In this document: one piece after another, positions 1 through 64,000 of the stretch | Layout of the letters: every line of letters begins with the position of its first letter | How positions within the stretch are numbered: the first letter of the stretch is position 1 | Assembly: GCF_019264445.1 (NCBI RefSeq) | Contig: NZ_JAHVAB010000081.1 | Location: 62,001 to 126,000 of the forward strand | From: Hydrogenophaga sp. | GTDB taxonomy: Bacteria; Pseudomonadota; Gammaproteobacteria; Burkholderiales; Burkholderiaceae_C | DNA: 64,000 bases | Direction of reading: 5' to 3' | Translations under genes and position numbers: made by a program | Notes under the pieces: generated by a model | What the model was told of the DNA's origin: nothing | The model's database searches: none | Seen by the model: only the letters and a program-made list of their open reading frames with translations

Positions 1-776
1 TTGATGCCGTCCATGAGGGCGCGGTAGCTCGCGGCCAGACGCTGCACTTTCATGCCGGCAAAGGCCTTGGGGAACTGCCGCGCGATGGCGATGCGGTTCT
101 CCAGCAGGTAGCCCAGCCCCGACGGCGCCTGCGTGCGCTGGCCCACCACCCACCAGCGGCCATCGGGCCCCTGCGCGAGGTCAAAGCCCACGATGTGCAG
201 CCAGGTGTCGCCCGGCGGGCGCATGCCCTGCATGGAGCGAAGGTAGCCCGGGTGCCCCTGCACCAGTGCAGCCGGCAGCAGCGCGCGCTTGAGCAGCTCG
301 CGCTCGCCGTAGAGGTCGGCCATCATGGCGTTGAGCAAGCGGGTGCGCTGCAACACGCCGGTCTCGATCTGCGCCCAGTCTTGCGGGTCGATGAGTTTGG
401 GGAAGAGGTCGAGCGACCAGGGCCGCTCCAGGCCCGTGGAGGCGTCGGCGTAGACGTTGTAGGTGACGCCGTTGTCGCGGATCTGGCGATCGAGGTTGTC
501 GGCGCGGCGGTTCAGGTCGGCGAAGCCGTCGGCGCCGATGTGTTCGAAGAAGCTCGCCCAGGTGGGGGCGAGTTCGGTGGCATCGGGCTGACCGCCGGCT
601 CGCAGGTCGTCGCGGTGGCCCGCGTCGGCCGCCACCGACAGCGACAGCGCCCAGTCACAAGGTGAGTCCGGGCGCAGCGCGGCAAAGAGGGATTCGGTCG
701 GTTCGGGATTCACGGTCACCGAGTATGCCCGCTGGGGTGCGGACGCCTCGGGAGAGCGTGAGTCGCCTTGTTGCAT
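1..776 (-). CDS. Circularly permuted ATP-grasp family protein, N-terminal part (cut by window edge)
   Basis: This gene is missing from the ORF track because it runs off the left edge; I translated the minus strand by hand. About 258 residues are visible, with segments such as RQIRDNGVTYNVYAD, RTRLLNAMMADLYGE and GLGYLLENRIAIARQFP, typical of the circularly permuted type 2 ATP-grasp family (old DUF404/DUF407), predicted peptide-bond-forming ligases. The ATG at 776 follows an in-frame TGA two codons upstream, so the start cannot be earlier. It lies 40 bp after the DUF2126 transglutaminase gene and is probably cotranscribed with it. In relatives this position often holds an ATP-grasp/alpha-E fusion; whether that is true here lies outside the window. 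Substrate unknown. Confidence 0.85.
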   Translation of the reverse strand, partial: MQQGDSRSPEASAPQRAYSVTVNPEPTESLFAALRPDSPCDWALSLSVAADAGHRDDLRAGGQPDATELAPTWASFFEHIGADGFADLNRRADNLDRQIRDNGVTYNVYADASTGLERPWSLDLFPKLIDPQDWAQIETGVLQRTRLLNAMMADLYGERELLKRALLPAALVQGHPGYLRSMQGMRPPGDTWLHIVGFDLAQGPDGRWWVVGQRTQAPSGLGYLLENRIAIARQFPKAFAGMKVQRLAASYRALMDGI

Positions 777-816
777 CCTTCACACAGGGTTTGTCCCCGG
801 TTCTGTGCGGGCGCTT

Positions 817-3800
817 TCAGGTGCGCAGGTCGAGCGTGAACGGGAACTCGCGGCTGTGCACCGCGGGCGCCACCTCCATGCGGCCGGGCGTGTGGCCCAT
901 CTGGAAGAAGCGCGAGAGCCGGCGGCTTTCGGCTTCGTAGGCGTTGATGGGGAAGGTGTCGTAGTTGCGCCCGCCCGGGTGGGCGACGTGGTACTGGCAG
1001 CCGCCCATGGAGCGCTTGAGCCAGGTGTCGACGATGTCGAAGGTGAGTGGCGCGTGCGCGGGAATGGACGGGTGCAGCGCCGACGGCGGGCTCCAGGCTT
1101 TGTAGCGAACTCCCGCTACGAATTCGCCCACCGTGCCGGTGCTCTGCAGGGGCAGGGCGCGGCCGTTGCAGGTGATGACGTGGCGGCTGTCGTTGAAGCC
1201 GCTGACGCGCACCTCCACGCGTTCGAGCGACGAATCGACATAGCGCACGGTGCCGCCGGGCGCGCCTTCTTCGCCCATGACGTGCCAGGGCTCGAGCGCG
1301 CTGCGGATGGTGAGCTCGATGCCGCGGGCGGTGACCTCACCCACCAGCGGGAAGCGGAACTCGAAGTGCGGTTCGAACCACGACATGTCGAAGGGGTAGC
1401 CGAAGCTGGCCATGTCGGTGAGCACGTCCTCGAAGTCCATGCGCACAAAGGTGGGCAGGAGGAAGCGGTCGTGCAGCTCGGTGCCCCAGCGCGTGAGCTT
1501 GCCCTGCCAGGGTTCCTGCCAGAAGCGCGCGACCATGGCGCGCAGCAGCAGCTGCTGCGCAATGCTCATGCGTGCATGCGGCGGCATTTCAAACGCGCGC
1601 AGCTCCAGCAGGCCCAGGCGGCCGGTGGGGCCGTCGGGCGAGTACAGCTTGTCGATGCAGAACTCGCTGCGGTGCGTGTTGCCGGTGACGTCGATCAGGA
1701 TGTTGCGCAGCGTGCGGTCCACCATCCAGGGCGGCATGTCTTCGCCGTAGGTCTTGCGGTTCTTCTCGATCTGCGCCAGCGCGATGTCCAGCTCCACCAG
1801 CTGGTCGTTGCGCGCCTCGTCCACGCGCGGCGCCTGGCTCGTCGGGCCGATGAACAGACCGCTGAAGAGGTACGACAGCGAAGGGTGGTTGTGCCAGTAG
1901 GCCAGCAGGCTGCCCAGCAGCTCGGGCTTGCGCAGGAAGGGCGAGTCCGCCGGCGTGGCGCCACCCAGCACGAAGTGGTTGCCGCCACCGGTGCCGGTGT
2001 GGCGCCCGTCGGTCATGAACTTCTCGGCGCACAGGCGCGTCTGGTGGGCCGCACCGTAGAGAAATTCGGTGTGCTCCACCAATTCGCCCCAGTTGTGCGC
2101 GGGGTGGATGTTGACCTCGATCACGCCGGGGTCGGGCGTGACCTGCAGCATCTTCAGGCGCGGGTCGCGCGGCGGTGGGTAGCCTTCCAGCACGATGCCC
2201 ATACCCAGCTTTTCGGCGGTGGCTTCCACCGCGGCGAGCAGGTCGAGGTAGTCCTCCAGGTGCGCCATGGGCGGCATGAAGATGTAGAGGTGGTGGTTCT
2301 TGCCGCCGCCGGCTTTCTCGGCCTTGGGGCCGTTGGCGCGGTGCGGGTCGCGCGCCTCCACGCACAGCGCGGTGCGCGTGAGCCAGGCCGCCGACTCACC
2401 GCGCTGCGGGAAGCGCGCGGCCAGTGCCTGCGCAGGGGCCGCACCGGGGCCCGGCTGGCCCGGGCGCAGGCCTTCCACGGTTTCGCTGTCGGGGTCGAAG
2501 TCCATGCCTTGCAGCGACACGGTGCCGCCCTCGGCAAAGCCGCCACCCACCTGGTGTGGTGACACCTGGTGCTTCACCGCGGCGCCGCGCGGCAGCGGGT
2601 CGCGCGCGGAGTGCGGGTCTTGCTCGATGTGGTACGGGTAGTCGCCCGCCGACACCCAGGGCAGCGAGTCCAGCGGCAGACGGTAGCCCATGGGCGAATC
2701 GCCCGGAATGAGGTACATGCGCTCGTCGCGGAAGAACCACGGCCCGGTGGACCACACCGTGCCGGAGATGCGCGGGTAGCCGCTCTTGCCGTTGCTGGAG
2801 AGCGCGCCGTTCATGCCCGAGGCCTGCAGCGGCAGCACGTAGCCCACGGTGGATTCCAGGCCCTGGCCGAACACGCGGCGCAGGCGCGCGCGCTCCAGTT
2901 CGTCGTCGAGCTTGCTGTCGAACGGGTCCACGTTCACGGGCAGGCGGCGCTCGCGCCAGAGGTAGTACCAAGTGTCCTCGTAGCCCGGGGTGATGTACTG
3001 AGTGGACAGGCCGAGCTTGCGGGCGAGGGCCTGCGTGAAGCGGCGCGCGTCGTCGGCGGTGTAGTGGGCTTCGTCGCGCTCATCGGCCAGCAGGGCCGGG
3101 TTGCGCCAGATGGTCTCGCCATCGGCGCGCCAGAACATCGAGAGCGCCCAGCGCGGCAGCTGCTCGCCGGGGTACCACTTGCCCTGGCCCATGTGCACGA
3201 AGCCGCCGGCGCCGTATTCCTCGCGCAGCCGCCCGAGCAGCTCGGTGGCATAGCCGCGTTTGGTCGGGCCCAGGGCGTCGGTGTTCCATTCGCCGGCGTC
3301 GCGGTCGCTGGTGGCCACGAAGGTGGGTTCGCCGCCCATGGTCAGGCGCACGTCGTGCTGCACGAGGTCGGCGTCCACCTTGTCGCCCAGGGCCAGCACG
3401 CCGGCCCACTGTTCGTCGGTGTAGGGGCTGGTCACGCGCGGCGATTCGTAGACGCGCGTCACGCTCATGTGGTGGCTGAACTCCACCTCGCATTTGTCCA
3501 TGGCGCCTTCGACCGGTGCGGCGCTGGAGGGCTGCGGTGTGCAGGCCAGCGGCACGTGGCCTTCGCCAGCGAGCAGGCCGGAGGTGGGGTCCAGGCCGAT
3601 CCAGCCGGCGCCGGGCAAGAACACCTCGCACCACGCGTGCAGGTCGGTGAAATCTTTCTCGGGACCGTTGGGGCCATCGACCGATTTCACATCGGCCGTG
3701 AGCTGAATGAGATAGCCCGAAACGAAGCGGGCGGCCAGGCCCATGTGGCGCAGGATCTGCACCAGCAGCCAGCCGCTGTCGCGGCACGAGCCGCTGCCCA

Positions 3801-4323
3801 GCTTGAGCGTTTCTTCAGGCGTCTGCACGCCGGGCTCCATGCGGATGGTGTACGCAATGTCGCGCTGCAGGCGCTGGTTGATATCGACCAGGAAGTCGAT
3901 GGTGCGGCGTTCGGTGCGGTCCACTTCGTCCACGTACTTCTTGAGCAAGGGCGTGAGCGGTGCGGTGGCCAGGTAGGGCGCGAGTTCCTGCTTTTGCGCG
4001 TCGTCGTACTTGAACGGGAAGTTCTCGGCCGAAGGTTCGAGGAAGAAGTCGAACGGGTTGTAGACCGCCATTTCCACCACGAGGTCGATGGTGACCTTGA
4101 ACTCGGTGGTGGGCTCGGGGAACACCAGGCGTGCCTGGTAGTTGGCAAACGGGTCTTGCTGCCAGTTGATGAAGTGGCCGCCGGGCTCGATGCGCTGCGA
4201 ATACGAGAGCACCTTGGTGCGGCTGTGCGGCGCGGGCCGCAGCCTGACCACCTGAGGACCCAGCTTGACCAGGCGGTCGTACCGATAATGGGTGATGTGG
4301 CTCAGGGCGACGTGGATGGCCAT
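817..4323 (-). CDS. Transglutaminase-like / DUF2126 protein
   Basis: A 1168-aa two-part protein. Residues about 1-270 form a bacterial transglutaminase-like N-terminal region plus the papain-like core, with a complete apparent triad: Cys180 (GSGSCRDSGW), His229 (DLHAWCEVF) and Asp245 (GLDPTSG). The remainder, about 290-1168, matches the large DUF2126 domain, rich in conserved Trp/His/Glu segments. The family is consistently linked with circularly permuted ATP-grasp and alpha-E proteins and predicted to cut or crosslink small peptides; no activity is established to my knowledge. The ATG at 4323 matches the expected N-terminus (MAIHVALSHITHYRYDR). It heads a cluster with the ATP-grasp gene at 1-776 and is divergent from comEC across about 137 bp. 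Confidence 0.92.
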   Translation of the reverse strand: MAIHVALSHITHYRYDRLVKLGPQVVRLRPAPHSRTKVLSYSQRIEPGGHFINWQQDPFANYQARLVFPEPTTEFKVTIDLVVEMAVYNPFDFFLEPSAENFPFKYDDAQKQELAPYLATAPLTPLLKKYVDEVDRTERRTIDFLVDINQRLQRDIAYTIRMEPGVQTPEETLKLGSGSCRDSGWLLVQILRHMGLAARFVSGYLIQLTADVKSVDGPNGPEKDFTDLHAWCEVFLPGAGWIGLDPTSGLLAGEGHVPLACTPQPSSAAPVEGAMDKCEVEFSHHMSVTRVYESPRVTSPYTDEQWAGVLALGDKVDADLVQHDVRLTMGGEPTFVATSDRDAGEWNTDALGPTKRGYATELLGRLREEYGAGGFVHMGQGKWYPGEQLPRWALSMFWRADGETIWRNPALLADERDEAHYTADDARRFTQALARKLGLSTQYITPGYEDTWYYLWRERRLPVNVDPFDSKLDDELERARLRRVFGQGLESTVGYVLPLQASGMNGALSSNGKSGYPRISGTVWSTGPWFFRDERMYLIPGDSPMGYRLPLDSLPWVSAGDYPYHIEQDPHSARDPLPRGAAVKHQVSPHQVGGGFAEGGTVSLQGMDFDPDSETVEGLRPGQPGPGAAPAQALAARFPQRGESAAWLTRTALCVEARDPHRANGPKAEKAGGGKNHHLYIFMPPMAHLEDYLDLLAAVEATAEKLGMGIVLEGYPPPRDPRLKMLQVTPDPGVIEVNIHPAHNWGELVEHTEFLYGAAHQTRLCAEKFMTDGRHTGTGGGNHFVLGGATPADSPFLRKPELLGSLLAYWHNHPSLSYLFSGLFIGPTSQAPRVDEARNDQLVELDIALAQIEKNRKTYGEDMPPWMVDRTLRNILIDVTGNTHRSEFCIDKLYSPDGPTGRLGLLELRAFEMPPHARMSIAQQLLLRAMVARFWQEPWQGKLTRWGTELHDRFLLPTFVRMDFEDVLTDMASFGYPFDMSWFEPHFEFRFPLVGEVTARGIELTIRSALEPWHVMGEEGAPGGTVRYVDSSLERVEVRVSGFNDSRHVITCNGRALPLQSTGTVGEFVAGVRYKAWSPPSALHPSIPAHAPLTFDIVDTWLKRSMGGCQYHVAHPGGRNYDTFPINAYEAESRRLSRFFQMGHTPGRMEVAPAVHSREFPFTLDLRT

Positions 4324-4460
4324 ACGAGAGACTTTCCAGGGAGGAATAAAACAATGGGTCCGCGGGCAACTCTTTTGCCGTCGCGGCTTGCAGCCATGCT
4401 AGCAAGTCTTGCGCCACGGCCTGATGACACTTCCGTCTGGCCTTGGCGCGCGACCTGATC

Positions 4461-6914
4461 ATGCGCCATTGGGGTTTTGCGGCGCTGCTGGGTTGGGTGT
4501 GTGGCGTGGCCTTGCAGCTGCAGCAGGCCTATCTGTCGCCCATGGCGCTCTACGGCGCCGCGCTGGCCACCGGCCTGTGTGCCTTGGTGTGCATGCGGCG
4601 GTTGCGGCGGCCATGGCCCGCGCTGGGCGTGGCGCTGCTGGCGGGCGTGTTGCTGGGCTGGGGGCTGACCGGCGCGCGCGCCGTGCACTTTGCCGCCGAC
4701 GCGCTCGACCCGAACCTGCAGGGCGTGGATATCGAGGTCACAGGCCGCATTGCCTCGCTGCCGCAGCGCAGCGCGCAGGGCGAGCGCTTTGATGTCGTGG
4801 TGGAGGCTGCCCGCCGCTCGGGCGACACCGTGCGCCTCCCGCCGCGCTTGCAGTTGGGCTGGTACGCCGGGGCCAGCGCAGAGCCTCAAGGGTCGCTGTG
4901 GAGCCTGTCGCAGGAAAGCCCGGGCCTGCGTGCGGGCGACCGCTGGCGTTTCACGGTGCGCCTGCGCAGCCCGCACGGCAACCTGAACCCCCACGGGTTT
5001 GACCGCGAACGCTGGCTCTGGGAGCAAGGCATCCAGGCCACCGGCTATGTGCGCAGCGGCCCGCGCGACCCGGCGCCGCAGCGGCTGGGGGCAACCTGGT
5101 GGCACCCGCTGGACCGCCTGCGACAGGCCGTGGCCGAGCGCATCGAAGCGCGCGTGGCGTCTGACCCGCGCAGCGCGGGCGTGCTGGCCGCGCTGGTGGT
5201 GGGCGATCAGTCGGCCATCGACCGTGCCGACTGGGACCTCTTTCGCAACACCGGTGTGGCGCACTTGATGAGCATTTCGGGCTTGCATGTGACGCTGTTT
5301 GCGTGGCTGGCCACGGCGCTGGTGGGTGCGCTGTGGCGCCGGCTGGCGCACGTCTGGCCGCAGGCCGTGCTGGCGCTGCCGGCCCCTTGGGCGGCTGGCC
5401 TGGGCGGTGTGGCGCTGGCCATGGCCTATGCGCTGTTTTCGGGCTGGGGCGTGCCGGCCCAGCGCACGGTGCTCATGCTGGCCGTGGTGGTGGCGCTGCG
5501 GCTGTCGGTGCGGCAATGGCCCTGGCCCGGTGTGTGGTTGCTGGCCATGGCGGCGGTGGTGCTGCTCGATCCCTGGGCGCTGCTGCAGGCGGGCTTCTGG
5601 CTCAGCTTCGTGGCGGTGGGCATTCTGTTTGCCACCGACCCGGGCCGCCGCTCTACAGATGCCGGCGCGCAACGCCCGCCCTGGCTGCGGCGGGGTGTGC
5701 AGGCGCTGGCGGGTTTGTTGCGCGAGCAAGGCGTGGTGACGGTGGCGCTCACGCCCCTCACGCTGTTGCTGTTTGGCCAGTTCTCGGTGGTGGGGCTGCT
5801 GGCCAACCTGGCAGCCATTCCGTGGGTCACGTTGCTGGTGACGCCGCTGGCGCTGCTGGGCGTGATCGTGCCGCCGCTCTGGGACGTGGCGGCCTGGGCC
5901 GTGCAGGCGCTGGCGCTGGCCTTGCAATGGCTGGGCGCGTGGCCCGGGGCCACGCTGTTCCGGCCTGCAGCGCCCTGGCCGCTGGCGCTGGCGGCCGTGC
6001 TGGGCGGCGCGCTGCTGGTGCTGCGCATGCCCTGGGCGGTGCGGCTCTCGGGAGCCCTGCTGTTGTGGCCCGCACTGCTGTACGCGCCGCCGCGCCCGGC
6101 GCCAGGCGAGTTCGAGCTGATGGCGCTGGACGTGGGTCAGGGCAGTGCGGTCCTGCTGCGCACCGCCACCCACAGCCTTCTGTACGACACCGGACCGCGC
6201 TACGGCCCGCAACCCGACGCGGCCGATGCCGGTGACCGCGTGGTGTTGCCGCTGTTGCGCGCCCTCGGGGAACGGCTGGATGCCGTGGTGGTGAGCCACC
6301 GCGACAGCGACCACGCCGGAGGCGCGGCGGCCGTGCAGGCGGCGCAGCCGCAGGCGCGCTGGTTGTCCTCGTTTGACGCCCAGGCCGAACGCCGCTGCGT
6401 GGCAGGCCAGCGCTGGCAGTGGGATGGGGTGGACTTCGAGGTGTTGCACCCGCAACCTGGGGACTACGCCGAGGACGGCTCCGGCCGGCTTTCCAGCAAC
6501 GCCATGTCCTGCGTGCTGCGGGTGAGCAATGGCTCACAGAGCGCCTGGCTTGCCGGCGACCTCGATGCCGCGCACGAGGTGCGGCTGGCCATGGCCCGGC
6601 CCGAGCTGCGGGCCACGGTCATGCTCGCGCCCCACCACGGCAGCCTCACATCGAGCAGCCCGTTGCTGCTCAACACGCTGCAGCCGCGCTGGGTGCTGGT
6701 GCAGTCGGGCTACCGCAACCGCTTTGGCCACCCGGCGCCAGCCGTGCTGGAGCGGTATGTGCAGCGCGGCATTCCGTGGCGCAACTCGCCCGAATGCGGG
6801 GCGGCCACCTGGCGCAGCGAAGCACCCGATGCCGTGGTGTGCCAGCGTGAAGTGGGCCGCCGCTATTGGCACCGCTCGCTGCAGGCCGGCAAGGAGCGTG
6901 CGCAACAGCCCTAG
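4461..6914 (+). CDS. comEC: ComEC/Rec2-type DNA uptake channel protein
   Basis: A polytopic inner-membrane protein of 817 aa in the size range of ComEC. Order: N-terminal helices and DUF4131-like soluble region (about 1-200), competence domain with many hydrophobic segments (about 205-540, beginning near GLHVTLFAWLATALVG), and a C-terminal metallo-beta-lactamase-like domain (from about 550) with LDVGQGSAVLL, the metal-site motif HRDSDHAGG (about 612) and APHHGS. It imports one DNA strand in natural transformation. The track starts at a TTG (4443); I prefer the ATG 18 bp later, but cannot exclude the TTG. Its stop overlaps the stop of the next, convergent gene by 4 bp. Confidence 0.93.
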   Translation: MRHWGFAALLGWVCGVALQLQQAYLSPMALYGAALATGLCALVCMRRLRRPWPALGVALLAGVLLGWGLTGARAVHFAADALDPNLQGVDIEVTGRIASLPQRSAQGERFDVVVEAARRSGDTVRLPPRLQLGWYAGASAEPQGSLWSLSQESPGLRAGDRWRFTVRLRSPHGNLNPHGFDRERWLWEQGIQATGYVRSGPRDPAPQRLGATWWHPLDRLRQAVAERIEARVASDPRSAGVLAALVVGDQSAIDRADWDLFRNTGVAHLMSISGLHVTLFAWLATALVGALWRRLAHVWPQAVLALPAPWAAGLGGVALAMAYALFSGWGVPAQRTVLMLAVVVALRLSVRQWPWPGVWLLAMAAVVLLDPWALLQAGFWLSFVAVGILFATDPGRRSTDAGAQRPPWLRRGVQALAGLLREQGVVTVALTPLTLLLFGQFSVVGLLANLAAIPWVTLLVTPLALLGVIVPPLWDVAAWAVQALALALQWLGAWPGATLFRPAAPWPLALAAVLGGALLVLRMPWAVRLSGALLLWPALLYAPPRPAPGEFELMALDVGQGSAVLLRTATHSLLYDTGPRYGPQPDAADAGDRVVLPLLRALGERLDAVVVSHRDSDHAGGAAAVQAAQPQARWLSSFDAQAERRCVAGQRWQWDGVDFEVLHPQPGDYAEDGSGRLSSNAMSCVLRVSNGSQSAWLAGDLDAAHEVRLAMARPELRATVMLAPHHGSLTSSSPLLLNTLQPRWVLVQSGYRNRFGHPAPAVLERYVQRGIPWRNSPECGAATWRSEAPDAVVCQREVGRRYWHRSLQAGKERAQQP

Positions 6915-8251
6915 ATGCGCATGCCGGCTATGCCAGCCGGATCCACGCGCAGGATCTGGTGCGAGCGACGAGAGGGATCGAAGTGCGATGCGAAATCGTC
7001 GAGCACGTGGTCCTCCCATTGCTCGCGCTTGGCTCGCACGACATTGTCGCCATAGGCATCCTCGAGCTTGAGGCCGGCGTATGCCACGCTCGTCATTAGC
7101 GCGCCTGAAACCAACGTGCCCAGGAAGTCACGACGCTTGAGTTGTGATTTCAGATGGACCTGAAGGTCTTCTCGGTTATGTGCTCGGCTGCTCAGCAGGG
7201 CACTGACACTGGCTGAAAGTGCGGTGCCGATCACCAGGCTGCCTGCTAGTCGGTAGGAATCCATGTTCTCCGGTTGTGTCTCGCCAGCCACTGCATAGAT
7301 TTCATCCTCATATCGACGCGCCACGCGCCGCAGTTCATCGAGGTCCACTGGTCCAGAGCGTGACAACAGAGCGAGGTAACCCAGGCGCTGGCGGTTGAGC
7401 GTGGAGTCTTGCTGTGCAAGCACAGCCAGCAGACGATCAAGGTGGCGCATCAACATGTCGGCGCAGATTTTCGGAAAAATGCCTTCATGGGAAATAGGTT
7501 GCTGGCGGCTGGCCTCGTGGACCACGGGTACAGCCAAGTCGTGTGGCGTCGTTTCAAAGCCAGTCTCGACGTGCAGTTGGGCGAGGTTGTTGACCTTTGA
7601 AATAGCCGCGGCCCGGATCAACTGGCGCTCGCGGTTTGCCAGGGCCATCAGCGCATGCACGGCGTGTGGTTCTTTGGGAAAAGTCAGTTGCAGCGCCGCT
7701 TCCCAGGCGGCCCTTGCAGTCCACTGCTTTCCCTGGTTGCCTTTGCGGTAACGGTACTCGTATTGCTGCGAGAAGTCAGTGGGCAGGCGCAGGGCCGAGG
7801 TGCTCAAAGTCGCGTGGGCCATATCAAGGGTTGCCACAGAGCGCAGTCGGCTGTATGTCAGTTCGTCGACGTGGTCTGGCGGGTACTGAACGAAGGCGTT
7901 CGCGGCTACGCATGCACTTTGCAGATCAACAAGGTACTGTTGACCTTGTGGCGTCTGCGGCGGACCGGCGTGTTGCAAGGCCCGCCGCTCCAGGGCGTAT
8001 GCCTGCATGTCGCCGTGGCGGGTGGCCACGCGGATGAGACCGGCCCGTATCGCAGGGAGAAAGACTGAACGCGCACGACCGGGGTGGCGTGCCTCCTCTG
8101 AAGCCAGCACGAAACCTTCCTCGACCAGCAGTCGCTCGCGGCAAAAGAGCAACCGGTGCAGGATGGCTTTGTGTCCGGTCGCACCTTTGCTCCCCGTGCC
8201 TCCAAACGGGTACTGAATGGATTTGTCGTCGAGCGTTCCGAGGTAGAGCAT
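6911..8251 (-). CDS. Unrecognised 446-aa protein with C-terminal hydrophobic segments
   Basis: I do not recognise this family. The frame is open for 446 codons with an ATG preceded by GGAG. The first 330 residues look soluble, with charged helical stretches (ERRALQHAG, NRERQLIRAA). Near 330-360 is a hydrophobic run (LAGSLVIGTALSASVSALL), then at about 374-400 a segment with twin arginines and a hydrophobic stretch, KRRDFLGTLVSGALMTSVAYA, which looks like a Tat signal but is internal. The C-terminal 45 residues are charged. Base composition looks less GC-rich than both neighbours, which suggests a more recent acquisition. It converges on comEC (4-bp overlap) and is divergent from the ATP-grasp gene, so it is probably monocistronic. 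Confidence 0.75.
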   Translation of the reverse strand: MLYLGTLDDKSIQYPFGGTGSKGATGHKAILHRLLFCRERLLVEEGFVLASEEARHPGRARSVFLPAIRAGLIRVATRHGDMQAYALERRALQHAGPPQTPQGQQYLVDLQSACVAANAFVQYPPDHVDELTYSRLRSVATLDMAHATLSTSALRLPTDFSQQYEYRYRKGNQGKQWTARAAWEAALQLTFPKEPHAVHALMALANRERQLIRAAAISKVNNLAQLHVETGFETTPHDLAVPVVHEASRQQPISHEGIFPKICADMLMRHLDRLLAVLAQQDSTLNRQRLGYLALLSRSGPVDLDELRRVARRYEDEIYAVAGETQPENMDSYRLAGSLVIGTALSASVSALLSSRAHNREDLQVHLKSQLKRRDFLGTLVSGALMTSVAYAGLKLEDAYGDNVVRAKREQWEDHVLDDFASHFDPSRRSHQILRVDPAGIAGMRI

Positions 8252-8353
8252 GGGGTCTCCCTATAGACAAATTCTCGCCGGCCCCAAATTTGCCGGGCAT
8301 GCTCGAAAACCCTGGCCCGGTCCTTGCTATGCTGTCTTCAGGAGAAAAAGCCC

Positions 8354-9793
8354 ATGAGCAGACCGATGTTTGACGAAATGAATGCCTCGCCCAGCGAGGT
8401 CCGGGCCCACTATCAAAACTACGCCAACTGGCTGGCCCAGCAGCCCGAAGACGTGATGGCGGCCCGGCGGGAGGAGGCGGAAATGATCTTCCGCCGTGTC
8501 GGCATCACCTTCGCGGTGTACGGCGCCAAAGACGAGGACGGCTCCGGCACCGAGCGCCTCATTCCCTTCGACCTGATTCCCCGCGTCATTCCTGCCCACG
8601 AGTGGCAGAGCATGGAAGAAGGCCTGGTGCAGCGCGTGACCGCGCTCAACCGCTTCATCCACGACGTGTATCACGACCAGGAAATCATCAAGGCCGGCAT
8701 CGTGCCCGCCGAGCAGATCTTCCAGAACGCGCAGTTCCGCCCCGAAATGATGGGCGTGGACGTGCCGCACAACATCTATTCGCACATCTCCGGCATCGAT
8801 ATCGTGCGCGCGCCCAACGCCGACGGCGTGGGTGAGTACTACGTCCTCGAAGACAACCTGCGGGTGCCCAGCGGCGTGAGCTACATGCTCGAAGACCGCA
8901 AGATGATGATGCGGCTTTTCCCCGAACTCTTCGGCCAGAACCGCGTGGCGCCCGTGGCGCATTACCCCGACCTGCTGCTCGAAACCCTGCGCGCCAGCAG
9001 CCCGGCCACCACCGCCGAGCCCACCGTGGTGGTGCTCACGCCCGGCATGTACAACAGCGCGTACTTCGAACACGCGTTCCTCGCGCAGCAGATGGGCATC
9101 GAGCTGGTGGAGGGGCAAGACCTCTTCGTGAAGGACAACTTCGTCTACATGCGCACCACGCGCGGCCCCAAGCGCGTGGACGTGATCTACCGCCGGGTGG
9201 ACGACGATTTCCTCGACCCTTCGGTGTTCCGTCCGACGTCCACCCTGGGCTGCGAAGGCCTGCTGGGCGTCTACCGCAGCGGCAACGTGGCGATCTGCAA
9301 CGCGGTGGGCACCGGTGTGGCCGACGACAAGTCGATCTACCCCTACGTGCCCAAGATGATCGAGTTCTACCTCGGGCAAAAGCCGATCCTCAACAACGTG
9401 CCGACCTTCATGGGCCGCGAGCCCGAAGACCTGAAGTACATGCTGGCCAACATGAAGGACCTGGTGGTCAAGGAAGTGCATGGCGCAGGCGGCTACGGCA
9501 TGCTGGTCGGCCCTGCCTCCACGCAGGCCGAGATCGAGGACTTCCGCAAGGCCGTGGCGGCCAACCCCACGGGCTACATCGCGCAGCCCACGCTCTCGCT
9601 CTCCACCTGCCCCACCTATGTGCAAAGCGGCGTGGCGCCGCGCCACATTGACCTGCGGCCCTTCGTGCTCAGCGGCAAGACGGTGCAGATGGTGCCCGGC
9701 GGCCTGACGCGTGTGGCCCTCAAGGAGGGCTCGCTGGTCGTCAACTCGTCACAGGGTGGCGGTACAAAAGACACGTGGATTCTGGAAGACTGA
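8354..9793 (+). CDS. Circularly permuted ATP-grasp type 2 protein (DUF404/DUF407)
   Basis: 479 aa, full length for the stand-alone form of this predicted peptide ligase. Recognisable segments include GITFAVYG, IPRVIPAHEWQ, RPEMMGVDVPHN, YYVLEDNLRVPSGVSYMLE, the nucleotide-binding-like KEVHGAGGYGMLVGP and DLRPFVL. The ATG at 8354 follows AGGAG by a proper spacing; the track start at 8324 lies upstream of that ribosome-binding site. The alpha-E gene starts 10 bp downstream, so the two form an operon. It is a paralogue of the gene at the left window edge. The product is unknown; the prediction of peptide synthesis is comparative-genomic inference. Confidence 0.92.
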   Translation: MSRPMFDEMNASPSEVRAHYQNYANWLAQQPEDVMAARREEAEMIFRRVGITFAVYGAKDEDGSGTERLIPFDLIPRVIPAHEWQSMEEGLVQRVTALNRFIHDVYHDQEIIKAGIVPAEQIFQNAQFRPEMMGVDVPHNIYSHISGIDIVRAPNADGVGEYYVLEDNLRVPSGVSYMLEDRKMMMRLFPELFGQNRVAPVAHYPDLLLETLRASSPATTAEPTVVVLTPGMYNSAYFEHAFLAQQMGIELVEGQDLFVKDNFVYMRTTRGPKRVDVIYRRVDDDFLDPSVFRPTSTLGCEGLLGVYRSGNVAICNAVGTGVADDKSIYPYVPKMIEFYLGQKPILNNVPTFMGREPEDLKYMLANMKDLVVKEVHGAGGYGMLVGPASTQAEIEDFRKAVAANPTGYIAQPTLSLSTCPTYVQSGVAPRHIDLRPFVLSGKTVQMVPGGLTRVALKEGSLVVNSSQGGGTKDTWILED

Positions 9794-9803
9794 GGGACAC
9801 AAC

Positions 9804-10763
9804 ATGCTTTCGCGCACCGCCGATCACCTTTTCTGGATGTCCCGCTACACCGAGCGTGCGGAGAACACGGCCCGCATGCTGGACGTGAACTACCAGACCT
9901 CCTTGCTGCCGCAGTCTGCCGCGGTGGCGCAGGTGGGCTGGGAAGGCTTGCTCGCCATCAGCGAGCTCATGTACACCTACACGCAGAAGTACGGCAAGGA
10001 AATCACGCCGCGCAACGTGCTGGACTTCATGGTCCGGGACGAGAACAACCCCTCGAGCATCGTGTCCTGCCTGCGCGCGGCGCGTGAAAACGCCCGCGCC
10101 GTGCGCGGTGCGCTCACCACCGAATTCTGGGAAACGCAGAACCAGACCTGGCTCGAACTCACCCGCATGCTCAAGGGCAAGAACTTCGAGCGCGACCCGG
10201 GCGAATTCTTCGAGTGGGTCAAGTTCCGTTCGCACCTCTCGCGCGGGGTGGCCATTGGCACCATGCTGCAGGACGAAGCCTTTCACTTCTACCGCATGGG
10301 CACCTTCCTGGAGCGCGCCGACAACACCGCGCGCCTGCTGGACGTGAAGTTCCACGCCGTGCACAGCGACTTCTTCGGCGCCGCCAGCGAGCTCGATCAG
10401 GAGTACGACTTCTACCACTGGAGCGCGATCCTGCGCAGCGTCAGCGGCTTCGAGGTCTACCGCAAGGTGTACCGCGATGTCATCACGCCCGAGCGCGTGG
10501 CCGAGCTCTTGATCCTGCGCGCCGACATGCCGCGCAGCCTGGCCGCCAGCCTCAACGAAGTGGTGAACAACCTGGCCGTGGTCGCCAACGAACACAGCGG
10601 CGAAACGCTGCGCCGCGCGGGCAAGCTCAAGGCCGACCTGCAGTACGCCCGCATCGACGAAATCCTGTCCACGGGCCTGCACGCGTTCCTCACGCAGTTC
10701 CTCGATCGCGTGAACGAACTCGGCGGGCGCATCAGCCAGGACTTCCTCGTCCCTTCAAACTGA
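9804..10763 (+). CDS. Alpha-E domain protein (DUF403)
   Basis: 319 aa, all-helical alpha-E family, beginning MLSRTADHLFWMSRYTERAE, the hallmark N-terminus. Other family segments: NPSSIVSCLRAARENARAVR, GTFLERADNTARLLD and NEVVNNLAVVANEHSG. Its partner is the ATP-grasp protein encoded 10 bp upstream; the pair is thought to act together with a transglutaminase-like protein in making or modifying a small peptide. That third gene normally follows, but here the next gene is a convergent LysR regulator whose 3' end overlaps this one by 32 bp. The ATG at 9804 was chosen because homology starts there, not at the 9711 track start. Confidence 0.92.
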   Translation: MLSRTADHLFWMSRYTERAENTARMLDVNYQTSLLPQSAAVAQVGWEGLLAISELMYTYTQKYGKEITPRNVLDFMVRDENNPSSIVSCLRAARENARAVRGALTTEFWETQNQTWLELTRMLKGKNFERDPGEFFEWVKFRSHLSRGVAIGTMLQDEAFHFYRMGTFLERADNTARLLDVKFHAVHSDFFGAASELDQEYDFYHWSAILRSVSGFEVYRKVYRDVITPERVAELLILRADMPRSLAASLNEVVNNLAVVANEHSGETLRRAGKLKADLQYARIDEILSTGLHAFLTQFLDRVNELGGRISQDFLVPSN

Positions 10764-11610
10764 GCGTCTGCACCATTTGTTCAAACAGCGCGTCCACCGC
10801 CGGCTGGTGGCGTGAGGCCTGGCTGCGGTAGAGCGCCACGTCCATCGCTTCGAGCGCGGGCAGGCCTTGCCGCTCGCCCAGCACCGAGAGGTGCGCCGGC
10901 GCACTGCAGCGCGTGAGAACGGCCAGCGCCAGGCCACTCTCCACCGCAGCCAGCTGCCCCGCCAGGCTGGAGCTGTTGTAGACCACGCGGTAGGCGCGGC
11001 GCTGCGCGGAGAGCGCGGCGATCACCGCCCGGCGCGCCAGACTGGTGGCTTCGTACACCGCAATCGGCAAGGGGTCGCGCCGCCACACCTCGAACTGCGG
11101 TGACCCCACCCACACCAGCGGCTCCTGAAACAGCAGCGTGCCGCGCGTGGCCTTGTCGCGCGAGATCAGCGCCACATCGATCTCACCGCGCTGCACCTTG
11201 GGAATGAGCGACGTGGACTGTTCGCAGTGCAGCTCGATCTCCACGCCGGCATGGCGGTTCGCGTAGCTGCGCAGCACCGGGGTGAGGTAGCTGCCGGCGT
11301 AGTCGTCGGGCACACCCAGCCGCACGCGGCCGCTGAGCACGGGCCCGTGCAGCGCTTCCAGGGTTTCGTGGTGCAGCGCCAGCATGCGCCGCGCGTAGCC
11401 CAGCAGCTCGGTACCGGTGGGCGTCAACGCCAGGTGGCGAGGCCCGCGCAGCAGCACCGCGCGGCCCACGGCATCTTCGAGCTTTCGGATCTGCATGCTC
11501 ACCGCCGGTTGCGAGCGGTGCAGCATCGGTGCGGCGGCGGACAGCGAGCCGCCATCGACCACGGCGACAAATGCGCGAAGCCAGTCCAGTTGCAGATCGG
11601 TGTGGTTCAT
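10732..11610 (-). CDS. LysR-family transcriptional regulator
   Basis: 292 aa. The N-terminal winged helix-turn-helix covers about 5-65 (LDWLRAFVAVVDGGSLSAAAPMLHRSQPAVSMQIRKLE would be its full span), followed by a periplasmic-binding-like effector domain (about 90-290). The ATG at 11610 fits the family start; the upstream extension in the 501-aa track ORF is spurious. It is divergent from an EamA exporter, with a T-N11-A palindrome between them, so it probably controls that exporter and itself. Its 3' end overlaps the alpha-E gene by 32 bp. Ligand unknown. Confidence 0.93.
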   Translation of the reverse strand: MNHTDLQLDWLRAFVAVVDGGSLSAAAPMLHRSQPAVSMQIRKLEDAVGRAVLLRGPRHLALTPTGTELLGYARRMLALHHETLEALHGPVLSGRVRLGVPDDYAGSYLTPVLRSYANRHAGVEIELHCEQSTSLIPKVQRGEIDVALISRDKATRGTLLFQEPLVWVGSPQFEVWRRDPLPIAVYEATSLARRAVIAALSAQRRAYRVVYNSSSLAGQLAAVESGLALAVLTRCSAPAHLSVLGERQGLPALEAMDVALYRSQASRHQPAVDALFEQMVQTLSLKGRGSPG

Positions 11611-11622
11611 GGGGACCTCAGT

Positions 11623-11637
11623 ATTCGCTAATCGAAT
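11623..11637. promoter_or_regulatory. Candidate LysR operator
   Basis: ATTCG-CTAAT-CGAAT is a perfect inverted repeat with a T-N11-A core in the 85-bp gap between the divergent LysR and EamA genes. The position and shape are those of a LysR-family recognition site. Binding is inferred. Confidence 0.6.
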
Positions 11638-11695
11638 GCTTCGGATTTTATTTATCCGTTTGTCAAACGCAGGCAGCTGCCAGAAGATCGGTGCC

Positions 11696-12631
11696 ATGAA
11701 TTCTTCGGCCTCCCTGACCGCACCGTCGACCTCCCACCCGCTGGCCGCGTCGCGCGAGCGCCGTGGTACGTGGCTGATGGTGGCCGGTGGGCTGATGCTC
11801 GGCACGCTGGGCATCTTTCTGGAAGAGGCAGGCCAGAGCCCGCTCACCGCGGTGTGGTTTCGCTGCGCGTTTGGCCTGCTCGCGCTCACCGCTTGGTTTG
11901 CGCTGACGCGGCGCTGGTCAGAGCTGAAGCTTTCGGGCCGGGCGCTGTTGGCGGCGGTGAGTGCCGGCGTGCTTGCGGTGCTCAACTGGGTGATGTTCTT
12001 TGAAGCCATCGAGCGCACGTCCATCGGCGTGGCCACGGTGGTGGTGCACGTGCAGCCGTTTCTGGTGATGGCGTTTGGCGCCTGGTGGTGGAAGGAGCGG
12101 GTGACCCGCGCACAGGCGCTGGCGGCGCTGGCGGCGCTGGTCGGGCTCGCGCTGGCGTCGGGCTGGGTCGATGGTGCGCTGGGCGGTGTGGCGTGGTCGT
12201 CCGCGTACTTCTGGGGCGTGGCGCTCGCGTTGCTCAACTCGGTGGGCTATGCGGCGCTCACCCTGATCGCCAACCGCGCGCGTGGCGTCACGCCGCTGGC
12301 GCTCTCCTGGTGGCAATGCGCGGTGGGGGCGGTGGTACTGGCTTGGTGGCCGTGGGTGCACGGCTGGCCGCCCGCTGGTGTGGCCTGGGCCTGGCTCGCG
12401 GGCCTGGGCGTGATCCACACCGGCCTGGCCTACGTGGTGCTGTACGCCGGCGTGGCCCGCCTGAGCGCCGGCCGGGTGGCCGTGCTCCAGTTCGTATACC
12501 CCGCCTGCGCGGTGGCGGTGGAGTGGGCGGTGTACGGCCGCGCCCTGACGCCGAGCCAGCTGGCAGGCGTGTTGATGATGCTGGTGGCGCTCGTGGTGGT
12601 GGGCACCCAGCGCGCGCGACAAACGGCGTGA
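11696..12631 (+). CDS. EamA/DMT-family transporter
   Basis: 311 aa with about ten hydrophobic segments in two EamA halves (about 25-160 and 175-305), e.g. GTWLMVAGGLMLGTLGIFLEE and GLAYVVLYAGVARLS. Members export amino acids or other small metabolites, or import nucleotide sugars; nothing in the sequence fixes the substrate. The ATG at 11696 comes 85 bp from the divergent LysR start. Regulation by that LysR protein is inferred from the arrangement and the palindrome between them. Confidence 0.9.
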   Translation: MNSSASLTAPSTSHPLAASRERRGTWLMVAGGLMLGTLGIFLEEAGQSPLTAVWFRCAFGLLALTAWFALTRRWSELKLSGRALLAAVSAGVLAVLNWVMFFEAIERTSIGVATVVVHVQPFLVMAFGAWWWKERVTRAQALAALAALVGLALASGWVDGALGGVAWSSAYFWGVALALLNSVGYAALTLIANRARGVTPLALSWWQCAVGAVVLAWWPWVHGWPPAGVAWAWLAGLGVIHTGLAYVVLYAGVARLSAGRVAVLQFVYPACAVAVEWAVYGRALTPSQLAGVLMMLVALVVVGTQRARQTA

Positions 12632-12782
12632 ACGGCGCGGAAAACCCGGCGAACGGCAGCAAATGTCACGCAGGGCGCACGCGTTGAGGCTTGCACGCGC
12701 GCAAATGCACCTATGCTGACGTGTCAGGCCGGCGTGGGGCTTGTCGCCTTGCCCCGCCCGGAACGTCATCAACGGAGTCTCC

Positions 12783-13643
12783 ATGGCCAGCGATCTGGAT
12801 ACGGTAAGGGTGCTGCGCGCCCTGTTCAACGACATGCCTCGGGCACCCCAAGGGCTCTCCCACGAAGAGACCATGGCCTGGGTGCAGCAGTCGATGGTCG
12901 ACTTCGAGGGTGGCGACATGGCCTACATGATCGAACACATCACGCGCAGCTCCATGCTCGACATCGTGCTGCGCCTGCGCGAGGACGGCTACCTCAAAGA
13001 CGACGCCGCCTTCACCGACACGGTGAACCTGATTTCCACGCCCGACGGGCGCAAGACCTTCATGGACCGGTGCATCCAGGCCCAGAAGAGCGCGGACGCC
13101 ACCTCGCGCCTCATCAACCGCGCCAAGCGCGAATGGAGCGATCCGCTGCCGCTGTTCAGTTCCGACCCCGGCATGGTCGAGCGCTTCGTGAAGGGCGAGC
13201 TCTCCGGCCCCGGTCCGCTGTATGCCGAGTTCAAGGCCCGAGCCGACGTGACGGAGCTGGGCGTGTTTGCCCAGGCACCCGACGGCATTCATGAGTTTTC
13301 CTGGGGCTTTGTGGTGGAAGACCAGGGCGCCTGGCTGTTCTACATTGCCGACGTCTGGCGCAACGGCACGGTGGGCTGCTTTGACCGCTTCGACAGCGCA
13401 TGGCAACAGTCGATGGCCGCCGCTTCAGGCGAGGGCCTGCCGCCTGTGCCCATGGGCCTCTCCATGGACGACGGCATCAGCACCTTCAGCGGCATGGCGC
13501 TGCAAAGCGCAGGCCCCATGAGCAACCCGGCCCTGCGCCGCTGGGTGGGCGAGGTGTTTATCGACCGCATGCTGCCGACGATGGCAGCACGGGTGGTGGA
13601 TTCGAACTACGACTTTCCGCTGATGGGTTTGCAGGCGCATTGA
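12783..13643 (+). CDS. Hypothetical protein, 286 aa
   Basis: I do not recognise the family. The protein is soluble, acidic-to-neutral and without signal peptide or membrane segments. It opens MASDLDTVRVLRALFNDMP; the middle contains a mixed alpha/beta region (VVEDQGAWLFYIADVW). The ATG at 12783 has GGAG about 8 bp upstream; the track start 42 bp earlier lacks support. It stands alone: 151 bp after the EamA gene, and its last 86 bp overlap the 3' end of the convergent mltB-like gene. Codon use looks native. Confidence 0.75.
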   Translation: MASDLDTVRVLRALFNDMPRAPQGLSHEETMAWVQQSMVDFEGGDMAYMIEHITRSSMLDIVLRLREDGYLKDDAAFTDTVNLISTPDGRKTFMDRCIQAQKSADATSRLINRAKREWSDPLPLFSSDPGMVERFVKGELSGPGPLYAEFKARADVTELGVFAQAPDGIHEFSWGFVVEDQGAWLFYIADVWRNGTVGCFDRFDSAWQQSMAAASGEGLPPVPMGLSMDDGISTFSGMALQSAGPMSNPALRRWVGEVFIDRMLPTMAARVVDSNYDFPLMGLQAH

Positions 13644-14763
13644 GCTCGGGTGCACTCGCGGGGCGGTCGTTGCAGACCAACCCCCGAACCGCTTCTCCCA
13701 GCTCGATCACCGCCAGCGCGTAGTAACTGCTCCAGTTGTAGCGCGTGACCACATAGAAGTTGTCTGTGCCGGCCACGTAGCTGGACGGCGCGCCGGCGTT
13801 CTGCAGTTCCACCAGCGCGAGCTGGCCGGGGTGTTGCAAGGCGGCACCTTCCAGCACCGCGCCCTTGGCGGTGAAGCTCTCCACGCTGAAGCTGGGCAGG
13901 ATGTCGGGCGCGAGCAGCGTTTCGAAATCTTCTTTCGTCTGGCCGGGGGCAAAGCGCACCGGGTAGTGCGTGGGCATGCCGGGCTTCCAGCCGAATGCCT
14001 TGAAGTAGTTGGCCACCGAGCCGATCACGTCGGCCTGGCTGTTGAAGAGGTCGACCTTGCCGTCGGCGTCGAAGTCGATGGCGTACTTCACCCAGCTGCT
14101 GGGCATGAACTGCGGCCAGCCCATGGCGCCGGCGTAGCTGCCCAGGTAGCTGGCGGGGTCTGTGCCGGTGCGCTCGGCCAGGCTCAGGAACTGCTCGAGT
14201 TCGCTGCGAAAGAACTCGCTGCGCGTGGCCGCGCGCGGGTGGCTGGCAGGGAAGTCAAAGGCCAGGGTGGTGAGCGCGTCGATCACACGGAAGTTGCCGG
14301 TGTGCTGGCCATAGAGGGTTTCCACGCCGATCACGCCCACGATCAGGCTGGCGGGCACGCCAAACTCGGCCTCGGCCCGCGCCAGGGTGTCGCGGTTGGC
14401 GTCCCAAAAGCGCTGGCCCGCGCGCAGCCGGATGGGCTCGATGAAGCGCGCGCGGTAGGCGGCCCAGTTCTTCGGGGAGCCGCTGGGCGCGGGTTGCATG
14501 AGGCGGATGACGGTGGGAATGCGCAGGGCCGAGCCAATCTGCTGGCGCACCCAGGCGGGGTCGAGGTTGCGGCGCTCGGCGAGGTCGGTGGCGAAGGCCA
14601 TGGCGACCTCGCTCTGCGAGTAGCTGTACGCGGGCGCCTTGGCCTGGGCGGCGGGGCGCGCCTTGGCGGGCGACTGGGCGAGGGCGCTGGTGCCCAGGCA
14701 GAGCGCGAAGGCGCAGGCGGTGAATGCAGCGCGGACAGGGAACGGGACGTGAAGCGGTTTCAA
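13558..14763 (-). CDS. mltB: MltB-family lytic murein transglycosylase (GH103)
   Basis: 401 aa. A clear signal peptide (FTACAFALCLGTSALAQS) exports it to the periplasm; no lipobox is visible, so it is likely soluble. The GH103 core includes the catalytic glutamate near residue 149 in GVETLYGQHTGNF, and SYAGAMGWPQFMPSSW. It cleaves peptidoglycan glycan strands without hydrolysis. The start is the TTG at 14763, whose TTGA overlaps the TgpA stop; it yields MKPLHVPFP plus the signal peptide, and the long upstream extension in the track is an overlapping-frame artefact. The last about 29 codons overlap the convergent hypothetical gene. Last gene of the moxR-DUF58-tgpA operon. Confidence 0.88.
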   Translation of the reverse strand: MKPLHVPFPVRAAFTACAFALCLGTSALAQSPAKARPAAQAKAPAYSYSQSEVAMAFATDLAERRNLDPAWVRQQIGSALRIPTVIRLMQPAPSGSPKNWAAYRARFIEPIRLRAGQRFWDANRDTLARAEAEFGVPASLIVGVIGVETLYGQHTGNFRVIDALTTLAFDFPASHPRAATRSEFFRSELEQFLSLAERTGTDPASYLGSYAGAMGWPQFMPSSWVKYAIDFDADGKVDLFNSQADVIGSVANYFKAFGWKPGMPTHYPVRFAPGQTKEDFETLLAPDILPSFSVESFTAKGAVLEGAALQHPGQLALVELQNAGAPSSYVAGTDNFYVVTRYNWSSYYALAVIELGEAVRGLVCNDRPASAPELNAPANPSAESRSSNPPPVLPSSAACGR

Positions 14764-16781
14764 AGAGGGTCTTTTCGGGGCCAGGCCAGTTGCCGGAACT
14801 CGCGTTGCAGCGCGGCCAGGGTGGGGGTGTCGGGAGCGCCCGGTCGGCTGTACCGCTGGGCTTCGAGTTGCAGCAGCCATTGTGCAATGCGTTGCGCGGC
14901 CTCCGAGCGGCCCCAGCGTTGCTGCACGCGGTGGGCCAGCTCGCGCGGCGGTGTGTGGTCGGCGCTGTCCAGGCCGAGCGCCTGCAGCCGGGTGCGGGCG
15001 CGCTGCAGCAGGCGCAGCCACGGGTCGTGCTGCTGGCGCTCCCACAGCGTCCAGGCGGCACCCAGCAGGCTCACAAAGACGATCACGCCGATCAGCACGT
15101 AGGCCAGGTCGGTCCAGCTGGGGGAGGGGAAGCCGAGGTTCTTGAGCAGGTCGAGCTGGCGGCCTTCGGTGTAGTTCAGCACCCACTGGTTCCAGCGGTT
15201 GTTGGCGGCCTCCCACGCGGCGCGCAGCTGGGCGACCATGGTGGGGTTGAGGTTGCGGATCGCGCCGGCCAGCGCGCCTTCGGGGGCGTTGAGGCGCTGC
15301 AGCGAGCCGATGCGCCCGGGCGACACGGCCGACGTGGGATCGACCCGCACCCAGCCCTGGCCTTGCAGCCACACCTCGGCCCAGGCGTGGGCGTCGCGCT
15401 GGCGTACGGTCCAGTAGCCGTCCACGCCGTTGAGCTCGCCGCCCTGGTAGCCGGTGACGATGCGCGCCGGAATGTCGAGCGCGCGCATGAGGATCACGAA
15501 GCTGCTGGCGATGTGTTCGCAGAAGCCCTGGCGGCGGTCGAACCAGAATTCGTCGGCAGTGTGCTGGCCGTACTGGCCCGGCTCCAGGGTGTAGGTGTAG
15601 CCACCGGTGCGCAGGCGGTCCATCACGGCGTTGATGATGCGCGGGCTGGCGTCGGGGCCAGGGCCGTGTTCGCGGCGCAGTTGTTGCGCAAGCACCATGG
15701 TGCGCGGGTTGTAGCCGGGCGGCAGCGACACGTGGTCCTGCAGGGCCACGGCGGGCGTGAGCGGGCCGTGGCGGAAGGTGGTGTGGCTGACCGCGGTGTA
15801 GCGCACCAGGCTGCTCATGGGGCGGTCGGTGAGCCATTGCAGCTCGCTGGTCATGCGCACGTTAGTGCCGGGGACCTCGGGCGCTTGTGAGGCGGCTTCC
15901 AGCACGAAGAGCCAGGGCCGGCGGTGCGGCTCCATGGTGACTTCGTAGCGGATGGGCTCGCCCGACACCACCAGCTCGCTGTTGAGCGCCAGGCGCGTGG
16001 GGAACTCCGAGCGGGTGGGCCGCCATTCGATGCCGTCAAAGTGGCTGAGCACCGGCCCGCGGAAGTACAGCTCGCCTTGCGGTGGCGGTCGGCCTTCGAA
16101 GCGCACGCGCAGGGCAATGGTGTCGTCGAGCACCAGCTCGGCGATCTGCCCCACGCGCATGGTGCTGGAGAGGCCGCTGCGCCCCCGGTCTTCGCTGGGC
16201 ACGCCCCACAGCGGCGCCATGCGCGGAAACAGCAGGAACAGCACCAGCATGATGGGCGCGCCCATCAGGGCCATGCCGCACGCGATGCGCGCAGCCTGCG
16301 CCAGCGGCGGTCGCCCGACCGGCATGTGCGCGTTGACCAGCGCGGTGAGCAGGCCCAGCAGCGCGATCAGGATGCCGGCGGCGGTCAGCAACGACTGCGA
16401 CTGGAAGAAATGCGTGAGCAGCGTGAAGAAGGCGAGGAAGAACACCACGAAGGCGTCGCGCCGCGCGCGCATCTCCAGCGTCTTCAAGGCCAGCAGCACC
16501 ACCACGAGGGTGACGCCTGCGTCCTGCCCGAGCAGGGTGCCGTGTGTGGCCCAGGTGGCGGCCATGGCGATGGTGAGCAGACCCAGGCGCCAGGGCCAGC
16601 CGGGCAGCGGCAGGCCGCGCAAGACCAGCGTGGTGCGCCACACCAACACCCCGGCGGCCAGCGCCGTGCACCACACGGGAATCTGACCCACCTGCATCCC
16701 CACCACCCAGGCGACCACGGCCAGCAGGAACAGCGTGTCGCGCGTTTCGCGCGGCAGAGCGGACAAGTTGAGCGTGTTCAT
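14760..16781 (-). CDS. tgpA: TgpA-type membrane transglutaminase-like protein (DUF3488)
   Basis: 673 aa. Six or more N-terminal membrane helices (about 15-210) precede a periplasmic transglutaminase core with Cys near 419 (RQGFCEHIASSF), His near 462 (RDAHAWAEVW) and Asp near 479 (RVDPTSAV), and a further helix near 570 (LAYVLIGVIVFVSLLGAAWTL) before a cytoplasmic tail. The family is essential in Pseudomonas and thought to act on the cell envelope. It starts with ATG overlapping the DUF58 stop (ATGA) and ends overlapping the mltB TTG, so translation is probably coupled across the operon. Confidence 0.92.
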   Translation of the reverse strand: MNTLNLSALPRETRDTLFLLAVVAWVVGMQVGQIPVWCTALAAGVLVWRTTLVLRGLPLPGWPWRLGLLTIAMAATWATHGTLLGQDAGVTLVVVLLALKTLEMRARRDAFVVFFLAFFTLLTHFFQSQSLLTAAGILIALLGLLTALVNAHMPVGRPPLAQAARIACGMALMGAPIMLVLFLLFPRMAPLWGVPSEDRGRSGLSSTMRVGQIAELVLDDTIALRVRFEGRPPPQGELYFRGPVLSHFDGIEWRPTRSEFPTRLALNSELVVSGEPIRYEVTMEPHRRPWLFVLEAASQAPEVPGTNVRMTSELQWLTDRPMSSLVRYTAVSHTTFRHGPLTPAVALQDHVSLPPGYNPRTMVLAQQLRREHGPGPDASPRIINAVMDRLRTGGYTYTLEPGQYGQHTADEFWFDRRQGFCEHIASSFVILMRALDIPARIVTGYQGGELNGVDGYWTVRQRDAHAWAEVWLQGQGWVRVDPTSAVSPGRIGSLQRLNAPEGALAGAIRNLNPTMVAQLRAAWEAANNRWNQWVLNYTEGRQLDLLKNLGFPSPSWTDLAYVLIGVIVFVSLLGAAWTLWERQQHDPWLRLLQRARTRLQALGLDSADHTPPRELAHRVQQRWGRSEAAQRIAQWLLQLEAQRYSRPGAPDTPTLAALQREFRQLAWPRKDPL

Positions 16782-17835
16782 GCCAGCGCCAGCGCCTCCA
16801 GGCAGCGCGCCCGGTGCGCCGGGCCCTCGTCGGGTGCAATCTCGCGGCCCGGCAGGCGCAGGCCGTAGCTAAGCCCGAGGCGGTCGGCCATCAGCACCCA
16901 GGCGGTCAGGCGCGAGAGGCGCGCCTCCAGGCCGCTGTGGCCGCACTGGGCGTGGTCGAGCCACAGTTCCTGTCGCTGGGTGGAGAGCGCATCGCGGCTC
17001 ACGAGCTCGTCGCGTCCGGCGGCAAACGCCTGCGCAGCCTTCTTCCACACCACAGCCTTGATCGGGTCGCCCCGCCGGTAGGCGCGCACGCCGTCAAACT
17101 CACCCGTGCTCTGCACGCGCGCGCTGCCCGAGCTCCCGGCCTGCGCCTCGCCGGGCGGGAGCGGTGGCGGCTGGAGCTCAGGGGCCGGATACACCAGCAC
17201 CGTGGCGGCCGGGCGCCAGACCGTCCACACGCGAAAGGTGCCCAGCGGAAACAGCGTGAGCGCGTTCAGCGCTGGCAGCGCATGCAGGCCGCGCGCGGGC
17301 ACCGGCCAGCCCACCTGCAGCGTGCTGCTGCCTTGCGCGGGCACATCGGTCCAGGCCAGCGGCGTGTGGGCCTGGTCGGCGCCGATCACGCCCAGGCCGA
17401 TGCCATAGCGGGTGCGCTTGCGCTCGCTGGAGAGGCGGATGTTGAGCGCGGCCGCCTGCCCGGCGTGCACCGGGTCGGGCGGGTTCAGGTGCAGGGTGAG
17501 GCCACGCAGGTTGCCGTGGCACACGTGCATGCCCACCACCGCGCTGCCAGCCAGCAGGAAGGTGAGCAGGTAGCCCAGGTTGAGCTGGTAGTTGATGCTG
17601 GCCACGAGCAGCAGCACCAGCGTGAGCGCCAGCATCCAGCCGGCGCGCGTGGGCAGGATGTAGACGTTGCGCTGGGTGAGCGTGAGCGTGTCGCGGCGCG
17701 GCAGGCGGTTGTGCCACCAGGCCTGCAGGGCAGCGCGCGGATGTCTCCATCCAGAGGTGCCGGGGAACCGGCTTGGCCGGGCCTCAGGCACCGCCCCCCT
17801 CGCAGGGGGGACGCGCGGAGCGCGGCGGGGGGTGC

Positions 17836-17839
<4 letters not shown>
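16778..17839 (-). CDS. DUF58-domain protein
   Basis: 353 aa. Two hydrophobic helices (about 65-105: GWMLALTLVLLLVASINY and LGYLLTFLLAGSAVVGM) are followed by a DUF58 region with the typical GEFDGVRAYRRGDPIKAVVWKKAA segment (about 245-270). Such proteins accompany MoxR ATPases and transglutaminase-like partners. The start is GTG at 17839 in a GTGA overlap with moxR. Its first about 30 codons are encoded by a GC-rich palindromic repeat (17756-17836), so the extreme N-terminus is probably not conserved; no ATG, GTG or TTG is visible in frame between the repeat and the first helix. Confidence 0.88.
17756..17836. repeat. Dispersed GC-rich palindromic repeat
   Basis: A compact array of inverted repeats: GGTGCC/GGCACC, CCGGC-TTG-GCCGG, CCCCCC-TCGCA-GGGGGG and CGCG-CGGAG-CGCG. 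Its look matches intergenic repeats I associate with Comamonadaceae genomes (established only by familiarity). It sits exactly at the moxR/DUF58 junction and is read as coding for the DUF58 N-terminus. Confidence 0.65.
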
Positions 17840-18756
<917 letters not shown>

Positions 18757-18782
18757 GCCGCGAACCTTACCGTAAAACCGCC

Positions 18783-19736
18783 ATGAGCCAGGCCACGGGG
18801 TATTTCACCCACAAGGATTGTTGGAGGCACGAAATGGGCGCCGGCCACCCGGAATGCCCCGAACGGCTCGACGCGATCGAGGACCGCCTGCTCATCAGCG
18901 GCCTGGACATTGCGCTGGAGCGCCGAGAGGCCACCGCCGCCGCCATCGCCGACCTCGAACTCGCCCACGGGCGCATGCACCTGGCGTCGCTGCGCGGCCT
19001 GAGCGATCAGCTGCGCGACGACATCGCCGCCGGTGGCCCGAGCCACGCACAGGTCGACCCCGACACCTCCATCAACACCCACAGCTGGGACGCCATCCTC
19101 ATGGCCGCCGGTGCCGCCATCGACGCCACCGACGCCGTCATCGCCGGTGAACTGGCCAATGCCTTCTGCGCGGTGCGCCCGCCCGGCCACCACGCCACGC
19201 GCAACCAGGCCATGGGCTTCTGTTTCGTGAACAACGTGGCCGTGGCCGCCAAGTACGCGCTGGAGCGCCACGGCTTGAAGCGCGTGGCCATCATCGATTT
19301 CGACGTGCACCACGGCAACGGCACCGAAGACATCGTGGCCGGTGACGAGCGCATCCTCATGTGCAGCTTCTACCAGCACCCGTTCTACCCACAGTGCGAG
19401 CACTCCACCGCCAGCAACCTGGTCAACCTGCCGGTGCCCGCGTACACCAAGGGCATGGACGTTCGCGAGCTGGTGGACATGATGTGGCTGCCCCGGCTGG
19501 AAGCGCACAAGCCGCAGATGATTTTTGTGAGCGCCGGTTTCGACGCCCACCGCGAAGACGACATGGCGCAGATGGGGCTGGTCGAGCAGGACTACGCCTG
19601 GATGACCGAGCGCATCAAGGAAGTGGCGCAGCGCCATGCCAAGGGCCGCATCGTGAGCTGCCTGGAAGGCGGCTACGCCCTGAGCGCGCTCGGGCGCAGC
19701 GTGGAAGCGCATCTGAGGGTCCTGGCCGGCGTCTGA
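18783..19736 (+). CDS. Histone-deacetylase-family hydrolase
   Basis: 317 aa, class II-like bacterial HDAC/acetylpolyamine amidohydrolase fold. The metal and catalytic motifs are intact: RPPGHHATRNQAMGFCFVNN (about 135-155), DFDVHHGNGTED (about 174-185), SAGFDAHREDD (about 252) and CLEGGYALSAL (about 297). These zinc hydrolases remove acyl groups from small amines or lysines; the true substrate is not predictable. The ATG at 18783 is chosen because homology begins at GYFTHKDCWRHEMGAGHPE. A crotonase-family gene follows after 35 bp on the same strand and may be cotranscribed. Confidence 0.92.
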   Translation: MSQATGYFTHKDCWRHEMGAGHPECPERLDAIEDRLLISGLDIALERREATAAAIADLELAHGRMHLASLRGLSDQLRDDIAAGGPSHAQVDPDTSINTHSWDAILMAAGAAIDATDAVIAGELANAFCAVRPPGHHATRNQAMGFCFVNNVAVAAKYALERHGLKRVAIIDFDVHHGNGTEDIVAGDERILMCSFYQHPFYPQCEHSTASNLVNLPVPAYTKGMDVRELVDMMWLPRLEAHKPQMIFVSAGFDAHREDDMAQMGLVEQDYAWMTERIKEVAQRHAKGRIVSCLEGGYALSALGRSVEAHLRVLAGV

Positions 19737-19771
19737 ACGTGGGTGACGCACGGGCGTCCCATAATGTTCCG

Positions 19772-20584
19772 ATGACCGAGCCCACTCCCACTTCTTCACC
19801 GCCTGCCGGCGAGCCGGTGCTGTTGCAGTCGCGCGATGCGCGCGGCGTCTACACGCTGACGCTGAACACGCCGCGCAGTTTCAATGTGTTGTCCGAGGCC
19901 ATGCTGTCTGCCTTGCAGGCGGCGGTGGCCAGCGTGGCTGCCGACCCGCAGGCGCGGCTGGTGGTCATGGCCGCCAGCGGCCGCGCGTTTTGTGCCGGGC
20001 ACGACCTCAAGCAGATGCGTGCGTCGCCCGAGCTGGCCTACTACCAGAAGCTCTTCGCGCAGTGCTCGCGGCTGATGCTGGCGATTCGCCAGCTGGAGGT
20101 GCCGGTCGTGGCCCGCGTGCAGGGCCTGGCCACGGCGGCGGGCTGTCAATTGGTGGCGCAGTGCGACCTGGCCGTGGCCAGCGACAACGCCACCTTTGGC
20201 GTGAACGGCATCGACGTGGGCCTGTTCTGTGCCACGCCAAGTGTGGCGCTGTCGCGCAACATCCTGCCCAAGCAGGCGATGGAGATGCTGCTCACCGGCG
20301 ACTTCATTTCCGCCGAAGAAGCGCGCGCGCGTGGCCTCGTCAACCGCGTGGTGGCCCCGGACGCGCTGGACGCGGCGCTGCACACGCTGGTGGATCGCAT
20401 CCTGGCCAAGCCGCGCGAAGCCGTGGCCATGGGCAAGGCGCTGTTTTACCGGCAACTGGAAACCGGTATCGAGTCGGCCTACCAGCTCGCGGGCCAGACC
20501 ATGGCCTGCAACATGGCGCACGACGTGGCGCAAGAAGGCGTGCAGGCGTTCATCGACAAGCGCGCGCCGAGCTGGCGCGCCTGA
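19772..20584 (+). CDS. Enoyl-CoA hydratase/isomerase family protein (ECHDC3-like)
   Basis: 270 aa, crotonase fold. The oxyanion-hole regions are present (GRAFCAGHDLKQM and ATAAGCQLVAQCDLAVA), but neither of the two glutamates of a true hydratase is in place: the first site reads GCQ where crotonase has GCE, and the second reads VNGI where crotonase has a Glu. The pattern, including GLFCATPSVALSR, resembles ECHDC3-type proteins. It may therefore act on another acyl-CoA reaction or be a binding protein. ATG at 19772; the 407-aa track ORF begins far inside the preceding gene. Confidence 0.88.
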   Translation: MTEPTPTSSPPAGEPVLLQSRDARGVYTLTLNTPRSFNVLSEAMLSALQAAVASVAADPQARLVVMAASGRAFCAGHDLKQMRASPELAYYQKLFAQCSRLMLAIRQLEVPVVARVQGLATAAGCQLVAQCDLAVASDNATFGVNGIDVGLFCATPSVALSRNILPKQAMEMLLTGDFISAEEARARGLVNRVVAPDALDAALHTLVDRILAKPREAVAMGKALFYRQLETGIESAYQLAGQTMACNMAHDVAQEGVQAFIDKRAPSWRA

Positions 20585-20614
20585 GTGTTATCAACTTTCG
20601 AGTTTCGTTTTCAC

Positions 20615-21946
20615 ATGAATGCTTCCGCGAATCCCAAGCCGATCGACGACATCGGTCTCTGGCTGGCCGGTTTCACGCAGCCCACGGTGCTGATCGAGCT
20701 GGTGGCGCTGCTCGTGTGCGTGGTGCTGGCGTGGGGCTTGAGCTGGGCCCTGCGCCGCGGCCTGCGCATGCAGGACGACAAGTCCTCCGTGCTGTTCGGG
20801 CGACGGCTCATTGACGGTGTGATGTTCCCGCTGGTGCTGTTGCTGCTGGGCTACGTGGCGCGCGCGCTGGTCACCACGGTCATGCCGTTGGCGGCGTTTC
20901 GGGTGGCCATACCGGTGCTGGTGTCGCTGGTGGTGATCCGGGTCGGCGTGAAGGTGCTGCAGGCCGCGTTCACCACCGCACCCTGGGTGCGTGCGCTGGA
21001 GCGCACCATTTCCTGGGTGGCGTGGCTGGCCATGGTGCTGTGGGTCAGCGGGCTGCTGCCCGTGGTGCTGGCCGAGATGGAAGACATCACCTGGAAGATT
21101 GGTTCCAGCACACTGAGCCTGCGCACATTGATTGAAGGCGTCATCACGGCGGGCGCCGTGATGATCCTGTCGCTGTGGGTGTCCGCCGCCATTGAAACGC
21201 GCCTGCTGCGCAAGGCCACGGGCGGTGATCTGTCCATGCGCAAGGCGGTGAGCAACGCCACCCGCGCGCTGCTGCTGTTCGTGGGTTTGATGATTGCGCT
21301 CTCGGCGGTGGGCATTGATCTCACCGCGCTCTCGGTGTTCAGCGGCGCCATTGGTGTGGGCATCGGCTTTGGGTTGCAGAAGCTGGCGTCCAACTACGTC
21401 AGCGGCTTTGTGATCCTGGCCGAGCGCCGCCTGCGCATTGGCGACAACGTGAAGGTCGACTCTTTCGAGGGGCGCATCCTCGACATCAACACCCGCTACA
21501 GCGTGATCCGCTCGCCTGCGGGGCGCGAGTCCATCGTGCCCAACGAACTCATGGTCATCAACCGGGTAGAGAACCTGTCGTCCGCGCTCACCCGCGTGTG
21601 GCAGACCTCGGTGGTGACGGTGGGGTACGACAGCGACGTGGAGCTGGTGGGCAGGTTGTTGCTGCAGGCGGTGAGCGAGCAGGACGCTGCCTTGAAAGAG
21701 CCGGCGCCGCAGGCTTCGCTCTCGGCGTTTGGCACCAGCGGGCTGGAGTTCACGGTGGGCTACTGGATCAACTCGGGCGATGGTGCCGAGCAGCTCAGGT
21801 TGCTCTCGTCGATCAACCTGGGCATCCTGCGTTTGCTGCGCGAGCATGGCATCGAGATGCCTTACCCGCAGAGCGTGGTGCACGTCCAGCCGCTGCCGGT
21901 GCCAGCGGCCCCGGGCGGCGCGTCACCGGGCCATCAGGCTGGGTAG
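20615..21946 (+). CDS. MscS-family mechanosensitive ion channel
   Basis: 443 aa with five or six membrane helices (about 15-250) followed by the conserved pore helix and beta domain: GVGIGFGLQKLASNYVSGFV (about 247-266) and ERRLRIGDNVKVDSFEGRI, then SPAGRESIVPNELM. It would open under membrane tension and release solutes in osmotic downshock. The ATG at 20615 lies 30 bp after the preceding stop; the GTG used by the track is less likely. Its last 24 bp overlap the convergent TRAP large-permease gene. Confidence 0.93.
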   Translation: MNASANPKPIDDIGLWLAGFTQPTVLIELVALLVCVVLAWGLSWALRRGLRMQDDKSSVLFGRRLIDGVMFPLVLLLLGYVARALVTTVMPLAAFRVAIPVLVSLVVIRVGVKVLQAAFTTAPWVRALERTISWVAWLAMVLWVSGLLPVVLAEMEDITWKIGSSTLSLRTLIEGVITAGAVMILSLWVSAAIETRLLRKATGGDLSMRKAVSNATRALLLFVGLMIALSAVGIDLTALSVFSGAIGVGIGFGLQKLASNYVSGFVILAERRLRIGDNVKVDSFEGRILDINTRYSVIRSPAGRESIVPNELMVINRVENLSSALTRVWQTSVVTVGYDSDVELVGRLLLQAVSEQDAALKEPAPQASLSAFGTSGLEFTVGYWINSGDGAEQLRLLSSINLGILRLLREHGIEMPYPQSVVHVQPLPVPAAPGGASPGHQAG

Positions 21947-23218
21947 CCACAGCGAGATCGCCGGGAAGGCGATCAGGATGCCCAGGCGCACCAGGTCGGC
22001 CATGACGAAGGGCCACACGCCCTGGAAGATGTGCTTGAGCTTCACCATCGGCAGGAGCGAGTTCATGACGAACAGGTTCATGCCCACGGGTGGCGAGATC
22101 ATGCCGATCTCGACGATGGTGACGATGAGCACGCCGAACCACACCGGGTCAAAGCCCAGGCCGGTGATCACGGGGAAGAACACGGGGATGGTGAGCAGCA
22201 CCATGGACAGCTCTTCCATCACCAGGCCCAGCGCCACATAGATCGCCATCATCACGACCACCACCATGATCGGGTGGGGGCTGAACTGCAGCAGGAAGTC
22301 GCGCAGGTCCGCAGGCATGCTGGTGAAGTTGATGAAGCTGGTGAACACCATCGCCCCGATGAGGATGGTGAACAGCATGGCGGTGGTGCGTGTGCTCTCC
22401 ACCAGAATGTCCAGCAGCACGCGTGGCGTGAGGGCGCCGCGCAGCAAAGCAATCACGAAAGCCCCAGACGCACCCACGCCGGCGCCTTCGGTGGCGGTGA
22501 ACACGCCGCCGTAGATGCCGCCGATGACGAGGGCGAACAGCAGTGCCACGCCCCAGATGTTGCGCATCGCCTGCATGCGCTGGCGCCAGGTGTAGCGCTC
22601 ACCCGGCGGGCCGGCCAAGGGGTCGCGCCAGGTGACGTACACCACGGCCAGGCACAGGCACGCAATGGCCACCAGACCGGGCAGCACACCCGCGATGAAC
22701 AATTTGCCGATGTCGGTCTCGGTGATGATCCCGTAGATCACCATGATGGTGGACGGCGGGATGAGGATGCCCAGCGTGCCGCCTGCGGCGATGGAGCCTG
22801 TGGCCAGCGTGTCCTTGTAGCCGTGGCGCTTCATTTCGGGGTAGGCCACGCGCGTCATGGTGGCGGCGGTGGCGATGGACGAACCACAGATGCAGCCGAA
22901 GCCACCCGAGGCCAGCACGCTGGCCATGGCCAGTCCGCCTTTGCGGTGACCGACGAACGAGTTCGCCGCGGTGTACAGCTCGCGCGCCATGCCGGCGCGC
23001 GCCACGAGGTTGCCCATCAGCACGAAGAGCGGGATGACCGACAGCACGTAGGCGAAACCCGTCTCGAAGATCACCTGGCTGGTGCTGGCAAACGCCGGCT
23101 GCCAGCCGCGCATGAGGCCCAGGCCCACGACGCCAGCGATGGCCATCGACAGCGCCAGCGGGATGCGCAGCAGCGCCATGGCAAACACGGCCAGAAAGCC
23201 GAGGCTGGCTTCGATCAT
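21923..23218 (-). CDS. dctM: TRAP transporter large permease (DctM)
   Basis: 431 aa, about 12 hydrophobic segments, matching DctM: AGGTLGILIPPSTIMVIYGIITE, GLGFDPVWFGVLIVTIVEIGMISPPVGMNLFV. It forms the ion-driven membrane subunit of a tripartite ATP-independent transporter. The ATG at 23218 overlaps the DctQ stop (ATGA); the N-terminal extension in the track belongs to another frame. The DctP subunit of this operon lacks features that let me name the ligand. Confidence 0.93.
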   Translation of the reverse strand: MIEASLGFLAVFAMALLRIPLALSMAIAGVVGLGLMRGWQPAFASTSQVIFETGFAYVLSVIPLFVLMGNLVARAGMARELYTAANSFVGHRKGGLAMASVLASGGFGCICGSSIATAATMTRVAYPEMKRHGYKDTLATGSIAAGGTLGILIPPSTIMVIYGIITETDIGKLFIAGVLPGLVAIACLCLAVVYVTWRDPLAGPPGERYTWRQRMQAMRNIWGVALLFALVIGGIYGGVFTATEGAGVGASGAFVIALLRGALTPRVLLDILVESTRTTAMLFTILIGAMVFTSFINFTSMPADLRDFLLQFSPHPIMVVVVMMAIYVALGLVMEELSMVLLTIPVFFPVITGLGFDPVWFGVLIVTIVEIGMISPPVGMNLFVMNSLLPMVKLKHIFQGVWPFVMADLVRLGILIAFPAISLWLPSLMAR

Positions 23219-23709
23219 GGTGTGGCCCCATCGATGGCAGCGGTCGGTGCCGGGACAAACACGAAAAGCAGGTGCACCAATGCGGTGATGGCCAGCATGA
23301 CCGACATCATCCACGCCACGGGCGCAATGGACAGCTGCAGGTGCACGGTGGTGTCGCCGTATTCGGCGAGGCGGTCGGCGCGCGTGGTCATGAGGTAGGC
23401 GAGGAAGCCGAAACCACCGGCGCACACCAGATGCACCACGCGCGCCTGGATGCCGCGCACCCAGTCGGGCAGGTAGCTGTCGAGCGAGTCGAACACCACG
23501 TGCTCGTTGCGCCACGACACCAGGGGCAGGGCACCGAAGATCACGATGACCATGAGGATCTCGGTGAGCTCAAGGCCGCCGGGGACCGAGTGGTTGAAGA
23601 AGCGGCGGCCGGTCACGTCGACCAGGGTCAGCCACATGATGGTGAACAAGGCCATGGCGGCCATGAGGCCGGTGGACCAGCGCAGCATGCGTTCCAGCGT
23701 TTTGAGCAT
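23215..23709 (-). CDS. dctQ: TRAP transporter small permease (DctQ)
   Basis: 164 aa with four hydrophobic helices (GLMAAMALFTIMWLTLVDV, LTEILMVIVIFGALPLV, VVHLVCAGGFGFLAYL, SVMLAITALVHLLFVF), the DctQ topology. It bridges DctM and the binding protein. The ATG at 23709 (MLKTLERMLRW) fits the family better than the upstream in-frame start at 23778, which would place coding sequence inside the terminator-like hairpin between this gene and dctP. Confidence 0.9.
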   Translation of the reverse strand: MLKTLERMLRWSTGLMAAMALFTIMWLTLVDVTGRRFFNHSVPGGLELTEILMVIVIFGALPLVSWRNEHVVFDSLDSYLPDWVRGIQARVVHLVCAGGFGFLAYLMTTRADRLAEYGDTTVHLQLSIAPVAWMMSVMLAITALVHLLFVFVPAPTAAIDGATP

Positions 23710-23731
23710 GGGGAGGGCGTGATGTGAAAAA

Positions 23732-23768
23732 GCCGGTCGGGCAGTGTGCAACAGACTGCCCGACCGGC
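23732..23768 (-). terminator. Hairpin with T-run between dctP and dctQ
   Basis: A perfect 14-bp stem (GCCGGTCGGGCAGT and its complement) with a 9-nt loop. Read on the minus strand it is followed directly by TTTTTC, as in an intrinsic terminator. It lies after dctP and before dctQM, so it likely lowers expression of the permeases relative to the binding protein. Confidence 0.8.
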
Positions 23769-23787
23769 CGGTGTGCAAGCGGGGGAC

Positions 23788-24801
23788 TTACTTGACTTTC
23801 GCGATCTCGGCGCGGAACTCGGCCAGCACGGCCTTGGGGTTTTGCAGGCCCTTCACCTGGGCGCTGGCGGCCCATTTGGTTTCCAGGTAGTCCTGTTTGT
23901 CCATCACGGCCTTCACGAAGGCCTTGTCGGCCACGATGCGGGTCACGCCCTGGGTTTTCTGCAGTTCGCGGCTGGCGGCATCCACCTTGTCCCAGCCTTC
24001 GCCGAACATGCGCGCGGCGGTTTCGCCGGAGAGCTTGTCGACCACAGCCTTGTCTTGCGGCGACAGCGCGTTGTACTTGGCCTGGTTCATCATGAAGACG
24101 AAGCTGGTGTTGTACAGGCCGCCCGGGAAGGTGGTGGCGTGGCGCACCATGCTGAGCTTGAACGACGCCACCGATTCGTCGGGGAAGAAGGTGCCGTCCA
24201 TCACGCCGGTGGACAACATCTCGAAGGATTCGGGCGCGGGCTTGAGGGTGGTGTTCCAGCCCATGGCCTTGGAGAGCTCGTTGATGTTGCCGCCACCGAT
24301 GCGGAACTTGAGCTTGGCGGCGTCGGCGGCGCTGGCCACCGGTTGTTTGGTGGTGAAGATGATGCCTGGGCCATGGGTGAACACCGCCAGCGCCTTGACG
24401 CCCCGGTGCTCGCCCAGTGGCGCGAAGTATTTGCTGTAGATGCGCTGATAGGCCACCGAGGTGGCCGTGGCACTGTTGCCCAGGAACGGGAATTCCGCGA
24501 CCTGCGTGTTGATGAAGCGCCCGGGCGTGTAGCCGTCGACCGTGTAGGAGATGTCGGCCAGGCCGTCGCGCACCGCGTCGAAGGTGCCGGGAGCGGCGGC
24601 CACCCCTTTGGGCAGGATGTTGCATTTCATGCGGCCTGCGCTTTCCTTCTCCAGCAGGTCACACCAGTTCTTCTGCACCGTGCTCAGGGTGTGCGCGGGT
24701 GGAACCCAGCTGGAGACGGTGAACACCGTCTGCGCCGAGGCCACGCCGCCTGAAACAGCGGTGGCAAACAGCAGGGCACGGCTAAGGCTGCGAGCATTCA
24801 T
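23788..24801 (-). CDS. dctP: TRAP transporter solute-binding protein (DctP)
   Basis: 337 aa with a signal peptide (LFATAVSGGVASAQ), secreted to the periplasm. DctP-family features include FRIGGGNINELSKAMGWNTT and the DGTFFPDES region. First gene of a dctP-dctQ-dctM operon, with GGAG ahead of the ATG. No regulator is adjacent; a TATAGT near 24861-24866 could be a -10 but I see no convincing -35. The ligand cannot be read from the sequence; carboxylates are usual for the family. Confidence 0.92.
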   Translation of the reverse strand: MNARSLSRALLFATAVSGGVASAQTVFTVSSWVPPAHTLSTVQKNWCDLLEKESAGRMKCNILPKGVAAAPGTFDAVRDGLADISYTVDGYTPGRFINTQVAEFPFLGNSATATSVAYQRIYSKYFAPLGEHRGVKALAVFTHGPGIIFTTKQPVASAADAAKLKFRIGGGNINELSKAMGWNTTLKPAPESFEMLSTGVMDGTFFPDESVASFKLSMVRHATTFPGGLYNTSFVFMMNQAKYNALSPQDKAVVDKLSGETAARMFGEGWDKVDAASRELQKTQGVTRIVADKAFVKAVMDKQDYLETKWAASAQVKGLQNPKAVLAEFRAEIAKVK

Positions 24802-24927
24802 TCAAGGTCTCCTGGGAGGGCGATCACAGTGAGCGCAGCCCGATGCAGGCCGGCGAAATCACTATAGGCGATGGCCTGCGTGCGTCTGCTACAGACTTAC
24901 CCGGATGGCCCTCGGACCGCGCCTTGC

Positions 24928-25539
24928 TCAGGGGTTGGCAGGCAAGGCTTCGGAGCGCTGAAGCGGCAGACGGGGCCGCGACGATGGCCCGTGCGCCGCT
25001 GCGATCCCCATGGTGTGCAGCACGCGTTCGCCGGCCGCGAGCTGTTCGTGTTCGGCCAGGGTGCGCAGATCGCCAAACAGGCGCGTGGCGTTGTCGGGCG
25101 GCGTCACCGCCCGGGTGGCGAGGTACCAGAGGCGGAACACGTGCGCGGCGTCCGAGAGCGGCAAGCGGTGCTTGAGGTTCATCACCGTGGCAAACAGGTA
25201 GTCGGCCGTGCTCTCATTGGGCGCCTTGCCGTTGCGCAGCGGGCTGGGGTTGCTTTGCCACACCGGGCTGTTGACCAGTCGCTGCACGCGCCGGGCGCGG
25301 CCCAGCCCGCGGTCCACTTGCAGGGGCGAGTCCCAGGCGCGCACAGGGTCGTCCAGGCCTGAGCTGCTGGCGCTGGCGCGCGCGAGCTCAAGCGCCATGG
25401 CATTCGCCCGTTCGGGGTCCTGGCGGCTGAACAGCAATTGGGCAACACCGCCGACCCGTCTCATGGTGGTCGCCACCGCGGCGGCCTCGCCGCCCGGTGC
25501 ATGCGCTATCGGGGGGCGGTGTGTCGTTGGGGTGCTCAT
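24928..25539 (-). CDS. Hypothetical protein, 203 aa
   Basis: No recognised family. A proline- and alanine-rich N-terminus (about 1-25) is followed by a mostly helical, soluble region (ERANAMALELARAS, ADYLFATVMNLKHRLPL, AHVFRLWYLATRAV). There is no signal peptide or membrane helix. I start it at the ATG at 25539; the track extends it 31 codons upstream. It follows the CHASE2 kinase gene on the same strand after 110 bp and could be the last gene of that signalling operon, which is the only functional hint. It could also be a non-coding open frame in GC-rich DNA. Confidence 0.5.
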   Translation of the reverse strand: MSTPTTHRPPIAHAPGGEAAAVATTMRRVGGVAQLLFSRQDPERANAMALELARASASSSGLDDPVRAWDSPLQVDRGLGRARRVQRLVNSPVWQSNPSPLRNGKAPNESTADYLFATVMNLKHRLPLSDAAHVFRLWYLATRAVTPPDNATRLFGDLRTLAEHEQLAAGERVLHTMGIAAAHGPSSRPRLPLQRSEALPANP

Positions 25540-25649
25540 GGGGTCTACGAAATTCGGATGCGAAGCGCCAGCGTAGTGAGTGCCGCCTTCGAACACAAAC
25601 GCTTTAACAGTCGCATAACAGAGCGACGCCACAGCGCAGCCGGGTGGCT

Positions 25650-28070
25650 TCAGGGCGCGCGGGATTCGCTGGCCGCGAGCGTGAAGTGAAAGGTGGAGCC
25701 GCGGCCGGGTTCGCTGCTCACCTGAATGTGCCCGCCGTGGCGTTCGACCACGGTGCGCACGAACGCCAACCCCAGTCCCACGCCGCGTGTGGCGCTCTGC
25801 TCGTGGTCAAGCCTGCTGAATGGCCGGAACAGGCGTTGCTGCTCTTCGGCCGTCATGCCGGGGCCCTGGTCGGTGACGGACACGCGCCACGCGCTGCCAG
25901 CCCGCTGCACACCGCATGAGACGGTGGTGTGCGCGGCGGTGTACTTCACCGCGTTGCCCAGCAGGTTGGTCAAGGCGCGGCCGAGCAGGCCGCGGTCGGC
26001 TTCACACAGCGCAGGACCGTCGGGGCGCTGCACTTCGATGCGCACGCCGCGCGCCTGCGCCTGCGGCCACGTCTCGTCCACGGCGTCGTCCAGCAGATCC
26101 ACCAGATCGGCGGTGCTCATCTGGTACGCGCTCGATTCGGCGCGCGCGAGCTGCACAAACTCTTCGGCCAGATCGAGGGTGCGCCGCGCATGGCGTTCGA
26201 TGCGCTCCAGGGTGTCCTGCGGCACCGGCATGTCCGGGTCGAGTCGCTGCACGGCCAGCAGCGCGAGGATGGAAGACTGCGGCGAGCGCATGTCGTGCGA
26301 GATGAAGCGCAGCGCCACATCGCGCTGGCGTTCGGCTTCCCGAATCGGTGTGATGTCCACCAGGCTGGCGATCCAGCTCGTGGTCTGGCCATCGGTGTTG
26401 AAGCAGGGCACGAGGCGAACGAGCAGGTCGCGCCCGTCGGCGTCGCGGGCTTCCGAGCCCCAGGGCTCGGGTTCGCCCGCCAGCCGTTCGGTGTCGAACA
26501 CCGGTTGTTGCGCCGTGCCGGCGCGGTAGACGCCTTCGAGCAGCGCGCTCAAGTGTTGGCCCCGCAGCCGAGCCACCTGGCGGTCGGCGAAATACCGGTG
26601 CGCGGCCTGGTTGGCGGCCAGCACCTGGCCGTTGGCATCGGCAATCAGGGTGGCGTCTGGCAGGCTGTTGAGCGTCTCGCCCACAAAGCGGTTGAGGTTG
26701 CGCAGTTGGGCCGAGGCGTTTTGCAGGGCATCGATGTGCCTGTCGAGCAGGTCGCCAGAGCGCGCGGCAGGCAGCATGGTCGGCAGTTCCCGGCGCGTCT
26801 CCATGCGCTGGAACTCTTCGAGCAAATAACCCATGGCGGCGCGCAGCCTGCGCCACACCCACAGCGGGTACGCAAGCAGCACGCCCAGCAACGCGGCCGT
26901 GGGGGCAAACTGCACGCCGAGTGTGCTGGGCGCAGCAGCCGTGGCGGCCAGGATCACCAGCAACAGCGCGCCGCTGACCAGCAGCGATGCGGTGGGCGTC
27001 AGCAGCAGCACGGCCAGCAGCGCCAAGGCCACGGGAACGGCGGTGAACCAGGCGTTTTGCCAGGCGCTGGCGCGCACCAGACGCTGGTCCAGCAACAGGG
27101 CGTTCATCACGTTGGCCGCGATCTCCACGCCGGGCATCAACTCGGCCTGGCCTGACCGTGGCGTGGCGTAGGCATCGCCCATGCCTGCGGCGGTGGCGCC
27201 CACAAGCACGTACTTGCCCGCCAGCTGCGCGGCAGGTACCTTGCCCTTGAGCACGTCCGCGTAGGACACCCGCGCAAAGCTGCCTGCGGGTCCGGCAAAG
27301 GGAATCTGAATCCAGTGGTCGCGCTGCCATGCCCCGGGGCTTGGCGGGTGCGCGGCCGGGGCGCGCAGGCCAGGCAGTGTGTGCGCGGGCGTGAAGCCGC
27401 CTGCGCGCAGCACGGCGAGCGAAAAATGGTCCCACCAGGTCTGGCCATCGCCTTCGCGCAAAAAGGTGCTGCGCACGATGCCGTCGTTGTCGATTTCGAG
27501 GTGGATGTGACCCGTGGCCAGGGCCGATGCCGCCAGCTCGGGCACCGGGCTTGCCCGCGCCAGGCGGCCCGTGCCCTGCGCGTCCATCAGCACCATCGGC
27601 AGAACGACCTTGCCGTTGCGCGCCATGGCATCGGCGAGCAAGGTGTCGTCCAGAGGGTCTTCAAGACCCGGCTCCACGAGGATCAGGTCCAGGCCCACGG
27701 CGCGCGGTCCGGCGGCGGTGATCTGGTCCAGCGCTGCGGCGTGAATCGCCCGCCGCCAGGGCCATCGGCCCACCTCGTTCAGGCTCTGGTCGTCGATCGC
27801 CACGATCACGATGTCGGGCGATACGGCCTGCCTGCCCAGCCTTGACAGCTGGTCGTTCAACGCCAGATCCATGTGCTCCAGGCCCCGAGAACACACCAGT
27901 GCCACCACGGCTGCCAGCAGCAACACGGCGAGCAGACACCATTCGAGCCAGCGCGTGCGCGGGCGGCGCGCGCGCGCGATCGGCTCCAGCAGTTGCGAGG
28001 TGAGGGGTTCGGTGGCGGGGCGCGTGTCCACGCGGCGATCAGTGCGTGCCAGGCCGCACCGCGCGGCCAT
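25650..28070 (-). CDS. CHASE2-domain sensor histidine kinase
   Basis: 806 aa. Order: N-terminal helix (about 42-60), extracytoplasmic CHASE2 sensor domain (about 62-330; PDIVIVAIDDQSLNEVGRWPW and GKYVLVGATAAGMGD), three membrane helices (about 345-415), PAS-like domain (about 465-580), HisKA with the phospho-acceptor His near 593 (RFISHDMRSPQSS) and HATPase_c (N box LLGNAVKY, G boxes DQGPGMT and GVGLGLAFV). The partner response regulator and a LysM-FecR protein are encoded directly upstream. Its start overlaps the FecR gene by 32 bp. The stimulus is unknown; CHASE2 with FecR suggests an envelope-derived cue. Confidence 0.93.
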   Translation of the reverse strand: MAARCGLARTDRRVDTRPATEPLTSQLLEPIARARRPRTRWLEWCLLAVLLLAAVVALVCSRGLEHMDLALNDQLSRLGRQAVSPDIVIVAIDDQSLNEVGRWPWRRAIHAAALDQITAAGPRAVGLDLILVEPGLEDPLDDTLLADAMARNGKVVLPMVLMDAQGTGRLARASPVPELAASALATGHIHLEIDNDGIVRSTFLREGDGQTWWDHFSLAVLRAGGFTPAHTLPGLRAPAAHPPSPGAWQRDHWIQIPFAGPAGSFARVSYADVLKGKVPAAQLAGKYVLVGATAAGMGDAYATPRSGQAELMPGVEIAANVMNALLLDQRLVRASAWQNAWFTAVPVALALLAVLLLTPTASLLVSGALLLVILAATAAAPSTLGVQFAPTAALLGVLLAYPLWVWRRLRAAMGYLLEEFQRMETRRELPTMLPAARSGDLLDRHIDALQNASAQLRNLNRFVGETLNSLPDATLIADANGQVLAANQAAHRYFADRQVARLRGQHLSALLEGVYRAGTAQQPVFDTERLAGEPEPWGSEARDADGRDLLVRLVPCFNTDGQTTSWIASLVDITPIREAERQRDVALRFISHDMRSPQSSILALLAVQRLDPDMPVPQDTLERIERHARRTLDLAEEFVQLARAESSAYQMSTADLVDLLDDAVDETWPQAQARGVRIEVQRPDGPALCEADRGLLGRALTNLLGNAVKYTAAHTTVSCGVQRAGSAWRVSVTDQGPGMTAEEQQRLFRPFSRLDHEQSATRGVGLGLAFVRTVVERHGGHIQVSSEPGRGSTFHFTLAASESRAP

Positions 28071-29727
28071 CGGAGCTGTGTAGCGGCTGGGCGTCCGAGG
28101 TGGTCACGCGTGCCTGCACGTCGAGTCGTTGTGACGCGCTCCAGGCGCCTGCCAGACCTTGTGCATCGATCTGCCGCACCCTCAGGTGGTAGGTGCCTGC
28201 GGCGGGCATCGGTCGCGTGAACGACGGGCTGGCGAGCCGCTGGTCGTCGAGCAACTGGGCGAAGGCTGCATCGCGCGCGATCTGCAGCTGATGGGTCCAG
28301 GGGCCGCCGGGGCTGGCGCCCCAGGCCACCGCGAGCGTGTCCGCACCACCGCTGCGCGTGCGGGGTGCATCGGGCGTGGGTGGCAGCGCGATGACCTCGA
28401 ACGGCACGGGCGCACTGAAAGGGCCCTGGTCGCGCTGCCCTTGTGCATCGAGCGCCACCGCAGCCACCCGCCACAGGTAGGCGCCCGGTTGCAGCGTGCG
28501 CACGACATGCTGGCAGCGGTCAAGGTCGGGCGTTTGCGCGACGAGGTCCTTGAAAGCGGCATCGCGTGCGACCTGAAAGCGGTAGCCCACAACACCACCC
28601 GTCTCGGTGCACGACAGCTCCACCATGGGCGCCACGGCCCGGCTGCCCGGTCGGGGTTCCAGCAACAACGGCGCCTGGGGACGCGCATTGACCACCACGC
28701 GTCGAACCGCCTGCGCACCCGGAATGCCTTGTGCGTCGAGGGCGCGCACCGAGACCAGATAGTTGCCGTCGTCCACCCCCGCAAAACGCGCCAGGGGTTC
28801 ATTGAACGTGGCGTTGCGCACCACGTTCTGTGCCGCTTCGTCGGTGGACACGCGCACGTGCCACGCCTGCGCACCGGCATCGCGCGCCAGCGGCAGTTCA
28901 AGTCGGGCGATGTCTTCCAGCACGTCTGGAACACTTGAAAGATCCGGTGCAGCCAACAAGGACGCCACGCTGACGGCAGCGCCCACACGGGCACCCTGAC
29001 CCGCTCGCACCAGGGCGGGCGCACCGCGCGACGCAGCGAGTGAACGCACCTCGATGGCGCCTTCGCGCACATCGCCAATCAGGTCGCCGCCGGGGCCAAC
29101 GGCCACGCCAAAGGTGGTGCCGCGCACGCCGCCCACCGCGCGCGGCGTGAACACCTCAAAGCGGCTGCGCGGCGTGGGCAGGGGCGTCACAGTGGCATCC
29201 ACGCGACCTTGCTCGATCTGGATGCGCGACTGAACGTGACCCGCAGCGGGGGCATGCCGCAGTTCGCGCAGGCGCGCACGGGTGCCGCCTGGCAGCCGCA
29301 CCAGCGAGCCGTCGGCCAGGCGCAAGGTCACAAATCCGCCCTCGCCCACATCGATCTGTGCACCTTCTCCCACGCGTGCGCCCGTCAGCAGTGGCGCGGA
29401 AGCCGCCGTGGGCTCCACCTGCACGCCTACCGGCGCAGCGACATGCAGCACGTCTGCAACGGCGGACTGCGCGCGCGCCAGGCTGGCAGGAATCCGCAGC
29501 GTGCTGCCCGGCATCAGCCGGCGCGGGTCGCTGACGCGGTTGATGCGTTGCAGTTGCCTCCACTGCGCGGGGTCTTCCAGATAACGCCGCGAGAGTTCGT
29601 ACAGGTTGTCCCCGGGCTGCACGGTGTGCACGTGCTCGGCTTGGGCGAGCGTTGATCCGCCCATGACCGCCACAGCGAAGAGGATCGCGCAGCGCAGTCC
29701 GGCGCAGGTGCAGGGAAGGCGTTTCAT
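28039..29727 (-). CDS. Secreted LysM-FecR-domain protein with fibronectin-like repeats
   Basis: 562 aa. Signal peptide (about 1-30, FAVAVMGGSTLAQAE), one LysM domain (about 33-79; HTVQPGDNLYELSRRYLEDP), a FecR domain (about 105-235; GGFVTLRLADGSLVRLP and RFEVFTPRAVGGVRGTTFGV) and two or three beta-sandwich repeats resembling fibronectin type III (about 265-540; YRFQVARDAAFKDL, HQLQIARDAAFAQL). LysM predicts peptidoglycan binding. It starts in an ATGA overlap with the response-regulator stop. FecR proteins sit next to CHASE2 kinases in many bacteria, so it may present or modulate the signal read by the kinase. Confidence 0.9.
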   Translation of the reverse strand: MKRLPCTCAGLRCAILFAVAVMGGSTLAQAEHVHTVQPGDNLYELSRRYLEDPAQWRQLQRINRVSDPRRLMPGSTLRIPASLARAQSAVADVLHVAAPVGVQVEPTAASAPLLTGARVGEGAQIDVGEGGFVTLRLADGSLVRLPGGTRARLRELRHAPAAGHVQSRIQIEQGRVDATVTPLPTPRSRFEVFTPRAVGGVRGTTFGVAVGPGGDLIGDVREGAIEVRSLAASRGAPALVRAGQGARVGAAVSVASLLAAPDLSSVPDVLEDIARLELPLARDAGAQAWHVRVSTDEAAQNVVRNATFNEPLARFAGVDDGNYLVSVRALDAQGIPGAQAVRRVVVNARPQAPLLLEPRPGSRAVAPMVELSCTETGGVVGYRFQVARDAAFKDLVAQTPDLDRCQHVVRTLQPGAYLWRVAAVALDAQGQRDQGPFSAPVPFEVIALPPTPDAPRTRSGGADTLAVAWGASPGGPWTHQLQIARDAAFAQLLDDQRLASPSFTRPMPAAGTYHLRVRQIDAQGLAGAWSASQRLDVQARVTTSDAQPLHSSDGRAVRPGTH

Positions 29728-30440
29728 GTGGTGCTGGGCAGCGCCGCTGGCGGCACGCCCACATCTTCGAGGCGGTAGCCATGGTTGTACACAGACACCA
29801 GCTTGTAGCCGTTGTCCGCGCGCAGGCGCAGTTTGCTGCGCACGTGCGACATGTACACGTCCAGCGAGCGCGACGAGATGTCCGCGTCAATGCCCCACAC
29901 CGATTCAATCAGGTGCGCGCGCGAAAGCAGGCGGCCCAGGTTGTGGAACATGATGAGCGCGAGCTCATACTCCTTGGCGTTGAGGCCAGTGACTTCCACC
30001 CCGAGCAGGCTCACGCTGCGGTCCTGAACCAGAAACCGGTAGGGCCCCCAGACCAGTTCGTTTGAAGGCGGAATGTGCCCGCCGCGGCGCAGCAAGGCCA
30101 TCAGGCGCGCGCGCAGTTCGACCACGCGCGACGACTTGACCATGTAGTCATCGGCACCTGCGCCGAGTCCCTCGACGATGTCCCGCTCGTCGCTGCGGTT
30201 GGTCATCATCAGGATCGGGACAGGCGTCATGGCCATTCGGCGCAGGGCACGAATGACGTCGATGCCGGTCACGTCGGGCAGGCCCCAGTCGACGATGAAC
30301 AGGTCAAACGTCTCCTTCGGCAAAACGCGCATCAACGCGTTGGCGTTCTCAAAAAGATGGCAGTCGTGTCCCATGGATGCGACGACTGCCTTGACCAGAT
30401 CCAGTTGCGCTGGATCGTCATCAATGACGGCAATGCGCAT
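29724..30440 (-). CDS. OmpR-family response regulator
   Basis: 238 aa. Receiver domain (about 1-118) with acidic pocket DDD near 7-9, phospho-acceptor Asp51 (FIVDWGLPD) and the conserved Lys in DDYMVK; C-terminal winged helix (about 135-230; LIESVWGIDADISSRSLDVYMSHVRSKL). Start ATG at 30440 (MRIAVIDDD); the track extension lacks family similarity. First gene of the regulator-FecR-kinase operon, so the operon probably regulates itself; targets cannot be read from the window. Confidence 0.93.
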   Translation of the reverse strand: MRIAVIDDDPAQLDLVKAVVASMGHDCHLFENANALMRVLPKETFDLFIVDWGLPDVTGIDVIRALRRMAMTPVPILMMTNRSDERDIVEGLGAGADDYMVKSSRVVELRARLMALLRRGGHIPPSNELVWGPYRFLVQDRSVSLLGVEVTGLNAKEYELALIMFHNLGRLLSRAHLIESVWGIDADISSRSLDVYMSHVRSKLRLRADNGYKLVSVYNHGYRLEDVGVPPAALPSTT

Positions 30441-30595
30441 GTGGCTTGGGCAAATAGGACAAGGGGTTCCCTGAATGTTTTTCACGAATATATCGATGGA
30501 CCAGCGGTGACGCAGCCGTTTTGACAATCTCTTAAGAATTGAGTCGCGTCAGCCGCCTGTCGATGGCGGCTGCTTCTGCGTTTCGCGCATGCGTC

Positions 30596-30624
30596 TTCCC
30601 AGCAAGGCGGATAGCGCCTACAAT
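30596..30624 (+). promoter_or_regulatory. Candidate promoter P1 of the etfBA operon
   Basis: TTCCCA (30596-30601), 17-bp spacer, TACAAT (30619-30624): a sigma70-like pair with a good -10. It lies 150 bp before etfB in the 334-bp gap 30441-30774; the rest of that gap holds the two palindromes and promoter P2 listed separately, and no gene that I can see. Confidence 0.5.
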
Positions 30625-30629
30625 CGCAA

Positions 30630-30649
30630 AAAAGCACGATCGTTCTTTT
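30630..30649. promoter_or_regulatory. Palindrome 1 at the etf P1 transcription start
   Basis: AAAAG-C-ACGATCGT-T-CTTTT: a 20-bp palindrome with one mismatched pair. It begins 6 bp after the P1 -10 box, so a bound protein would block initiation. The ACGATCGT core is TetR-operator-like (inference). Confidence 0.55.
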
Positions 30650-30705
30650 ATTCCTTCGTACCGTACCCCCTGGGGTTTAAGCGGAGGAGTGCGAGACCCG
30701 CGGCA

Positions 30706-30711
30706 TACAAT
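30706..30711 (+). promoter_or_regulatory. Candidate -10 box of etf promoter P2
   Basis: TACAAT in the loop of CGCGG/CCGCG arms, 4 bp upstream of palindrome 2. I find no good -35 at 16-18 bp, so an activator may be needed or the box may be fortuitous. Confidence 0.3.
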
Positions 30712-30714
30712 CCG

Positions 30715-30738
30715 CGAATTGACGTGCACGTCAATTCG
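30715..30738. promoter_or_regulatory. 24-bp perfect palindrome before etfB
   Basis: CGAATTGACGTG followed immediately by its exact reverse complement. A perfect 24-bp palindrome 36 bp before etfB is unlikely by chance and looks like an operator for a dimeric regulator of acyl-CoA catabolism. Its TTGACG arm could also serve as a -35. The regulator is not in the window. Confidence 0.7.
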
Positions 30739-30774
30739 TGACGACATTTTTCCAATCATCAGGAGCAGCCCAAC

Positions 30775-31524
30775 ATGAAGGTCATCGTCCCCGTCAAGCG
30801 CGTGGTGGATTACAACGTCAAGGTACGCGTCAAGAGCGACGGCAGTGGCGTGGACATTGCCAACGTCAAGATGAGCATGAACCCGTTTGACGAGATCGCG
30901 GTGGAAGAAGCCGTGCGCCTGAAGGAAAAGGGCGTGGTCACGGAAGTGATCGCGGTCTCCTGCGGTGTGACGCAGTGCCAGGAAACGCTGCGCACCGCGA
31001 TGGCCATTGGTGCCGACCGCGCCATCCTGGTCGAGACCACCGCCGAGCTGCAGCCGCTGGCCGTGGCCAAGCTGCTCAAGGCACTGGTGGACAAGGAGCA
31101 ACCCCAGCTCGTCATCCTGGGCAAGCAGGCCATTGACGACGACTGCAACCAGACCGGGCAGATGCTAGCGGCGCTGGCCGGGCTGCCGCAAGCCACGTTT
31201 GCATCGAAGGTGGAAGTGGCCGATGGCAAGGCGAATGTCACGCGTGAAGTGGACGGCGGTCTGGAGACCCTCTCGATCACGCTGCCTGCGGTGATCACCA
31301 CCGACCTGCGCCTGAACGAGCCGCGCTACGTGACGCTGCCCAACATCATGAAGGCCAAGAAGAAGCCGCTGGAGACGCTCAAGCCCGAAGACCTCGGTGT
31401 GGATGTGGCCCCGCGCATCAAGACCCTGAAGGTCAGCGAGCCGCCCAAGCGCGGTGCCGGCATCAAGGTGCCCGACGTGGCCACGCTGGTGAGCAAGCTC
31501 AAGACCGAAGCCAAAGTGATCTGA
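30775..31524 (+). CDS. etfB: Electron transfer flavoprotein beta subunit
   Basis: 249 aa, the usual length. Begins [20 protein letters not shown] and carries the ETF-beta signature region [27 protein letters not shown] cut around residues 120-147, which binds AMP. With EtfA it accepts electrons from acyl-CoA dehydrogenases and passes them to ETF-quinone oxidoreductase. GGAG precedes the ATG. etfA follows after 11 bp and an acyl-CoA dehydrogenase after that, a natural electron-transfer set. Confidence 0.96.
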
Positions 31525-31535
31525 GGACCGAACAA

Positions 31536-32468
31536 ATGACCGCACTCGTTATTGCCGAACACGACAACGCCACCATCAAGGGCGCAACCCTCAACACCGT
31601 GACTGCCGCCGCCCAGTGCGGTGGTGACGTGCATGTGCTCGTGGCCGGGCACAACGCTGCCGAAGCAGCGAAGGCCGCCAGCCAGATTGCTGGCGTGGCC
31701 AAGGTGATCCACGCCGATGCCCCGGGCTTCGAGCATGGGCTGGCCGAGAACGTGGCCGCGCAGGTGCTGACCATCGCCGGCAACTACAGCCACATCCTGT
31801 TCCCCGCCACCGCCAGCGGCAAGAACGTCGCGCCGCGCGTGGCCGCCACGCTGGACGTGGGCCAGGTCAGCGACATCACCAAGGTGGTGAGCGCCGACAC
31901 CTTCGAGCGTCCCATCTACGCGGGCAACGCGATTGCCACCGTGCAGGCCGCTGACGCCACCAAGGTCATCACCGTGCGCACCACGGGCTTCGACCCGGCT
32001 GCGGCCACCGGCGGCAGCGCAGCGGTGGAAGCCGCCACGGCCGCCGCCGATGACGGCAAGAGCCAGTTCGTGGGCAGCGAGATCGCCAAGAGCGACCGCC
32101 CCGAGCTCACCGCGGCCAAGATCATCGTCTCGGGTGGTCGCGCGCTGGGCAGCGCGGAGAAGTTCAACGAGGTCATGACGCCGCTGGCCGACAAGCTCGG
32201 TGCGGCGCTGGGCGCCAGCCGTGCGGCGGTGGACGCGGGCTACGCGCCCAACGACTGGCAGGTGGGGCAGACGGGCAAGATCGTGGCGCCCCAGCTGTAC
32301 ATCGCAGCCGGCATCTCCGGCGCCATCCAGCATCTGGCCGGCATGAAGGACTCCAAGGTGATCGTGGCGATCAACAAGGACCCCGAAGCCCCGATCTTCT
32401 CGGTGGCGGACTACGGCCTGGAGGCCGACCTGTTTGAGGCCGTGCCGGAATTGATCAAGGCGCTCTGA
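31536..32468 (+). CDS. etfA: Electron transfer flavoprotein alpha subunit
   Basis: 310 aa. N-terminal Rossmann-like domain (about 1-190) and the C-terminal FAD-binding domain with [31 protein letters not shown] and [16 protein letters not shown] (about 205-300). Holds the FAD that shuttles electrons. Cotranscribed with etfB (11-bp gap). A strong hairpin follows it before the acyl-CoA dehydrogenase gene. Confidence 0.96.
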
Positions 32469-32483
32469 GCCCTCTCACCAGCA

Positions 32484-32509
32484 CAAGGGCATCGTTCGCG
32501 ATGCCCTTG
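32484..32509 (+). terminator. Hairpin between etfA and the acyl-CoA dehydrogenase
   Basis: CAAGGGCATCG-TTCG-CGATGCCCTTG: a perfect 11-bp stem with a TTCG loop. No T-run follows on the plus strand, so it may be a partial terminator or an mRNA-stabilising end rather than a strong terminator. Confidence 0.55.
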
Positions 32510-32540
32510 CTGTATCTGAACACTTGAATTTCATGGAGAC

Positions 32541-34337
32541 ATGACGATGAGCTACACCGCACCCCTCAAGGACATGCTTTTCGATATCGAGCACCTGGCC
32601 CTCATCGACGAAGTCGCACGGTTGCCGGGTTTTGAAGATGCCGGCCTGGAAACCGCGCAAGCCGTGCTCGAAGAGTGCGCCAAGCTCAATGAGGGCGTGA
32701 TTGCGCCGCTGAACTGGGAGGGGGACAAGAACCCCTCGTTCTTCAAAGATGGCTCGGTGACCACCACGCCGGGTTTCAAGGAAGCCTTCAAGCAATACGC
32801 CGAAGGCGGCTGGCAGGGCCTGCAGCACCCGACCGACTTCGGCGGCCAGGGCCTGCCCAAGACCATCGGCGCCGCCTGTGGCGAGATCCTGAACAGCGCC
32901 AACATGAGCTTTGCGCTGTGCCCGCTGCTCACCGACGGCGCGATCGAAGCCCTGTTGACCGCCGGCAGCGACGAGCTCAAGGCCACCTATCTCGAGAAGC
33001 TGGTGAGCGGCCAGTGGACCGGCACCATGAACCTGACCGAGCCGCAGGCCGGCTCCGATCTGGCCGCCGTGCGCAGCCGCGCCGAGCCGCAGCCCGACGG
33101 CAGCTACAAGGTGTTCGGCACCAAGATCTACATCACCTACGGTGAGCACGACATGGCCGAGAACATCGTGCACCTCGTGCTGGCGCGCGTGACCGGCGCG
33201 CCCGAGGGCGTGAAAGGCATCAGCCTGTTTGTGGTGCCCAAGTTCATGGTGAACAAAGACGGTTCGCTCGGCGCGCGCAACGACGTGCACTGTGTGAGCA
33301 TCGAGCACAAGATGGGCATCAAGGCGAGCCCCACGGCCGTGCTGCAGTACGGCGACCATGGCGGCGCCACGGGCTTCCTGGTGGGTCAGGAGAACAGGGG
33401 GCTGGAGTACATGTTCATCATGATGAACGCCGCGCGCTATGCCGTGGGTGTGCAGGGCATCGCGATTGCAGAGCGCGCCTACCAGAAGGCCGTGGGCTAT
33501 GCGAAGGACCGCGTCCAGAGCCGTCCTGTCGATGGCTCGATGAACGCGGCTGCGCCCATCATTCACCACCCCGATGTCAAGCGCATGCTCATGACCATGC
33601 GCGCCTCCACCGAAGGTTGCCGCGCCATGGCCAGCGTGGCGGCCGCCGCCTACGACGCCGCGCATCACCACGCCGATGCCGAAGTGCGCAAGCAGAACGC
33701 GGCTTTCTACGAATTCCTGGTGCCGCTGGTCAAGGGCTACAGCACGGAGATGAGTCTCGAAGTCACGAGCCTGGGCGTGCAGGTGCACGGTGGCATGGGC
33801 TTCATTGAAGAAACCGGCGCGGCGCAGTACTACCGCGACGCCAAGATCCTCACCATCTACGAAGGCACCACGGCGATCCAGGCCAACGACCTCGTGGGCC
33901 GCAAGACCGCCCGCGATGGCGGCACCGGCGCCAAGGCCATCGCCGCGCAGATCGAAAAGACGGAAGCCGAACTGGCGCAGCGCAGCAGCGCCAACGCCAA
34001 GGCCGTGCACCTGCGCCTGAAGGCCGCGCGCGAGGCGTTCGTCGAGGTGGTGGAGTTCATCGCTGCCAACACCAAGTCCAACCCCAACGCCGCGTTTGCG
34101 GGCAGCGTGCCCTACCTCATGCTCGCAGGCAATCTCATGGCGGGCTGGCAGATGGCGCGCGCGCTGATGGTGGCCGAGGACTTGTCCGCCAAGGGACAGG
34201 ACACCGCATTCATGCAGGCCAAGATCACGACAGCGCGTTTTTATGCCGATCACATCCTCAGCCGCGCACCCGGTGTGCGCGACAGCATCGTGCACGGTGC
34301 CGAGGCCGTGACCGCGCTCGCCATTGAATCGTTCTGA
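32541..34337 (+). CDS. Acyl-CoA dehydrogenase (long, DmdC/FadE-like subfamily)
   Basis: 598 aa, in the length class of the C-terminally extended acyl-CoA dehydrogenases. N-terminal helical domain with its short cap (LKDMLFDIEHL), flavin-binding middle domain (TMNLTEPQAGSDLAAVRS, KIYITYGEHDMAENIVHLVLAR) and C-terminal domain with HGGMGFIEETGAAQYYRDAKI and the catalytic-loop motif YEGTTAIQANDLVGRK. It oxidises an acyl-CoA to the enoyl-CoA and reduces ETF encoded just upstream. A second ATG lies 6 bp in; either may be used. The exact acyl chain is not predictable. Confidence 0.93.
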   Translation: MTMSYTAPLKDMLFDIEHLALIDEVARLPGFEDAGLETAQAVLEECAKLNEGVIAPLNWEGDKNPSFFKDGSVTTTPGFKEAFKQYAEGGWQGLQHPTDFGGQGLPKTIGAACGEILNSANMSFALCPLLTDGAIEALLTAGSDELKATYLEKLVSGQWTGTMNLTEPQAGSDLAAVRSRAEPQPDGSYKVFGTKIYITYGEHDMAENIVHLVLARVTGAPEGVKGISLFVVPKFMVNKDGSLGARNDVHCVSIEHKMGIKASPTAVLQYGDHGGATGFLVGQENRGLEYMFIMMNAARYAVGVQGIAIAERAYQKAVGYAKDRVQSRPVDGSMNAAAPIIHHPDVKRMLMTMRASTEGCRAMASVAAAAYDAAHHHADAEVRKQNAAFYEFLVPLVKGYSTEMSLEVTSLGVQVHGGMGFIEETGAAQYYRDAKILTIYEGTTAIQANDLVGRKTARDGGTGAKAIAAQIEKTEAELAQRSSANAKAVHLRLKAAREAFVEVVEFIAANTKSNPNAAFAGSVPYLMLAGNLMAGWQMARALMVAEDLSAKGQDTAFMQAKITTARFYADHILSRAPGVRDSIVHGAEAVTALAIESF

Positions 34338-34362
34338 ACCGAACCACCCCGACGGAGACACC

Positions 34363-35343
34363 ATGACCGCACCCGCCCGCAGCCTGCCACCTGTTCTGAA
34401 GAACCTGAAGTTTCCGGTGATCGGCTCGCCGCTGTTCATCATCAGCAATCCCAAGCTCGTGATCGCCCAATGCAAGGCCGGCGTGGTGGGCTCCATGCCT
34501 GCGCTCAACGCGCGCCCCGCATCCCAGCTTGACGAGTGGCTGGCCGAGATCACCGAGGCACTGGCGGCGCACGACAAGGCACACCCCGACAACAAGGCTG
34601 CGCCGTTTGCCATTAACCAGATCGTGCACAAGAGCAACGACCGCCTGGAGCACGACATGCAGCTGTGCGCCAAGTACAAGGTGCCGATCATCATCACCAG
34701 CCTGGGGGCGCGTGAAGACGTGAACCAGGGCGTGCACAGCTGGGGTGGCATCGTGATGCACGACGTGATCAACAACGTGTTTGCGCACAAGGCGATCGAG
34801 AAGGGTGCCGATGGCCTCATTCCCGTGGCCGCTGGTGCAGGCGGACACGCCAGCGTGAAGAGCCCGTTTGCCATGGTGCAGGAAATCCGCGAATGGTTTG
34901 GCGGCCCGGTGGCGCTGTCGGGCTCCATCGCCTCGGGCGGCGCCATTCTGGCCGCGCAGGCCATGGGCGCCGACCTGGCCTACATCGGCTCGGCGTTCAT
35001 CGCCACCGAAGAGGCGCGCGCGGTGGACGGCTACAAGGAGATGATCACGACGTCGAACTCGGACGACATCGTGTACAGCAACTTCTACACCGGTATCCAC
35101 GGCAACTACCTCAAGGGCAGCATCAAGAACGCCGGCATGGACCCGGACAACCTGCCCGTGAGCGACCCGAGCAAGATGAACTTCTCCACCGGTGAAGGCG
35201 CCAACGCCGCCAAGGCCTGGCGCGACATCTGGGGCTGCGGTCAGGGCATCGGCGCCATCCGCGAGGTGTTGCCTGCGGCCGAGCTGGTGGCGCGCTTCAA
35301 GCGCGAATACGCCGAAGCCAAGGCGCGCATCTGCGCGGCTTGA
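34363..35343 (+). CDS. Nitronate monooxygenase (2-nitropropane dioxygenase family)
   Basis: 326 aa, FMN-dependent TIM barrel. Family motifs: KFPVIGSPLFIISNPKL, the GAGGHAS FMN/active-site loop (about 160), ALSGSIASGGAILAAQAMGAD (about 185-205) and YIGSAFIATEEA. It oxidises alkyl nitronates, including toxic propionate-3-nitronate; some relatives instead act on acyl-CoA pathways. It is 25 bp after the acyl-CoA dehydrogenase with GGAG before the ATG, so it probably belongs to the etf operon. It ends directly against the stop of the convergent PBP gene with no spacer. Confidence 0.9.
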   Translation: MTAPARSLPPVLKNLKFPVIGSPLFIISNPKLVIAQCKAGVVGSMPALNARPASQLDEWLAEITEALAAHDKAHPDNKAAPFAINQIVHKSNDRLEHDMQLCAKYKVPIIITSLGAREDVNQGVHSWGGIVMHDVINNVFAHKAIEKGADGLIPVAAGAGGHASVKSPFAMVQEIREWFGGPVALSGSIASGGAILAAQAMGADLAYIGSAFIATEEARAVDGYKEMITTSNSDDIVYSNFYTGIHGNYLKGSIKNAGMDPDNLPVSDPSKMNFSTGEGANAAKAWRDIWGCGQGIGAIREVLPAAELVARFKREYAEAKARICAA

Positions 35344-37668
35344 TCAGGGCTTCGATTCGCCCCGCAGCCACGCACCAAACGAGCTGAAGGCCTTGCCGAT
35401 TTCGTTGCCGAAGTTCGTCTTGTACTGAACGCCGCTGGTGTCCGAAATCGCGGACACCCAGCCGCCTTCTCGCCACTCGGCGTACAGCCAGTCATCGCCT
35501 TCGCGCACCAGGCCGTCTGGTGGCGCGGGTGGCTGCGCCACGGGCACGCCCTTGAGCGCCGCGCCCATGTAGTCGATCCAGATCGGCAGCGCGATGCGCC
35601 CGCCCGATTCGTGGCCACCCAGGCTGCGCGGCTTGTCGTAACCCACCCACACGGCGGTGGCCAGCGTGGGCTGGTAGCCGGCAAACCAGGCGTCCACGGC
35701 GTCGTTGGTGGTGCCGGTCTTGCCGTACAGGTCGGGTCGTTTGAGCAGCGCTTGCGCGCGCGCCGCGGTGCCGGTGCGGGTCACGTCGTTGAGCAGGCTG
35801 CCCACCACGAAGGCGTTGCGCGCTGGAATGACACGCGTGTCTTCTGTCAGCGGGGCGGGTGGGGGCGCTTCAAACAGCACCTTGCCTTGCGCATCGGTGA
35901 TCTTTTCGATGACCACGGGCGTCACGGGCCAGCCGCCATTGGCCAGCGTGGCGTAGGCCTGCGCCATCTGCAGCGGTGTGGCGCTGCCGGTGCCCAGCGC
36001 CAGGGTGAGGTCGTTGGGCTGTCGCGCCACGTCCAGCCCAAAGCGCCCGGTCCAGTCCCGTGCGGGCTGTGTGCCGGTGTGCTGCAGCACGCGCACGCTG
36101 GCCAGGTTACTCGAACGCGTGAGCGCTTCGCGCACCGTGATCGGTCCCTGGTGCTCGCCACTGGCGTTGTTCGGGCTCCAGCCGTTGGCGGCGGTGAACG
36201 GCAGGTCGTCGACCAGCGTGGCCGGCATCACGCGCGCTTCCAGGGCGGCGGAGTAGAGCAGCGGTTTCAACGCCGAGCCAGGTTGGCGCCAGCCCTGCGT
36301 GACGTGGTTGAAGGGTTGGTTGGTGAAGTCGAACCCGCCCACCAGCGCGCGCACGCGGCCGGTTTGCGGATCCAGCGACACCAGCGCCGCTTCGGCCTCC
36401 GGCCATTGCGAGAGGGCCCAGGTGGTGGTCGTCTTGCCTTTGGTTTTGCTGGTGCTGCTGACCACGCGCACGACGGCGCCGCGACCGATCTTCAGCGGTG
36501 CCTTGGCCTTGGGGTCCAGCGCGCGCTGCGCCCAGCGAAGGCCTTCGCCCTGCACGTCGACGCGCTCACCACTGGCCAGCTGAACCTGAACGGCCTTGGG
36601 GCTGGCGGCGAGCACGATGCCCACCCGCAGGGTTTCGTCGTCGCGGTGGTCTTTCAGCGCTTCGGCGGCCGCGCGCTCCAGCTCGGCGCCGTTGCCCGCA
36701 GGCAGGGATTCGGTGTCTTCCGGGCCGCGCCAGGCGCCCCGGCGGTCAAACGCCATCACGCCGCGCTGCACTGCGGTGTGCGCCGCGCGCTGGTCGGCGG
36801 CGCGCAGCGACGTGGTGACACGCAGGCCGCTGGAGTAGGCCTCGGTGCCGAAGCGCTCGACCACTGCACGCCGTGCCATTTCGGCCACGTGGGCCGCGTG
36901 CACGCTGCGCGTGCCCGGCGTCCGGATGGTGAGCTTCTCGGCGCGCGCGGCGGCGAGTTGCTGGTCGTTGATCACCTCGGTGGCGCGCATGCGCTCGAGC
37001 ACCACGCGCTGGCGCTGCGTGGCGCGCTCGAAGTTGGCCACCGGGTTGGCGTAGTAGGGGTTCTGCGGCAGACCCGCGAGCATGGCGGTTTCGGCCAGCG
37101 AGAGTTTGTCCAGGGGTTTGCCGAAGTAAATCTGCGACGCCGCTGCAAAGCCATAGGCACGCTGGCCCAGAAAGATTTCGTTGAGGTAGATCTCCAGGAT
37201 GCGGTCTTTGGAGAGTTCGTCTTCGAGCTTGAGCGCGAGCCAGATTTCCTTGGCCTTGCGCTCGGCAGAAAACTCGCGGGTGAGCAGCATGGTGCGCACG
37301 AGCTGCTGCGTGATGGTGGACGCGCCCTGCTTGCGCCCGCCAGTGACGGCCGCCACCAGCGCGCGCATCATGCCTTTGGGGTCGACACCCGAGTGCTCGC
37401 GAAAGCGCGCGTCCTCCACGGCCAGCACGGCCTGCTGCATCAAGGGTGGAATCTTTGAAAGGGGCAGGTATTCGCGCCGTTCGGTACCGAACTGCGCGAT
37501 CTCTTCACCATCGGCCGTGTAGACCTGTAGCGGCAGTTTCGGCTGGTAGCGGACGATGCGGTCCAGGGACGGCAGATCGAAGGTCGAGGCGGGCACCGGC
37601 AGCGCCACGATGGTGACGGCGGCAAACGCCAGGACGATGGCCGTGCGGCGCGGGGTGAGCTCAAGCAT
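35344..37668 (-). CDS. Class A penicillin-binding protein (PBP1A family)
   Basis: 774 aa. N-terminal membrane anchor (about 10-28), GT51 transglycosylase with Glu85 in VEDARFREHSGVDPKG and QGASTITQQLVRTMLL, an inserted OB-like region (about 340-440) and a transpeptidase with SxxK at about 465 (PGSALKPL), SSN (RSSNLAS) and KTG (YGKTGTTNDAVDAWF). It polymerises and crosslinks peptidoglycan in the periplasm and is a beta-lactam target. It is divergent from creBCD across 163 bp, which may reflect a functional link. Confidence 0.94.
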   Translation of the reverse strand: MLELTPRRTAIVLAFAAVTIVALPVPASTFDLPSLDRIVRYQPKLPLQVYTADGEEIAQFGTERREYLPLSKIPPLMQQAVLAVEDARFREHSGVDPKGMMRALVAAVTGGRKQGASTITQQLVRTMLLTREFSAERKAKEIWLALKLEDELSKDRILEIYLNEIFLGQRAYGFAAASQIYFGKPLDKLSLAETAMLAGLPQNPYYANPVANFERATQRQRVVLERMRATEVINDQQLAAARAEKLTIRTPGTRSVHAAHVAEMARRAVVERFGTEAYSSGLRVTTSLRAADQRAAHTAVQRGVMAFDRRGAWRGPEDTESLPAGNGAELERAAAEALKDHRDDETLRVGIVLAASPKAVQVQLASGERVDVQGEGLRWAQRALDPKAKAPLKIGRGAVVRVVSSTSKTKGKTTTTWALSQWPEAEAALVSLDPQTGRVRALVGGFDFTNQPFNHVTQGWRQPGSALKPLLYSAALEARVMPATLVDDLPFTAANGWSPNNASGEHQGPITVREALTRSSNLASVRVLQHTGTQPARDWTGRFGLDVARQPNDLTLALGTGSATPLQMAQAYATLANGGWPVTPVVIEKITDAQGKVLFEAPPPAPLTEDTRVIPARNAFVVGSLLNDVTRTGTAARAQALLKRPDLYGKTGTTNDAVDAWFAGYQPTLATAVWVGYDKPRSLGGHESGGRIALPIWIDYMGAALKGVPVAQPPAPPDGLVREGDDWLYAEWREGGWVSAISDTSGVQYKTNFGNEIGKAFSSFGAWLRGESKP

Positions 37669-37831
37669 GGGGCTGGATTATCCCGCTCCCGTGTGAAGCG
37701 GGCGTGCGTTCAAAGGTCGGCCACGTAACCAGCTGTGACGCGCTCGGGAGCCTTTGGACGGCCCTCAGAGCCTGCTTTTCAGCCATGCGGCGCAGGTAAG
37801 ATGCCCGCTCCATCTGACCGCCGGGAACCCC

Positions 37832-38530
37832 ATGCGCAAGCGCATTCTGCTGCTGGAAGACGAGCAGGCCATTGCCGACACGCTGATCTACGCGCTGCAC
37901 AGCGAGAGCTTCGATGTCACCCATGTGCGCCTGGCGCGCGAGGCGCTCACCGCGCACGAGAAGACCCCACCCGACCTGGCCATTCTCGATGTCGGTGTGC
38001 CCGATGGCAGCGGCTTCGATGTGTGCCGCGCGATCCGCAAATCGAGCGATCTGCCCATCGTGTTCCTGACCGCGCGCCACGAGGAAATCGATCGCGTGCT
38101 CGGTCTGGAGTTGGGCGCCGATGACTATGTGGTGAAGCCCTTTTCGCCTCGCGAAGTCTGCGCGCGTGTGCGTGCGATCCTGCGCCGAAGCGCAGCCGCG
38201 GCGTCCGCCCTGGCGCCAATGGCCCCTGCGTCCGCCGGAGTCGCCCTCAAGCTGGATGAGCAGGCGCAGCGCATCGTGTGTGCGGGGCAGGTACTGGCGT
38301 TGACCCGGTATGAATTCCTGCTGCTGGCCACGTTGCTGCGGCGGCCGCAGCGCATCTTTTCGCGGACCGAGCTGATGGAGCTCGTGTGGGGCGGGGCGCC
38401 GCACACCTCCGACCGCACGGTGGATGCGCACGTCAAACTGCTGCGCGCCAAGCTGCGCGACCAAGGCTTGCAGGGCGAGGTGATCCAGACGCACCGCCAC
38501 ATGGGTTATTCGTTGCGCCTGCCGGACTGA
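37832..38530 (+). CDS. creB: CreB-type response regulator
   Basis: 232 aa. Receiver with Asp53 (LAILDVGVPDGSGFD) and the conserved Lys in DDYVVKPFSPRE, then a winged-helix DNA-binding domain (about 135-230; RTELMELVWGGAPHTSDRTVDAHVKLLRAKL). The naming rests on the adjacent creC and the diagnostic creD. ATG at 37832; the 37754 track start is 26 codons too early. creC starts 6 bp downstream. Confidence 0.92.
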   Translation: MRKRILLLEDEQAIADTLIYALHSESFDVTHVRLAREALTAHEKTPPDLAILDVGVPDGSGFDVCRAIRKSSDLPIVFLTARHEEIDRVLGLELGADDYVVKPFSPREVCARVRAILRRSAAAASALAPMAPASAGVALKLDEQAQRIVCAGQVLALTRYEFLLLATLLRRPQRIFSRTELMELVWGGAPHTSDRTVDAHVKLLRAKLRDQGLQGEVIQTHRHMGYSLRLPD

Positions 38531-38536
38531 ATCACC

Positions 38537-39976
38537 ATGCGCATCGGCCTGCGGCTCCTGCTCGGCTTCTTTCTCGTGCTGGGGATCTCCCTGTTCGTGG
38601 TGCTGCGCGTGCTGCTCGACGAAGTCAAGCCCGGCACGCGCCTGGCCATGGAAGACAGCCTGATTGACGCGGCGTACACGCTCGCGCAGCTGGCCACGCC
38701 AGACATGAAGGCGGGCACGATGGCCGACGGCTTCTTTGCCCGCTCCCTGCAGGGCCTGCACGCCGCCAGGCCGGGCGCCCACATCGGAGGCTTCAGCAAG
38801 GACCGCATCGACTACCGCATCAGCATCACCGATGCCCAGGGCATCGTGCGCTTCGACACGCAGCCCGAGGCGGTGGGCCAGGACCATTCGCGCTGGAACG
38901 ATGTGGTGCGCACCCTGCGCGGCGAGTACGGCGCGCGCTCCAGCCCCGCGAGCCCTTACGACGTGGACAACACTGTCATGCACGTGGCCGCCCCCATTCG
39001 CGATGGCGACCGCATCATCGGCGTGCTCACAGTCTCCCGGCCCAACCAGCGCCTGCAGCCCTACATTGATCGCAGCGAGCAGCGCATCCTGCGCTGGTCT
39101 TGGGTGTTGCTCGGCTTGTCACTGCTCATCGGCGTGCTGTTCAGCTGGTGGATCGCGAGTTCGCTCTCTCGGCTGCGTGGTTATGCCAACGCCGTGTCGC
39201 GCGGCGAGCGAGCGCCCTTGCCCGTGCTCGGGCGCCTGAGTGGCAGCACGGAGTTCAGCGATCTGGCGGGCGCACTGGAGCGCATGCGGCTCAAGCTGGA
39301 AGACAAGGCCTATGTGGAGAGCTATGTGCACACGCTCACCCACGAACTCAAAAGCCCGCTGGCTGCGATACGCGGGGCCGCGGAACTGCTGCAGGAAGAA
39401 CTGGCATCCGCAGACCGCCAGCGCTTTGCCGGGAACATCCAGCGCCAGGCCGAGCGCCTGCGGTTGCTGGTGGACAAGCTGCTGCAGCTGGCCCATGTGG
39501 AGCAGATGCGCGGGCTGGCTACGCGCGAGCCGGTGGACCTGAGCGCGCTCACCCGCGAACTGTTGGCGCGACTTGAACCGCGCCTTCGCCTCAAATCAAT
39601 TCGGGTCCGCGATGAGCTGGGGCAGGGGCATGTGGTGCGCGGTGATCCGTTCCTGATCGGTCAGGCCTTGCAGAACCTGCTGGACAACGCGATCGATTTT
39701 TCACCCGCGCACGGCGAGCTGTGGCTGCACCTGCGGGCCGAAGGCGACCAGCTGGAGTGGTCGGTGCGCGACCAGGGGCCGGGCATTCCGGACTACGCGC
39801 GTGAGCGCCTTTTTGAGCGCTTCTACTCGCTGCCGCGTGGCGAGACGGGAGACAAGGGCTCGGGCCTCGGTCTGTGCCTGGTGAAAGAAGTGAGCGATCT
39901 GCACGGCGGGCAGGTGTGGGTGGAAAACGTCTCGCAGCCCACCGGTTGCCTCGCCCGCTGGCGTTTGCCCGCCTGA
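38537..39976 (+). CDS. creC: CreC sensor histidine kinase
   Basis: 479 aa. First helix (about 4-20, LRLLLGFFLVLGISLFVVL), periplasmic sensor region (about 30-180), second helix (about 190-212), HAMP linker, HisKA with His near 269 (HTLTHELKSPLAAIRGAAELL) and HATPase_c (NLLDNAIDFS, DQGPGIPDYA, KGSGLGLCLVKEV). In enterobacteria CreC responds to carbon source and growth in minimal medium, and the related BlrB of Aeromonas controls beta-lactamases. The signal here is unknown. Confidence 0.92.
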   Translation: MRIGLRLLLGFFLVLGISLFVVLRVLLDEVKPGTRLAMEDSLIDAAYTLAQLATPDMKAGTMADGFFARSLQGLHAARPGAHIGGFSKDRIDYRISITDAQGIVRFDTQPEAVGQDHSRWNDVVRTLRGEYGARSSPASPYDVDNTVMHVAAPIRDGDRIIGVLTVSRPNQRLQPYIDRSEQRILRWSWVLLGLSLLIGVLFSWWIASSLSRLRGYANAVSRGERAPLPVLGRLSGSTEFSDLAGALERMRLKLEDKAYVESYVHTLTHELKSPLAAIRGAAELLQEELASADRQRFAGNIQRQAERLRLLVDKLLQLAHVEQMRGLATREPVDLSALTRELLARLEPRLRLKSIRVRDELGQGHVVRGDPFLIGQALQNLLDNAIDFSPAHGELWLHLRAEGDQLEWSVRDQGPGIPDYARERLFERFYSLPRGETGDKGSGLGLCLVKEVSDLHGGQVWVENVSQPTGCLARWRLPA

Positions 39977-39981
39977 AGCGT

Positions 39982-39997
39982 TTCACACCGGCTTCAC
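39982..39997 (+). promoter_or_regulatory. cre-tag (CreB-type binding site) upstream of creD
   Basis: TTCAC-ACCGGC-TTCAC: a perfect match to the cre/blr-tag TTCACnnnnnnTTCAC known from E. coli and Aeromonas. It lies 75 bp upstream of creD, the classical CreB target, just past the creC stop. Confidence 0.85.
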
Positions 39998-40071
39998 AAA
40001 ACGCTCTGGCAGCGCACGCCCGCTTCGAGGGCGACCGCGAGACTGGCCGGGTTCTCACCACGGAGCCCGAA

Positions 40072-41430
40072 TTGAACAAATACCCCCTGCTCAGCAAAGT
40101 CCTGGTCATTGGCCTGCTGATGCTTTTGCTGTCCATTCCCCTGATGATGGTGCGCGACGTGATCCAGGAGCGCAGCCTGAACCGCGAGGCGGCCACCCAG
40201 GAGGTGGCGCGCGCGCATGCCGGTGCACAGACCATCACCGGCCCTGTGCTCTATGTGCCCTACACCGAGACCTTCACACGCACCGTGGCCGTGGGCGACA
40301 GTGGCCACACCCGAGAGGAACGCGTCACGCAGGCGCACGCCGTGATCCGCTTCCCCACGTTGATGGAGACCCGCAGCCAGCTTGCCACCGAAACGCGCTG
40401 GCGCGGCGTGTTCCCGATCACCGTGTACACGAGCTTGAACCATAGCAGCGGCCGTTTCGTGTGGAGCGATGTGGAGCCCAAAGAGAAAAATGGCCAGATC
40501 AACCTGGGTCAGCCGCGCCTGCTGATGGGCGTGAGCGATCTGCGCGGCCTGCTGAACGCGCCGCAGTTGAAAGTGGAGGGGCGTGCGGTGGCCGTGGCGC
40601 CAGCGCCTGCCGCGCAACGCCTGCCGCTGCCCTTGGCCGCGTCGCTGGAGGTGGCGCAGTTGCGCCCGGGCGCGGTGCTGCCCTTCGAGCTGCAGCTGGA
40701 CCTGGCGGGCACCGAGCGCATCGGCTGGGTGCCGCTGGCCGACGAGAACCGCGTGCAGCTGCAGTCCACCTGGCCTCACCCCAGCTTCGGCGGTGACTTT
40801 CTGCCGCGCACGCGAGCGGTGAGCGCGCAGGGCTTTGATGCCGCATGGAGCGTGCCGTCCCTCTCGACCCAGGCGCAGCAGCAGTTTGTCCAGCAACAGG
40901 GTGAACCACGGCGCGAACCCGAGAGCTTCTCGGTCTCGCTGGACAACCCGGTGGACGTCTATCGCATGACCGAGCGCGCCACCAAGTACGGAATGATGTT
41001 CATCGTGCTCACCTTCGCGGCCTTCTTCGTGCTGGAGATGGTGAAGCGCTGGCGCGTCCACCCCATGCAGTACTTGATGATCGGCGCCGCGCTGGTGTTG
41101 TTTTTCCTGCTGCTGCTCTCCATCTCCGAACACCTGGATTTCGTGTGGGCGTACACCGTGGCCAGCATCGCCTGCATTGGCCTGCTCGCGCACTACCTGC
41201 GGCATGTACTGGGAGGCTGGGCGCCAGGGTTGCTCATGAGCGGCCTGCTGGTGGCGCTGTATGGCGTGCTCTACGGCATTCTGGTGTCGGAGGACAACGC
41301 GCTGATGATGGGTTCGCTGCTGCTCTTCGGCGTGCTCGCCGCCATCATGATCGCCACGCGCAAGGTCGACTGGTACAGCGTGATGGGCGCACCCGCTGCG
41401 CAGAAGCCAATGACCGACCCGCAGGCCTGA
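40072..41430 (+). CDS. creD: CreD inner membrane protein
   Basis: 452 aa, the usual CreD length. An N-terminal helix (about 8-25, LVIGLLMLLLSIPLMMVRDVI), a large periplasmic domain (about 30-305; GPVLYVPYTE, LRGLLNAPQLKVEG) and five C-terminal helices (about 308-440). The start is TTG at 40072 with CGGAG upstream; the resulting N-terminus (MNKYPLLSKVLVIG) aligns in kind with E. coli CreD, whereas the 39874 track start lies inside creC. A cre-tag sits between creC and creD, so creD may have its own CreB-driven promoter. Confidence 0.92.
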   Translation: MNKYPLLSKVLVIGLLMLLLSIPLMMVRDVIQERSLNREAATQEVARAHAGAQTITGPVLYVPYTETFTRTVAVGDSGHTREERVTQAHAVIRFPTLMETRSQLATETRWRGVFPITVYTSLNHSSGRFVWSDVEPKEKNGQINLGQPRLLMGVSDLRGLLNAPQLKVEGRAVAVAPAPAAQRLPLPLAASLEVAQLRPGAVLPFELQLDLAGTERIGWVPLADENRVQLQSTWPHPSFGGDFLPRTRAVSAQGFDAAWSVPSLSTQAQQQFVQQQGEPRREPESFSVSLDNPVDVYRMTERATKYGMMFIVLTFAAFFVLEMVKRWRVHPMQYLMIGAALVLFFLLLLSISEHLDFVWAYTVASIACIGLLAHYLRHVLGGWAPGLLMSGLLVALYGVLYGILVSEDNALMMGSLLLFGVLAAIMIATRKVDWYSVMGAPAAQKPMTDPQA

Positions 41431-41436
41431 CCGTGT

Positions 41437-41724
41437 TCAGTAGCCTTCGATGGCGAACAGCGTCCCGCTGGCTGCGCGCTGGCGGATCGCCACCAGGCGC
41501 TGGTACTCGGGCGAGTGGTAGAAGGCCTGCAGGTGGGACATGTCGGGAAACTCCAGGATCACCTGGCGCTGCGGCACACCCGTGCCTTCGAGCACGCTGA
41601 CCGCGCCGCCGCGCACCAGGTAGCGGCCGCCATGTGCGGCGATGAGCGCAGGCACCTCGCGGCGGTATTCCTCGTAAAGCTCGGGGTTGGTGATCTCGAT
41701 GTTGCCGTAGATGTAGGCGGCCAT
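41437..41724 (-). CDS. DUF1330 family protein
   Basis: 95 aa, a dimeric ferredoxin-like alpha/beta-barrel (DUF1330) with the typical GGRYLVRGG, ILEFPDMSHLQAFYHSPEYQRL and final region. Function unestablished for the family. AGGAG precedes the ATG. It is 52 bp after the pentulose kinase gene and could be the last gene of the polyol operon, or independent. It converges on creD with 6 bp between stops. Confidence 0.9.
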   Translation of the reverse strand: MAAYIYGNIEITNPELYEEYRREVPALIAAHGGRYLVRGGAVSVLEGTGVPQRQVILEFPDMSHLQAFYHSPEYQRLVAIRQRAASGTLFAIEGY

Positions 41725-41776
41725 GGCGTCTCCTGCTGGTGAATGACTGCGCAGCTTATCTGCACTTCGTCATGGG

Positions 41777-43249
41777 CTACGCAGCGCTGAGAAACTGAGG
41801 CAGCAGCGCGGCGTACAGCGACTGGAAGCGGGCATGCCGAAGCACCAGGGCGGCGTGGGACGCGGCGTCGGGCTCGAAGCGGCGCGAGACCGGGGGCGTG
41901 GTGCACACCGTGTCGATGGCGCCCCCGCACGCCAGCCAGGCCAGCCGGGCGGCTCCCAGCGCTGCGCCGGTTTCGCCCCCGGCATGCGCACGCAGTGTGA
42001 GACCCAGGGTGTCGGCCAGCAGTTGCGCCCACCAGGTATCGCGCGCGCCACCGCCCACCAGCGAGAGGGCGCGCATCGGCGGCTCGCTGGTGCTCAGGGT
42101 CTGCAGACCGTCGCGCAGGCCGAAACCCACGCCCTCGGCCACGGCATAGGCCAAGGCCTCGCGGCCTTGGCTGGCGGTCATGCAGAACCAGACGCCACTG
42201 GCCAGCGGCTGGTTGTGGGGTGTGCGCTCGCCGCTCAGGTAGGGCAGAAACAACGGCGCTGCGGCGCGCTCGGCGGGTGTGAGGCGCGCCGCCGCCGCGA
42301 GCAGTGCGGCTTCGTTGTCGAAGCCCAGCGTTCGCGCTGACCAGCTCACCGCGCCGGCCGCGCTCAGCATCACCGACATCTGGTGCCAGCGGTTGGGCAG
42401 TGCGTGGCAGAAGGCGTGCAGCGCACGCTGCGGGTTGGGCTGGAACCGGTCGCCGCTGACGAAGACCACGCCCGAGGTGCCGAGCGAGACAAAGCCTTCG
42501 CCGGGTTGCACCAGGCCCATGCCCACGGCGCTGGCCGCGTTGTCACCCGCGCCACCCGCCACCGGCACGCGCGCGGGCAGCCCCCAGCGTGCACAGACGG
42601 CGGGGGTGAGCAGGGCCGAGACTTCGCTGCCTTCCACCAGACGCGGCATGTGCGCGCGTGAGAGGCCGCAGGCCTGCAGCAAGGTGTCGGACCAGTCGCG
42701 CCGCGCGCCGTCGAGCCACAGCGTGCCGGCTGCATCGGACATCTCGCTCACCGCCTCTCCGGTGAGGCACAGGCGAAGCCAGTCTTTGGGCAGGAGCACG
42801 CGGCGCACGCGAGAAAACAGGGCGGGTTCGTGCTCGCGCACCCACAGCAGCTTGGGGGCGGTGAACCCGGGCATGGCGAGGTTGCCGGTGATCGCGGCGA
42901 GGTCGGGCACGGCAGCGGTGAGCTGCTCGCACTGCGCGCCACTGCGCCCGTCGTTCCACAGGATGGCCGGGCGCAGCACGGCGTCGTGTTCATCGAGCAG
43001 CACGGCGCCATGCATCTGGCCCGAGAGGCCCACGCCCTGCAGCCGGGCGAGCTCGGCGGCGTGGGTCTGCTGCAGCTGCGTCATCACGTCTTCCAGCGCA
43101 GACCACCAGTCCGCCGGTGCCTGCTCGGCCCACAGCGGCTGCGGGCGTTGCACGGTGAGCGGCGAACGTGCGGTGGCGATCACCTCGTGGGTGTCGGTGA
43201 GCAGCAGCGCTTTGAGTTCGGACGTGCCGAGGTCGAGACCGAGGAACAT
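41777..43249 (-). CDS. xylB: Xylulokinase-like FGGY kinase
   Basis: 490 aa, FGGY carbohydrate kinase. N-terminal ATPase motif FLGLDLGTSELKALLLTD, LSGQMHGAVLLDEHD, the FGGY-type GVVFVSGDRF region and the C-terminal GGGARDTWWAQLLADTLG. It would phosphorylate D-xylulose (or another ketopentose such as D-ribulose) formed by the two polyol dehydrogenases of the operon, feeding the pentose phosphate pathway. In Pseudomonas the equivalent gene is mtlY. It starts 3 bp after the AraC gene. Confidence 0.9.
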   Translation of the reverse strand: MFLGLDLGTSELKALLLTDTHEVIATARSPLTVQRPQPLWAEQAPADWWSALEDVMTQLQQTHAAELARLQGVGLSGQMHGAVLLDEHDAVLRPAILWNDGRSGAQCEQLTAAVPDLAAITGNLAMPGFTAPKLLWVREHEPALFSRVRRVLLPKDWLRLCLTGEAVSEMSDAAGTLWLDGARRDWSDTLLQACGLSRAHMPRLVEGSEVSALLTPAVCARWGLPARVPVAGGAGDNAASAVGMGLVQPGEGFVSLGTSGVVFVSGDRFQPNPQRALHAFCHALPNRWHQMSVMLSAAGAVSWSARTLGFDNEAALLAAAARLTPAERAAAPLFLPYLSGERTPHNQPLASGVWFCMTASQGREALAYAVAEGVGFGLRDGLQTLSTSEPPMRALSLVGGGARDTWWAQLLADTLGLTLRAHAGGETGAALGAARLAWLACGGAIDTVCTTPPVSRRFEPDAASHAALVLRHARFQSLYAALLPQFLSAA

Positions 43250-43252
43250 GAA

Positions 43253-44188
43253 TCAGTTCGAACCACGAAAGCGGGTGAGTGACTGGCGCCGGAACTCCGA
43301 CGGGGTCATGCCCTTGATGTCCAGGAAACGGCGGTTGAAGTTGGCCACGTTGTTGAAGCCCACCTCGTAGCAGATGTGGGTGATCTGCTGCTCGGTGTCC
43401 ATCAGCAACTGGCAGGCGCGGCTGATGCGCACACGGTTGACGAAGTCGGTGAAGGTGTTGCCCGTGGCCTTGCGGAAAAACCGGCTGAACTTGCTCTCGC
43501 TCATGCCGAGTTCGCTGGCGAGCGCGGCGGCCGAGTGCTCGTCGGCCAGGTGGTCGGTGATGCGGCTGACGACGGCGTCAATCTGGTCGAGCTCGTTGGC
43601 ATCGTCGGTGCTTTGCAGCTGCACGCTGGAGAGCAGGCGGTAGTCGGTGCAGGCCGCCAGATCGCTCAGGAAATCACAGAAGGCCGTGAACCGCTTGAGG
43701 CCCCGCGTGCCCTTGACCTTGTGCCAGTGGGCCTCGGCGGTGTCAGACAGTCCAAAGAACTCGATACCGTGTTTGGCGCGTTCGAGCAGCGGCAGCACCT
43801 CGGCCAGCTCCGGAATGGTTTCGCTCGCAAGCACCAGCGGTTCGTGGGAAAACTGGATCACCAGGTCGCGCAGCGCCACGCCGCCTTCGGGCATGTCCAT
43901 GCTGACCCAGTTGTGCGGCAGGCGCGGCCCTGTGAGCACGAGCTGACCGGCCTGGAAGGGCCCGATCCAGTCGCCCACGAAGACCTTGCCCGAGGTCGCG
44001 GTGATCAGGTGCAGCTCGTACTCGTCGTGGTAGTGCCAGCGGGCCAGTGGCGTGGGAAAGCCGTGCGAGAGGCAGCGCACAAAGCCCACGTCGGTCGACG
44101 ATTCGTAGCCCAGGTTCGGTGAGCGGACCAGCTCGTGTTCCAGCTCGGGCTTGATCTGGCGGGGGGCAGTGCGGCTGCGAACGGTCAT
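43253..44188 (-). CDS. mtlR: AraC-family regulator of the polyol operon
   Basis: 311 aa. Cupin-like N-terminal domain (about 40-150; ARWHYHDEYELHLITATSGKVF) and two C-terminal helix-turn-helix motifs (about 215-305; ALASELGMSESKFSRFFRKATG and THICYEVGFNNVANFNRRF). It resembles MtlR, the activator of mannitol operons in fluorescent pseudomonads. Here it sits inside the operon, between the long-chain polyol dehydrogenase and the kinase. I use the ATG at 44188; the track uses a TTG five codons earlier. Confidence 0.85.
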   Translation of the reverse strand: MTVRSRTAPRQIKPELEHELVRSPNLGYESSTDVGFVRCLSHGFPTPLARWHYHDEYELHLITATSGKVFVGDWIGPFQAGQLVLTGPRLPHNWVSMDMPEGGVALRDLVIQFSHEPLVLASETIPELAEVLPLLERAKHGIEFFGLSDTAEAHWHKVKGTRGLKRFTAFCDFLSDLAACTDYRLLSSVQLQSTDDANELDQIDAVVSRITDHLADEHSAAALASELGMSESKFSRFFRKATGNTFTDFVNRVRISRACQLLMDTEQQITHICYEVGFNNVANFNRRFLDIKGMTPSEFRRQSLTRFRGSN

Positions 44189-44214
44189 GGAGCGGGCAGG
44201 CAACGTGGTGCGGG

Positions 44215-45633
44215 TCAGGTGAGTGAGGTGCTCACGCCAGTGTGCGCTGAAACGAAGCGGCTCACCCGGTCTCGCGCATCGCGCACGGCATCCACCAACC
44301 GGGGATGGCTGGCGAGCTCACCCCAGAGTGTCGTGTCGGCGCAGAACGCTTGCACGGGGTCAGCTGCGTCGCAGATGGCGCGGGCGGCGTCGGGTTTCAT
44401 CGCCTGATCCTGGTAGGTGTAGGGGATCTGGCCAGCGTGCCAGCGCTGGAGGTAGGCCAGAAACAGCGCGGGCAGCATGGCCACGCTGTCAATTTTCTCG
44501 CTGCGCGCCAGGCGCTCGCGGATGGTGGGCGCAATGAAGCCCGGAATCTTGCTGAAGCCGTCCATGGCCACGCGCTGGTTGGTGTCGGCGATGGCCGGGT
44601 TGCTGAAGCGGTCGAGCACCACATCGCGGTAGTCGGGCAGGTTGATGGGGCAGGGGTGTTCCGGCGTGTCCAGCACGGGGATCACATCGGAGGTCACGTA
44701 ATCGTAGGCGAAGCGGCGGATCACGGCTTGCTGCGTGCCCTCGTGGATGTACTGCAGACCGATCAGCGTGCCGGCCCATGCAATGCAGGAGTGGGTGGCG
44801 TTGAGCAGGCGAATCTTGGCTTCCTCAAAGGCGTCCACCGAGGCCACCATCTCCACGCCCACGCGTTCCCATTCGGGTCGGCCTGCGATGAAGCGGTCTT
44901 CGATGACCCACTGGATGAAGCTCTCGCCCATGAGGGCGGCTGGGTCGTCCTGGCCGGTGGCCGCCTTGACGCGCTGCACCACGTCGGGTGTGGGGCGGGG
45001 CGTGATGCGGTCCACCATGGCGTTGGGGCTGCTGGTGTTGGCCAACACCCAGTCGGCGAGGCTGGTGTCGCCCAGTGCCTCGATGAATTGCAGCAGGCCG
45101 CTGCGCGAGCGCTCACCGTTGTGGCGCAGGTTGTCGCAGTTCATCAGCGTCACCGGGCCTGCCTGGGTCTGCATGCGCGCGCGCAGCAGCGTGACCAGGC
45201 CACCGTATAGCGTGTGGCCGGCCCCGCCGCTCTTCACGGCAGCCAGATCGGCGCGCAGGTCAGGGAAGCTCGCCCAGTCGAGGTGGTTGTGGGCATCGAG
45301 GTAGTAGCCAGCTTCCGTGACGGTGAAGGAGATGATGCGCGTGGCCGGATCGGCCGCGACGGCCACCAGCGGTGCCAGATCGTCCTGGTACGGCAGCACG
45401 CGCTGGATCGAGGTGATGCGGGTGTAGCTGCGCTCGCCTTGCGGCGTCACGGTCTCCAGCGTGTAGGCGCCGCCTTGCGCCTGCAGCGCGGCGATGGTGT
45501 CCAGCATGTCGGGGCGCAGGTTGCCACCGGCAATGGCCCAACGGGTGTCGCCCAGCTGGCGCAGCTGGTGCACATACACGGCCTGGTGCGCGCGGTGGAA
45601 CGAGCCCAGGCCCAGGTGGAGGATGGTGTTCAT
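44215..45633 (-). CDS. mtlD: Mannitol/D-arabitol dehydrogenase (long-chain polyol dehydrogenase)
   Basis: 472 aa. N-terminal NAD-binding domain begins LHLGLGSFHRAHQAVYVHQL; the middle holds MVDRITPRP and the C-terminal helical domain NATHSCIAWAGTLIGLQYIHE, typical of the zinc-independent mannitol 2-dehydrogenase/DalD family. It oxidises mannitol to fructose or D-arabitol to D-xylulose in the cytoplasm. Start chosen at the ATG 45633 rather than the TTG 9 bp upstream. The adjacent xylulokinase favours a role in arabitol as well as mannitol use. Confidence 0.9.
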   Translation of the reverse strand: MNTILHLGLGSFHRAHQAVYVHQLRQLGDTRWAIAGGNLRPDMLDTIAALQAQGGAYTLETVTPQGERSYTRITSIQRVLPYQDDLAPLVAVAADPATRIISFTVTEAGYYLDAHNHLDWASFPDLRADLAAVKSGGAGHTLYGGLVTLLRARMQTQAGPVTLMNCDNLRHNGERSRSGLLQFIEALGDTSLADWVLANTSSPNAMVDRITPRPTPDVVQRVKAATGQDDPAALMGESFIQWVIEDRFIAGRPEWERVGVEMVASVDAFEEAKIRLLNATHSCIAWAGTLIGLQYIHEGTQQAVIRRFAYDYVTSDVIPVLDTPEHPCPINLPDYRDVVLDRFSNPAIADTNQRVAMDGFSKIPGFIAPTIRERLARSEKIDSVAMLPALFLAYLQRWHAGQIPYTYQDQAMKPDAARAICDAADPVQAFCADTTLWGELASHPRLVDAVRDARDRVSRFVSAHTGVSTSLT

Positions 45634-45674
45634 GGTGAGCAAAGCGTCGCAGGATCGTGAGAAAAAAGGGAGGG

Positions 45675-46409
45675 TCAGAGGTCGAAGTTCGTGGGCATCA
45701 TCACCACGTCGCGGATGGTCATGCCGCGTGGGCGGGTGAGCATGAAGAGCACCACTTCAGCGACTTCGGCCGCGTCGATCAGGCTGCCGCTGGCCTTGGC
45801 TTCGGCCAGCTTTTCCGCCGGCCAGTCAGCCAGCAGCGAGGTGATCACGGGCCCCGGCGAAATGGCGCCCACGCGGATGCCGTGTTTGAACACCTGCCGG
45901 CGCACCGTCTGTACAAAGCAGTCAATGGCCCATTTCGAGGAGGCGTAAACCGGTTCCCAGGGGGTTGGGAAGTGCGCGGCGAGCGAGCTGGTCACGATGA
46001 TGTCGCCGCGGCCGCGCGGGATCATGTGTGCCAGCACGCCGCGCACGTTCTTCATGACCACGTTGACGTTGAGCTGGAGCATGCGGTCGATCGCTTCGTC
46101 GCTGGCGTCCATCAGGTCACCGCCCACGTAAAGCCCGGCGTTGGCGTGAAAAATATCGATCTGACCGGCCAGGCCGAGGATGCGCTCGGGCAGGGAGGCG
46201 CATTGCGCGGGGTCCAGCAGGTCCAGCACCAGCGGCAGGGCGGCGGGGCCCAGTTTTTCGCGGGCTCGGGCCAGGGCTTTGGCGTCGCGGTCGATCAGCA
46301 CGACCTGGGCACCCGCGGCCAGCAGCGCCAGGGCGCTCGCAAAACCGATGCCCGATGCGGCGCCCGTGACGGCGGCCACCTGACCGCTTAAAGGGTGAGC
46401 AGGACTCAT
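45675..46409 (-). CDS. rbtD: Short-chain dehydrogenase, ribitol 2-dehydrogenase-like
   Basis: 244 aa SDR. Cofactor motif TGAASGIGFASALALL, an Asp (LIDRDAKAL) favouring NAD, NAG in IFHANAGLYVGG, active-site Tyr/Lys in EPVYASSKWAID. The segments IFHANAG, WEPVYxxSK, RRQVxxxGxRVG, DWP and the tail MTIRDVVMMPTNFDL recall Klebsiella ribitol dehydrogenase. It would convert ribitol to D-ribulose. The symbol is by resemblance recalled from memory; a sorbitol-type SDR is the alternative. Confidence 0.75.
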   Translation of the reverse strand: MSPAHPLSGQVAAVTGAASGIGFASALALLAAGAQVVLIDRDAKALARAREKLGPAALPLVLDLLDPAQCASLPERILGLAGQIDIFHANAGLYVGGDLMDASDEAIDRMLQLNVNVVMKNVRGVLAHMIPRGRGDIIVTSSLAAHFPTPWEPVYASSKWAIDCFVQTVRRQVFKHGIRVGAISPGPVITSLLADWPAEKLAEAKASGSLIDAAEVAEVVLFMLTRPRGMTIRDVVMMPTNFDL

Positions 46410-46444
46410 GGGATGTCTGGAACGGGTGGGGTTTGGCGTGAGGC

Positions 46445-47488
46445 TCAGGCAGAAGCGCGGGCGACCACGCGACCGGCCTGGTCGAACCAGTGCGCATGTT
46501 GGGTGGCGATGTCGAGCGTGACGGCATCCCCCGCGGTGAGCGCGGTGCGCTCGCTCTGGCGCGCCACCAGCGGTGCGCCTTCGGTGGTTCTCAGGTAGAT
46601 GAGCGTCTCGGCACCGAGCGCTTCAATCAGGTCCACCTGGCCCTTGATCGCGCCTTGCCCAGCCGGGCGCACGACCACGCTCTCCGGGCGCAGCCCGATC
46701 GAGCCCCCCGATGCGCCCACAGGCGCCTGCTGCTGGACCAGCGCGGGCATCTGCTGCAGCGGCGACACGTTCATCTGCGGTGTGCCGATGAACTGCGCGA
46801 CAAACTGGTTGGCCGGGCGGTCGTAGAGCTCCAGCGGTGTGCCCACCTGTTCGATGACGCCATCGCGCAGCACCACCACACGGTCGGCCAGCGTCATGGC
46901 TTCCACCTGGTCGTGCGTCACGTAGATGGTGGTGGCGCCCAGGTCGCGGTGCAGCTTGGCGATCTCCACGCGGGTCTGGCCGCGCAGCGCAGCGTCCAGG
47001 TTGGACAGCGGTTCGTCGAACAGAAACACCTTGGGCGCACGCACGATGGCACGGCCAATGGCCACCCGCTGGCGCTGCCCGCCCGAGAGCTCCTTGGGCG
47101 TGCGCTGCAGGTAGGTCGTGAGGTTGAGGATGTCGGCGGCGCGCTGCACCTTGTCCTGGATGACCTTGGGGTCCACCTTGGCGAGCTTGAGCGCGAAGCT
47201 CATGTTTTCGAACACGCTCATGTGCGGGTAGAGCGCGTAGCTCTGAAACACCATGGCCAGGTCGCGCTTGCTGGAAGGCTGGTGCGTGATGTCGCGGTCT
47301 TCCAGGTGCAGCGTGCCGCCGTCGATGTGCTCCAGCCCGGCGATGAGCCGCAGCAGCGTGGACTTGCCGCAGCCCGAGGGCCCGACGAAGACGATGAATT
47401 CGCCCTGCTGGATGGACAGGTCGATGCCTTTGATGGCGCGGTGATCACCGAAAAACTTCTCGATGCCCTTGAGTTGCAGGTAAGCCAT
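46445..47488 (-). CDS. mtlK: Polyol ABC transporter ATP-binding protein (MalK/MtlK type)
   Basis: 347 aa. Walker A GPSGCGKSTLLR (about 37), signature LSGGQRQRVAIGRA, Walker B VFLFDEPLSNLDA, H-loop TIYVTHDQVEAM, and a C-terminal TOBE/OB regulatory domain (about 240-347; GLRPESVVVRPAG). It powers polyol import. The ATG at 47488 is 20 bp after the second permease; the long track ORF runs back through the permease gene in another frame. Confidence 0.93.
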   Translation of the reverse strand: MAYLQLKGIEKFFGDHRAIKGIDLSIQQGEFIVFVGPSGCGKSTLLRLIAGLEHIDGGTLHLEDRDITHQPSSKRDLAMVFQSYALYPHMSVFENMSFALKLAKVDPKVIQDKVQRAADILNLTTYLQRTPKELSGGQRQRVAIGRAIVRAPKVFLFDEPLSNLDAALRGQTRVEIAKLHRDLGATTIYVTHDQVEAMTLADRVVVLRDGVIEQVGTPLELYDRPANQFVAQFIGTPQMNVSPLQQMPALVQQQAPVGASGGSIGLRPESVVVRPAGQGAIKGQVDLIEALGAETLIYLRTTEGAPLVARQSERTALTAGDAVTLDIATQHAHWFDQAGRVVARASA

Positions 47489-47508
47489 GGTGCGTGTCCT
47501 GAAGAGAT

Positions 47509-48339
47509 TTACTTGACTGCGCCGAAGGTGAGGCCTTGGACCAACTGCTTCTGGCTGAACCAGCCGAACACCACGATGGGCGCAATGGCCATGAGCGAGG
47601 CCGCGGAGAGCTTGGCCCAGAACAGGCCTTCGGGGCTGGAGTAGCTGGCGATCAGCGTGGCCAGCGTGCCGGCTTGCGCCGAGCTGAGGTTCAGGCTCCA
47701 GAAGGCTTCGTTCCAGCTGAGCACCAGGCACAGCAAGCCGGTGGACGCCAGCGTGCCCAGAGACAGCGGCAGCAGCACCTTTGTGGCTTCCTGCCACAGC
47801 GTGGCGCCGTCCATGCGCGCGGCCTCCAGGATCTCGTTGGGTATTTCCTTGAATCCCGAATACAGCATCCACACCATGATGGGCAGGTTGGACAGCGTGA
47901 AGACGATGATGAGACCGAGCTGCGTGTCGAGCAGGTGGCTCTTTTGTGCGAGCACATAGATGGGCACCAGCGCACCCACGGCCGGCATCATCTTGGTGGA
48001 GAGCATCCACATGAGGATGTCCTTGTCGTACTTGCCTTTGAAGAAGGCCATGGCGTAGGCCGCAGGTGCCGCAATGGCCAGCCCGAGCAGGGTGGACACC
48101 ACGCTGGTGACCACCGAGTTCCAGGCGTAGTGCAGGTAATCGCTGCGCTCCTGCACCTCGTGGAAGTTCTCCAGCGTGGGCTTGAAGAACAGCTCGGGCG
48201 GGACCGCAATGGCCTGCAGCTCGGTCTTGAACGCGGTGAGCAGCAGCCAGCCCAGTGGAAAGAACAGCAGCAGCGCCACCGCCCAGGCGGCCACGGTGCG
48301 CACCGCATATGCGGGGGTGAAGGTGGATTCGCGTGCCAT
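47509..48339 (-). CDS. mtlG: Polyol ABC transporter permease (MtlG type)
   Basis: 276 aa, six hydrophobic segments, carbohydrate-uptake (CUT1) permease with the EAA loop EAARMDGATLWQEATKVLLPLSLGTL cut about 185-205. Begins with a short cytoplasmic tail and helix AVRTVAAWAVALLLFFPLGWLLL. Pairs with the permease encoded 10 bp upstream. Confidence 0.92.
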   Translation of the reverse strand: MARESTFTPAYAVRTVAAWAVALLLFFPLGWLLLTAFKTELQAIAVPPELFFKPTLENFHEVQERSDYLHYAWNSVVTSVVSTLLGLAIAAPAAYAMAFFKGKYDKDILMWMLSTKMMPAVGALVPIYVLAQKSHLLDTQLGLIIVFTLSNLPIMVWMLYSGFKEIPNEILEAARMDGATLWQEATKVLLPLSLGTLASTGLLCLVLSWNEAFWSLNLSSAQAGTLATLIASYSSPEGLFWAKLSAASLMAIAPIVVFGWFSQKQLVQGLTFGAVK

Positions 48340-48349
48340 GGTGTGTGCC

Positions 48350-49210
48350 CTATTTGTCGAGGTTCTTGCCGACCATGCGGATCAGGAAGATGGCCGCGAT
48401 GTTGGCCAGCACCACCGCGAACAGCGCGCCGGCCGAGGCGACGCCCGCGTCGAAGTTGAGCAAGGCCTGCTTGAAGATCAGGAAGGCGACGTTGGTGCTC
48501 GCGTCTCCCGGGCCACCCCCGGTGGTGGTGTAGATCTCGGCGAACACACTGAGCAGGAAGATCATTTCGATCATCACGACCACCGCCACCGAGCGGCCCA
48601 GGTGCGGGAGGTAGAGGTAGCGCAGCTGCTGCAGGTAGGTGGCGCCATCCATGCGCGCGGCCTCCAGCTGCTCGCGGTTCATGCTCTGCAGCGAGGTCAT
48701 GAAGATCAGCGTGGCAAACGGCAGCCACTGCCACGACACCATGACGATGACGGAGAAGAGCGGGTGGTCGGTGAGCCAGTCCACGGGAGCGGCTCCGAAG
48801 AAGGTCCACACCTGCGCGAGCACGCCGTAGATGGGGTTCATCATCATGTTCTTCCACAGCAGCGCATTCACCGTGGGCATGACGAAGAAGGGTGAGATCA
48901 GCAGCACGCGCACCAGGCCGCGGCCCGCAAAGGGCTCGTTGATCAGCAGGGCGATGGCCGTGCCGAAGCCCACGGTGATCAGGATCACGCTGCCCAGCAG
49001 GAGCAGGGTGTTGATCACCGCCGTGGTGAACGAGGCATCGGTGACGAAGTACTCGAAGTTCTCCAGGCCGGCAAAGCCGGTCACATCCGGCTGCATGAGG
49101 TTGTAGCGGATGAGGCTGAAGTAGATCGTCATCACCAGCGGCACGATCATCCAGAGGAAGAGCGTGGCCACGGCGGGCGTGAGCAGCAGGCGTGGAAGCA
49201 GGCGGTTCAT
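48350..49210 (-). CDS. mtlF: Polyol ABC transporter permease (MtlF type)
   Basis: 286 aa, six helices, CUT1 permease with the EAA loop EAARMDGATYLQQLRYLYLP (about 185-204). Forms the membrane channel with the second permease. It starts 78 bp after the binding-protein gene, and that gap contains a strong hairpin. Confidence 0.92.
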   Translation of the reverse strand: MNRLLPRLLLTPAVATLFLWMIVPLVMTIYFSLIRYNLMQPDVTGFAGLENFEYFVTDASFTTAVINTLLLLGSVILITVGFGTAIALLINEPFAGRGLVRVLLISPFFVMPTVNALLWKNMMMNPIYGVLAQVWTFFGAAPVDWLTDHPLFSVIVMVSWQWLPFATLIFMTSLQSMNREQLEAARMDGATYLQQLRYLYLPHLGRSVAVVVMIEMIFLLSVFAEIYTTTGGGPGDASTNVAFLIFKQALLNFDAGVASAGALFAVVLANIAAIFLIRMVGKNLDK

Positions 49211-49245
49211 GGTGAGACCCTGGAGAACAGCGGAATGATCGAACG

Positions 49246-49269
49246 CCCTCTCCCCTGTGTGGGAGAGGG
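49246..49269 (-). repeat. REP-like hairpin between binding-protein and permease genes
   Basis: CCCTCTCCC-CTGTGT-GGGAGAGGG: perfect 9-bp stem, 6-nt loop, in the 78-bp gap after the substrate-binding-protein stop. No T-run follows on the minus strand, so an mRNA-stabilising or processing element (as the malE-malF REP) fits better than a terminator. Confidence 0.65.
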
Positions 49270-49288
49270 TTGCGGCGAAGTGCCCCGC

Positions 49289-50596
49289 TTACTTGTAGTA
49301 CCCGGCCTTCTTCATCTCACGCTCGGCCGCCGTCTGGCTCGCCTTCAGCGCCGCGTCCACCGTGGTCTTGCCGGCGAGGGCCGCGCTCATCTGCTGACCC
49401 ACCGCAATGCCGATCGCCTGGAACTCCGGAATGGCGGCGAACTGCACGCCCACATACGGGCTCTTGGGCAAGGTCGAGTCGGTCGGGTTGGCCGAATCGA
49501 TGGCCACCTTCTCGGCGGCCGCAAACCGCGCTGCCTTCTGGAACTCAGGCGAGGCATAGGTGCTCTTGCGCGTGCCGGTGGGCACGTTGGCCCAGCCGTT
49601 GGTCTTGGCGACCAACTGCACGTAGTCCTTGCTGGTCGCCCAGGTGATGAACTTCTGCGCCGCGTCCACCTTTTTCGAACCTGCGGGAATGGCCAGGTTC
49701 CACGACCACAACCAGTTCGCGCCCTTGGGTGTGACGGCGGTGGGGGCTTGTGCAAAGGCCATCTGGTCGGCCACCTTGGACTGCTTGGGGTCGCTCACGA
49801 ACGAGGCGGCAATGGTCGCGTCGATCCACATGCCGCACTTGCCCGAGTTGGTCAGCGCCAGGATCTCGTTGAAGCTGTTGGCCGACGAACCGGGAGGGCC
49901 GTAGTTCTTCAGCAGGTCCACGTAGAAGGTGATCGCGTCTTTCCAGGGCTTGGTGTCGATCTGCGGTTTCCATTGCATGTCGAACCACTGGCCGCCATGG
50001 GTGTTGACCAGCGTGGTCAGGAAGGCCATGTTGTCGCCCCAGCCTGGCTTGCCGCGCAGGCAAATGCCGTACACGCCGTTCTTGGGGTCGTGCATCTTGG
50101 CGGCCAAGTCCTTGATCTGTACCCAGGTCGGGCGCTCGGGCACCTGCACGCCGGCCTTGTCGGCCAGGTCCTTGCGGTACATCAGCATCGAGCTCTCGCC
50201 GTAGAAAGGCGCGGCAAACAGTTTGCCGTCGATCGACAGGCCGCTGCGGATCGCGGGCAGCAGGTCGTCGACGTCGTAGCTGCCGCCGGTCTTGAGTTCC
50301 TGCAGCCAGCCCTTCTTGCCCCAGATCGGCGCTTCGTACATGCCGATGGTCATCACGTCGAACTGGCCGCCCTTGGTGGCGATGTCGGTGGTGACGCGCT
50401 GGCGCAGCACGCCTTCTTCGAGCGTGACCCACTTGAGCTTTATGTCGGGGTTGGCGGTCTCGAAGACTTTGCCGAGTTTCTGCATCTCGATCATGTGGCC
50501 GTTGTTCACGGTGGCGATCACGAGTTCGGTGTTGGCGTGCGCGAAGCCGGCGCCCAGGAGGGCGGCGGCCAGGACAGAAGCGAGGCGGAATTTCAC
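49289..50596 (-). CDS. mtlE: Polyol ABC transporter substrate-binding protein (MtlE/SmoE type)
   Basis: 435 aa with a signal peptide (ASVLAAALLGAGFAHA). Family 1 extracellular solute-binding protein: FDVMTIGMYEAPIWGKKGWLQ, MYRKDLADKAGVQVPERPTW, IPAGSKKVDAAQKFI. It captures a sugar alcohol in the periplasm, by analogy to MtlE/SmoE. The start is GTG at 50596 with GGAGA upstream; it gives a clean signal peptide, unlike the 28-codon longer track ORF. First gene of the polyol operon. Confidence 0.9.
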   Translation of the reverse strand: MKFRLASVLAAALLGAGFAHANTELVIATVNNGHMIEMQKLGKVFETANPDIKLKWVTLEEGVLRQRVTTDIATKGGQFDVMTIGMYEAPIWGKKGWLQELKTGGSYDVDDLLPAIRSGLSIDGKLFAAPFYGESSMLMYRKDLADKAGVQVPERPTWVQIKDLAAKMHDPKNGVYGICLRGKPGWGDNMAFLTTLVNTHGGQWFDMQWKPQIDTKPWKDAITFYVDLLKNYGPPGSSANSFNEILALTNSGKCGMWIDATIAASFVSDPKQSKVADQMAFAQAPTAVTPKGANWLWSWNLAIPAGSKKVDAAQKFITWATSKDYVQLVAKTNGWANVPTGTRKSTYASPEFQKAARFAAAEKVAIDSANPTDSTLPKSPYVGVQFAAIPEFQAIGIAVGQQMSAALAGKTTVDAALKASQTAAEREMKKAGYYK

Positions 50597-50632
50597 GGTG
50601 TGTCTCCTGCGTTTTGGTGGAAAGCCGATGCG

Positions 50633-50651
50633 ACGGTCTCCTGCAGACCGT
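50633..50651. promoter_or_regulatory. Inverted repeat in the polyol operon leader
   Basis: ACGGTCT-CCTGC-AGACCGT, a perfect 7-bp inverted repeat 37 bp before the mtlE-like start. It could fold in the 5' leader or be an operator half; function unknown. Confidence 0.35.
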
Positions 50652-50680
50652 GAAAGGATTCTGGCGACGGCGCCTGGCAA

Positions 50681-50710
50681 GGTTTGTACAGAAATGGGGC
50701 TGTTCCGTAC
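50681..50710 (-). promoter_or_regulatory. Candidate AraC-type direct repeat upstream of the polyol operon
   Basis: On the minus strand GTACGGAAC and GTACAAACC (6 of 9 identical) are spaced exactly 21 bp apart, the period expected for tandem AraC-family half-sites. Weak evidence by sequence alone. Confidence 0.3.
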
Positions 50711-50795
50711 TCTCTTGCATTCATGGGCAGGGATTTACCCTAAGAAGCGCGGGAGAGTTTGCGGCCTGGACCTGACCGACGTGCGCCGATCGGGC

Positions 50796-51887
50796 TCAGG
50801 AGCTGCCGCGAATCAAGGGCTCGAAGCCCAGGTCCACCGAATTCACCGCCGGCGCCTGGCCGCGCATCAGGCCCAGCAGCATCTGCGCGCTGGCCTCGCC
50901 CATGGCGCGGCGCGGCGTGCGCACGGTGGTGAGCGGCGGCAGCATCTGGTCGCTGCCCGAGAGGTCGTTGAAGCCCGCCACCGCGATGCGGCCCGGCACG
51001 TCCACGCCCAGCTTCAGCGCGGTGAGCAAGCCGCCTTGCGCCAGGTCGTCGTTGCAGAAAAACACGGCGTCCACGTCGGGGCGCGTGCGCAGCAGGTCTT
51101 CGAGCAGCTCGCCGCCCAGCCGCATGGACGAAGGCTGCGGGCTCAGCAGCTCCAGCCGTGCGTCGTAAATCCCGTGCTGTCGCAGGCAGCGGCGGTAGCC
51201 CTCGGCGCGCTGCATGGTGCGGGGGTCGAGCTGCGCGGCCACAAAGGCGATGCGCGTGCGCCCGCGCTGCACCAGGTGTCCGGTGATGGCGTGGCCGGCC
51301 TCGATCTGCGAGAAGCCCACGCAATACACGCCGGGCGCTTGTGTGAGCTCCATCAGGTGCACGCAGGGCACGCCGCTGGCCGCAATCAGCTGGCGTGCGG
51401 CCTCGGTGCGGTCAAAGCCGGTGAGCAGCAGCCCGGCGGGGCGGTGCGCCAGGTAGCTGCGCAGCAGCTGTTCTTCTTCGCGCGGTTCGTAGTGCGTCAC
51501 GCCAATCAGCATCTGGTAGCCGTGCGGCAGCAGCGTGCGGTGCACGGCTTCGAGCACGTCGACGAAGAGGGCGTTGGAGAGCAGCGGCACGAGCACCGGT
51601 ACCTGCGTGCTGCGCTGCGAGGCCAGCGCTCGGGCGGCCGGGTCCGGCACATAGCCCAGCTGCTCGGCGGCCCGCTTCACGCGCTCCACCAGCTCGGGCG
51701 CCACGCTGCGCTCGCCGCGCAGCGCGCGCGAGGCCGTGATAGGGCTGACGTCGGCCTCGCGCGCGACGTCGCTCAGGGTGGTGCGGCCGCTGTGGCGGCG
51801 CTTGCGTTCGGTCGGTTCCAAGGGTTTTCCCGGTATTTGAGTCCGTGGCGATGGCGTTAGGATAGCGCTGTCCAACACCTTGGACAC
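50796..51887 (-). CDS. gntR: LacI-family regulator, probable gluconate repressor
   Basis: 363 aa from GTG 51887. A LacI helix-turn-helix (about 36-82; TTLSDVAREADVSPITASRALRGE) and a ribose-binding-like effector domain (about 90-360; VDAVFFCNDDLAQGGLLTALKLG, IAVAGFNDLSGSD). It is divergent from gntK and the second TRAP operon, which suggests gluconate or a related acid as ligand. The start is uncertain: a TTG at 51821 preceded by GGA would keep the operator-like palindrome at 51860 outside the coding region. Symbol by context. Confidence 0.85.
   Translation of the reverse strand: MSKVLDSAILTPSPRTQIPGKPLEPTERKRRHSGRTTLSDVAREADVSPITASRALRGERSVAPELVERVKRAAEQLGYVPDPAARALASQRSTQVPVLVPLLSNALFVDVLEAVHRTLLPHGYQMLIGVTHYEPREEEQLLRSYLAHRPAGLLLTGFDRTEAARQLIAASGVPCVHLMELTQAPGVYCVGFSQIEAGHAITGHLVQRGRTRIAFVAAQLDPRTMQRAEGYRRCLRQHGIYDARLELLSPQPSSMRLGGELLEDLLRTRPDVDAVFFCNDDLAQGGLLTALKLGVDVPGRIAVAGFNDLSGSDQMLPPLTTVRTPRRAMGEASAQMLLGLMRGQAPAVNSVDLGFEPLIRGSS
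51860..51873. promoter_or_regulatory. Candidate LacI-type operator O1
   Basis: GGATAGCGCTGTCC, a near-perfect palindrome (one mismatched pair) centred on GC. The same core occurs before gntK. It overlaps the first codons of the LacI gene if GTG 51887 is the start. A second inverted repeat, GTCCAA-CACC-TTGGAC, overlaps it at 51870-51885. Confidence 0.6.
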
Positions 51888-51987
51888 CCGAATTTACCCT
51901 GAATCGTGGCGCTTGCAGCCGCTCTTCCCGCCACATGGTTTGAAGAGCCGACGGACTTGCAGGTCGCCGCTCTTTTTCAATCTCACG

Positions 51988-52001
51988 GGATAGCGCTACC
52001 C
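51988..52001. promoter_or_regulatory. Candidate LacI-type operator O2
   Basis: GGATAGCGCTACCC shares the 10-nt GGATAGCGCT core with O1 and ends 1 bp before the gntK ATG. The two centres are 128 bp apart, which would permit looping. Bound here, a repressor would sit over the ribosome-binding region. Confidence 0.6.
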
Positions 52002-52002
52002 A

Positions 52003-52536
52003 ATGAATGCACCGCCCGAAAACACCTCCCTCGTCGTCATGGGCGTGGCGGGTTGCGGCAAGTCCAGCCTGGGCCAGCTTTGTGCGCAGGCACTGGGGCT
52101 GCCCCTGCTGGAAGGCGACGACTTCCACTCCGCGAGCAACGTGGCCAAGATGCGCAGCGGCACGCCGCTGAGCGACGACGACCGCGCCGCCTGGCTCGAC
52201 GCGCTGGCCGCCGAGCTGCAGGCGCGCCCGCAGGGCGTGGTGCTGACGTGCTCGGCGCTCAAGCGCCGTTACCGCGACCGCCTGCGCGCTGCCACGCCCG
52301 GCCTGCGCTTTGTGTTCCTGGAGCTCACGCAGGAGCAGGCGCGCGAGCGCGTGGCCGCACGGCCAGCGCACCTGTTCCCGGTGAGCCTGGTGGCGAGTCA
52401 GTTCGCCACCCTCGAGGACCCGAGCAGCGAGCCCGGCGTGTTGCCGCTGAATGCCAGCCAGTCGCTGCAAGACCTCGGCGCGGCCGTGGTGCGCTGGGTG
52501 CGCACCGAAACCCCTTCTCTGGAGACCCGCTCATGA
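52003..52536 (+). CDS. gntK: Gluconokinase
   Basis: 177 aa, the usual length for GntK. P-loop GVAGCGKSSLG (about 14-24), LLEGDDFHSASNVAKMRSGTPLSDDDR, CSALKRRYRD, QFATLEDP. It phosphorylates D-gluconate to 6-phosphogluconate, the Entner-Doudoroff substrate handled by edd/eda later in the window. Its ATGA stop overlaps the DctQ start, coupling kinase and transporter translation. Confidence 0.95.
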   Translation: MNAPPENTSLVVMGVAGCGKSSLGQLCAQALGLPLLEGDDFHSASNVAKMRSGTPLSDDDRAAWLDALAAELQARPQGVVLTCSALKRRYRDRLRAATPGLRFVFLELTQEQARERVAARPAHLFPVSLVASQFATLEDPSSEPGVLPLNASQSLQDLGAAVVRWVRTETPSLETRS

Positions 52537-53027
52537 AACTGGGCCAAGTTCTGAGGCATGGCATTGAAGCCTTGCTTGCGCTGTGCCTGCTGGGCATGGT
52601 GATCTGTGTGTTTGGCAACGTGATGCTGCGCTACTTCTGGGGCACCGGCTGGGTGGTGTCGGAAGAGTTGTCGCGCCTGCTGTTCGTCTGGCTGGTGTGT
52701 CTCTCGGCCACGCTGGCCTTTGGTGAACACAAGCACCTGGGCTTTGACCTGGTGACCGCGCGCCTCAAGGGCGCGCCTGCCGCGGTGTTCCGCTGGCTCA
52801 CGCGCGGCCTGATCGCGCTGGCCCTGTATTACCTGATCGACGGCTCGTGGTCGCAGGTGCTGGTGGGCCTGGACAGCCGCAGCCCCGTGATGAACACGCC
52901 GCTGGCGGTGGGCGCGGCGGGCACGCTGGTGATGGGGGTGTGCATGGCGGTGCTGCTGGTGCTGCAAGCCTGGGACGACCTGCATGGCCGCGGCCCCGAA
53001 ACGCTGAGCGAAGGGGAGCGCGCATGA
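52533..53027 (+). CDS. dctQ: TRAP transporter small permease (DctQ), gluconate-linked
   Basis: 164 aa, four hydrophobic helices (GIEALLALCLLGMVICVFGNVMLRY cut across 9-32, LLFVWLVCLSATLAF, GLIALALYYLID, GTLVMGVCMAVLLVLQ). Start ATG at 52533 overlaps the gntK stop; the 373-aa track ORF reads through gntK in another frame. Operon position with gntK suggests gluconate or another aldonate as cargo. Confidence 0.92.
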   Translation: MKLGQVLRHGIEALLALCLLGMVICVFGNVMLRYFWGTGWVVSEELSRLLFVWLVCLSATLAFGEHKHLGFDLVTARLKGAPAAVFRWLTRGLIALALYYLIDGSWSQVLVGLDSRSPVMNTPLAVGAAGTLVMGVCMAVLLVLQAWDDLHGRGPETLSEGERA

Positions 53028-54301
53028 CCATCGCCATCTTCTTGCTGGTGCTGTTTGCCACCATGACGGTGGGGGTGCCGATTGCGTTCGCGCTGATGCT
53101 CACTGCGCTGGCGCTCATGGTGCACCTGGACTTCTTTGATGCCCAGTTGCTCGCCCAGAACGTGCAGGCCGGGTTCGACAGCTTCCCGCTGCTGGCCGTG
53201 CCGTTCTTCATTCTGGCGGGCGAGCTCATGAACGCCGGCGGCCTGAGCCGGCGCATCATCGACCTGGCGCGCGCGATGGTGGGCCATGTGCCCGGCGGTC
53301 TGGGCTATGTGGCGATTGCCGCCTCGGTGTTGCTCGCGTCCATGAGCGGTTCAGCCATTGCCGACACCGCCGCGCTGGCCACGCTGCTGTTGCCCATGAT
53401 GCGGCGGCAGAACTACCCGGACGGATCGAGCGCAGGCCTGATTGCTTCGGGCGGCATCATCGCGCCGATCATTCCGCCGTCCATGCCGATGGTGATTTAC
53501 GGTGTGACGACCAACACCTCGATCAGCAAACTGTTTCTCTCGGGCATCGTGCCGGGCTTGATGATGGCCGTTGCCCTGGTGCTGGTGTGGCGCTGGGTCG
53601 CCAAGGACAAGCAGCTCTCGGTGGCCACCAAAACCACCTGGCCCGAGCGCCGCCAGGCCCTGGCGAGCAGCGCGTGGGCGCTGATGATGCCGGTGATCAT
53701 CATTGGCGGTCTGCGCATGGGCTTCTTCACGCCCACCGAGGCCGCCGTGGTGGCCGCGGTGTATGCGTTGATCGTGGCCACGCTGGTGTACCGCGAGCTC
53801 AACCTGGCCGGCGTGTACCGCGTACTGGTGGACGCTGCGCGCACCACCGGCGTGGTGATGTTCCTCTGCGGTGCCGCCACCGCGGCGTCTTACATGATCA
53901 CGCTGGCCGATCTGCCCAACGAGCTGGCGCGCAACATGGGGCCGCTGCTCTCCGAGCCCATGCTGTTCATGGCGGTGGTGTGCCTGTTCCTGCTGGCGGT
54001 CGGCATGGTGATGGACCTCACGCCCACCATCCTGATCCTGGCGCCTGTGCTAGCGCCGTTGGCGGCCAAGGCCGGCATCGACCCCGTGTACTTCGGCTTT
54101 GTGTTCATCTTCGTGGGCTGCCTGGGGCTGCTCACGCCGCCGGTGGGCACGGTGCTCAACGTGGTGGCCGGTGTCGGGCGCCTGCGCATGGAGACCGTGA
54201 TCCGCGGTGTCATGCCTTTCCTGTTGATCTACATGGCCATGCTGGCCCTGCTCATCGTGTTCCCGGCCATCGTGTTGTGGCCTCTCAAGCTGATGTTCTG
54301 A
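53024..54301 (+). CDS. dctM: TRAP transporter large permease (DctM), gluconate-linked
   Basis: 425 aa, about 12 helices, DctM motifs SFPLLAVPFFILAGELMNAGG, GGIIAPIIPPSMPMVIYGV, GCLGLLTPPVGTVLNVVAG. Starts in an ATGA overlap with DctQ at 53024. Secondary transport subunit using the ion gradient. Confidence 0.94.
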   Translation: MTIAIFLLVLFATMTVGVPIAFALMLTALALMVHLDFFDAQLLAQNVQAGFDSFPLLAVPFFILAGELMNAGGLSRRIIDLARAMVGHVPGGLGYVAIAASVLLASMSGSAIADTAALATLLLPMMRRQNYPDGSSAGLIASGGIIAPIIPPSMPMVIYGVTTNTSISKLFLSGIVPGLMMAVALVLVWRWVAKDKQLSVATKTTWPERRQALASSAWALMMPVIIIGGLRMGFFTPTEAAVVAAVYALIVATLVYRELNLAGVYRVLVDAARTTGVVMFLCGAATAASYMITLADLPNELARNMGPLLSEPMLFMAVVCLFLLAVGMVMDLTPTILILAPVLAPLAAKAGIDPVYFGFVFIFVGCLGLLTPPVGTVLNVVAGVGRLRMETVIRGVMPFLLIYMAMLALLIVFPAIVLWPLKLMF

Positions 54302-54362
54302 CACTCAGCGTCCGTTCGTTCCCCCACGGCATTGCGCCGCATCCACTCCGAGGAGATAGACC

Positions 54363-55379
54363 ATGAAATTGAAACAACTCGCCATCACCGCTGCGGTCGC
54401 GCTGGCCACCCTGGGTGCGGGTATTGCCCAGGCACAGGACATCAAGCCGCGCCTGATCCGCTTTGGCTACGGCCTCAACGAAGCCTCCAACCAGGGCCGC
54501 GCCACCAAGCTGTTTGCCGAAGAAGTTGAAAAGGCCTCGGGCGGCAAGATGAAGATCCGCGCCATCGGCGCCGCCGCGCTCGGCTCGGACGTACAGATGC
54601 AGCAAGCCCTGATCGGTGGCGCGCAGGAAATGATGGTGGGCTCCACCGCCACGTTGGTGGGCATCACCAAGGAAATGGCGATCTGGGACACGCCCTTCCT
54701 GTTCAACAACGCCCAGGAAGCCGATGCCGTGCTCGACGGCCCGGTGGGCCAGAAGGTGATGGACAAGCTCCAGGAAAAAGGCCTCGTGGGCCTGGTGTAC
54801 TGGGAGAACGGTTTCCGCAACCTCACCAACAACAAGCGCGCCGTCACCAAGCTCGAAGACATGGACGGCATCAAGCTGCGCGTGATGCAGAACAACGTGT
54901 TCATCGACAGCTTCAAGACCCTGGGGGCGAACGCCGTGCCGCTGCCGTTCTCCGAGCTCTTCACCGCGCTGGAAACCAAGACAGTGGATGGCCAGGAGAA
55001 CCCGTACAACACCATCCTCTCCAGCAAGTTCTACGAAGTGCAGAAGTACCTGACGGTGACCAACCACGTGTACAGCCCGTGGATCGTGACCGTGAGCAAG
55101 AAGTACTGGGACCAGCTGAGCAAGGACGAGCAGAAGGTGCTGATGGACGCCGCGAAAAAGAGCCGCGACTTCGAGCGCAAGGACACGCGCGCCGAAGCCG
55201 ACAAGGCGCTGGCCGATCTCAAGGCCAAGGGCATGCAGATCAACCAGCTCTCGCCTGCCGAAGCCAACCGCATGCGCGATCAGCTGACCCGCATCAACGC
55301 GTCCATCGCCACCAACGTGGGCATGGACCTGTGGAAGGAAACGCAAGCCGCTGTGGCCAAGGCGCGCGGCGCGAAATAA
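54363..55379 (+). CDS. dctP: TRAP transporter solute-binding protein (DctP), gluconate-linked
   Basis: 338 aa, signal peptide (AITAAVALATLGAGIAQAQ), DctP family: LGSDVQMQQALIGGAQEMMVG, LRVMQNNVFIDSFKTLGANAVPLPFSELFTALE split over 165-197, VDGQENPYNTI, the region containing the ligand-contacting Arg. GGAG precedes the ATG. Last gene of the gntK-dctQ-dctM-dctP operon. It stops 5 bp before the convergent SulP stop. Confidence 0.94.
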   Translation: MKLKQLAITAAVALATLGAGIAQAQDIKPRLIRFGYGLNEASNQGRATKLFAEEVEKASGGKMKIRAIGAAALGSDVQMQQALIGGAQEMMVGSTATLVGITKEMAIWDTPFLFNNAQEADAVLDGPVGQKVMDKLQEKGLVGLVYWENGFRNLTNNKRAVTKLEDMDGIKLRVMQNNVFIDSFKTLGANAVPLPFSELFTALETKTVDGQENPYNTILSSKFYEVQKYLTVTNHVYSPWIVTVSKKYWDQLSKDEQKVLMDAAKKSRDFERKDTRAEADKALADLKAKGMQINQLSPAEANRMRDQLTRINASIATNVGMDLWKETQAAVAKARGAK

Positions 55380-55384
55380 GCCAG

Positions 55385-57127
55385 TCAGCCCACACCAGGC
55401 GCCAGTTCATGGACCGCCTGGTAGTGGCTGAGGAAGACCTTGCCGCTGAGCGTCTGCAGGAAATGCGTGCGCTTGAGCCGGTCCATTACCGGGCCTTTCA
55501 CCTCTGAAAGATGCAGGCAGATGCCGGCGTCGTGCAGGCGCCGGTCGATCGCTTCCAGGCTTTCCAGTGCACTGGCGTCGATATCGTTGATGGCCGAGCA
55601 CTGCAGCACCACATGTTTGAGCCCGGGGTGTGTGGCCACGGCGCTGTTCACACGGTCTTCCAGGGCGCGTGAGTTGGCAAAGTAAAGGCTCTCGTCCACA
55701 CGAAGGCCCAGCACGTCGGGCGTGGTGAGCACAGCGTGCCGCTCGACGTTGCGAAAGTGCTGCGTGCCTGGCACCAGGCCCACTTCGGCCATGTGCGGGC
55801 GGCTGGTGCGAAACAGGTGGAGCGCCAGCGACACGCCCACGCCCACCACCAGGCCCGCCTCCACCCCCACACCCAGCGTGGTGAGCAGGGTGGCCAGCAC
55901 GGCCATGAAGTCTGGCTTCGACACCGTCCACGTCTTGCGAAAGATGCTGAAGTCCACCAGCGACAGCACGGCCACCACGATGGTGGCGGCCAGGGTGGCC
56001 TGTGGCAGGTAGAACAGCGCTGGCGTGAGAAACAGCGAGGCCAGCAAGATGCCGCCCGCGGTGAACACCCCCGCAGCCGGCGTTTGCGCGCCCGCATCGA
56101 AGTTCACCACCGAACGCGCGAAGCCACCCGTGACCGGAAACCCGCCCGTGAAGGCTGCGCCCAGGTTGCTCGCGCCCAGGGCCACGAGCTCCTGGTCGGG
56201 GTCGATGCGCTGGCGCCGTTTGGCTGCCAGCGTCTGGCCGACCGACACCGACTCCACAAAGCCCACCACGCTGATGAGCAGCGCGGGCACCAGCAGCGAC
56301 TGCCAGAGCGACAGGTCCCACAGCGGCAGCGTGAAGGGCGGCAGGCCTTGGGGCACCGTGCCCACGATCTTCACGCCCTGCTGCTGCCATTGCAGGGCCC
56401 AGGTCAGCAGGGCGGTGACACCGATCGCGGCAATCGGCCCTGTCTTGGCCAGCAGGTCGGCCGCGCGGGCGGGCAGGCCGGCGCGCACCAGCAGGGGCTT
56501 GAGGCCGCTGCGCACCCAGAAGAGAAACGCCAGGCTGGCCAGGCCCACCAGCGCGGTGAGCGCGTGCACGTGCGGCAGCTGCGCCAGCAGCGAACGAAAC
56601 AGCTCGACGAAGTTGTGCCCTTCGGCTTTGACGCCCAGCAAGGTCTTGAGCTGGCTGGCCGCAATCAGCAGGCCCGACGCGGTGATGAAACCCGAGATGA
56701 CCGGGTGGCTAAGGAAGTTGGCGAGGAACCCCAGCCGCAACACACCCATCAGCAGCAGCATCGCGCCCGACAGAAACGCCAGCGTGATGGCCACGGTCCA
56801 GTAAGCCTGCGAGCCCGCCACCGCATGCTCGCCAATGGCCGCCGCCGTCATGAGCGAGACCACCGCCACCGGGCCCACGGCAAGCACCCGGCTGGAGCCC
56901 AGCACCGCGTACAGCAACAGGGGCGCCACGCTCGCGTACAGCCCGACCTCGGGCGGCAGGCCGGCAAGCATCGCGTACGCCAGGCTCTGCGGGATCAGCA
57001 TGACCGTGACGATGAGCGCGGCCACCCCGTCGCTCATGAGCGTGTCGCGCTGGTACCCGCGTGCCCATGCCAGCACGGGCAGCGAGAGCCGCCAGCGGGT
57101 GAGCGGGCCAGACGGTGCGGCGTTCAT
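55385..57127 (-). CDS. SulP-family anion permease with STAS domain
   Basis: 580 aa. Ten or more hydrophobic segments (about 25-420) with MLIPQSLAYAMLAGLPPEVGLYAS, the SulP signature, and a C-terminal STAS domain (about 440-560; HVVLQCSAINDIDASALESLEAIDRRL). SulP proteins carry sulfate, bicarbonate or dicarboxylates. The gene lies 10 bp after a YeeE/YedE gene and appears to end the ArsR-YedE-YedE-SulP operon, so sulfate or thiosulfate is a reasonable guess. Confidence 0.92.
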   Translation of the reverse strand: MNAAPSGPLTRWRLSLPVLAWARGYQRDTLMSDGVAALIVTVMLIPQSLAYAMLAGLPPEVGLYASVAPLLLYAVLGSSRVLAVGPVAVVSLMTAAAIGEHAVAGSQAYWTVAITLAFLSGAMLLLMGVLRLGFLANFLSHPVISGFITASGLLIAASQLKTLLGVKAEGHNFVELFRSLLAQLPHVHALTALVGLASLAFLFWVRSGLKPLLVRAGLPARAADLLAKTGPIAAIGVTALLTWALQWQQQGVKIVGTVPQGLPPFTLPLWDLSLWQSLLVPALLISVVGFVESVSVGQTLAAKRRQRIDPDQELVALGASNLGAAFTGGFPVTGGFARSVVNFDAGAQTPAAGVFTAGGILLASLFLTPALFYLPQATLAATIVVAVLSLVDFSIFRKTWTVSKPDFMAVLATLLTTLGVGVEAGLVVGVGVSLALHLFRTSRPHMAEVGLVPGTQHFRNVERHAVLTTPDVLGLRVDESLYFANSRALEDRVNSAVATHPGLKHVVLQCSAINDIDASALESLEAIDRRLHDAGICLHLSEVKGPVMDRLKRTHFLQTLSGKVFLSHYQAVHELAPGVG

Positions 57128-57137
57128 GTGAGGTCTT

Positions 57138-57572
57138 TCAGCCGGCAGAGTGACGACGGCTCGTGCGGCGCTCGGCCCATTCGTACACCGCCATGCCGAC
57201 CACCATGGCCGCGACGAACACGGCGGCCTTCACCTCCCCGGAGGCCATCGACACGATGCCCGGTCCCGGGCAGAAGCCGGCCAGGCCCCAGCCTGCGCCG
57301 AAGGTCAGGCCACCGAGCACCAGGCGCCGGTCGATCTGCGTGGCCTTGGGCAGGTGCAGCGCACCGCCCAGAAAGTTGGTGGTGCGCTTGCGGGCCAGTG
57401 CGAAGGCAAAGAAGCCCACCGCGATGGCGCCGCCCATGACGAACGCGAGAGACGGGTCCCACGTGCCAAAGAGGTCGAGGAAGCCGAGCACCTTGCCCGG
57501 GTCGGTCATGCCGGAGAGCAGCAGGCCCAGGCCGAAGAGCAGGCCCACGAAAAATTCTGTGATGCGGTGCAT
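57138..57572 (-). CDS. YeeE/YedE (DUF6691-type) membrane protein
   Basis: 144 aa, four helices, with the paired motifs GLLLSGMTDPGKVLGFLDLFGTWDP and WGLAGFCPGPGIVSM including the conserved Cys (about 110). It is half of a split YeeE/YedE-type sulfur transporter (PmpB-like), thought to move sulfide, thiosulfate or persulfide sulfur. ATG at 57572; the upstream track extension overlaps the preceding gene. Its partner half lies 11 bp upstream. Confidence 0.9.
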   Translation of the reverse strand: MHRITEFFVGLLFGLGLLLSGMTDPGKVLGFLDLFGTWDPSLAFVMGGAIAVGFFAFALARKRTTNFLGGALHLPKATQIDRRLVLGGLTFGAGWGLAGFCPGPGIVSMASGEVKAAVFVAAMVVGMAVYEWAERRTSRRHSAG

Positions 57573-57583
57573 GGTGGGGTTCC

Positions 57584-58021
57584 TCAGAGCAGGTGGCGGA
57601 TCACGAAAACCATGGCGAAGCCCGCGCCCATGAAGGCGAGGGTGGCCACGAGCGAGCGCGGCGACAGGCGCGAGAGCCCGCACACGCCGTGGCCGCTGGT
57701 GCAGCCCGAGCCGTAGCGCGTGCCCAGCCCGACGAGCAGGCCCGCGGCCACGATGGCGCCCAACCCGGCGTCAATGCGCGGTGCCTGCACGAAGCCCGCT
57801 GGCGCCAGCAGACCGAACACCAGCGGTGCGGCCAGCATGCCCAGCAGAAAGGCCACGCGCCAGCCGGCGTCGCCCGCGCGGGGTGGCAGCAGCCCACCCA
57901 GAATGCCGCTGATGCCCAGCACGCGTCCATTCAGAAGAATGAACAAGGCCGATGCGACACCCAACAGAATGCCGCCCGCCAGAGAGGCCCAAGGGGTGAA
58001 GTTCGCCCAATCGATCGTCAT
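57584..58021 (-). CDS. YeeE/YedE family membrane protein (PmpA-like half)
   Basis: 145 aa, four helices, motifs GGILLGVASALFILLNGRVLGISGI and GTRYGSGCTSGHGVCGLSRLSPRS with conserved cysteines (about 108 and 114) that carry sulfur in this family. It starts in an ATGA overlap with the ArsR regulator and precedes the second half. The pair resembles pmpAB/yeeE genes found in BigR regulons. Confidence 0.92.
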   Translation of the reverse strand: MTIDWANFTPWASLAGGILLGVASALFILLNGRVLGISGILGGLLPPRAGDAGWRVAFLLGMLAAPLVFGLLAPAGFVQAPRIDAGLGAIVAAGLLVGLGTRYGSGCTSGHGVCGLSRLSPRSLVATLAFMGAGFAMVFVIRHLL

Positions 58022-58344
58022 GACTTTCTCCGTTTCTTGCCGCAAAACTGGGCGTACAGCACCTGCATCACCGCCAGCGCTTGCGGGCTGTCGAGCAGGT
58101 AGTAAATGTTTTTGCCGTCGCGCCGCGTGGTCACGAGCGCCTCTTCGCGCAACACCGTGAGTTGCTGCGACAGCGTGGGCTGAACGATGCCCAACAGCGC
58201 TTCGAGTTCGCCCACGCGGTATTCGCCCTGGGAGAGTTGGCACAGGATGAGCAGGCGGTCCGGGTTGGACAGCACCTTCATCAGCCGGCAGGCCTCGGCG
58301 GCGGCAGCCTGCATGTCGTCGAGATCCAGTGTCTCCTTGTTCAT
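58018..58344 (-). CDS. bigR: BigR/SqrR-like ArsR persulfide-sensing repressor
   Basis: 108 aa winged helix (about 20-95; VGELEALLGIVQPTLSQQLTVLREEALV). Two cysteines stand at 35 (LLILCQLSQGE) and 101 (AQFCGKK), 66 residues apart, the same spacing as the reactive pair of SqrR/BigR as I recall it (Cys41/Cys107); in those proteins reactive sulfur links the two and releases DNA. It heads the minus-strand sulfur operon and faces the persulfide-dioxygenase-like gene across a palindrome with overlapping promoters. Symbol by resemblance and context. Confidence 0.88.
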   Translation of the reverse strand: MNKETLDLDDMQAAAAEACRLMKVLSNPDRLLILCQLSQGEYRVGELEALLGIVQPTLSQQLTVLREEALVTTRRDGKNIYYLLDSPQALAVMQVLYAQFCGKKRRKS

Positions 58345-58374
58345 CGGGGTTCCTTGGCGTTCAACATGGCGCTC

Positions 58375-58403
58375 ATTCTATTGACTAACAATATATAAGT
58401 CAA
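58375..58403 (-). promoter_or_regulatory. Promoter of the bigR-like operon
   Basis: Minus strand: TTGACT (58403-58398), 17-bp spacer, TAGAAT (58380-58375). An excellent sigma70 promoter whose -35 is one arm of the palindrome 58381-58403. Confidence 0.75.
58381..58403. promoter_or_regulatory. Palindromic operator shared by two divergent promoters
   Basis: TTGACT-N11-AGTCAA with an AT-rich centre (AACAATATATA). BigR-type repressors bind AT-rich palindromes. Each arm is also the -35 hexamer of one of the two opposed promoters, so one bound dimer would shut both. Confidence 0.75.
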
Positions 58404-58409
58404 TAAACT
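58381..58409 (+). promoter_or_regulatory. Promoter of the persulfide-dioxygenase-like gene
   Basis: Plus strand: TTGACT (58381-58386), 17-bp spacer, TAAACT (58404-58409), 28 bp before the ATG. It shares its spacer and -35 region with the opposed promoter. Confidence 0.7.
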
Positions 58410-58436
58410 ATTTTGAACTTAATTGAAGGAGTTGCC

Positions 58437-59312
58437 ATGAAGCCAGACACCATCGCCCCGCAAGTCCACGGCCTCTTTGACCCCGCCACCTGGACCGTCA
58501 CCTATGTCGTGCACAACGGGGCGGGCAGCGCTTGCGCCATCATCGACCCGGTGCTCGACTACGACCCCAAGGCGGGGCGCACGGGCCACACCTCGGCCGA
58601 CAAGGTGATCGACTACGTGCAGTCAAACGGGCTGCGGGTGGCGTGGATCCTGGAGACCCATGCGCATGCCGATCACCTTTCCGCCGCGCCGTACCTCAAG
58701 GCCCGGCTCGGGGGGCGCCTGGCAATTGGCAGCCACATCACCGCGGTGCAGAAGGTGTTCAAGGGCATCTTCAACCTGGAGCCCGGTTTCAAACCCGATG
58801 GCTCGCAGTTCGACCACCTGTTCAAGGATGGGGAGACCTTCGCGGTGGGCGAGCTCGCAGGCGAAGTGCTGTACGTGCCTGGGCACACGCCGGCCTGTGT
58901 GGCCTACCGCATCGGCGACGCCGTGTTCGTGGGCGACACCCTGTTCATGCCCGATGTGGGCACCGCGCGCTGTGACTTTCCCGGCGGTGACGCGAAAACG
59001 CTCTATGCCTCCACGCGCAAGCTGCTGAGCCTGCCGCCGCAGACGCGGCTGTTCATGTGCCACGATTACCCGCCCGGCGGCCGCGCCGTGCGGTTCGAGA
59101 CCACCGTGGCCGAGCAGCGTGCCCACAACATCCACGTGCACGACGGGGTGAGCGAGGAGGCCTTCGTGGCCATGCGCACCCAGCGCGACGCCACGCTGGA
59201 GATGCCGGTGCTGATCCTGCCGTCCGTGCAGATCAACATCCGCGCGGGCCAGCTGCCGCCGGCGGAAGACAACGGCACGACCTACCTCAAGATCCCGGTG
59301 AACGCGGTGTGA
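58437..59312 (+). CDS. blh: Blh/ETHE1-like metallo-beta-lactamase-fold persulfide dioxygenase
   Basis: 291 aa. Metal motif THAHADHLSAA with His75, His77, Asp79, His80; then GHTPACVAY and FVGDTLFMPDVGTARCDFPGG, the latter typical of the ETHE1/Blh group, and MCHDYPPGGR. Enzymes of this group oxidise glutathione persulfide to sulfite. No rhodanese domain is attached. AAGGAG precedes the ATG at 58437. Divergent from the bigR-like gene and presumably repressed by it until sulfide or persulfide appears. Symbol by resemblance. Confidence 0.9.
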   Translation: MKPDTIAPQVHGLFDPATWTVTYVVHNGAGSACAIIDPVLDYDPKAGRTGHTSADKVIDYVQSNGLRVAWILETHAHADHLSAAPYLKARLGGRLAIGSHITAVQKVFKGIFNLEPGFKPDGSQFDHLFKDGETFAVGELAGEVLYVPGHTPACVAYRIGDAVFVGDTLFMPDVGTARCDFPGGDAKTLYASTRKLLSLPPQTRLFMCHDYPPGGRAVRFETTVAEQRAHNIHVHDGVSEEAFVAMRTQRDATLEMPVLILPSVQINIRAGQLPPAEDNGTTYLKIPVNAV

Positions 59313-59340
59313 GTCCTGTGGTCTAACGGGTGGTGTGGGT

Positions 59341-59362
59341 GGGCTGCCCGAGCTGGCAGCCT
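59341..59362. terminator. Hairpin between convergent genes after blh
   Basis: GGCTGCC-CGAGCT-GGCAGCC, 7 bp plus a G-U pair, in the 60-bp gap between convergent blh and the 115-aa hypothetical. No T-run on either strand, so at best a weak two-way terminator. Confidence 0.4.
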
Positions 59363-59372
59363 GGCAGGAGCC

Positions 59373-59720
59373 TCAGCGCCGCTGGCCGCGCTGGAAGGCT
59401 TGCAGCTGGGCTTTGGAGACGTTGCCTTCAAACAGCGGCGTGAGGTCGGCCACGGCGGCCAGTGCGCTGGACTCGTCGCGCTGCAGGCACAGGGCCTGCG
59501 CCAGGTCCGCCCGCAGAAACCAGAGGGCTTCAATGCTGGAGGCGTAGCGGATGCGGTGCTCAAGCTGGGGGTTGAGCTCGGCGCCGCGCAGGCCCAGCAG
59601 GCGCAGCATGGACTTCTGGATCAGCACCATCGTCTGGGGGTCTGGCGCCTTCACGGCCGACTCGGCGTTCGGCGTGAGGATCGACGTCAGGGTGCTGAGG
59701 AAAGTCTTGACTCTTTGCAT
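59373..59720 (-). CDS. Hypothetical protein, 115 aa
   Basis: No recognised family. A short soluble helical protein (MVLIQKSMLRLLGLRGAEL, EHRIRYASSIEALWFLRADLAQALC) with a basic C-terminus (FQRGQRR). The composition and codon pattern look protein-coding and no better frame overlaps it. It stands alone between blh (convergent) and pgi (190 bp upstream, same strand). That 190-bp gap (59721-59910) holds the hairpin after pgi and a small repeat GTGCGT-CATA-ACGCAC at 59821-59836 of unknown role. Confidence 0.65.
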   Translation of the reverse strand: MQRVKTFLSTLTSILTPNAESAVKAPDPQTMVLIQKSMLRLLGLRGAELNPQLEHRIRYASSIEALWFLRADLAQALCLQRDESSALAAVADLTPLFEGNVSKAQLQAFQRGQRR

Positions 59721-59881
59721 GCTGGTGAGTGCTTCCCGTGTGTGCGGAACCTGCGTGATTCGCGCCTGTCGTGGAGAAAGCTGGAGCGGTTATACCCGAG
59801 ACCGTATTTTCCGGGCAATTGTGCGTCATAACGCACGCTTTGACGCTTTATTCCACCGCAATGCACGCGCACCAGCCATCA

Positions 59882-59907
59882 GGCGACCAGCCGAGTGGCC
59901 GGCCGCC
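59882..59907 (-). terminator. Strong hairpin just after pgi
   Basis: Minus strand GGCGGCCGGCC-ACTC-GGCTGGTCGCC: 11-bp stem (two G-U pairs) with a 4-nt loop, starting 3 bp after the pgi stop. No T-run follows, so termination strength is uncertain; it may protect the 3' end. Confidence 0.45.
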
Positions 59908-59910
59908 GGG

Positions 59911-61485
59911 TCACTTGCCGGCCTTTTCCATGGCCTTGGCCATCGTCTTGCCCAGCTCCACTCCCCACTGGTCGTAGGCGTTGATGCCCCAGATGGCCGC
60001 CTGCGTGAACACCTTGTGTTCGTACAGCGCGATCAGCGCGCCCAGGCGGGCCGGGTCGAGGCGGTCCAGCCACAGGAGGTGGCTGGGGATGTTGCCCTCG
60101 AAGCTGCGGTGGGGCGCCATGGCCGCCGCATCGGTGGCACTCAGGCCGTCTTTTTCCAGCAGTGCTTGCGTGTCGGCCAGCGTGCGGCCGCGCGCCATGG
60201 CCTCGGCCTGGGCGCGCAGGTTGAGGTTGACGACCGCGTGGTGCGTGGCGGCCATGGGCAGCGGGGTGTCTTCGTTCTGCACGCCGATGAAATCCACCGG
60301 CACGGTGTGCCGGCCCTGGTGGATGAGCTGAAAGTAGGCGTGCTGGCCATCAATGCCCAGGCCGCCCCAGACGATAGGGCCGGTGTCGATGTCCACAGGG
60401 GTGCCGTTGCTGTGCGTGCGTTTGCCGTTGGACTCCATTTCCATCTGCTGCACGAAGGGCGTGAAGCGCACCAGGCGCGATGCATACGGGACGATGAGAT
60501 GCGTGGGCAGGTTCAGGAAGTTGCGGTTCCAGATGCCGTTGAGCGCCAGTTGCACCGGCAGGTTCTGCGCCAGGGGGGCGGTGCAGAAGTGCTCGTCCAT
60601 GGCGCGCGCGCCGGCGAGGAAGAGGCGGAAGTGTTCTTTGCCGATGGCAATCGCCAGTGGCAGACCCAGCGACGACCACACCGAGTAGCGCCCGCCCACC
60701 CAGTCCCAGAAGAGGAAGGTGCGCTCGGCGGGGTAGCCCAGCCGGGCGGCGGTGTCCGGGCTGGCGGTGATGGCCACCAGGTGCTGTGCCAGCGCGTCCG
60801 GCGGGCAGCCGTGATCGGTGAGCCAGCGCTGCGCGCTCGCGGCGTTGGTGAGGGTTTCCTGCGTGGTGAAGGTCTTGCTGGAAACAATGAAAAGGGTGCG
60901 GCTGGCGTCCAGCCCGCGCAGCACGCTCCAGAGCGCCCATGCGTCGGGGTTGGACACATAGTGCACCCGCACACCGGGGTGGGCCAGGTGCGCCAGCGCG
61001 TCGGCCGCCATGCGCGGGCCGAGGTCCGAGCCGCCGATGCCGATGTTGACCACGTCGGTGATGGTGTCGCCGCGGTGGCCTTTCACGCTGCCCGCGCGCA
61101 GGGCTTCGGCAAAGTCGCCGATGCGCGCGAGCTCGCGCTGCACGTCGGCCTGCACCGCCGCACCCCAGGGGCCGGTGTGCAGCGGGTCGCCGCGCAGGGC
61201 GACGTGGAGCACGGGGCGGTCTTCGGTGGCGTTGATGCGATCGCCCCGGAACAGGGCTTCGCGCTGCGCCTCCACACCAGCCTGTTCGGCCAGGGCGACC
61301 AGAGCCTGCTGGATGGCGGGACTGACGCGCTGGCGGCTGGCATCGAGCGTGATGCCTGCGGCGCGCAGCGTCATGTGGTCGGGGCGGCCCGCGTCGGCGG
61401 ACAGCAGATCGCGAAGGTGCGGCTGGGGCGCGTGGGCCAGGGATTGCAGCTGGGCCCAGGCGGGCAGGGTGTGGGGCGTCGTCAT
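59911..61485 (-). CDS. pgi: Glucose-6-phosphate isomerase
   Basis: 524 aa. PGI signatures are present: GIGGSDLGPRMAADAL, FIVSSKTFTTQETLTNA, GGRYSVWSSLGLPLAIAIG, and the C-terminal WGINAYDQWGVELGKTMAK. It interconverts glucose-6-phosphate and fructose-6-phosphate. It follows eda by 9 bp on the minus strand, so edd-eda-pgi form one operon, linking the Entner-Doudoroff branch to recycling of fructose-6-phosphate. Confidence 0.97.
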   Translation of the reverse strand: MTTPHTLPAWAQLQSLAHAPQPHLRDLLSADAGRPDHMTLRAAGITLDASRQRVSPAIQQALVALAEQAGVEAQREALFRGDRINATEDRPVLHVALRGDPLHTGPWGAAVQADVQRELARIGDFAEALRAGSVKGHRGDTITDVVNIGIGGSDLGPRMAADALAHLAHPGVRVHYVSNPDAWALWSVLRGLDASRTLFIVSSKTFTTQETLTNAASAQRWLTDHGCPPDALAQHLVAITASPDTAARLGYPAERTFLFWDWVGGRYSVWSSLGLPLAIAIGKEHFRLFLAGARAMDEHFCTAPLAQNLPVQLALNGIWNRNFLNLPTHLIVPYASRLVRFTPFVQQMEMESNGKRTHSNGTPVDIDTGPIVWGGLGIDGQHAYFQLIHQGRHTVPVDFIGVQNEDTPLPMAATHHAVVNLNLRAQAEAMARGRTLADTQALLEKDGLSATDAAAMAPHRSFEGNIPSHLLWLDRLDPARLGALIALYEHKVFTQAAIWGINAYDQWGVELGKTMAKAMEKAGK

Positions 61486-61494
61486 GGCGAGAAT

Positions 61495-62133
61495 TTACAC
61501 GCCCGCCGACAGGGTGCTGGCTTCGCGGGCGAGCCGGGCGATGCGCTTCCAGTCGCCCTGGCGCAGCGCATCGGAGGGCGTGAGCCAGGAGCCGCCGGCC
61601 ATGGCCACGTTGGGCAGCGCCAGGAAATCGCGCAGGTTGTCGGTGCTCACGCCGCCGGTGGGGCAGAAGCGCACGTCGGGCAGCGGCGCCCCCAGCGCCT
61701 TGAGCATGCCGATGCCGCCGGCCTGCGAGGCCGGAAACAGCTTCATGAGCGTGAACCCGTGGTCGCGGGCGCGCATCACCTCGCCGGGCGTCATCACGCC
61801 GGGAATGAAGGGCAGGTTGGCCTTGCGCACGGCTTCCACGAGCGCGTCGGTGCAGCCCGGTGACAGGGCGAACTTCGCGCCGGCGTTGATGACCTGTGCG
61901 ACCTCGGCCGCGCGGGTCACGGTGCCTGCGCCCAGGTGCATCTTGGGCACGGCGCGCGCCACGGCCTCGATGGCGCGCAGCGCCACGCCGGAGCGCAGGG
62001 TGATCTCCATCACGTCAATGCCGCCTTCAAGCAGCGCATGCGCCAGTGGCGCCGCCTGCGCCTCGTCGCTCAGGACGATGACGGGCACGACGCGGGAGGT
62101 GAAGCTGGGGTGGGAAAAACAGGTGGTCGTCAT
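61495..62133 (-). CDS. eda: KDPG aldolase (2-keto-3-deoxy-6-phosphogluconate aldolase)
   Basis: 212 aa. Class I aldolase with Glu43 ([10 protein letters not shown]), [11 protein letters not shown], and the Schiff-base Lys131 in [20 protein letters not shown] binds phosphate. It splits KDPG to pyruvate and glyceraldehyde-3-phosphate. ATG at 62133, 10 bp after the edd stop; the upstream track extension reads edd in another frame. Confidence 0.96.
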
Positions 62134-62143
62134 GGGGTCGGGC

Positions 62144-64000
<1,857 letters not shown>

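Follow-up and report, generated by a model that had tools for sequence, protein, structure and literature searches.

The CreBC two-component system has been studied in Escherichia coli, Aeromonas, Pseudomonas, and Stenotrophomonas. In E. coli, the response regulator CreB binds the cre-tag in vitro and creD is activated (PMC3962086). In P. aeruginosa, the CreBC-CreD system is tied to the penicillin-binding protein PBP4 and to the beta-lactam response; in PBP4 mutants, creD is upregulated 25-60-fold and comes back down once creBC is removed (PMC2654508). A betaproteobacterial example is Burkholderia cenocepacia, where a creD homologue is upregulated more than 30-fold under envelope stress (PMC12152626). 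In S. maltophilia, creD is expressed more strongly once creBC has been deleted, and a CreB variant mimicking the phosphorylated form is without effect (PMC4689548). The sign of the CreBC effect on creD varies by species (PMC3962086, PMC2654508, PMC4689548). Our literature search for CreB or CreC in Hydrogenophaga found none.

A creB-creC-creD cluster with a cre-tag before creD

We analyzed a 64,000-nucleotide stretch of DNA (the window) from the genus Hydrogenophaga, to which its close relatives belong. The window encodes, clustered in the order creB-creC-creD on the + strand, a response regulator of the OmpR/PhoB type with Response_reg and Trans_reg_C domains (creB; 37832-38530), a sensor histidine kinase (creC; 38537-39976), and an inner membrane protein (creD; 40072-41430). 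All three exceed the NCBIfam equivalog cut-offs: CreB scores 320.7 bits with NF008296 (cut-off 273), CreC 610.6 bits with NF008312 (cut-off 356), and CreD 497.1 bits with NF008712 (cut-off 275), in addition to 483 bits with the Pfam CreD model. The window CreB reaches 205.7 bits with the PhoB model, far under its cut-off of 296.2, and its recognition-helix segment DRTVDAHVKLLRAKLR resembles that of E. coli CreB, DRTVDTHIKTLRAKLR. The start of creD is best taken as the TTG at 40072, which has a GGAG Shine-Dalgarno sequence at 40062-40065. In relatives, the aligned position, ahead of AACAAATACCCC, is occupied by ATG, GTG, or TTG. Divergent from creB lies a gene of the PBP1A family (35344-37668, - strand), a neighbor that among the compared loci is limited to the closest relatives, and the gap common to this gene and creB has no tag. 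A search for a plasmid origin gave no match.

A sequence-only reading of this DNA had reported a perfect cre-tag directly before creD, and we confirm that the site is genuine. TTCACACCGGCTTCAC, at 39982-39997 on the + strand, matches TTCACN6TTCAC exactly, with half-sites starting at 39982 and 39993. It is the only exact copy in the 64 kb scanned, for which dinucleotide shuffles predict 0.05 copies. The tag starts 5 bp 3' of the creC stop codon (TGA, 39974-39976) and ends 74 bp upstream of the creD start, within a creC-to-creD distance of 95 bp. A sigma-70 scan of the gap region found no consensus -35 and no ordinary sigma-70 promoter, and a repeat finder run on the gap gave nothing useful.

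The tag is conserved before creD and tracks CreC

We next compared the sequence upstream of creD across relatives, using the reversed pattern as a control. Within the family, where the 66 creD loci include the window's own, the 300 bp upstream of creD contain the tag with at most one mismatch in 56/66 loci and exactly in 39/66; the reversed pattern is found in 6/66 and 0/66, respectively. Within the genus, 26 of 28 creD loci have the tag with at most one mismatch in the 200 bp upstream and 18 have it exactly, and the control gave no match of either kind in the same 28 loci. Conservation is patchy among loci of the order and class outside the family (at most one mismatch in 17/46), and the positive control, E. 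coli K-12, gave an exact tag over the end of creC. The loss of the tag in relatives that keep creBCD, which the sequence-only reading had named as grounds for refutation, thus did not occur. These comparisons also dispose of the idea that the match is a chance one, given that a genome this large should contain about five copies. The genome-wide count does resemble chance, because the 4.43 Mb genome holds 5 exact tags and 4 exact copies of the reversed pattern, so a perfect tag somewhere in the genome means little. However, a position before creD that is kept in 56/66 family genomes, with no exact control match, already refutes this explanation and leaves it virtually no probability. It is the position and conservation of the tag, not its count, that are not due to chance.

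To relate the tag to its presumed regulator, we searched creD genomes without an adjacent creC for CreC, using NF008312 at its curated cut-off, and scored an adjacent creC found by tblastn as CreC present. The tag occurs in 95/117 creD loci where the genome has CreC versus 1/20 where CreC is absent (Fisher p about 5e-11, with shared ancestry not corrected for). The single tagged locus without CreC, in G123, is located at a contig start, and creC may therefore be missing from the assembly only. The 19 other sampled genomes with creD and no CreC above the cut-off (G386, G336, G292, G609, G506, and 14 others) have no tag, and creD must therefore be under other control in these genomes. Conversely, 22 creD loci in CreC-bearing genomes lack a tag within one mismatch, and many of them retain degenerate forms such as TTCACACGCGCTTCGT.

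Given that creC ends just upstream of the tag in most loci, including the window, the tag might be retained for something other than CreB, such as the creC end or its transcript, with creD expressed only by read-through from creBC. Gene rearrangements speak strongly against this. Where creC is unlinked (G114, G034, and G087 among others) or convergent with creD (G090 and G182), the tag is usually still found before creD. In a Hydrogenophaga subgroup, represented by Hydrogenophaga pseudoflava (L328; 484-2413), creC and creD are separated by genes for a MarR regulator and a MATE transporter, and the operator remains with creD. Together with the absence of the tag from the 19 creD genomes without CreC and the fixed spacing between half-site and -10 described below, these cases largely refute the idea of a tag kept independently of CreB, which we regard as very improbable. 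The presence of the tag follows CreC and not adjacency to creC. At one locus with an unlinked creD (L246; G114:C111, approximately 131501-131536), a cre array lies after creC and before a gene with VIT and VWA domains, and the ORF that comes next resembles an exosortase as judged by eye.

Half-site arrays and the spacing to the -10 element

We aligned creD promoters on the tag, sorted them into classes, and scored the class profiles for matches to TTCAC and TATAAT, with shuffled sequences as the reference. In the commonest class of the family (33 aligned sequences), half-sites start at positions 1, 12, 21, and 32 and the -10 element at 47, while a three-site class with only 4 members has half-sites at 1, 12, and 23 and its -10 at 38. 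The two main Hydrogenophaga classes, which as genus classes are made up of related sequences, are one with half-sites at 1, 12, 34, and a degenerate one at 23 (-10 at 49), and the class that includes the window with half-sites at 1, 12, 32, and 43 (-10 at 58). The arrays differ in their internal offsets, and yet the last half-site and the -10 are always 15 bp apart from start to start (32/47, 23/38, 34/49, and 43/58), leaving 10 bp between them. Both peaks exceed the shuffles in all four classes. The class with its -10 at 49 (the g96 class) shows a further peak, also half-site-like, that overlaps the -10. The longest operator that we saw among relatives is at L077 (G047), where the stretch from a tag at -121 down to the -10 reads as about seven 11-bp repeats.

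In the window, this layout places a degenerate second tag, CGCACGCCCGCTTCGA, at 40013-40028 (+ strand; half-sites at 40013 and 40024) as the promoter-proximal pair, and a predicted -10 hexamer, GAGACT, at 40039-40044 (+ strand), 10 bp past the last half-site and with no consensus -35. The proximal pair reads CGCAC-N6-TTCGA and is weak, with 3/5 matches in each half-site. In the alignment of 11 Hydrogenophaga promoters, positions 32 and 43 are nevertheless half-site peaks above the shuffles, as is the -10 peak at position 58, whose AGACT is invariant. For comparison, the E. coli creD promoter, read by eye, has half-sites at 1, 12, 22, and 33 and a -10, TATCCT, at 48, and the E. coli phoA promoter has CTGTCATAAAGTTGTCAC followed by 10 bp and then TATAGT. 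A 10-bp gap between the last half-site and the -10, in a promoter that lacks a -35, is the layout expected of PhoB-type class II activation.

Proposed mode of creD control

We propose with good confidence that the tag is the distal pair of a CreB operator in the creD promoter and that the CreC signal turns creD on through PhoB-like recruitment. Four direct observations underlie this proposal: the tag sequence, how widely it is conserved, the way it co-occurs with CreC, and the constant distance between the last half-site and the -10. Phosphorylated CreB would bind the 11-bp direct repeats as head-to-tail dimers, with the operator serving as the upstream part of the creD promoter. The promoter-proximal half-site, ending 10 bp before the -10, would replace the -35 element, and we therefore propose that CreB recruits sigma-70 RNA polymerase, in the manner of PhoB at phoA. 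We infer that CreB binds here and that its contact with the polymerase resembles that of PhoB; because the phoA spacing recurs in all four promoter classes and in E. coli creD, PhoB-like activation rather than repression is the likely outcome.

A second reading concerns the direction of control. CreB could bind at this site and act mainly to repress creD by covering the promoter, as is reported for S. maltophilia, where creD rises on deletion of creBC and is unaffected by the phospho-mimic (PMC4689548). S. maltophilia has a near-tag at the equivalent place before creD, and two loci resembling those of its family (L108 and L109) share the same half-site and -10 geometry; since S. maltophilia CreBC represses creD, the architecture does not set the sign of control. 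On the other hand, activated CreB raises creD in E. coli, in P. aeruginosa and, by report, in Aeromonas, and the operator occupies the -35 region and the DNA upstream of it without covering the -10. This placement, with a weak -10 and no -35, suits an activator. We thus consider repression unlikely at this promoter and favor activation. The earlier suggestion of a true CreBC-CreD circuit is well supported on comparative grounds, given a tag that tracks CreC and is conserved across the genus and the family and in part of the order, although a tag before creD does not by itself fix the direction in which creD is controlled.

The CreB regulon

The sequence-only reading had also offered the tag as a query for finding the rest of the regulon, including possible beta-lactamase or peptidoglycan genes. 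In this genome, the bare 16-bp tag is not useful for that purpose, as its 5 exact copies compare with 4 of the control, and none of the four copies away from creD is at a gene of either kind. We rejected all four as targets: one lies over the start of an ABC-transporter ORF, one is inside a DUF305 ORF, one is inside a ThiF gene, and one precedes a short-chain dehydrogenase gene by 11 bp, too short a distance from the start codon to accommodate a promoter. Among 30 genus genomes, several have bare-tag counts somewhat above the control that are unconnected to creD, and some N6 variants recur.

We also built a sequence-only profile of the full Hydrogenophaga promoter. Searched against the window's genome, it finds creD at E = 7e-17; the next best hit is a partial match at E = 0.007, and there is no other strong match. 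In ten other Hydrogenophaga genomes of the same promoter class, creD is again the only strong match. The creD matches are expected because the profile was built from these promoters, and what is informative is that no others appear.

A second profile, run on 42 family genomes, recovers creD in the majority, along with a small number of further sites, each of which is a single-genome occurrence. In one example, a four-half-site array with the correct -10 spacing precedes an alpha-2-macroglobulin gene (L300, G017:C1:3013987-3014042, - strand; L335); downstream of it in G017 comes a gene for a PBP that has both a transglycosylase and a transpeptidase domain. This pair is a possible CreB-controlled peptidoglycan operon. 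For peptidoglycan targets, these promoter-profile results thus offer a single lead, found in a relative, and nothing in the window's own genome. In a second example, a complete array and -10 precede a 27-codon ORF, MDIPHSIWITAALFALVVGLCIIILRK (L244, G116:C1:2028165-2028219), a possible CreB-controlled small membrane protein. A complete array is also found before a gene whose membrane-protein product carries a linalool dehydratase/isomerase (Ldi) domain (L245, G182:C11:330841-330897), and other sites precede a radical SAM gene (G017) and a gene for a 186-amino-acid membrane protein (G033).

Taking the arrays and the searches together, we lean towards the view that the 16-bp cre-tag of the literature is only half of the operator and that the full CreB site consists of three to four half-sites in a variable layout, the last locked 10 bp before the -10. 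By this complete rule, the betaproteobacterial CreB regulon would shrink to creD almost everywhere, plus sporadic lineage-specific targets such as the alpha-2-macroglobulin/PBP operon.

Discussion

Our data carry the creD circuit into the Burkholderiales. They show that inheritance of the operator goes along with that of the two-component system, even where the genes are unlinked, and they argue that the single conserved target among these bacteria is creD, rather than beta-lactamase or central metabolism genes. The array and its spacing to the -10 also provide a definition of CreB-dependent promoters that can be tested and that is stricter than the bare tag.

By its sequence, the site looks like a CreB-type operator that resembles the E. 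coli switch. The two systems share the creB-creC-creD gene order, an exact tag at the creC-creD junction, a second half-site pair, and a distance of 10 bp to the -10. As the switch looks to be the same, these results extend a known circuit to a new group and do not reveal a new one. There are nonetheless differences. The E. coli tag overlaps the 3' end of creC, whereas the window tag begins after the creC stop; the second pair follows about 21 bp on in E. coli but 31 bp on, and in more degenerate form, in the promoter class of the window; and the E. coli cluster opens with creA, while creB in the window is instead preceded by the divergent PBP gene. In addition, the E. coli regulon includes several metabolic genes (PMC3962086), whereas we found creD alone. 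The Aeromonas BlrAB system is homologous and its blr-tag has the same sequence (PMC3660660); BlrA controls beta-lactamase genes, but in the window's genome neither the 5 exact tags nor the profile matches are at any beta-lactamase gene. In P. aeruginosa, too, creD stands out, being the clearest of the CreBC-dependent genes by a wide margin (PMC2654508). Lastly, the promoter resembles the pho box of E. coli phoA in three respects: its direct half-sites have an 11-bp period, 10 bp separate the end of the last one from the -10, and a -35 is lacking. The half-site itself, in contrast, is TTCAC here and of the CTGTCAT/TTGTCAC type in the pho box.

Follow-up and report, generated by a model that had tools for sequence, protein, structure and literature searches.

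Between a repressor gene and a divergently oriented dioxygenase gene of Hydrogenophaga sp., two promoters appear to occupy one short palindrome. This raises the questions of how both promoters can be accommodated on the same stretch of DNA, and which constraint, transcription or repressor binding, has kept the symmetry. The window analyzed here is the whole stretch of 64,000 nucleotides, in which the site, belonging to neither strand in particular, covers positions 58375-58409 with its centre at 58392.

Geometry of the double promoter and its flanking genes

The site is a near-palindromic, symmetric double promoter of 35 bp with the letters ATTCTA TTGACT AACAATATATA AGTCAA TAAACT, and the first-pass annotation had given its positions and letters exactly. 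The dioxygenase-side promoter on the plus strand consists of the -35 box TTGACT (58381-58386), which is the left arm of the palindrome, and the -10 box TAAACT (58404-58409), and its transcription start is predicted from the spacing at about 58416. On the minus strand, the arsR-side promoter uses the right arm as its -35 box TTGACT (58398-58403), followed by the -10 box TAGAAT (58375-58380) and a start placed in the same way at about 58368. The spacer is 17 bp for either promoter. This bears out the earlier claim of two σ70-type promoters on opposite strands, with both -35 boxes being the arms of one palindrome. The description of these promoters as face-to-face was wrong, as they are divergent and fully superimposed, with transcripts leaving outward from predicted starts about 48 bp apart. 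That each spacer is the other's holds approximately: each 17-bp spacer is composed of the common AT-rich 11-bp core AACAATATATA (58387-58397, within both spacers) and the -35 box of the opposite promoter, and each -35 box immediately adjoins the opposite -10 box. Twelve of the 17 mirror pairs match in the site of the window, compared to 17 of 17 in five relatives, in which the 35-bp site is palindromic throughout except for its central base. Both promoter cores lie inside the same 35 bp, and judged from the size of the polymerase footprint two polymerases would exclude one another. This is the property of overlapping divergent promoters, and it supports the proposal that only one polymerase binds at a time.

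The arsR gene (58018-58344, minus strand) encodes a BigR-like repressor of 108 amino acids and is preceded by the ribosome site AAGGAA (58355-58350). The protein matches Pfam HTH_5, and its top structure match is the Xylella BigR 3pqj (91 bits, residues 9-105), so that it has a winged helix related to the solved BigR. Its residues Cys35 and Cys101 align with both cysteines of 3pqj and are near-invariant among the relatives. The presence of both sensor cysteines of the BigR/SqrR type supports the earlier label "bigR-like", and this wording was preferred to BigR because the score against the NCBIfam BigR equivalog NF040642 is 107 bits, below the cut-off of 155 bits. A gene for a YeeE-type sulfur transporter half (57584-58021, minus strand) likely belongs to the arsR operon, since its ATG overlaps the arsR stop codon (ATGA). 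It is followed on the same strand by a YedE-type/DUF6691 transporter half (57138-57572) after a gap of 11 bp and by a SulP/STAS anion permease (55385-57127) after a gap of 10 bp, the latter being the probable end of the operon.

On the other side, a gene on the plus strand (58437-59312, ribosome site AAGGAG at 58426-58431) encodes a single-domain persulfide dioxygenase of the PDO2/ETHE1 type with 291 amino acids. Ribosome sites and start codons are thus close downstream of both promoters. The label "blh" given before was loose: the persulfide dioxygenase is there, and the DUF442 half of Blh is missing. Its match to NF040641 covers only profile positions 141-422 (414 bits versus a cut-off of 625) and its best structure matches are single-domain enzymes, and an assignment as Blh, a fusion of DUF442 sulfurtransferase and dioxygenase, was rejected. 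At the start of the dioxygenase transcript, before the ribosome site, a stretch AACTTAATT.AA (58410-58425) is conserved in most relatives; nothing like it was found when the arsR side was compared across them.

Rarity of the site and its conservation among relatives

The palindrome TTGACT-N11-AGTCAA occurs once in the window against 0 expected and is, without mismatch, present at one site in the 4.43-Mb genome, where two further versions with one mismatch both lack the AT-rich context. Promoters were scored with σ70 consensus weights, textbook approximations which serve as a yardstick. By this measure the two promoters hold ranks 1 and 2 among the 127,944 sites with 17-bp spacing on both strands of the window (67% GC). 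Taken as a superimposed pair they score 16.0, whereas the next best pair in the window scores 4.2, and 200 Markov-simulated windows gave 7.0 at most.

Orthologs were collected from the genus and from a set of 80 named loci, Burkholderiales with few exceptions, giving 90 distinct intergenic regions in a protein-first sample that is biased toward close relatives. The double promoter is kept in about 100 relatives, mostly Comamonadaceae, usually as TATTGACA-N11-TGTCAATA. Nearly all sampled loci with a divergent dioxygenase gene have the same 35-bp layout, with TTGACA being usual on both strands, and two of them (L085 and L102) carry the consensus TTGACA-17-TATAAT in both directions. In the 82 loci found by protein, positions 1, 2, 4, and 6 of the -10 boxes (TA.A.T) are essentially invariant on both sides while positions 3 and 5 vary; of the -35 boxes TTGAC is mostly kept and position 6 varies, and the spacer is 17 bp. 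Judged from these alignments, the free and fixed positions of both boxes follow the tolerance pattern of σ70, which a repressor operator would have no particular reason to show. The mean strengths of the two sides are similar among the relatives (18.6 and 19.1, with 22.1 as the maximum). More distant orthologs (50-60% identity) mostly have other layouts, and in L140 and L141 the dioxygenase gene is present, yet the -35 box on its side is missing.

A scan by pattern only, which required TTGAC and TA...T on both strands, with the distances held constant, and used no protein input, found a single site in each of 22 genomes out of 401 from the family, and all 22 sites are located between arsR and the dioxygenase gene. 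Two further matches in 398 phylum genomes, the first outside the family but within its order, the second outside the order but within its class, are also located at arsR/dioxygenase junctions. The reversed control gave zero matches, and no other gene pair with this geometry was found among the 24 matches from the 401 family and 398 phylum genomes.

Five loci of the Hydrogenophaga group lack the dioxygenase gene (L005, L007, L018, L020, and L023; neighbouring genes were checked for L005 and L018), perhaps due to two independent losses. In these loci the -35 box of the dioxygenase side is eroded to TTGAAT, TTGAAC, CCGACG, TCGGCC, and TCGGCA, whereas the arsR-side -35 box is TTGACA or one base off. 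Close orthologs from an even sample of the family carry an intact site in 12 of 14 cases where a divergent dioxygenase gene is present and in none of the five where it is absent (Fisher p = 0.002, ignoring kinship). The loci lacking the gene are few, some are relatives of others, and they include one near a contig end (L145) and one partial match (L155). Because the dioxygenase-side arm decays when the gene is absent, the arms seem, from the sequences compared, to be retained mainly as -35 boxes. The dioxygenase match is also missing in L004 and L092, but the start region of the gene is present and the site is kept, as expected after recent loss or assembly breaks.

The opposite of the pattern in the loci without dioxygenase was observed in eight loci from Comamonadaceae bins, several of which are labelled Comamonas sp. 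lk (L060, L070, L077, L078, L089, L097, L104, and L110). Their -10 boxes are kept and perfectly mirrored (AGTATA...TATACT), and their -35 arms have drifted (TTGATT, TTTATA).

Symmetry and the possible position of the repressor

The strongest centre of symmetry is position 58392. On the protein tree, correlated change of mirror positions was slightly above chance, with most pairs not significant and P = 0.04 for the mirror pair at position 3 of the -10 boxes; mirror covariation was dropped as a proof of a dimer operator for this reason. Since the mirror positions change together barely above chance, the symmetry can be explained mostly by the two promoter constraints. Weaker off-centre palindromes are found at site positions 10.5 and 25.5, which is 7.5 bp to either side of the centre. 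From the positions, an ArsR dimer would cover parts of both promoters at any of these places, whether central or off-centre. A BigR operator sequence was sought for comparison in the open-licence PMC literature, and the accessible parts of these sources contained none.

The off-centre palindromes allow a reading in which both promoters are real and the operator is offset, so that a dimer would sit on one -35 box (10.5 or 25.5), or two dimers would bind, and the two directions would be closed unequally. Secondary palindromes of the form ACAATATAT-N6-ATATATTGT at these positions, which switch sides with the orientation of the core, are in line with this, and so is a comparable element carried by some distant relatives, L171 among them. 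However, in many loci, including the window, the central palindrome is far stronger than the offset one, and we consider such an arrangement unlikely.

We regard it as quite improbable that the palindrome is an ArsR operator only, with the promoter likeness of both sides or of one being incidental and the symmetry being kept for the dimer. ArsR proteins do bind palindromes, the central position is the most symmetric one, and some arm changes are matched, with TTGACT on both sides in the window and in L108, TTTACA on both sides in L142, and TTGAAA on both sides in L161. Against this, it is exactly the positions of -10 and -35 boxes that are free or fixed, at an exact spacing of 17 bp on both sides, the dioxygenase-side arm is lost together with its gene although arsR remains, and the correlated change of mirror positions is weak.

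A membership in the shared -10 class of bidirectional promoters, known from E. coli and other prokaryotes, is very improbable. In this class, too, transcription in either direction comes from one short pseudo-symmetric sequence, which has no room for a second polymerase (PMC12825309). The geometry contradicts it, save for the case that transcription really starts from an AT-rich -10 box at the centre: the two -10 boxes at 58375-58380 and 58404-58409 occupy opposite ends of the 35 bp, the predicted starts are too far apart, and the membership was rejected on these grounds. A mobile or structural repeat which mimics promoters, like a small inverted-repeat element or a terminator-like hairpin, would account for the inverted repeat and for an AT-rich core found in both orientations, but can practically be dismissed, as it would need many dispersed copies, whereas each genome has a single site, invariably located at the arsR/dioxygenase junction and upstream of both start codons, and the genome of the window contains no further copy.

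Two loci (L014 and L017) contain an additional overlapping palindrome TTGACAAACAATATAT...ATATATTGTTTGTCAA, which is displaced toward arsR. Judged from its sequence, it is possibly a second or shifted operator.

Proposed regulation and comparison with known systems

We favour, with good though not full confidence, an arrangement of two symmetrically superimposed σ70 promoters that is gated by ArsR and released by persulfide as a single on/off gate for both directions; from this analysis, control by one persulfide-released ArsR dimer is likely. The polymerase would load in either orientation, never in both at once, and would produce leftward the transcript of the arsR-yeeE-yedE-sulP operon and rightward that of the persulfide dioxygenase gene, presumably also in vivo. 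The reduced ArsR dimer would block both directions from the AT-rich symmetric DNA, until persulfide links Cys35 and Cys101 and releases it, as the characterized BigR/SqrR relatives suggest. Repressor, transporters and detoxifying enzyme would then be induced jointly, at an output ratio set by how often the polymerase chooses each direction, and autorepression would shut the gate again. The term "switch" in the first-pass annotation is overstated, because one gate that closes both sides is a shared on/off gate and cannot be a toggle. Overlapping promoters behave as real switches if they are of unequal strength and respond differently to the regulator (PMC4207663). This case is not what the 35-bp site shows.

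Overlapping divergent promoters closed by one regulator are known from Tn10 tetR/tetA, reportedly described by Bertrand et al. in 1983, a work to which PMC11686294 refers, and from E. coli bioA/bioB. The tet region contains two operators, and the bio promoters face each other across their operator. To our knowledge, neither of them is a single palindrome made by its two promoters. The site described here resembles both in having overlapping promoters, probably under one regulator, and differs from both in being a palindrome which the promoters themselves form.

In the open-licence PMC literature, the closest published geometry found is that of the promoters Pc and Pr of the Bacillus subtilis plasmid pLS20, where the -10 box of either promoter coincides with the -35 box of its partner (PMC4207663). 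In both systems, two divergent promoters share a single segment of DNA with room for one polymerase at a time, and one of the genes encodes the regulator. The pLS20 promoters are unequal, and their regulator is a tetramer that loops the DNA and acts differently on each (PMC4207663). In the site of the window, by contrast, neighbouring boxes touch and do not coincide, each promoter comes close to the consensus, the entire 35 bp form a palindrome, and sites for DNA looping are not known. With the shared -10 promoters the site has in common the pseudo-symmetric DNA and a polymerase binding in two alternative orientations. Those promoters have one common -10 box, and the distance between their starts is typically 10, 18, or 23 bp (PMC12825309). 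Here the -10 box is not shared, the starts lie about 48 bp from each other, beyond the range of 10-23 bp, and consensus-like -35 boxes are present on both sides. As far as the open-licence PMC literature goes, we regard the site as an undescribed form of overlapping divergent promoters.

The gene content resembles the BigR/SqrR regulon of Xylella, Agrobacterium, and Acinetobacter, with an ArsR dithiol pair, a persulfide dioxygenase and YeeE/YedE partners. Regulator and Blh, the latter with its DUF442 half, share one operon in Xylella (PMC5823870, PMC7315123), and the BigR of Acinetobacter, with the sensor pair C34/C100, represses the yeeE-yedE-pdo2 operon from a bigR gene located elsewhere (PMC7315123). 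The arrangement in the window differs, as the dioxygenase gene is divergent from the regulator gene across one 35-bp site.

Five E. coli bidirectional promoters tested by Warman, Grainger and colleagues had low basal activity, and polymerase competition mattered only when transcription rose (PMC12825309). Because that work predicts competition at strong transcription, and near-consensus promoters should supply this strength, a pair conserved on the same 35 bp should show strong polymerase competition that is directly measurable. The roughly 100 natural variants, which include decayed arms, unequal -10 boxes and flipped cores, form a set of ready-made mutants, and the site itself is a concrete portable part for near-equal expression in two directions under one repressor.

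The 11-bp core is present in opposite orientations in closely related loci (L086/L106, L054/L073, L135/L136, and L017/L074). Among close pairs differing by at least 4 bases, 16% match within 1 base after one core is reverse-complemented, versus 2.6% in the column-shuffled control, and in L054/L073 the core is flipped while the unequal -10 boxes stay in place. The compared sequences suggest that the core has been inverted repeatedly between the arms. A wider reading, which we put forward tentatively and hold to be somewhat short of probable, sees a distinct σ70 bidirectional class in which each promoter makes up one half of a 35-bp palindrome, with a single gene pair as its fixed place in Burkholderiales and beyond, and which provides co-induction at a constant ratio through polymerase choice. 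The repeated inversion of the core would be harmless in such a class, since the 35-bp element is symmetric.

In the more distant locus L171, overlapping divergent promoters, read by eye, have another offset, with the -35 boxes outside and the -10 boxes nearer the centre, and surround the sequence ACAATATAT-N6-ATATATTGT. Judged from this locus, the layout may have been rearranged on more than one occasion.
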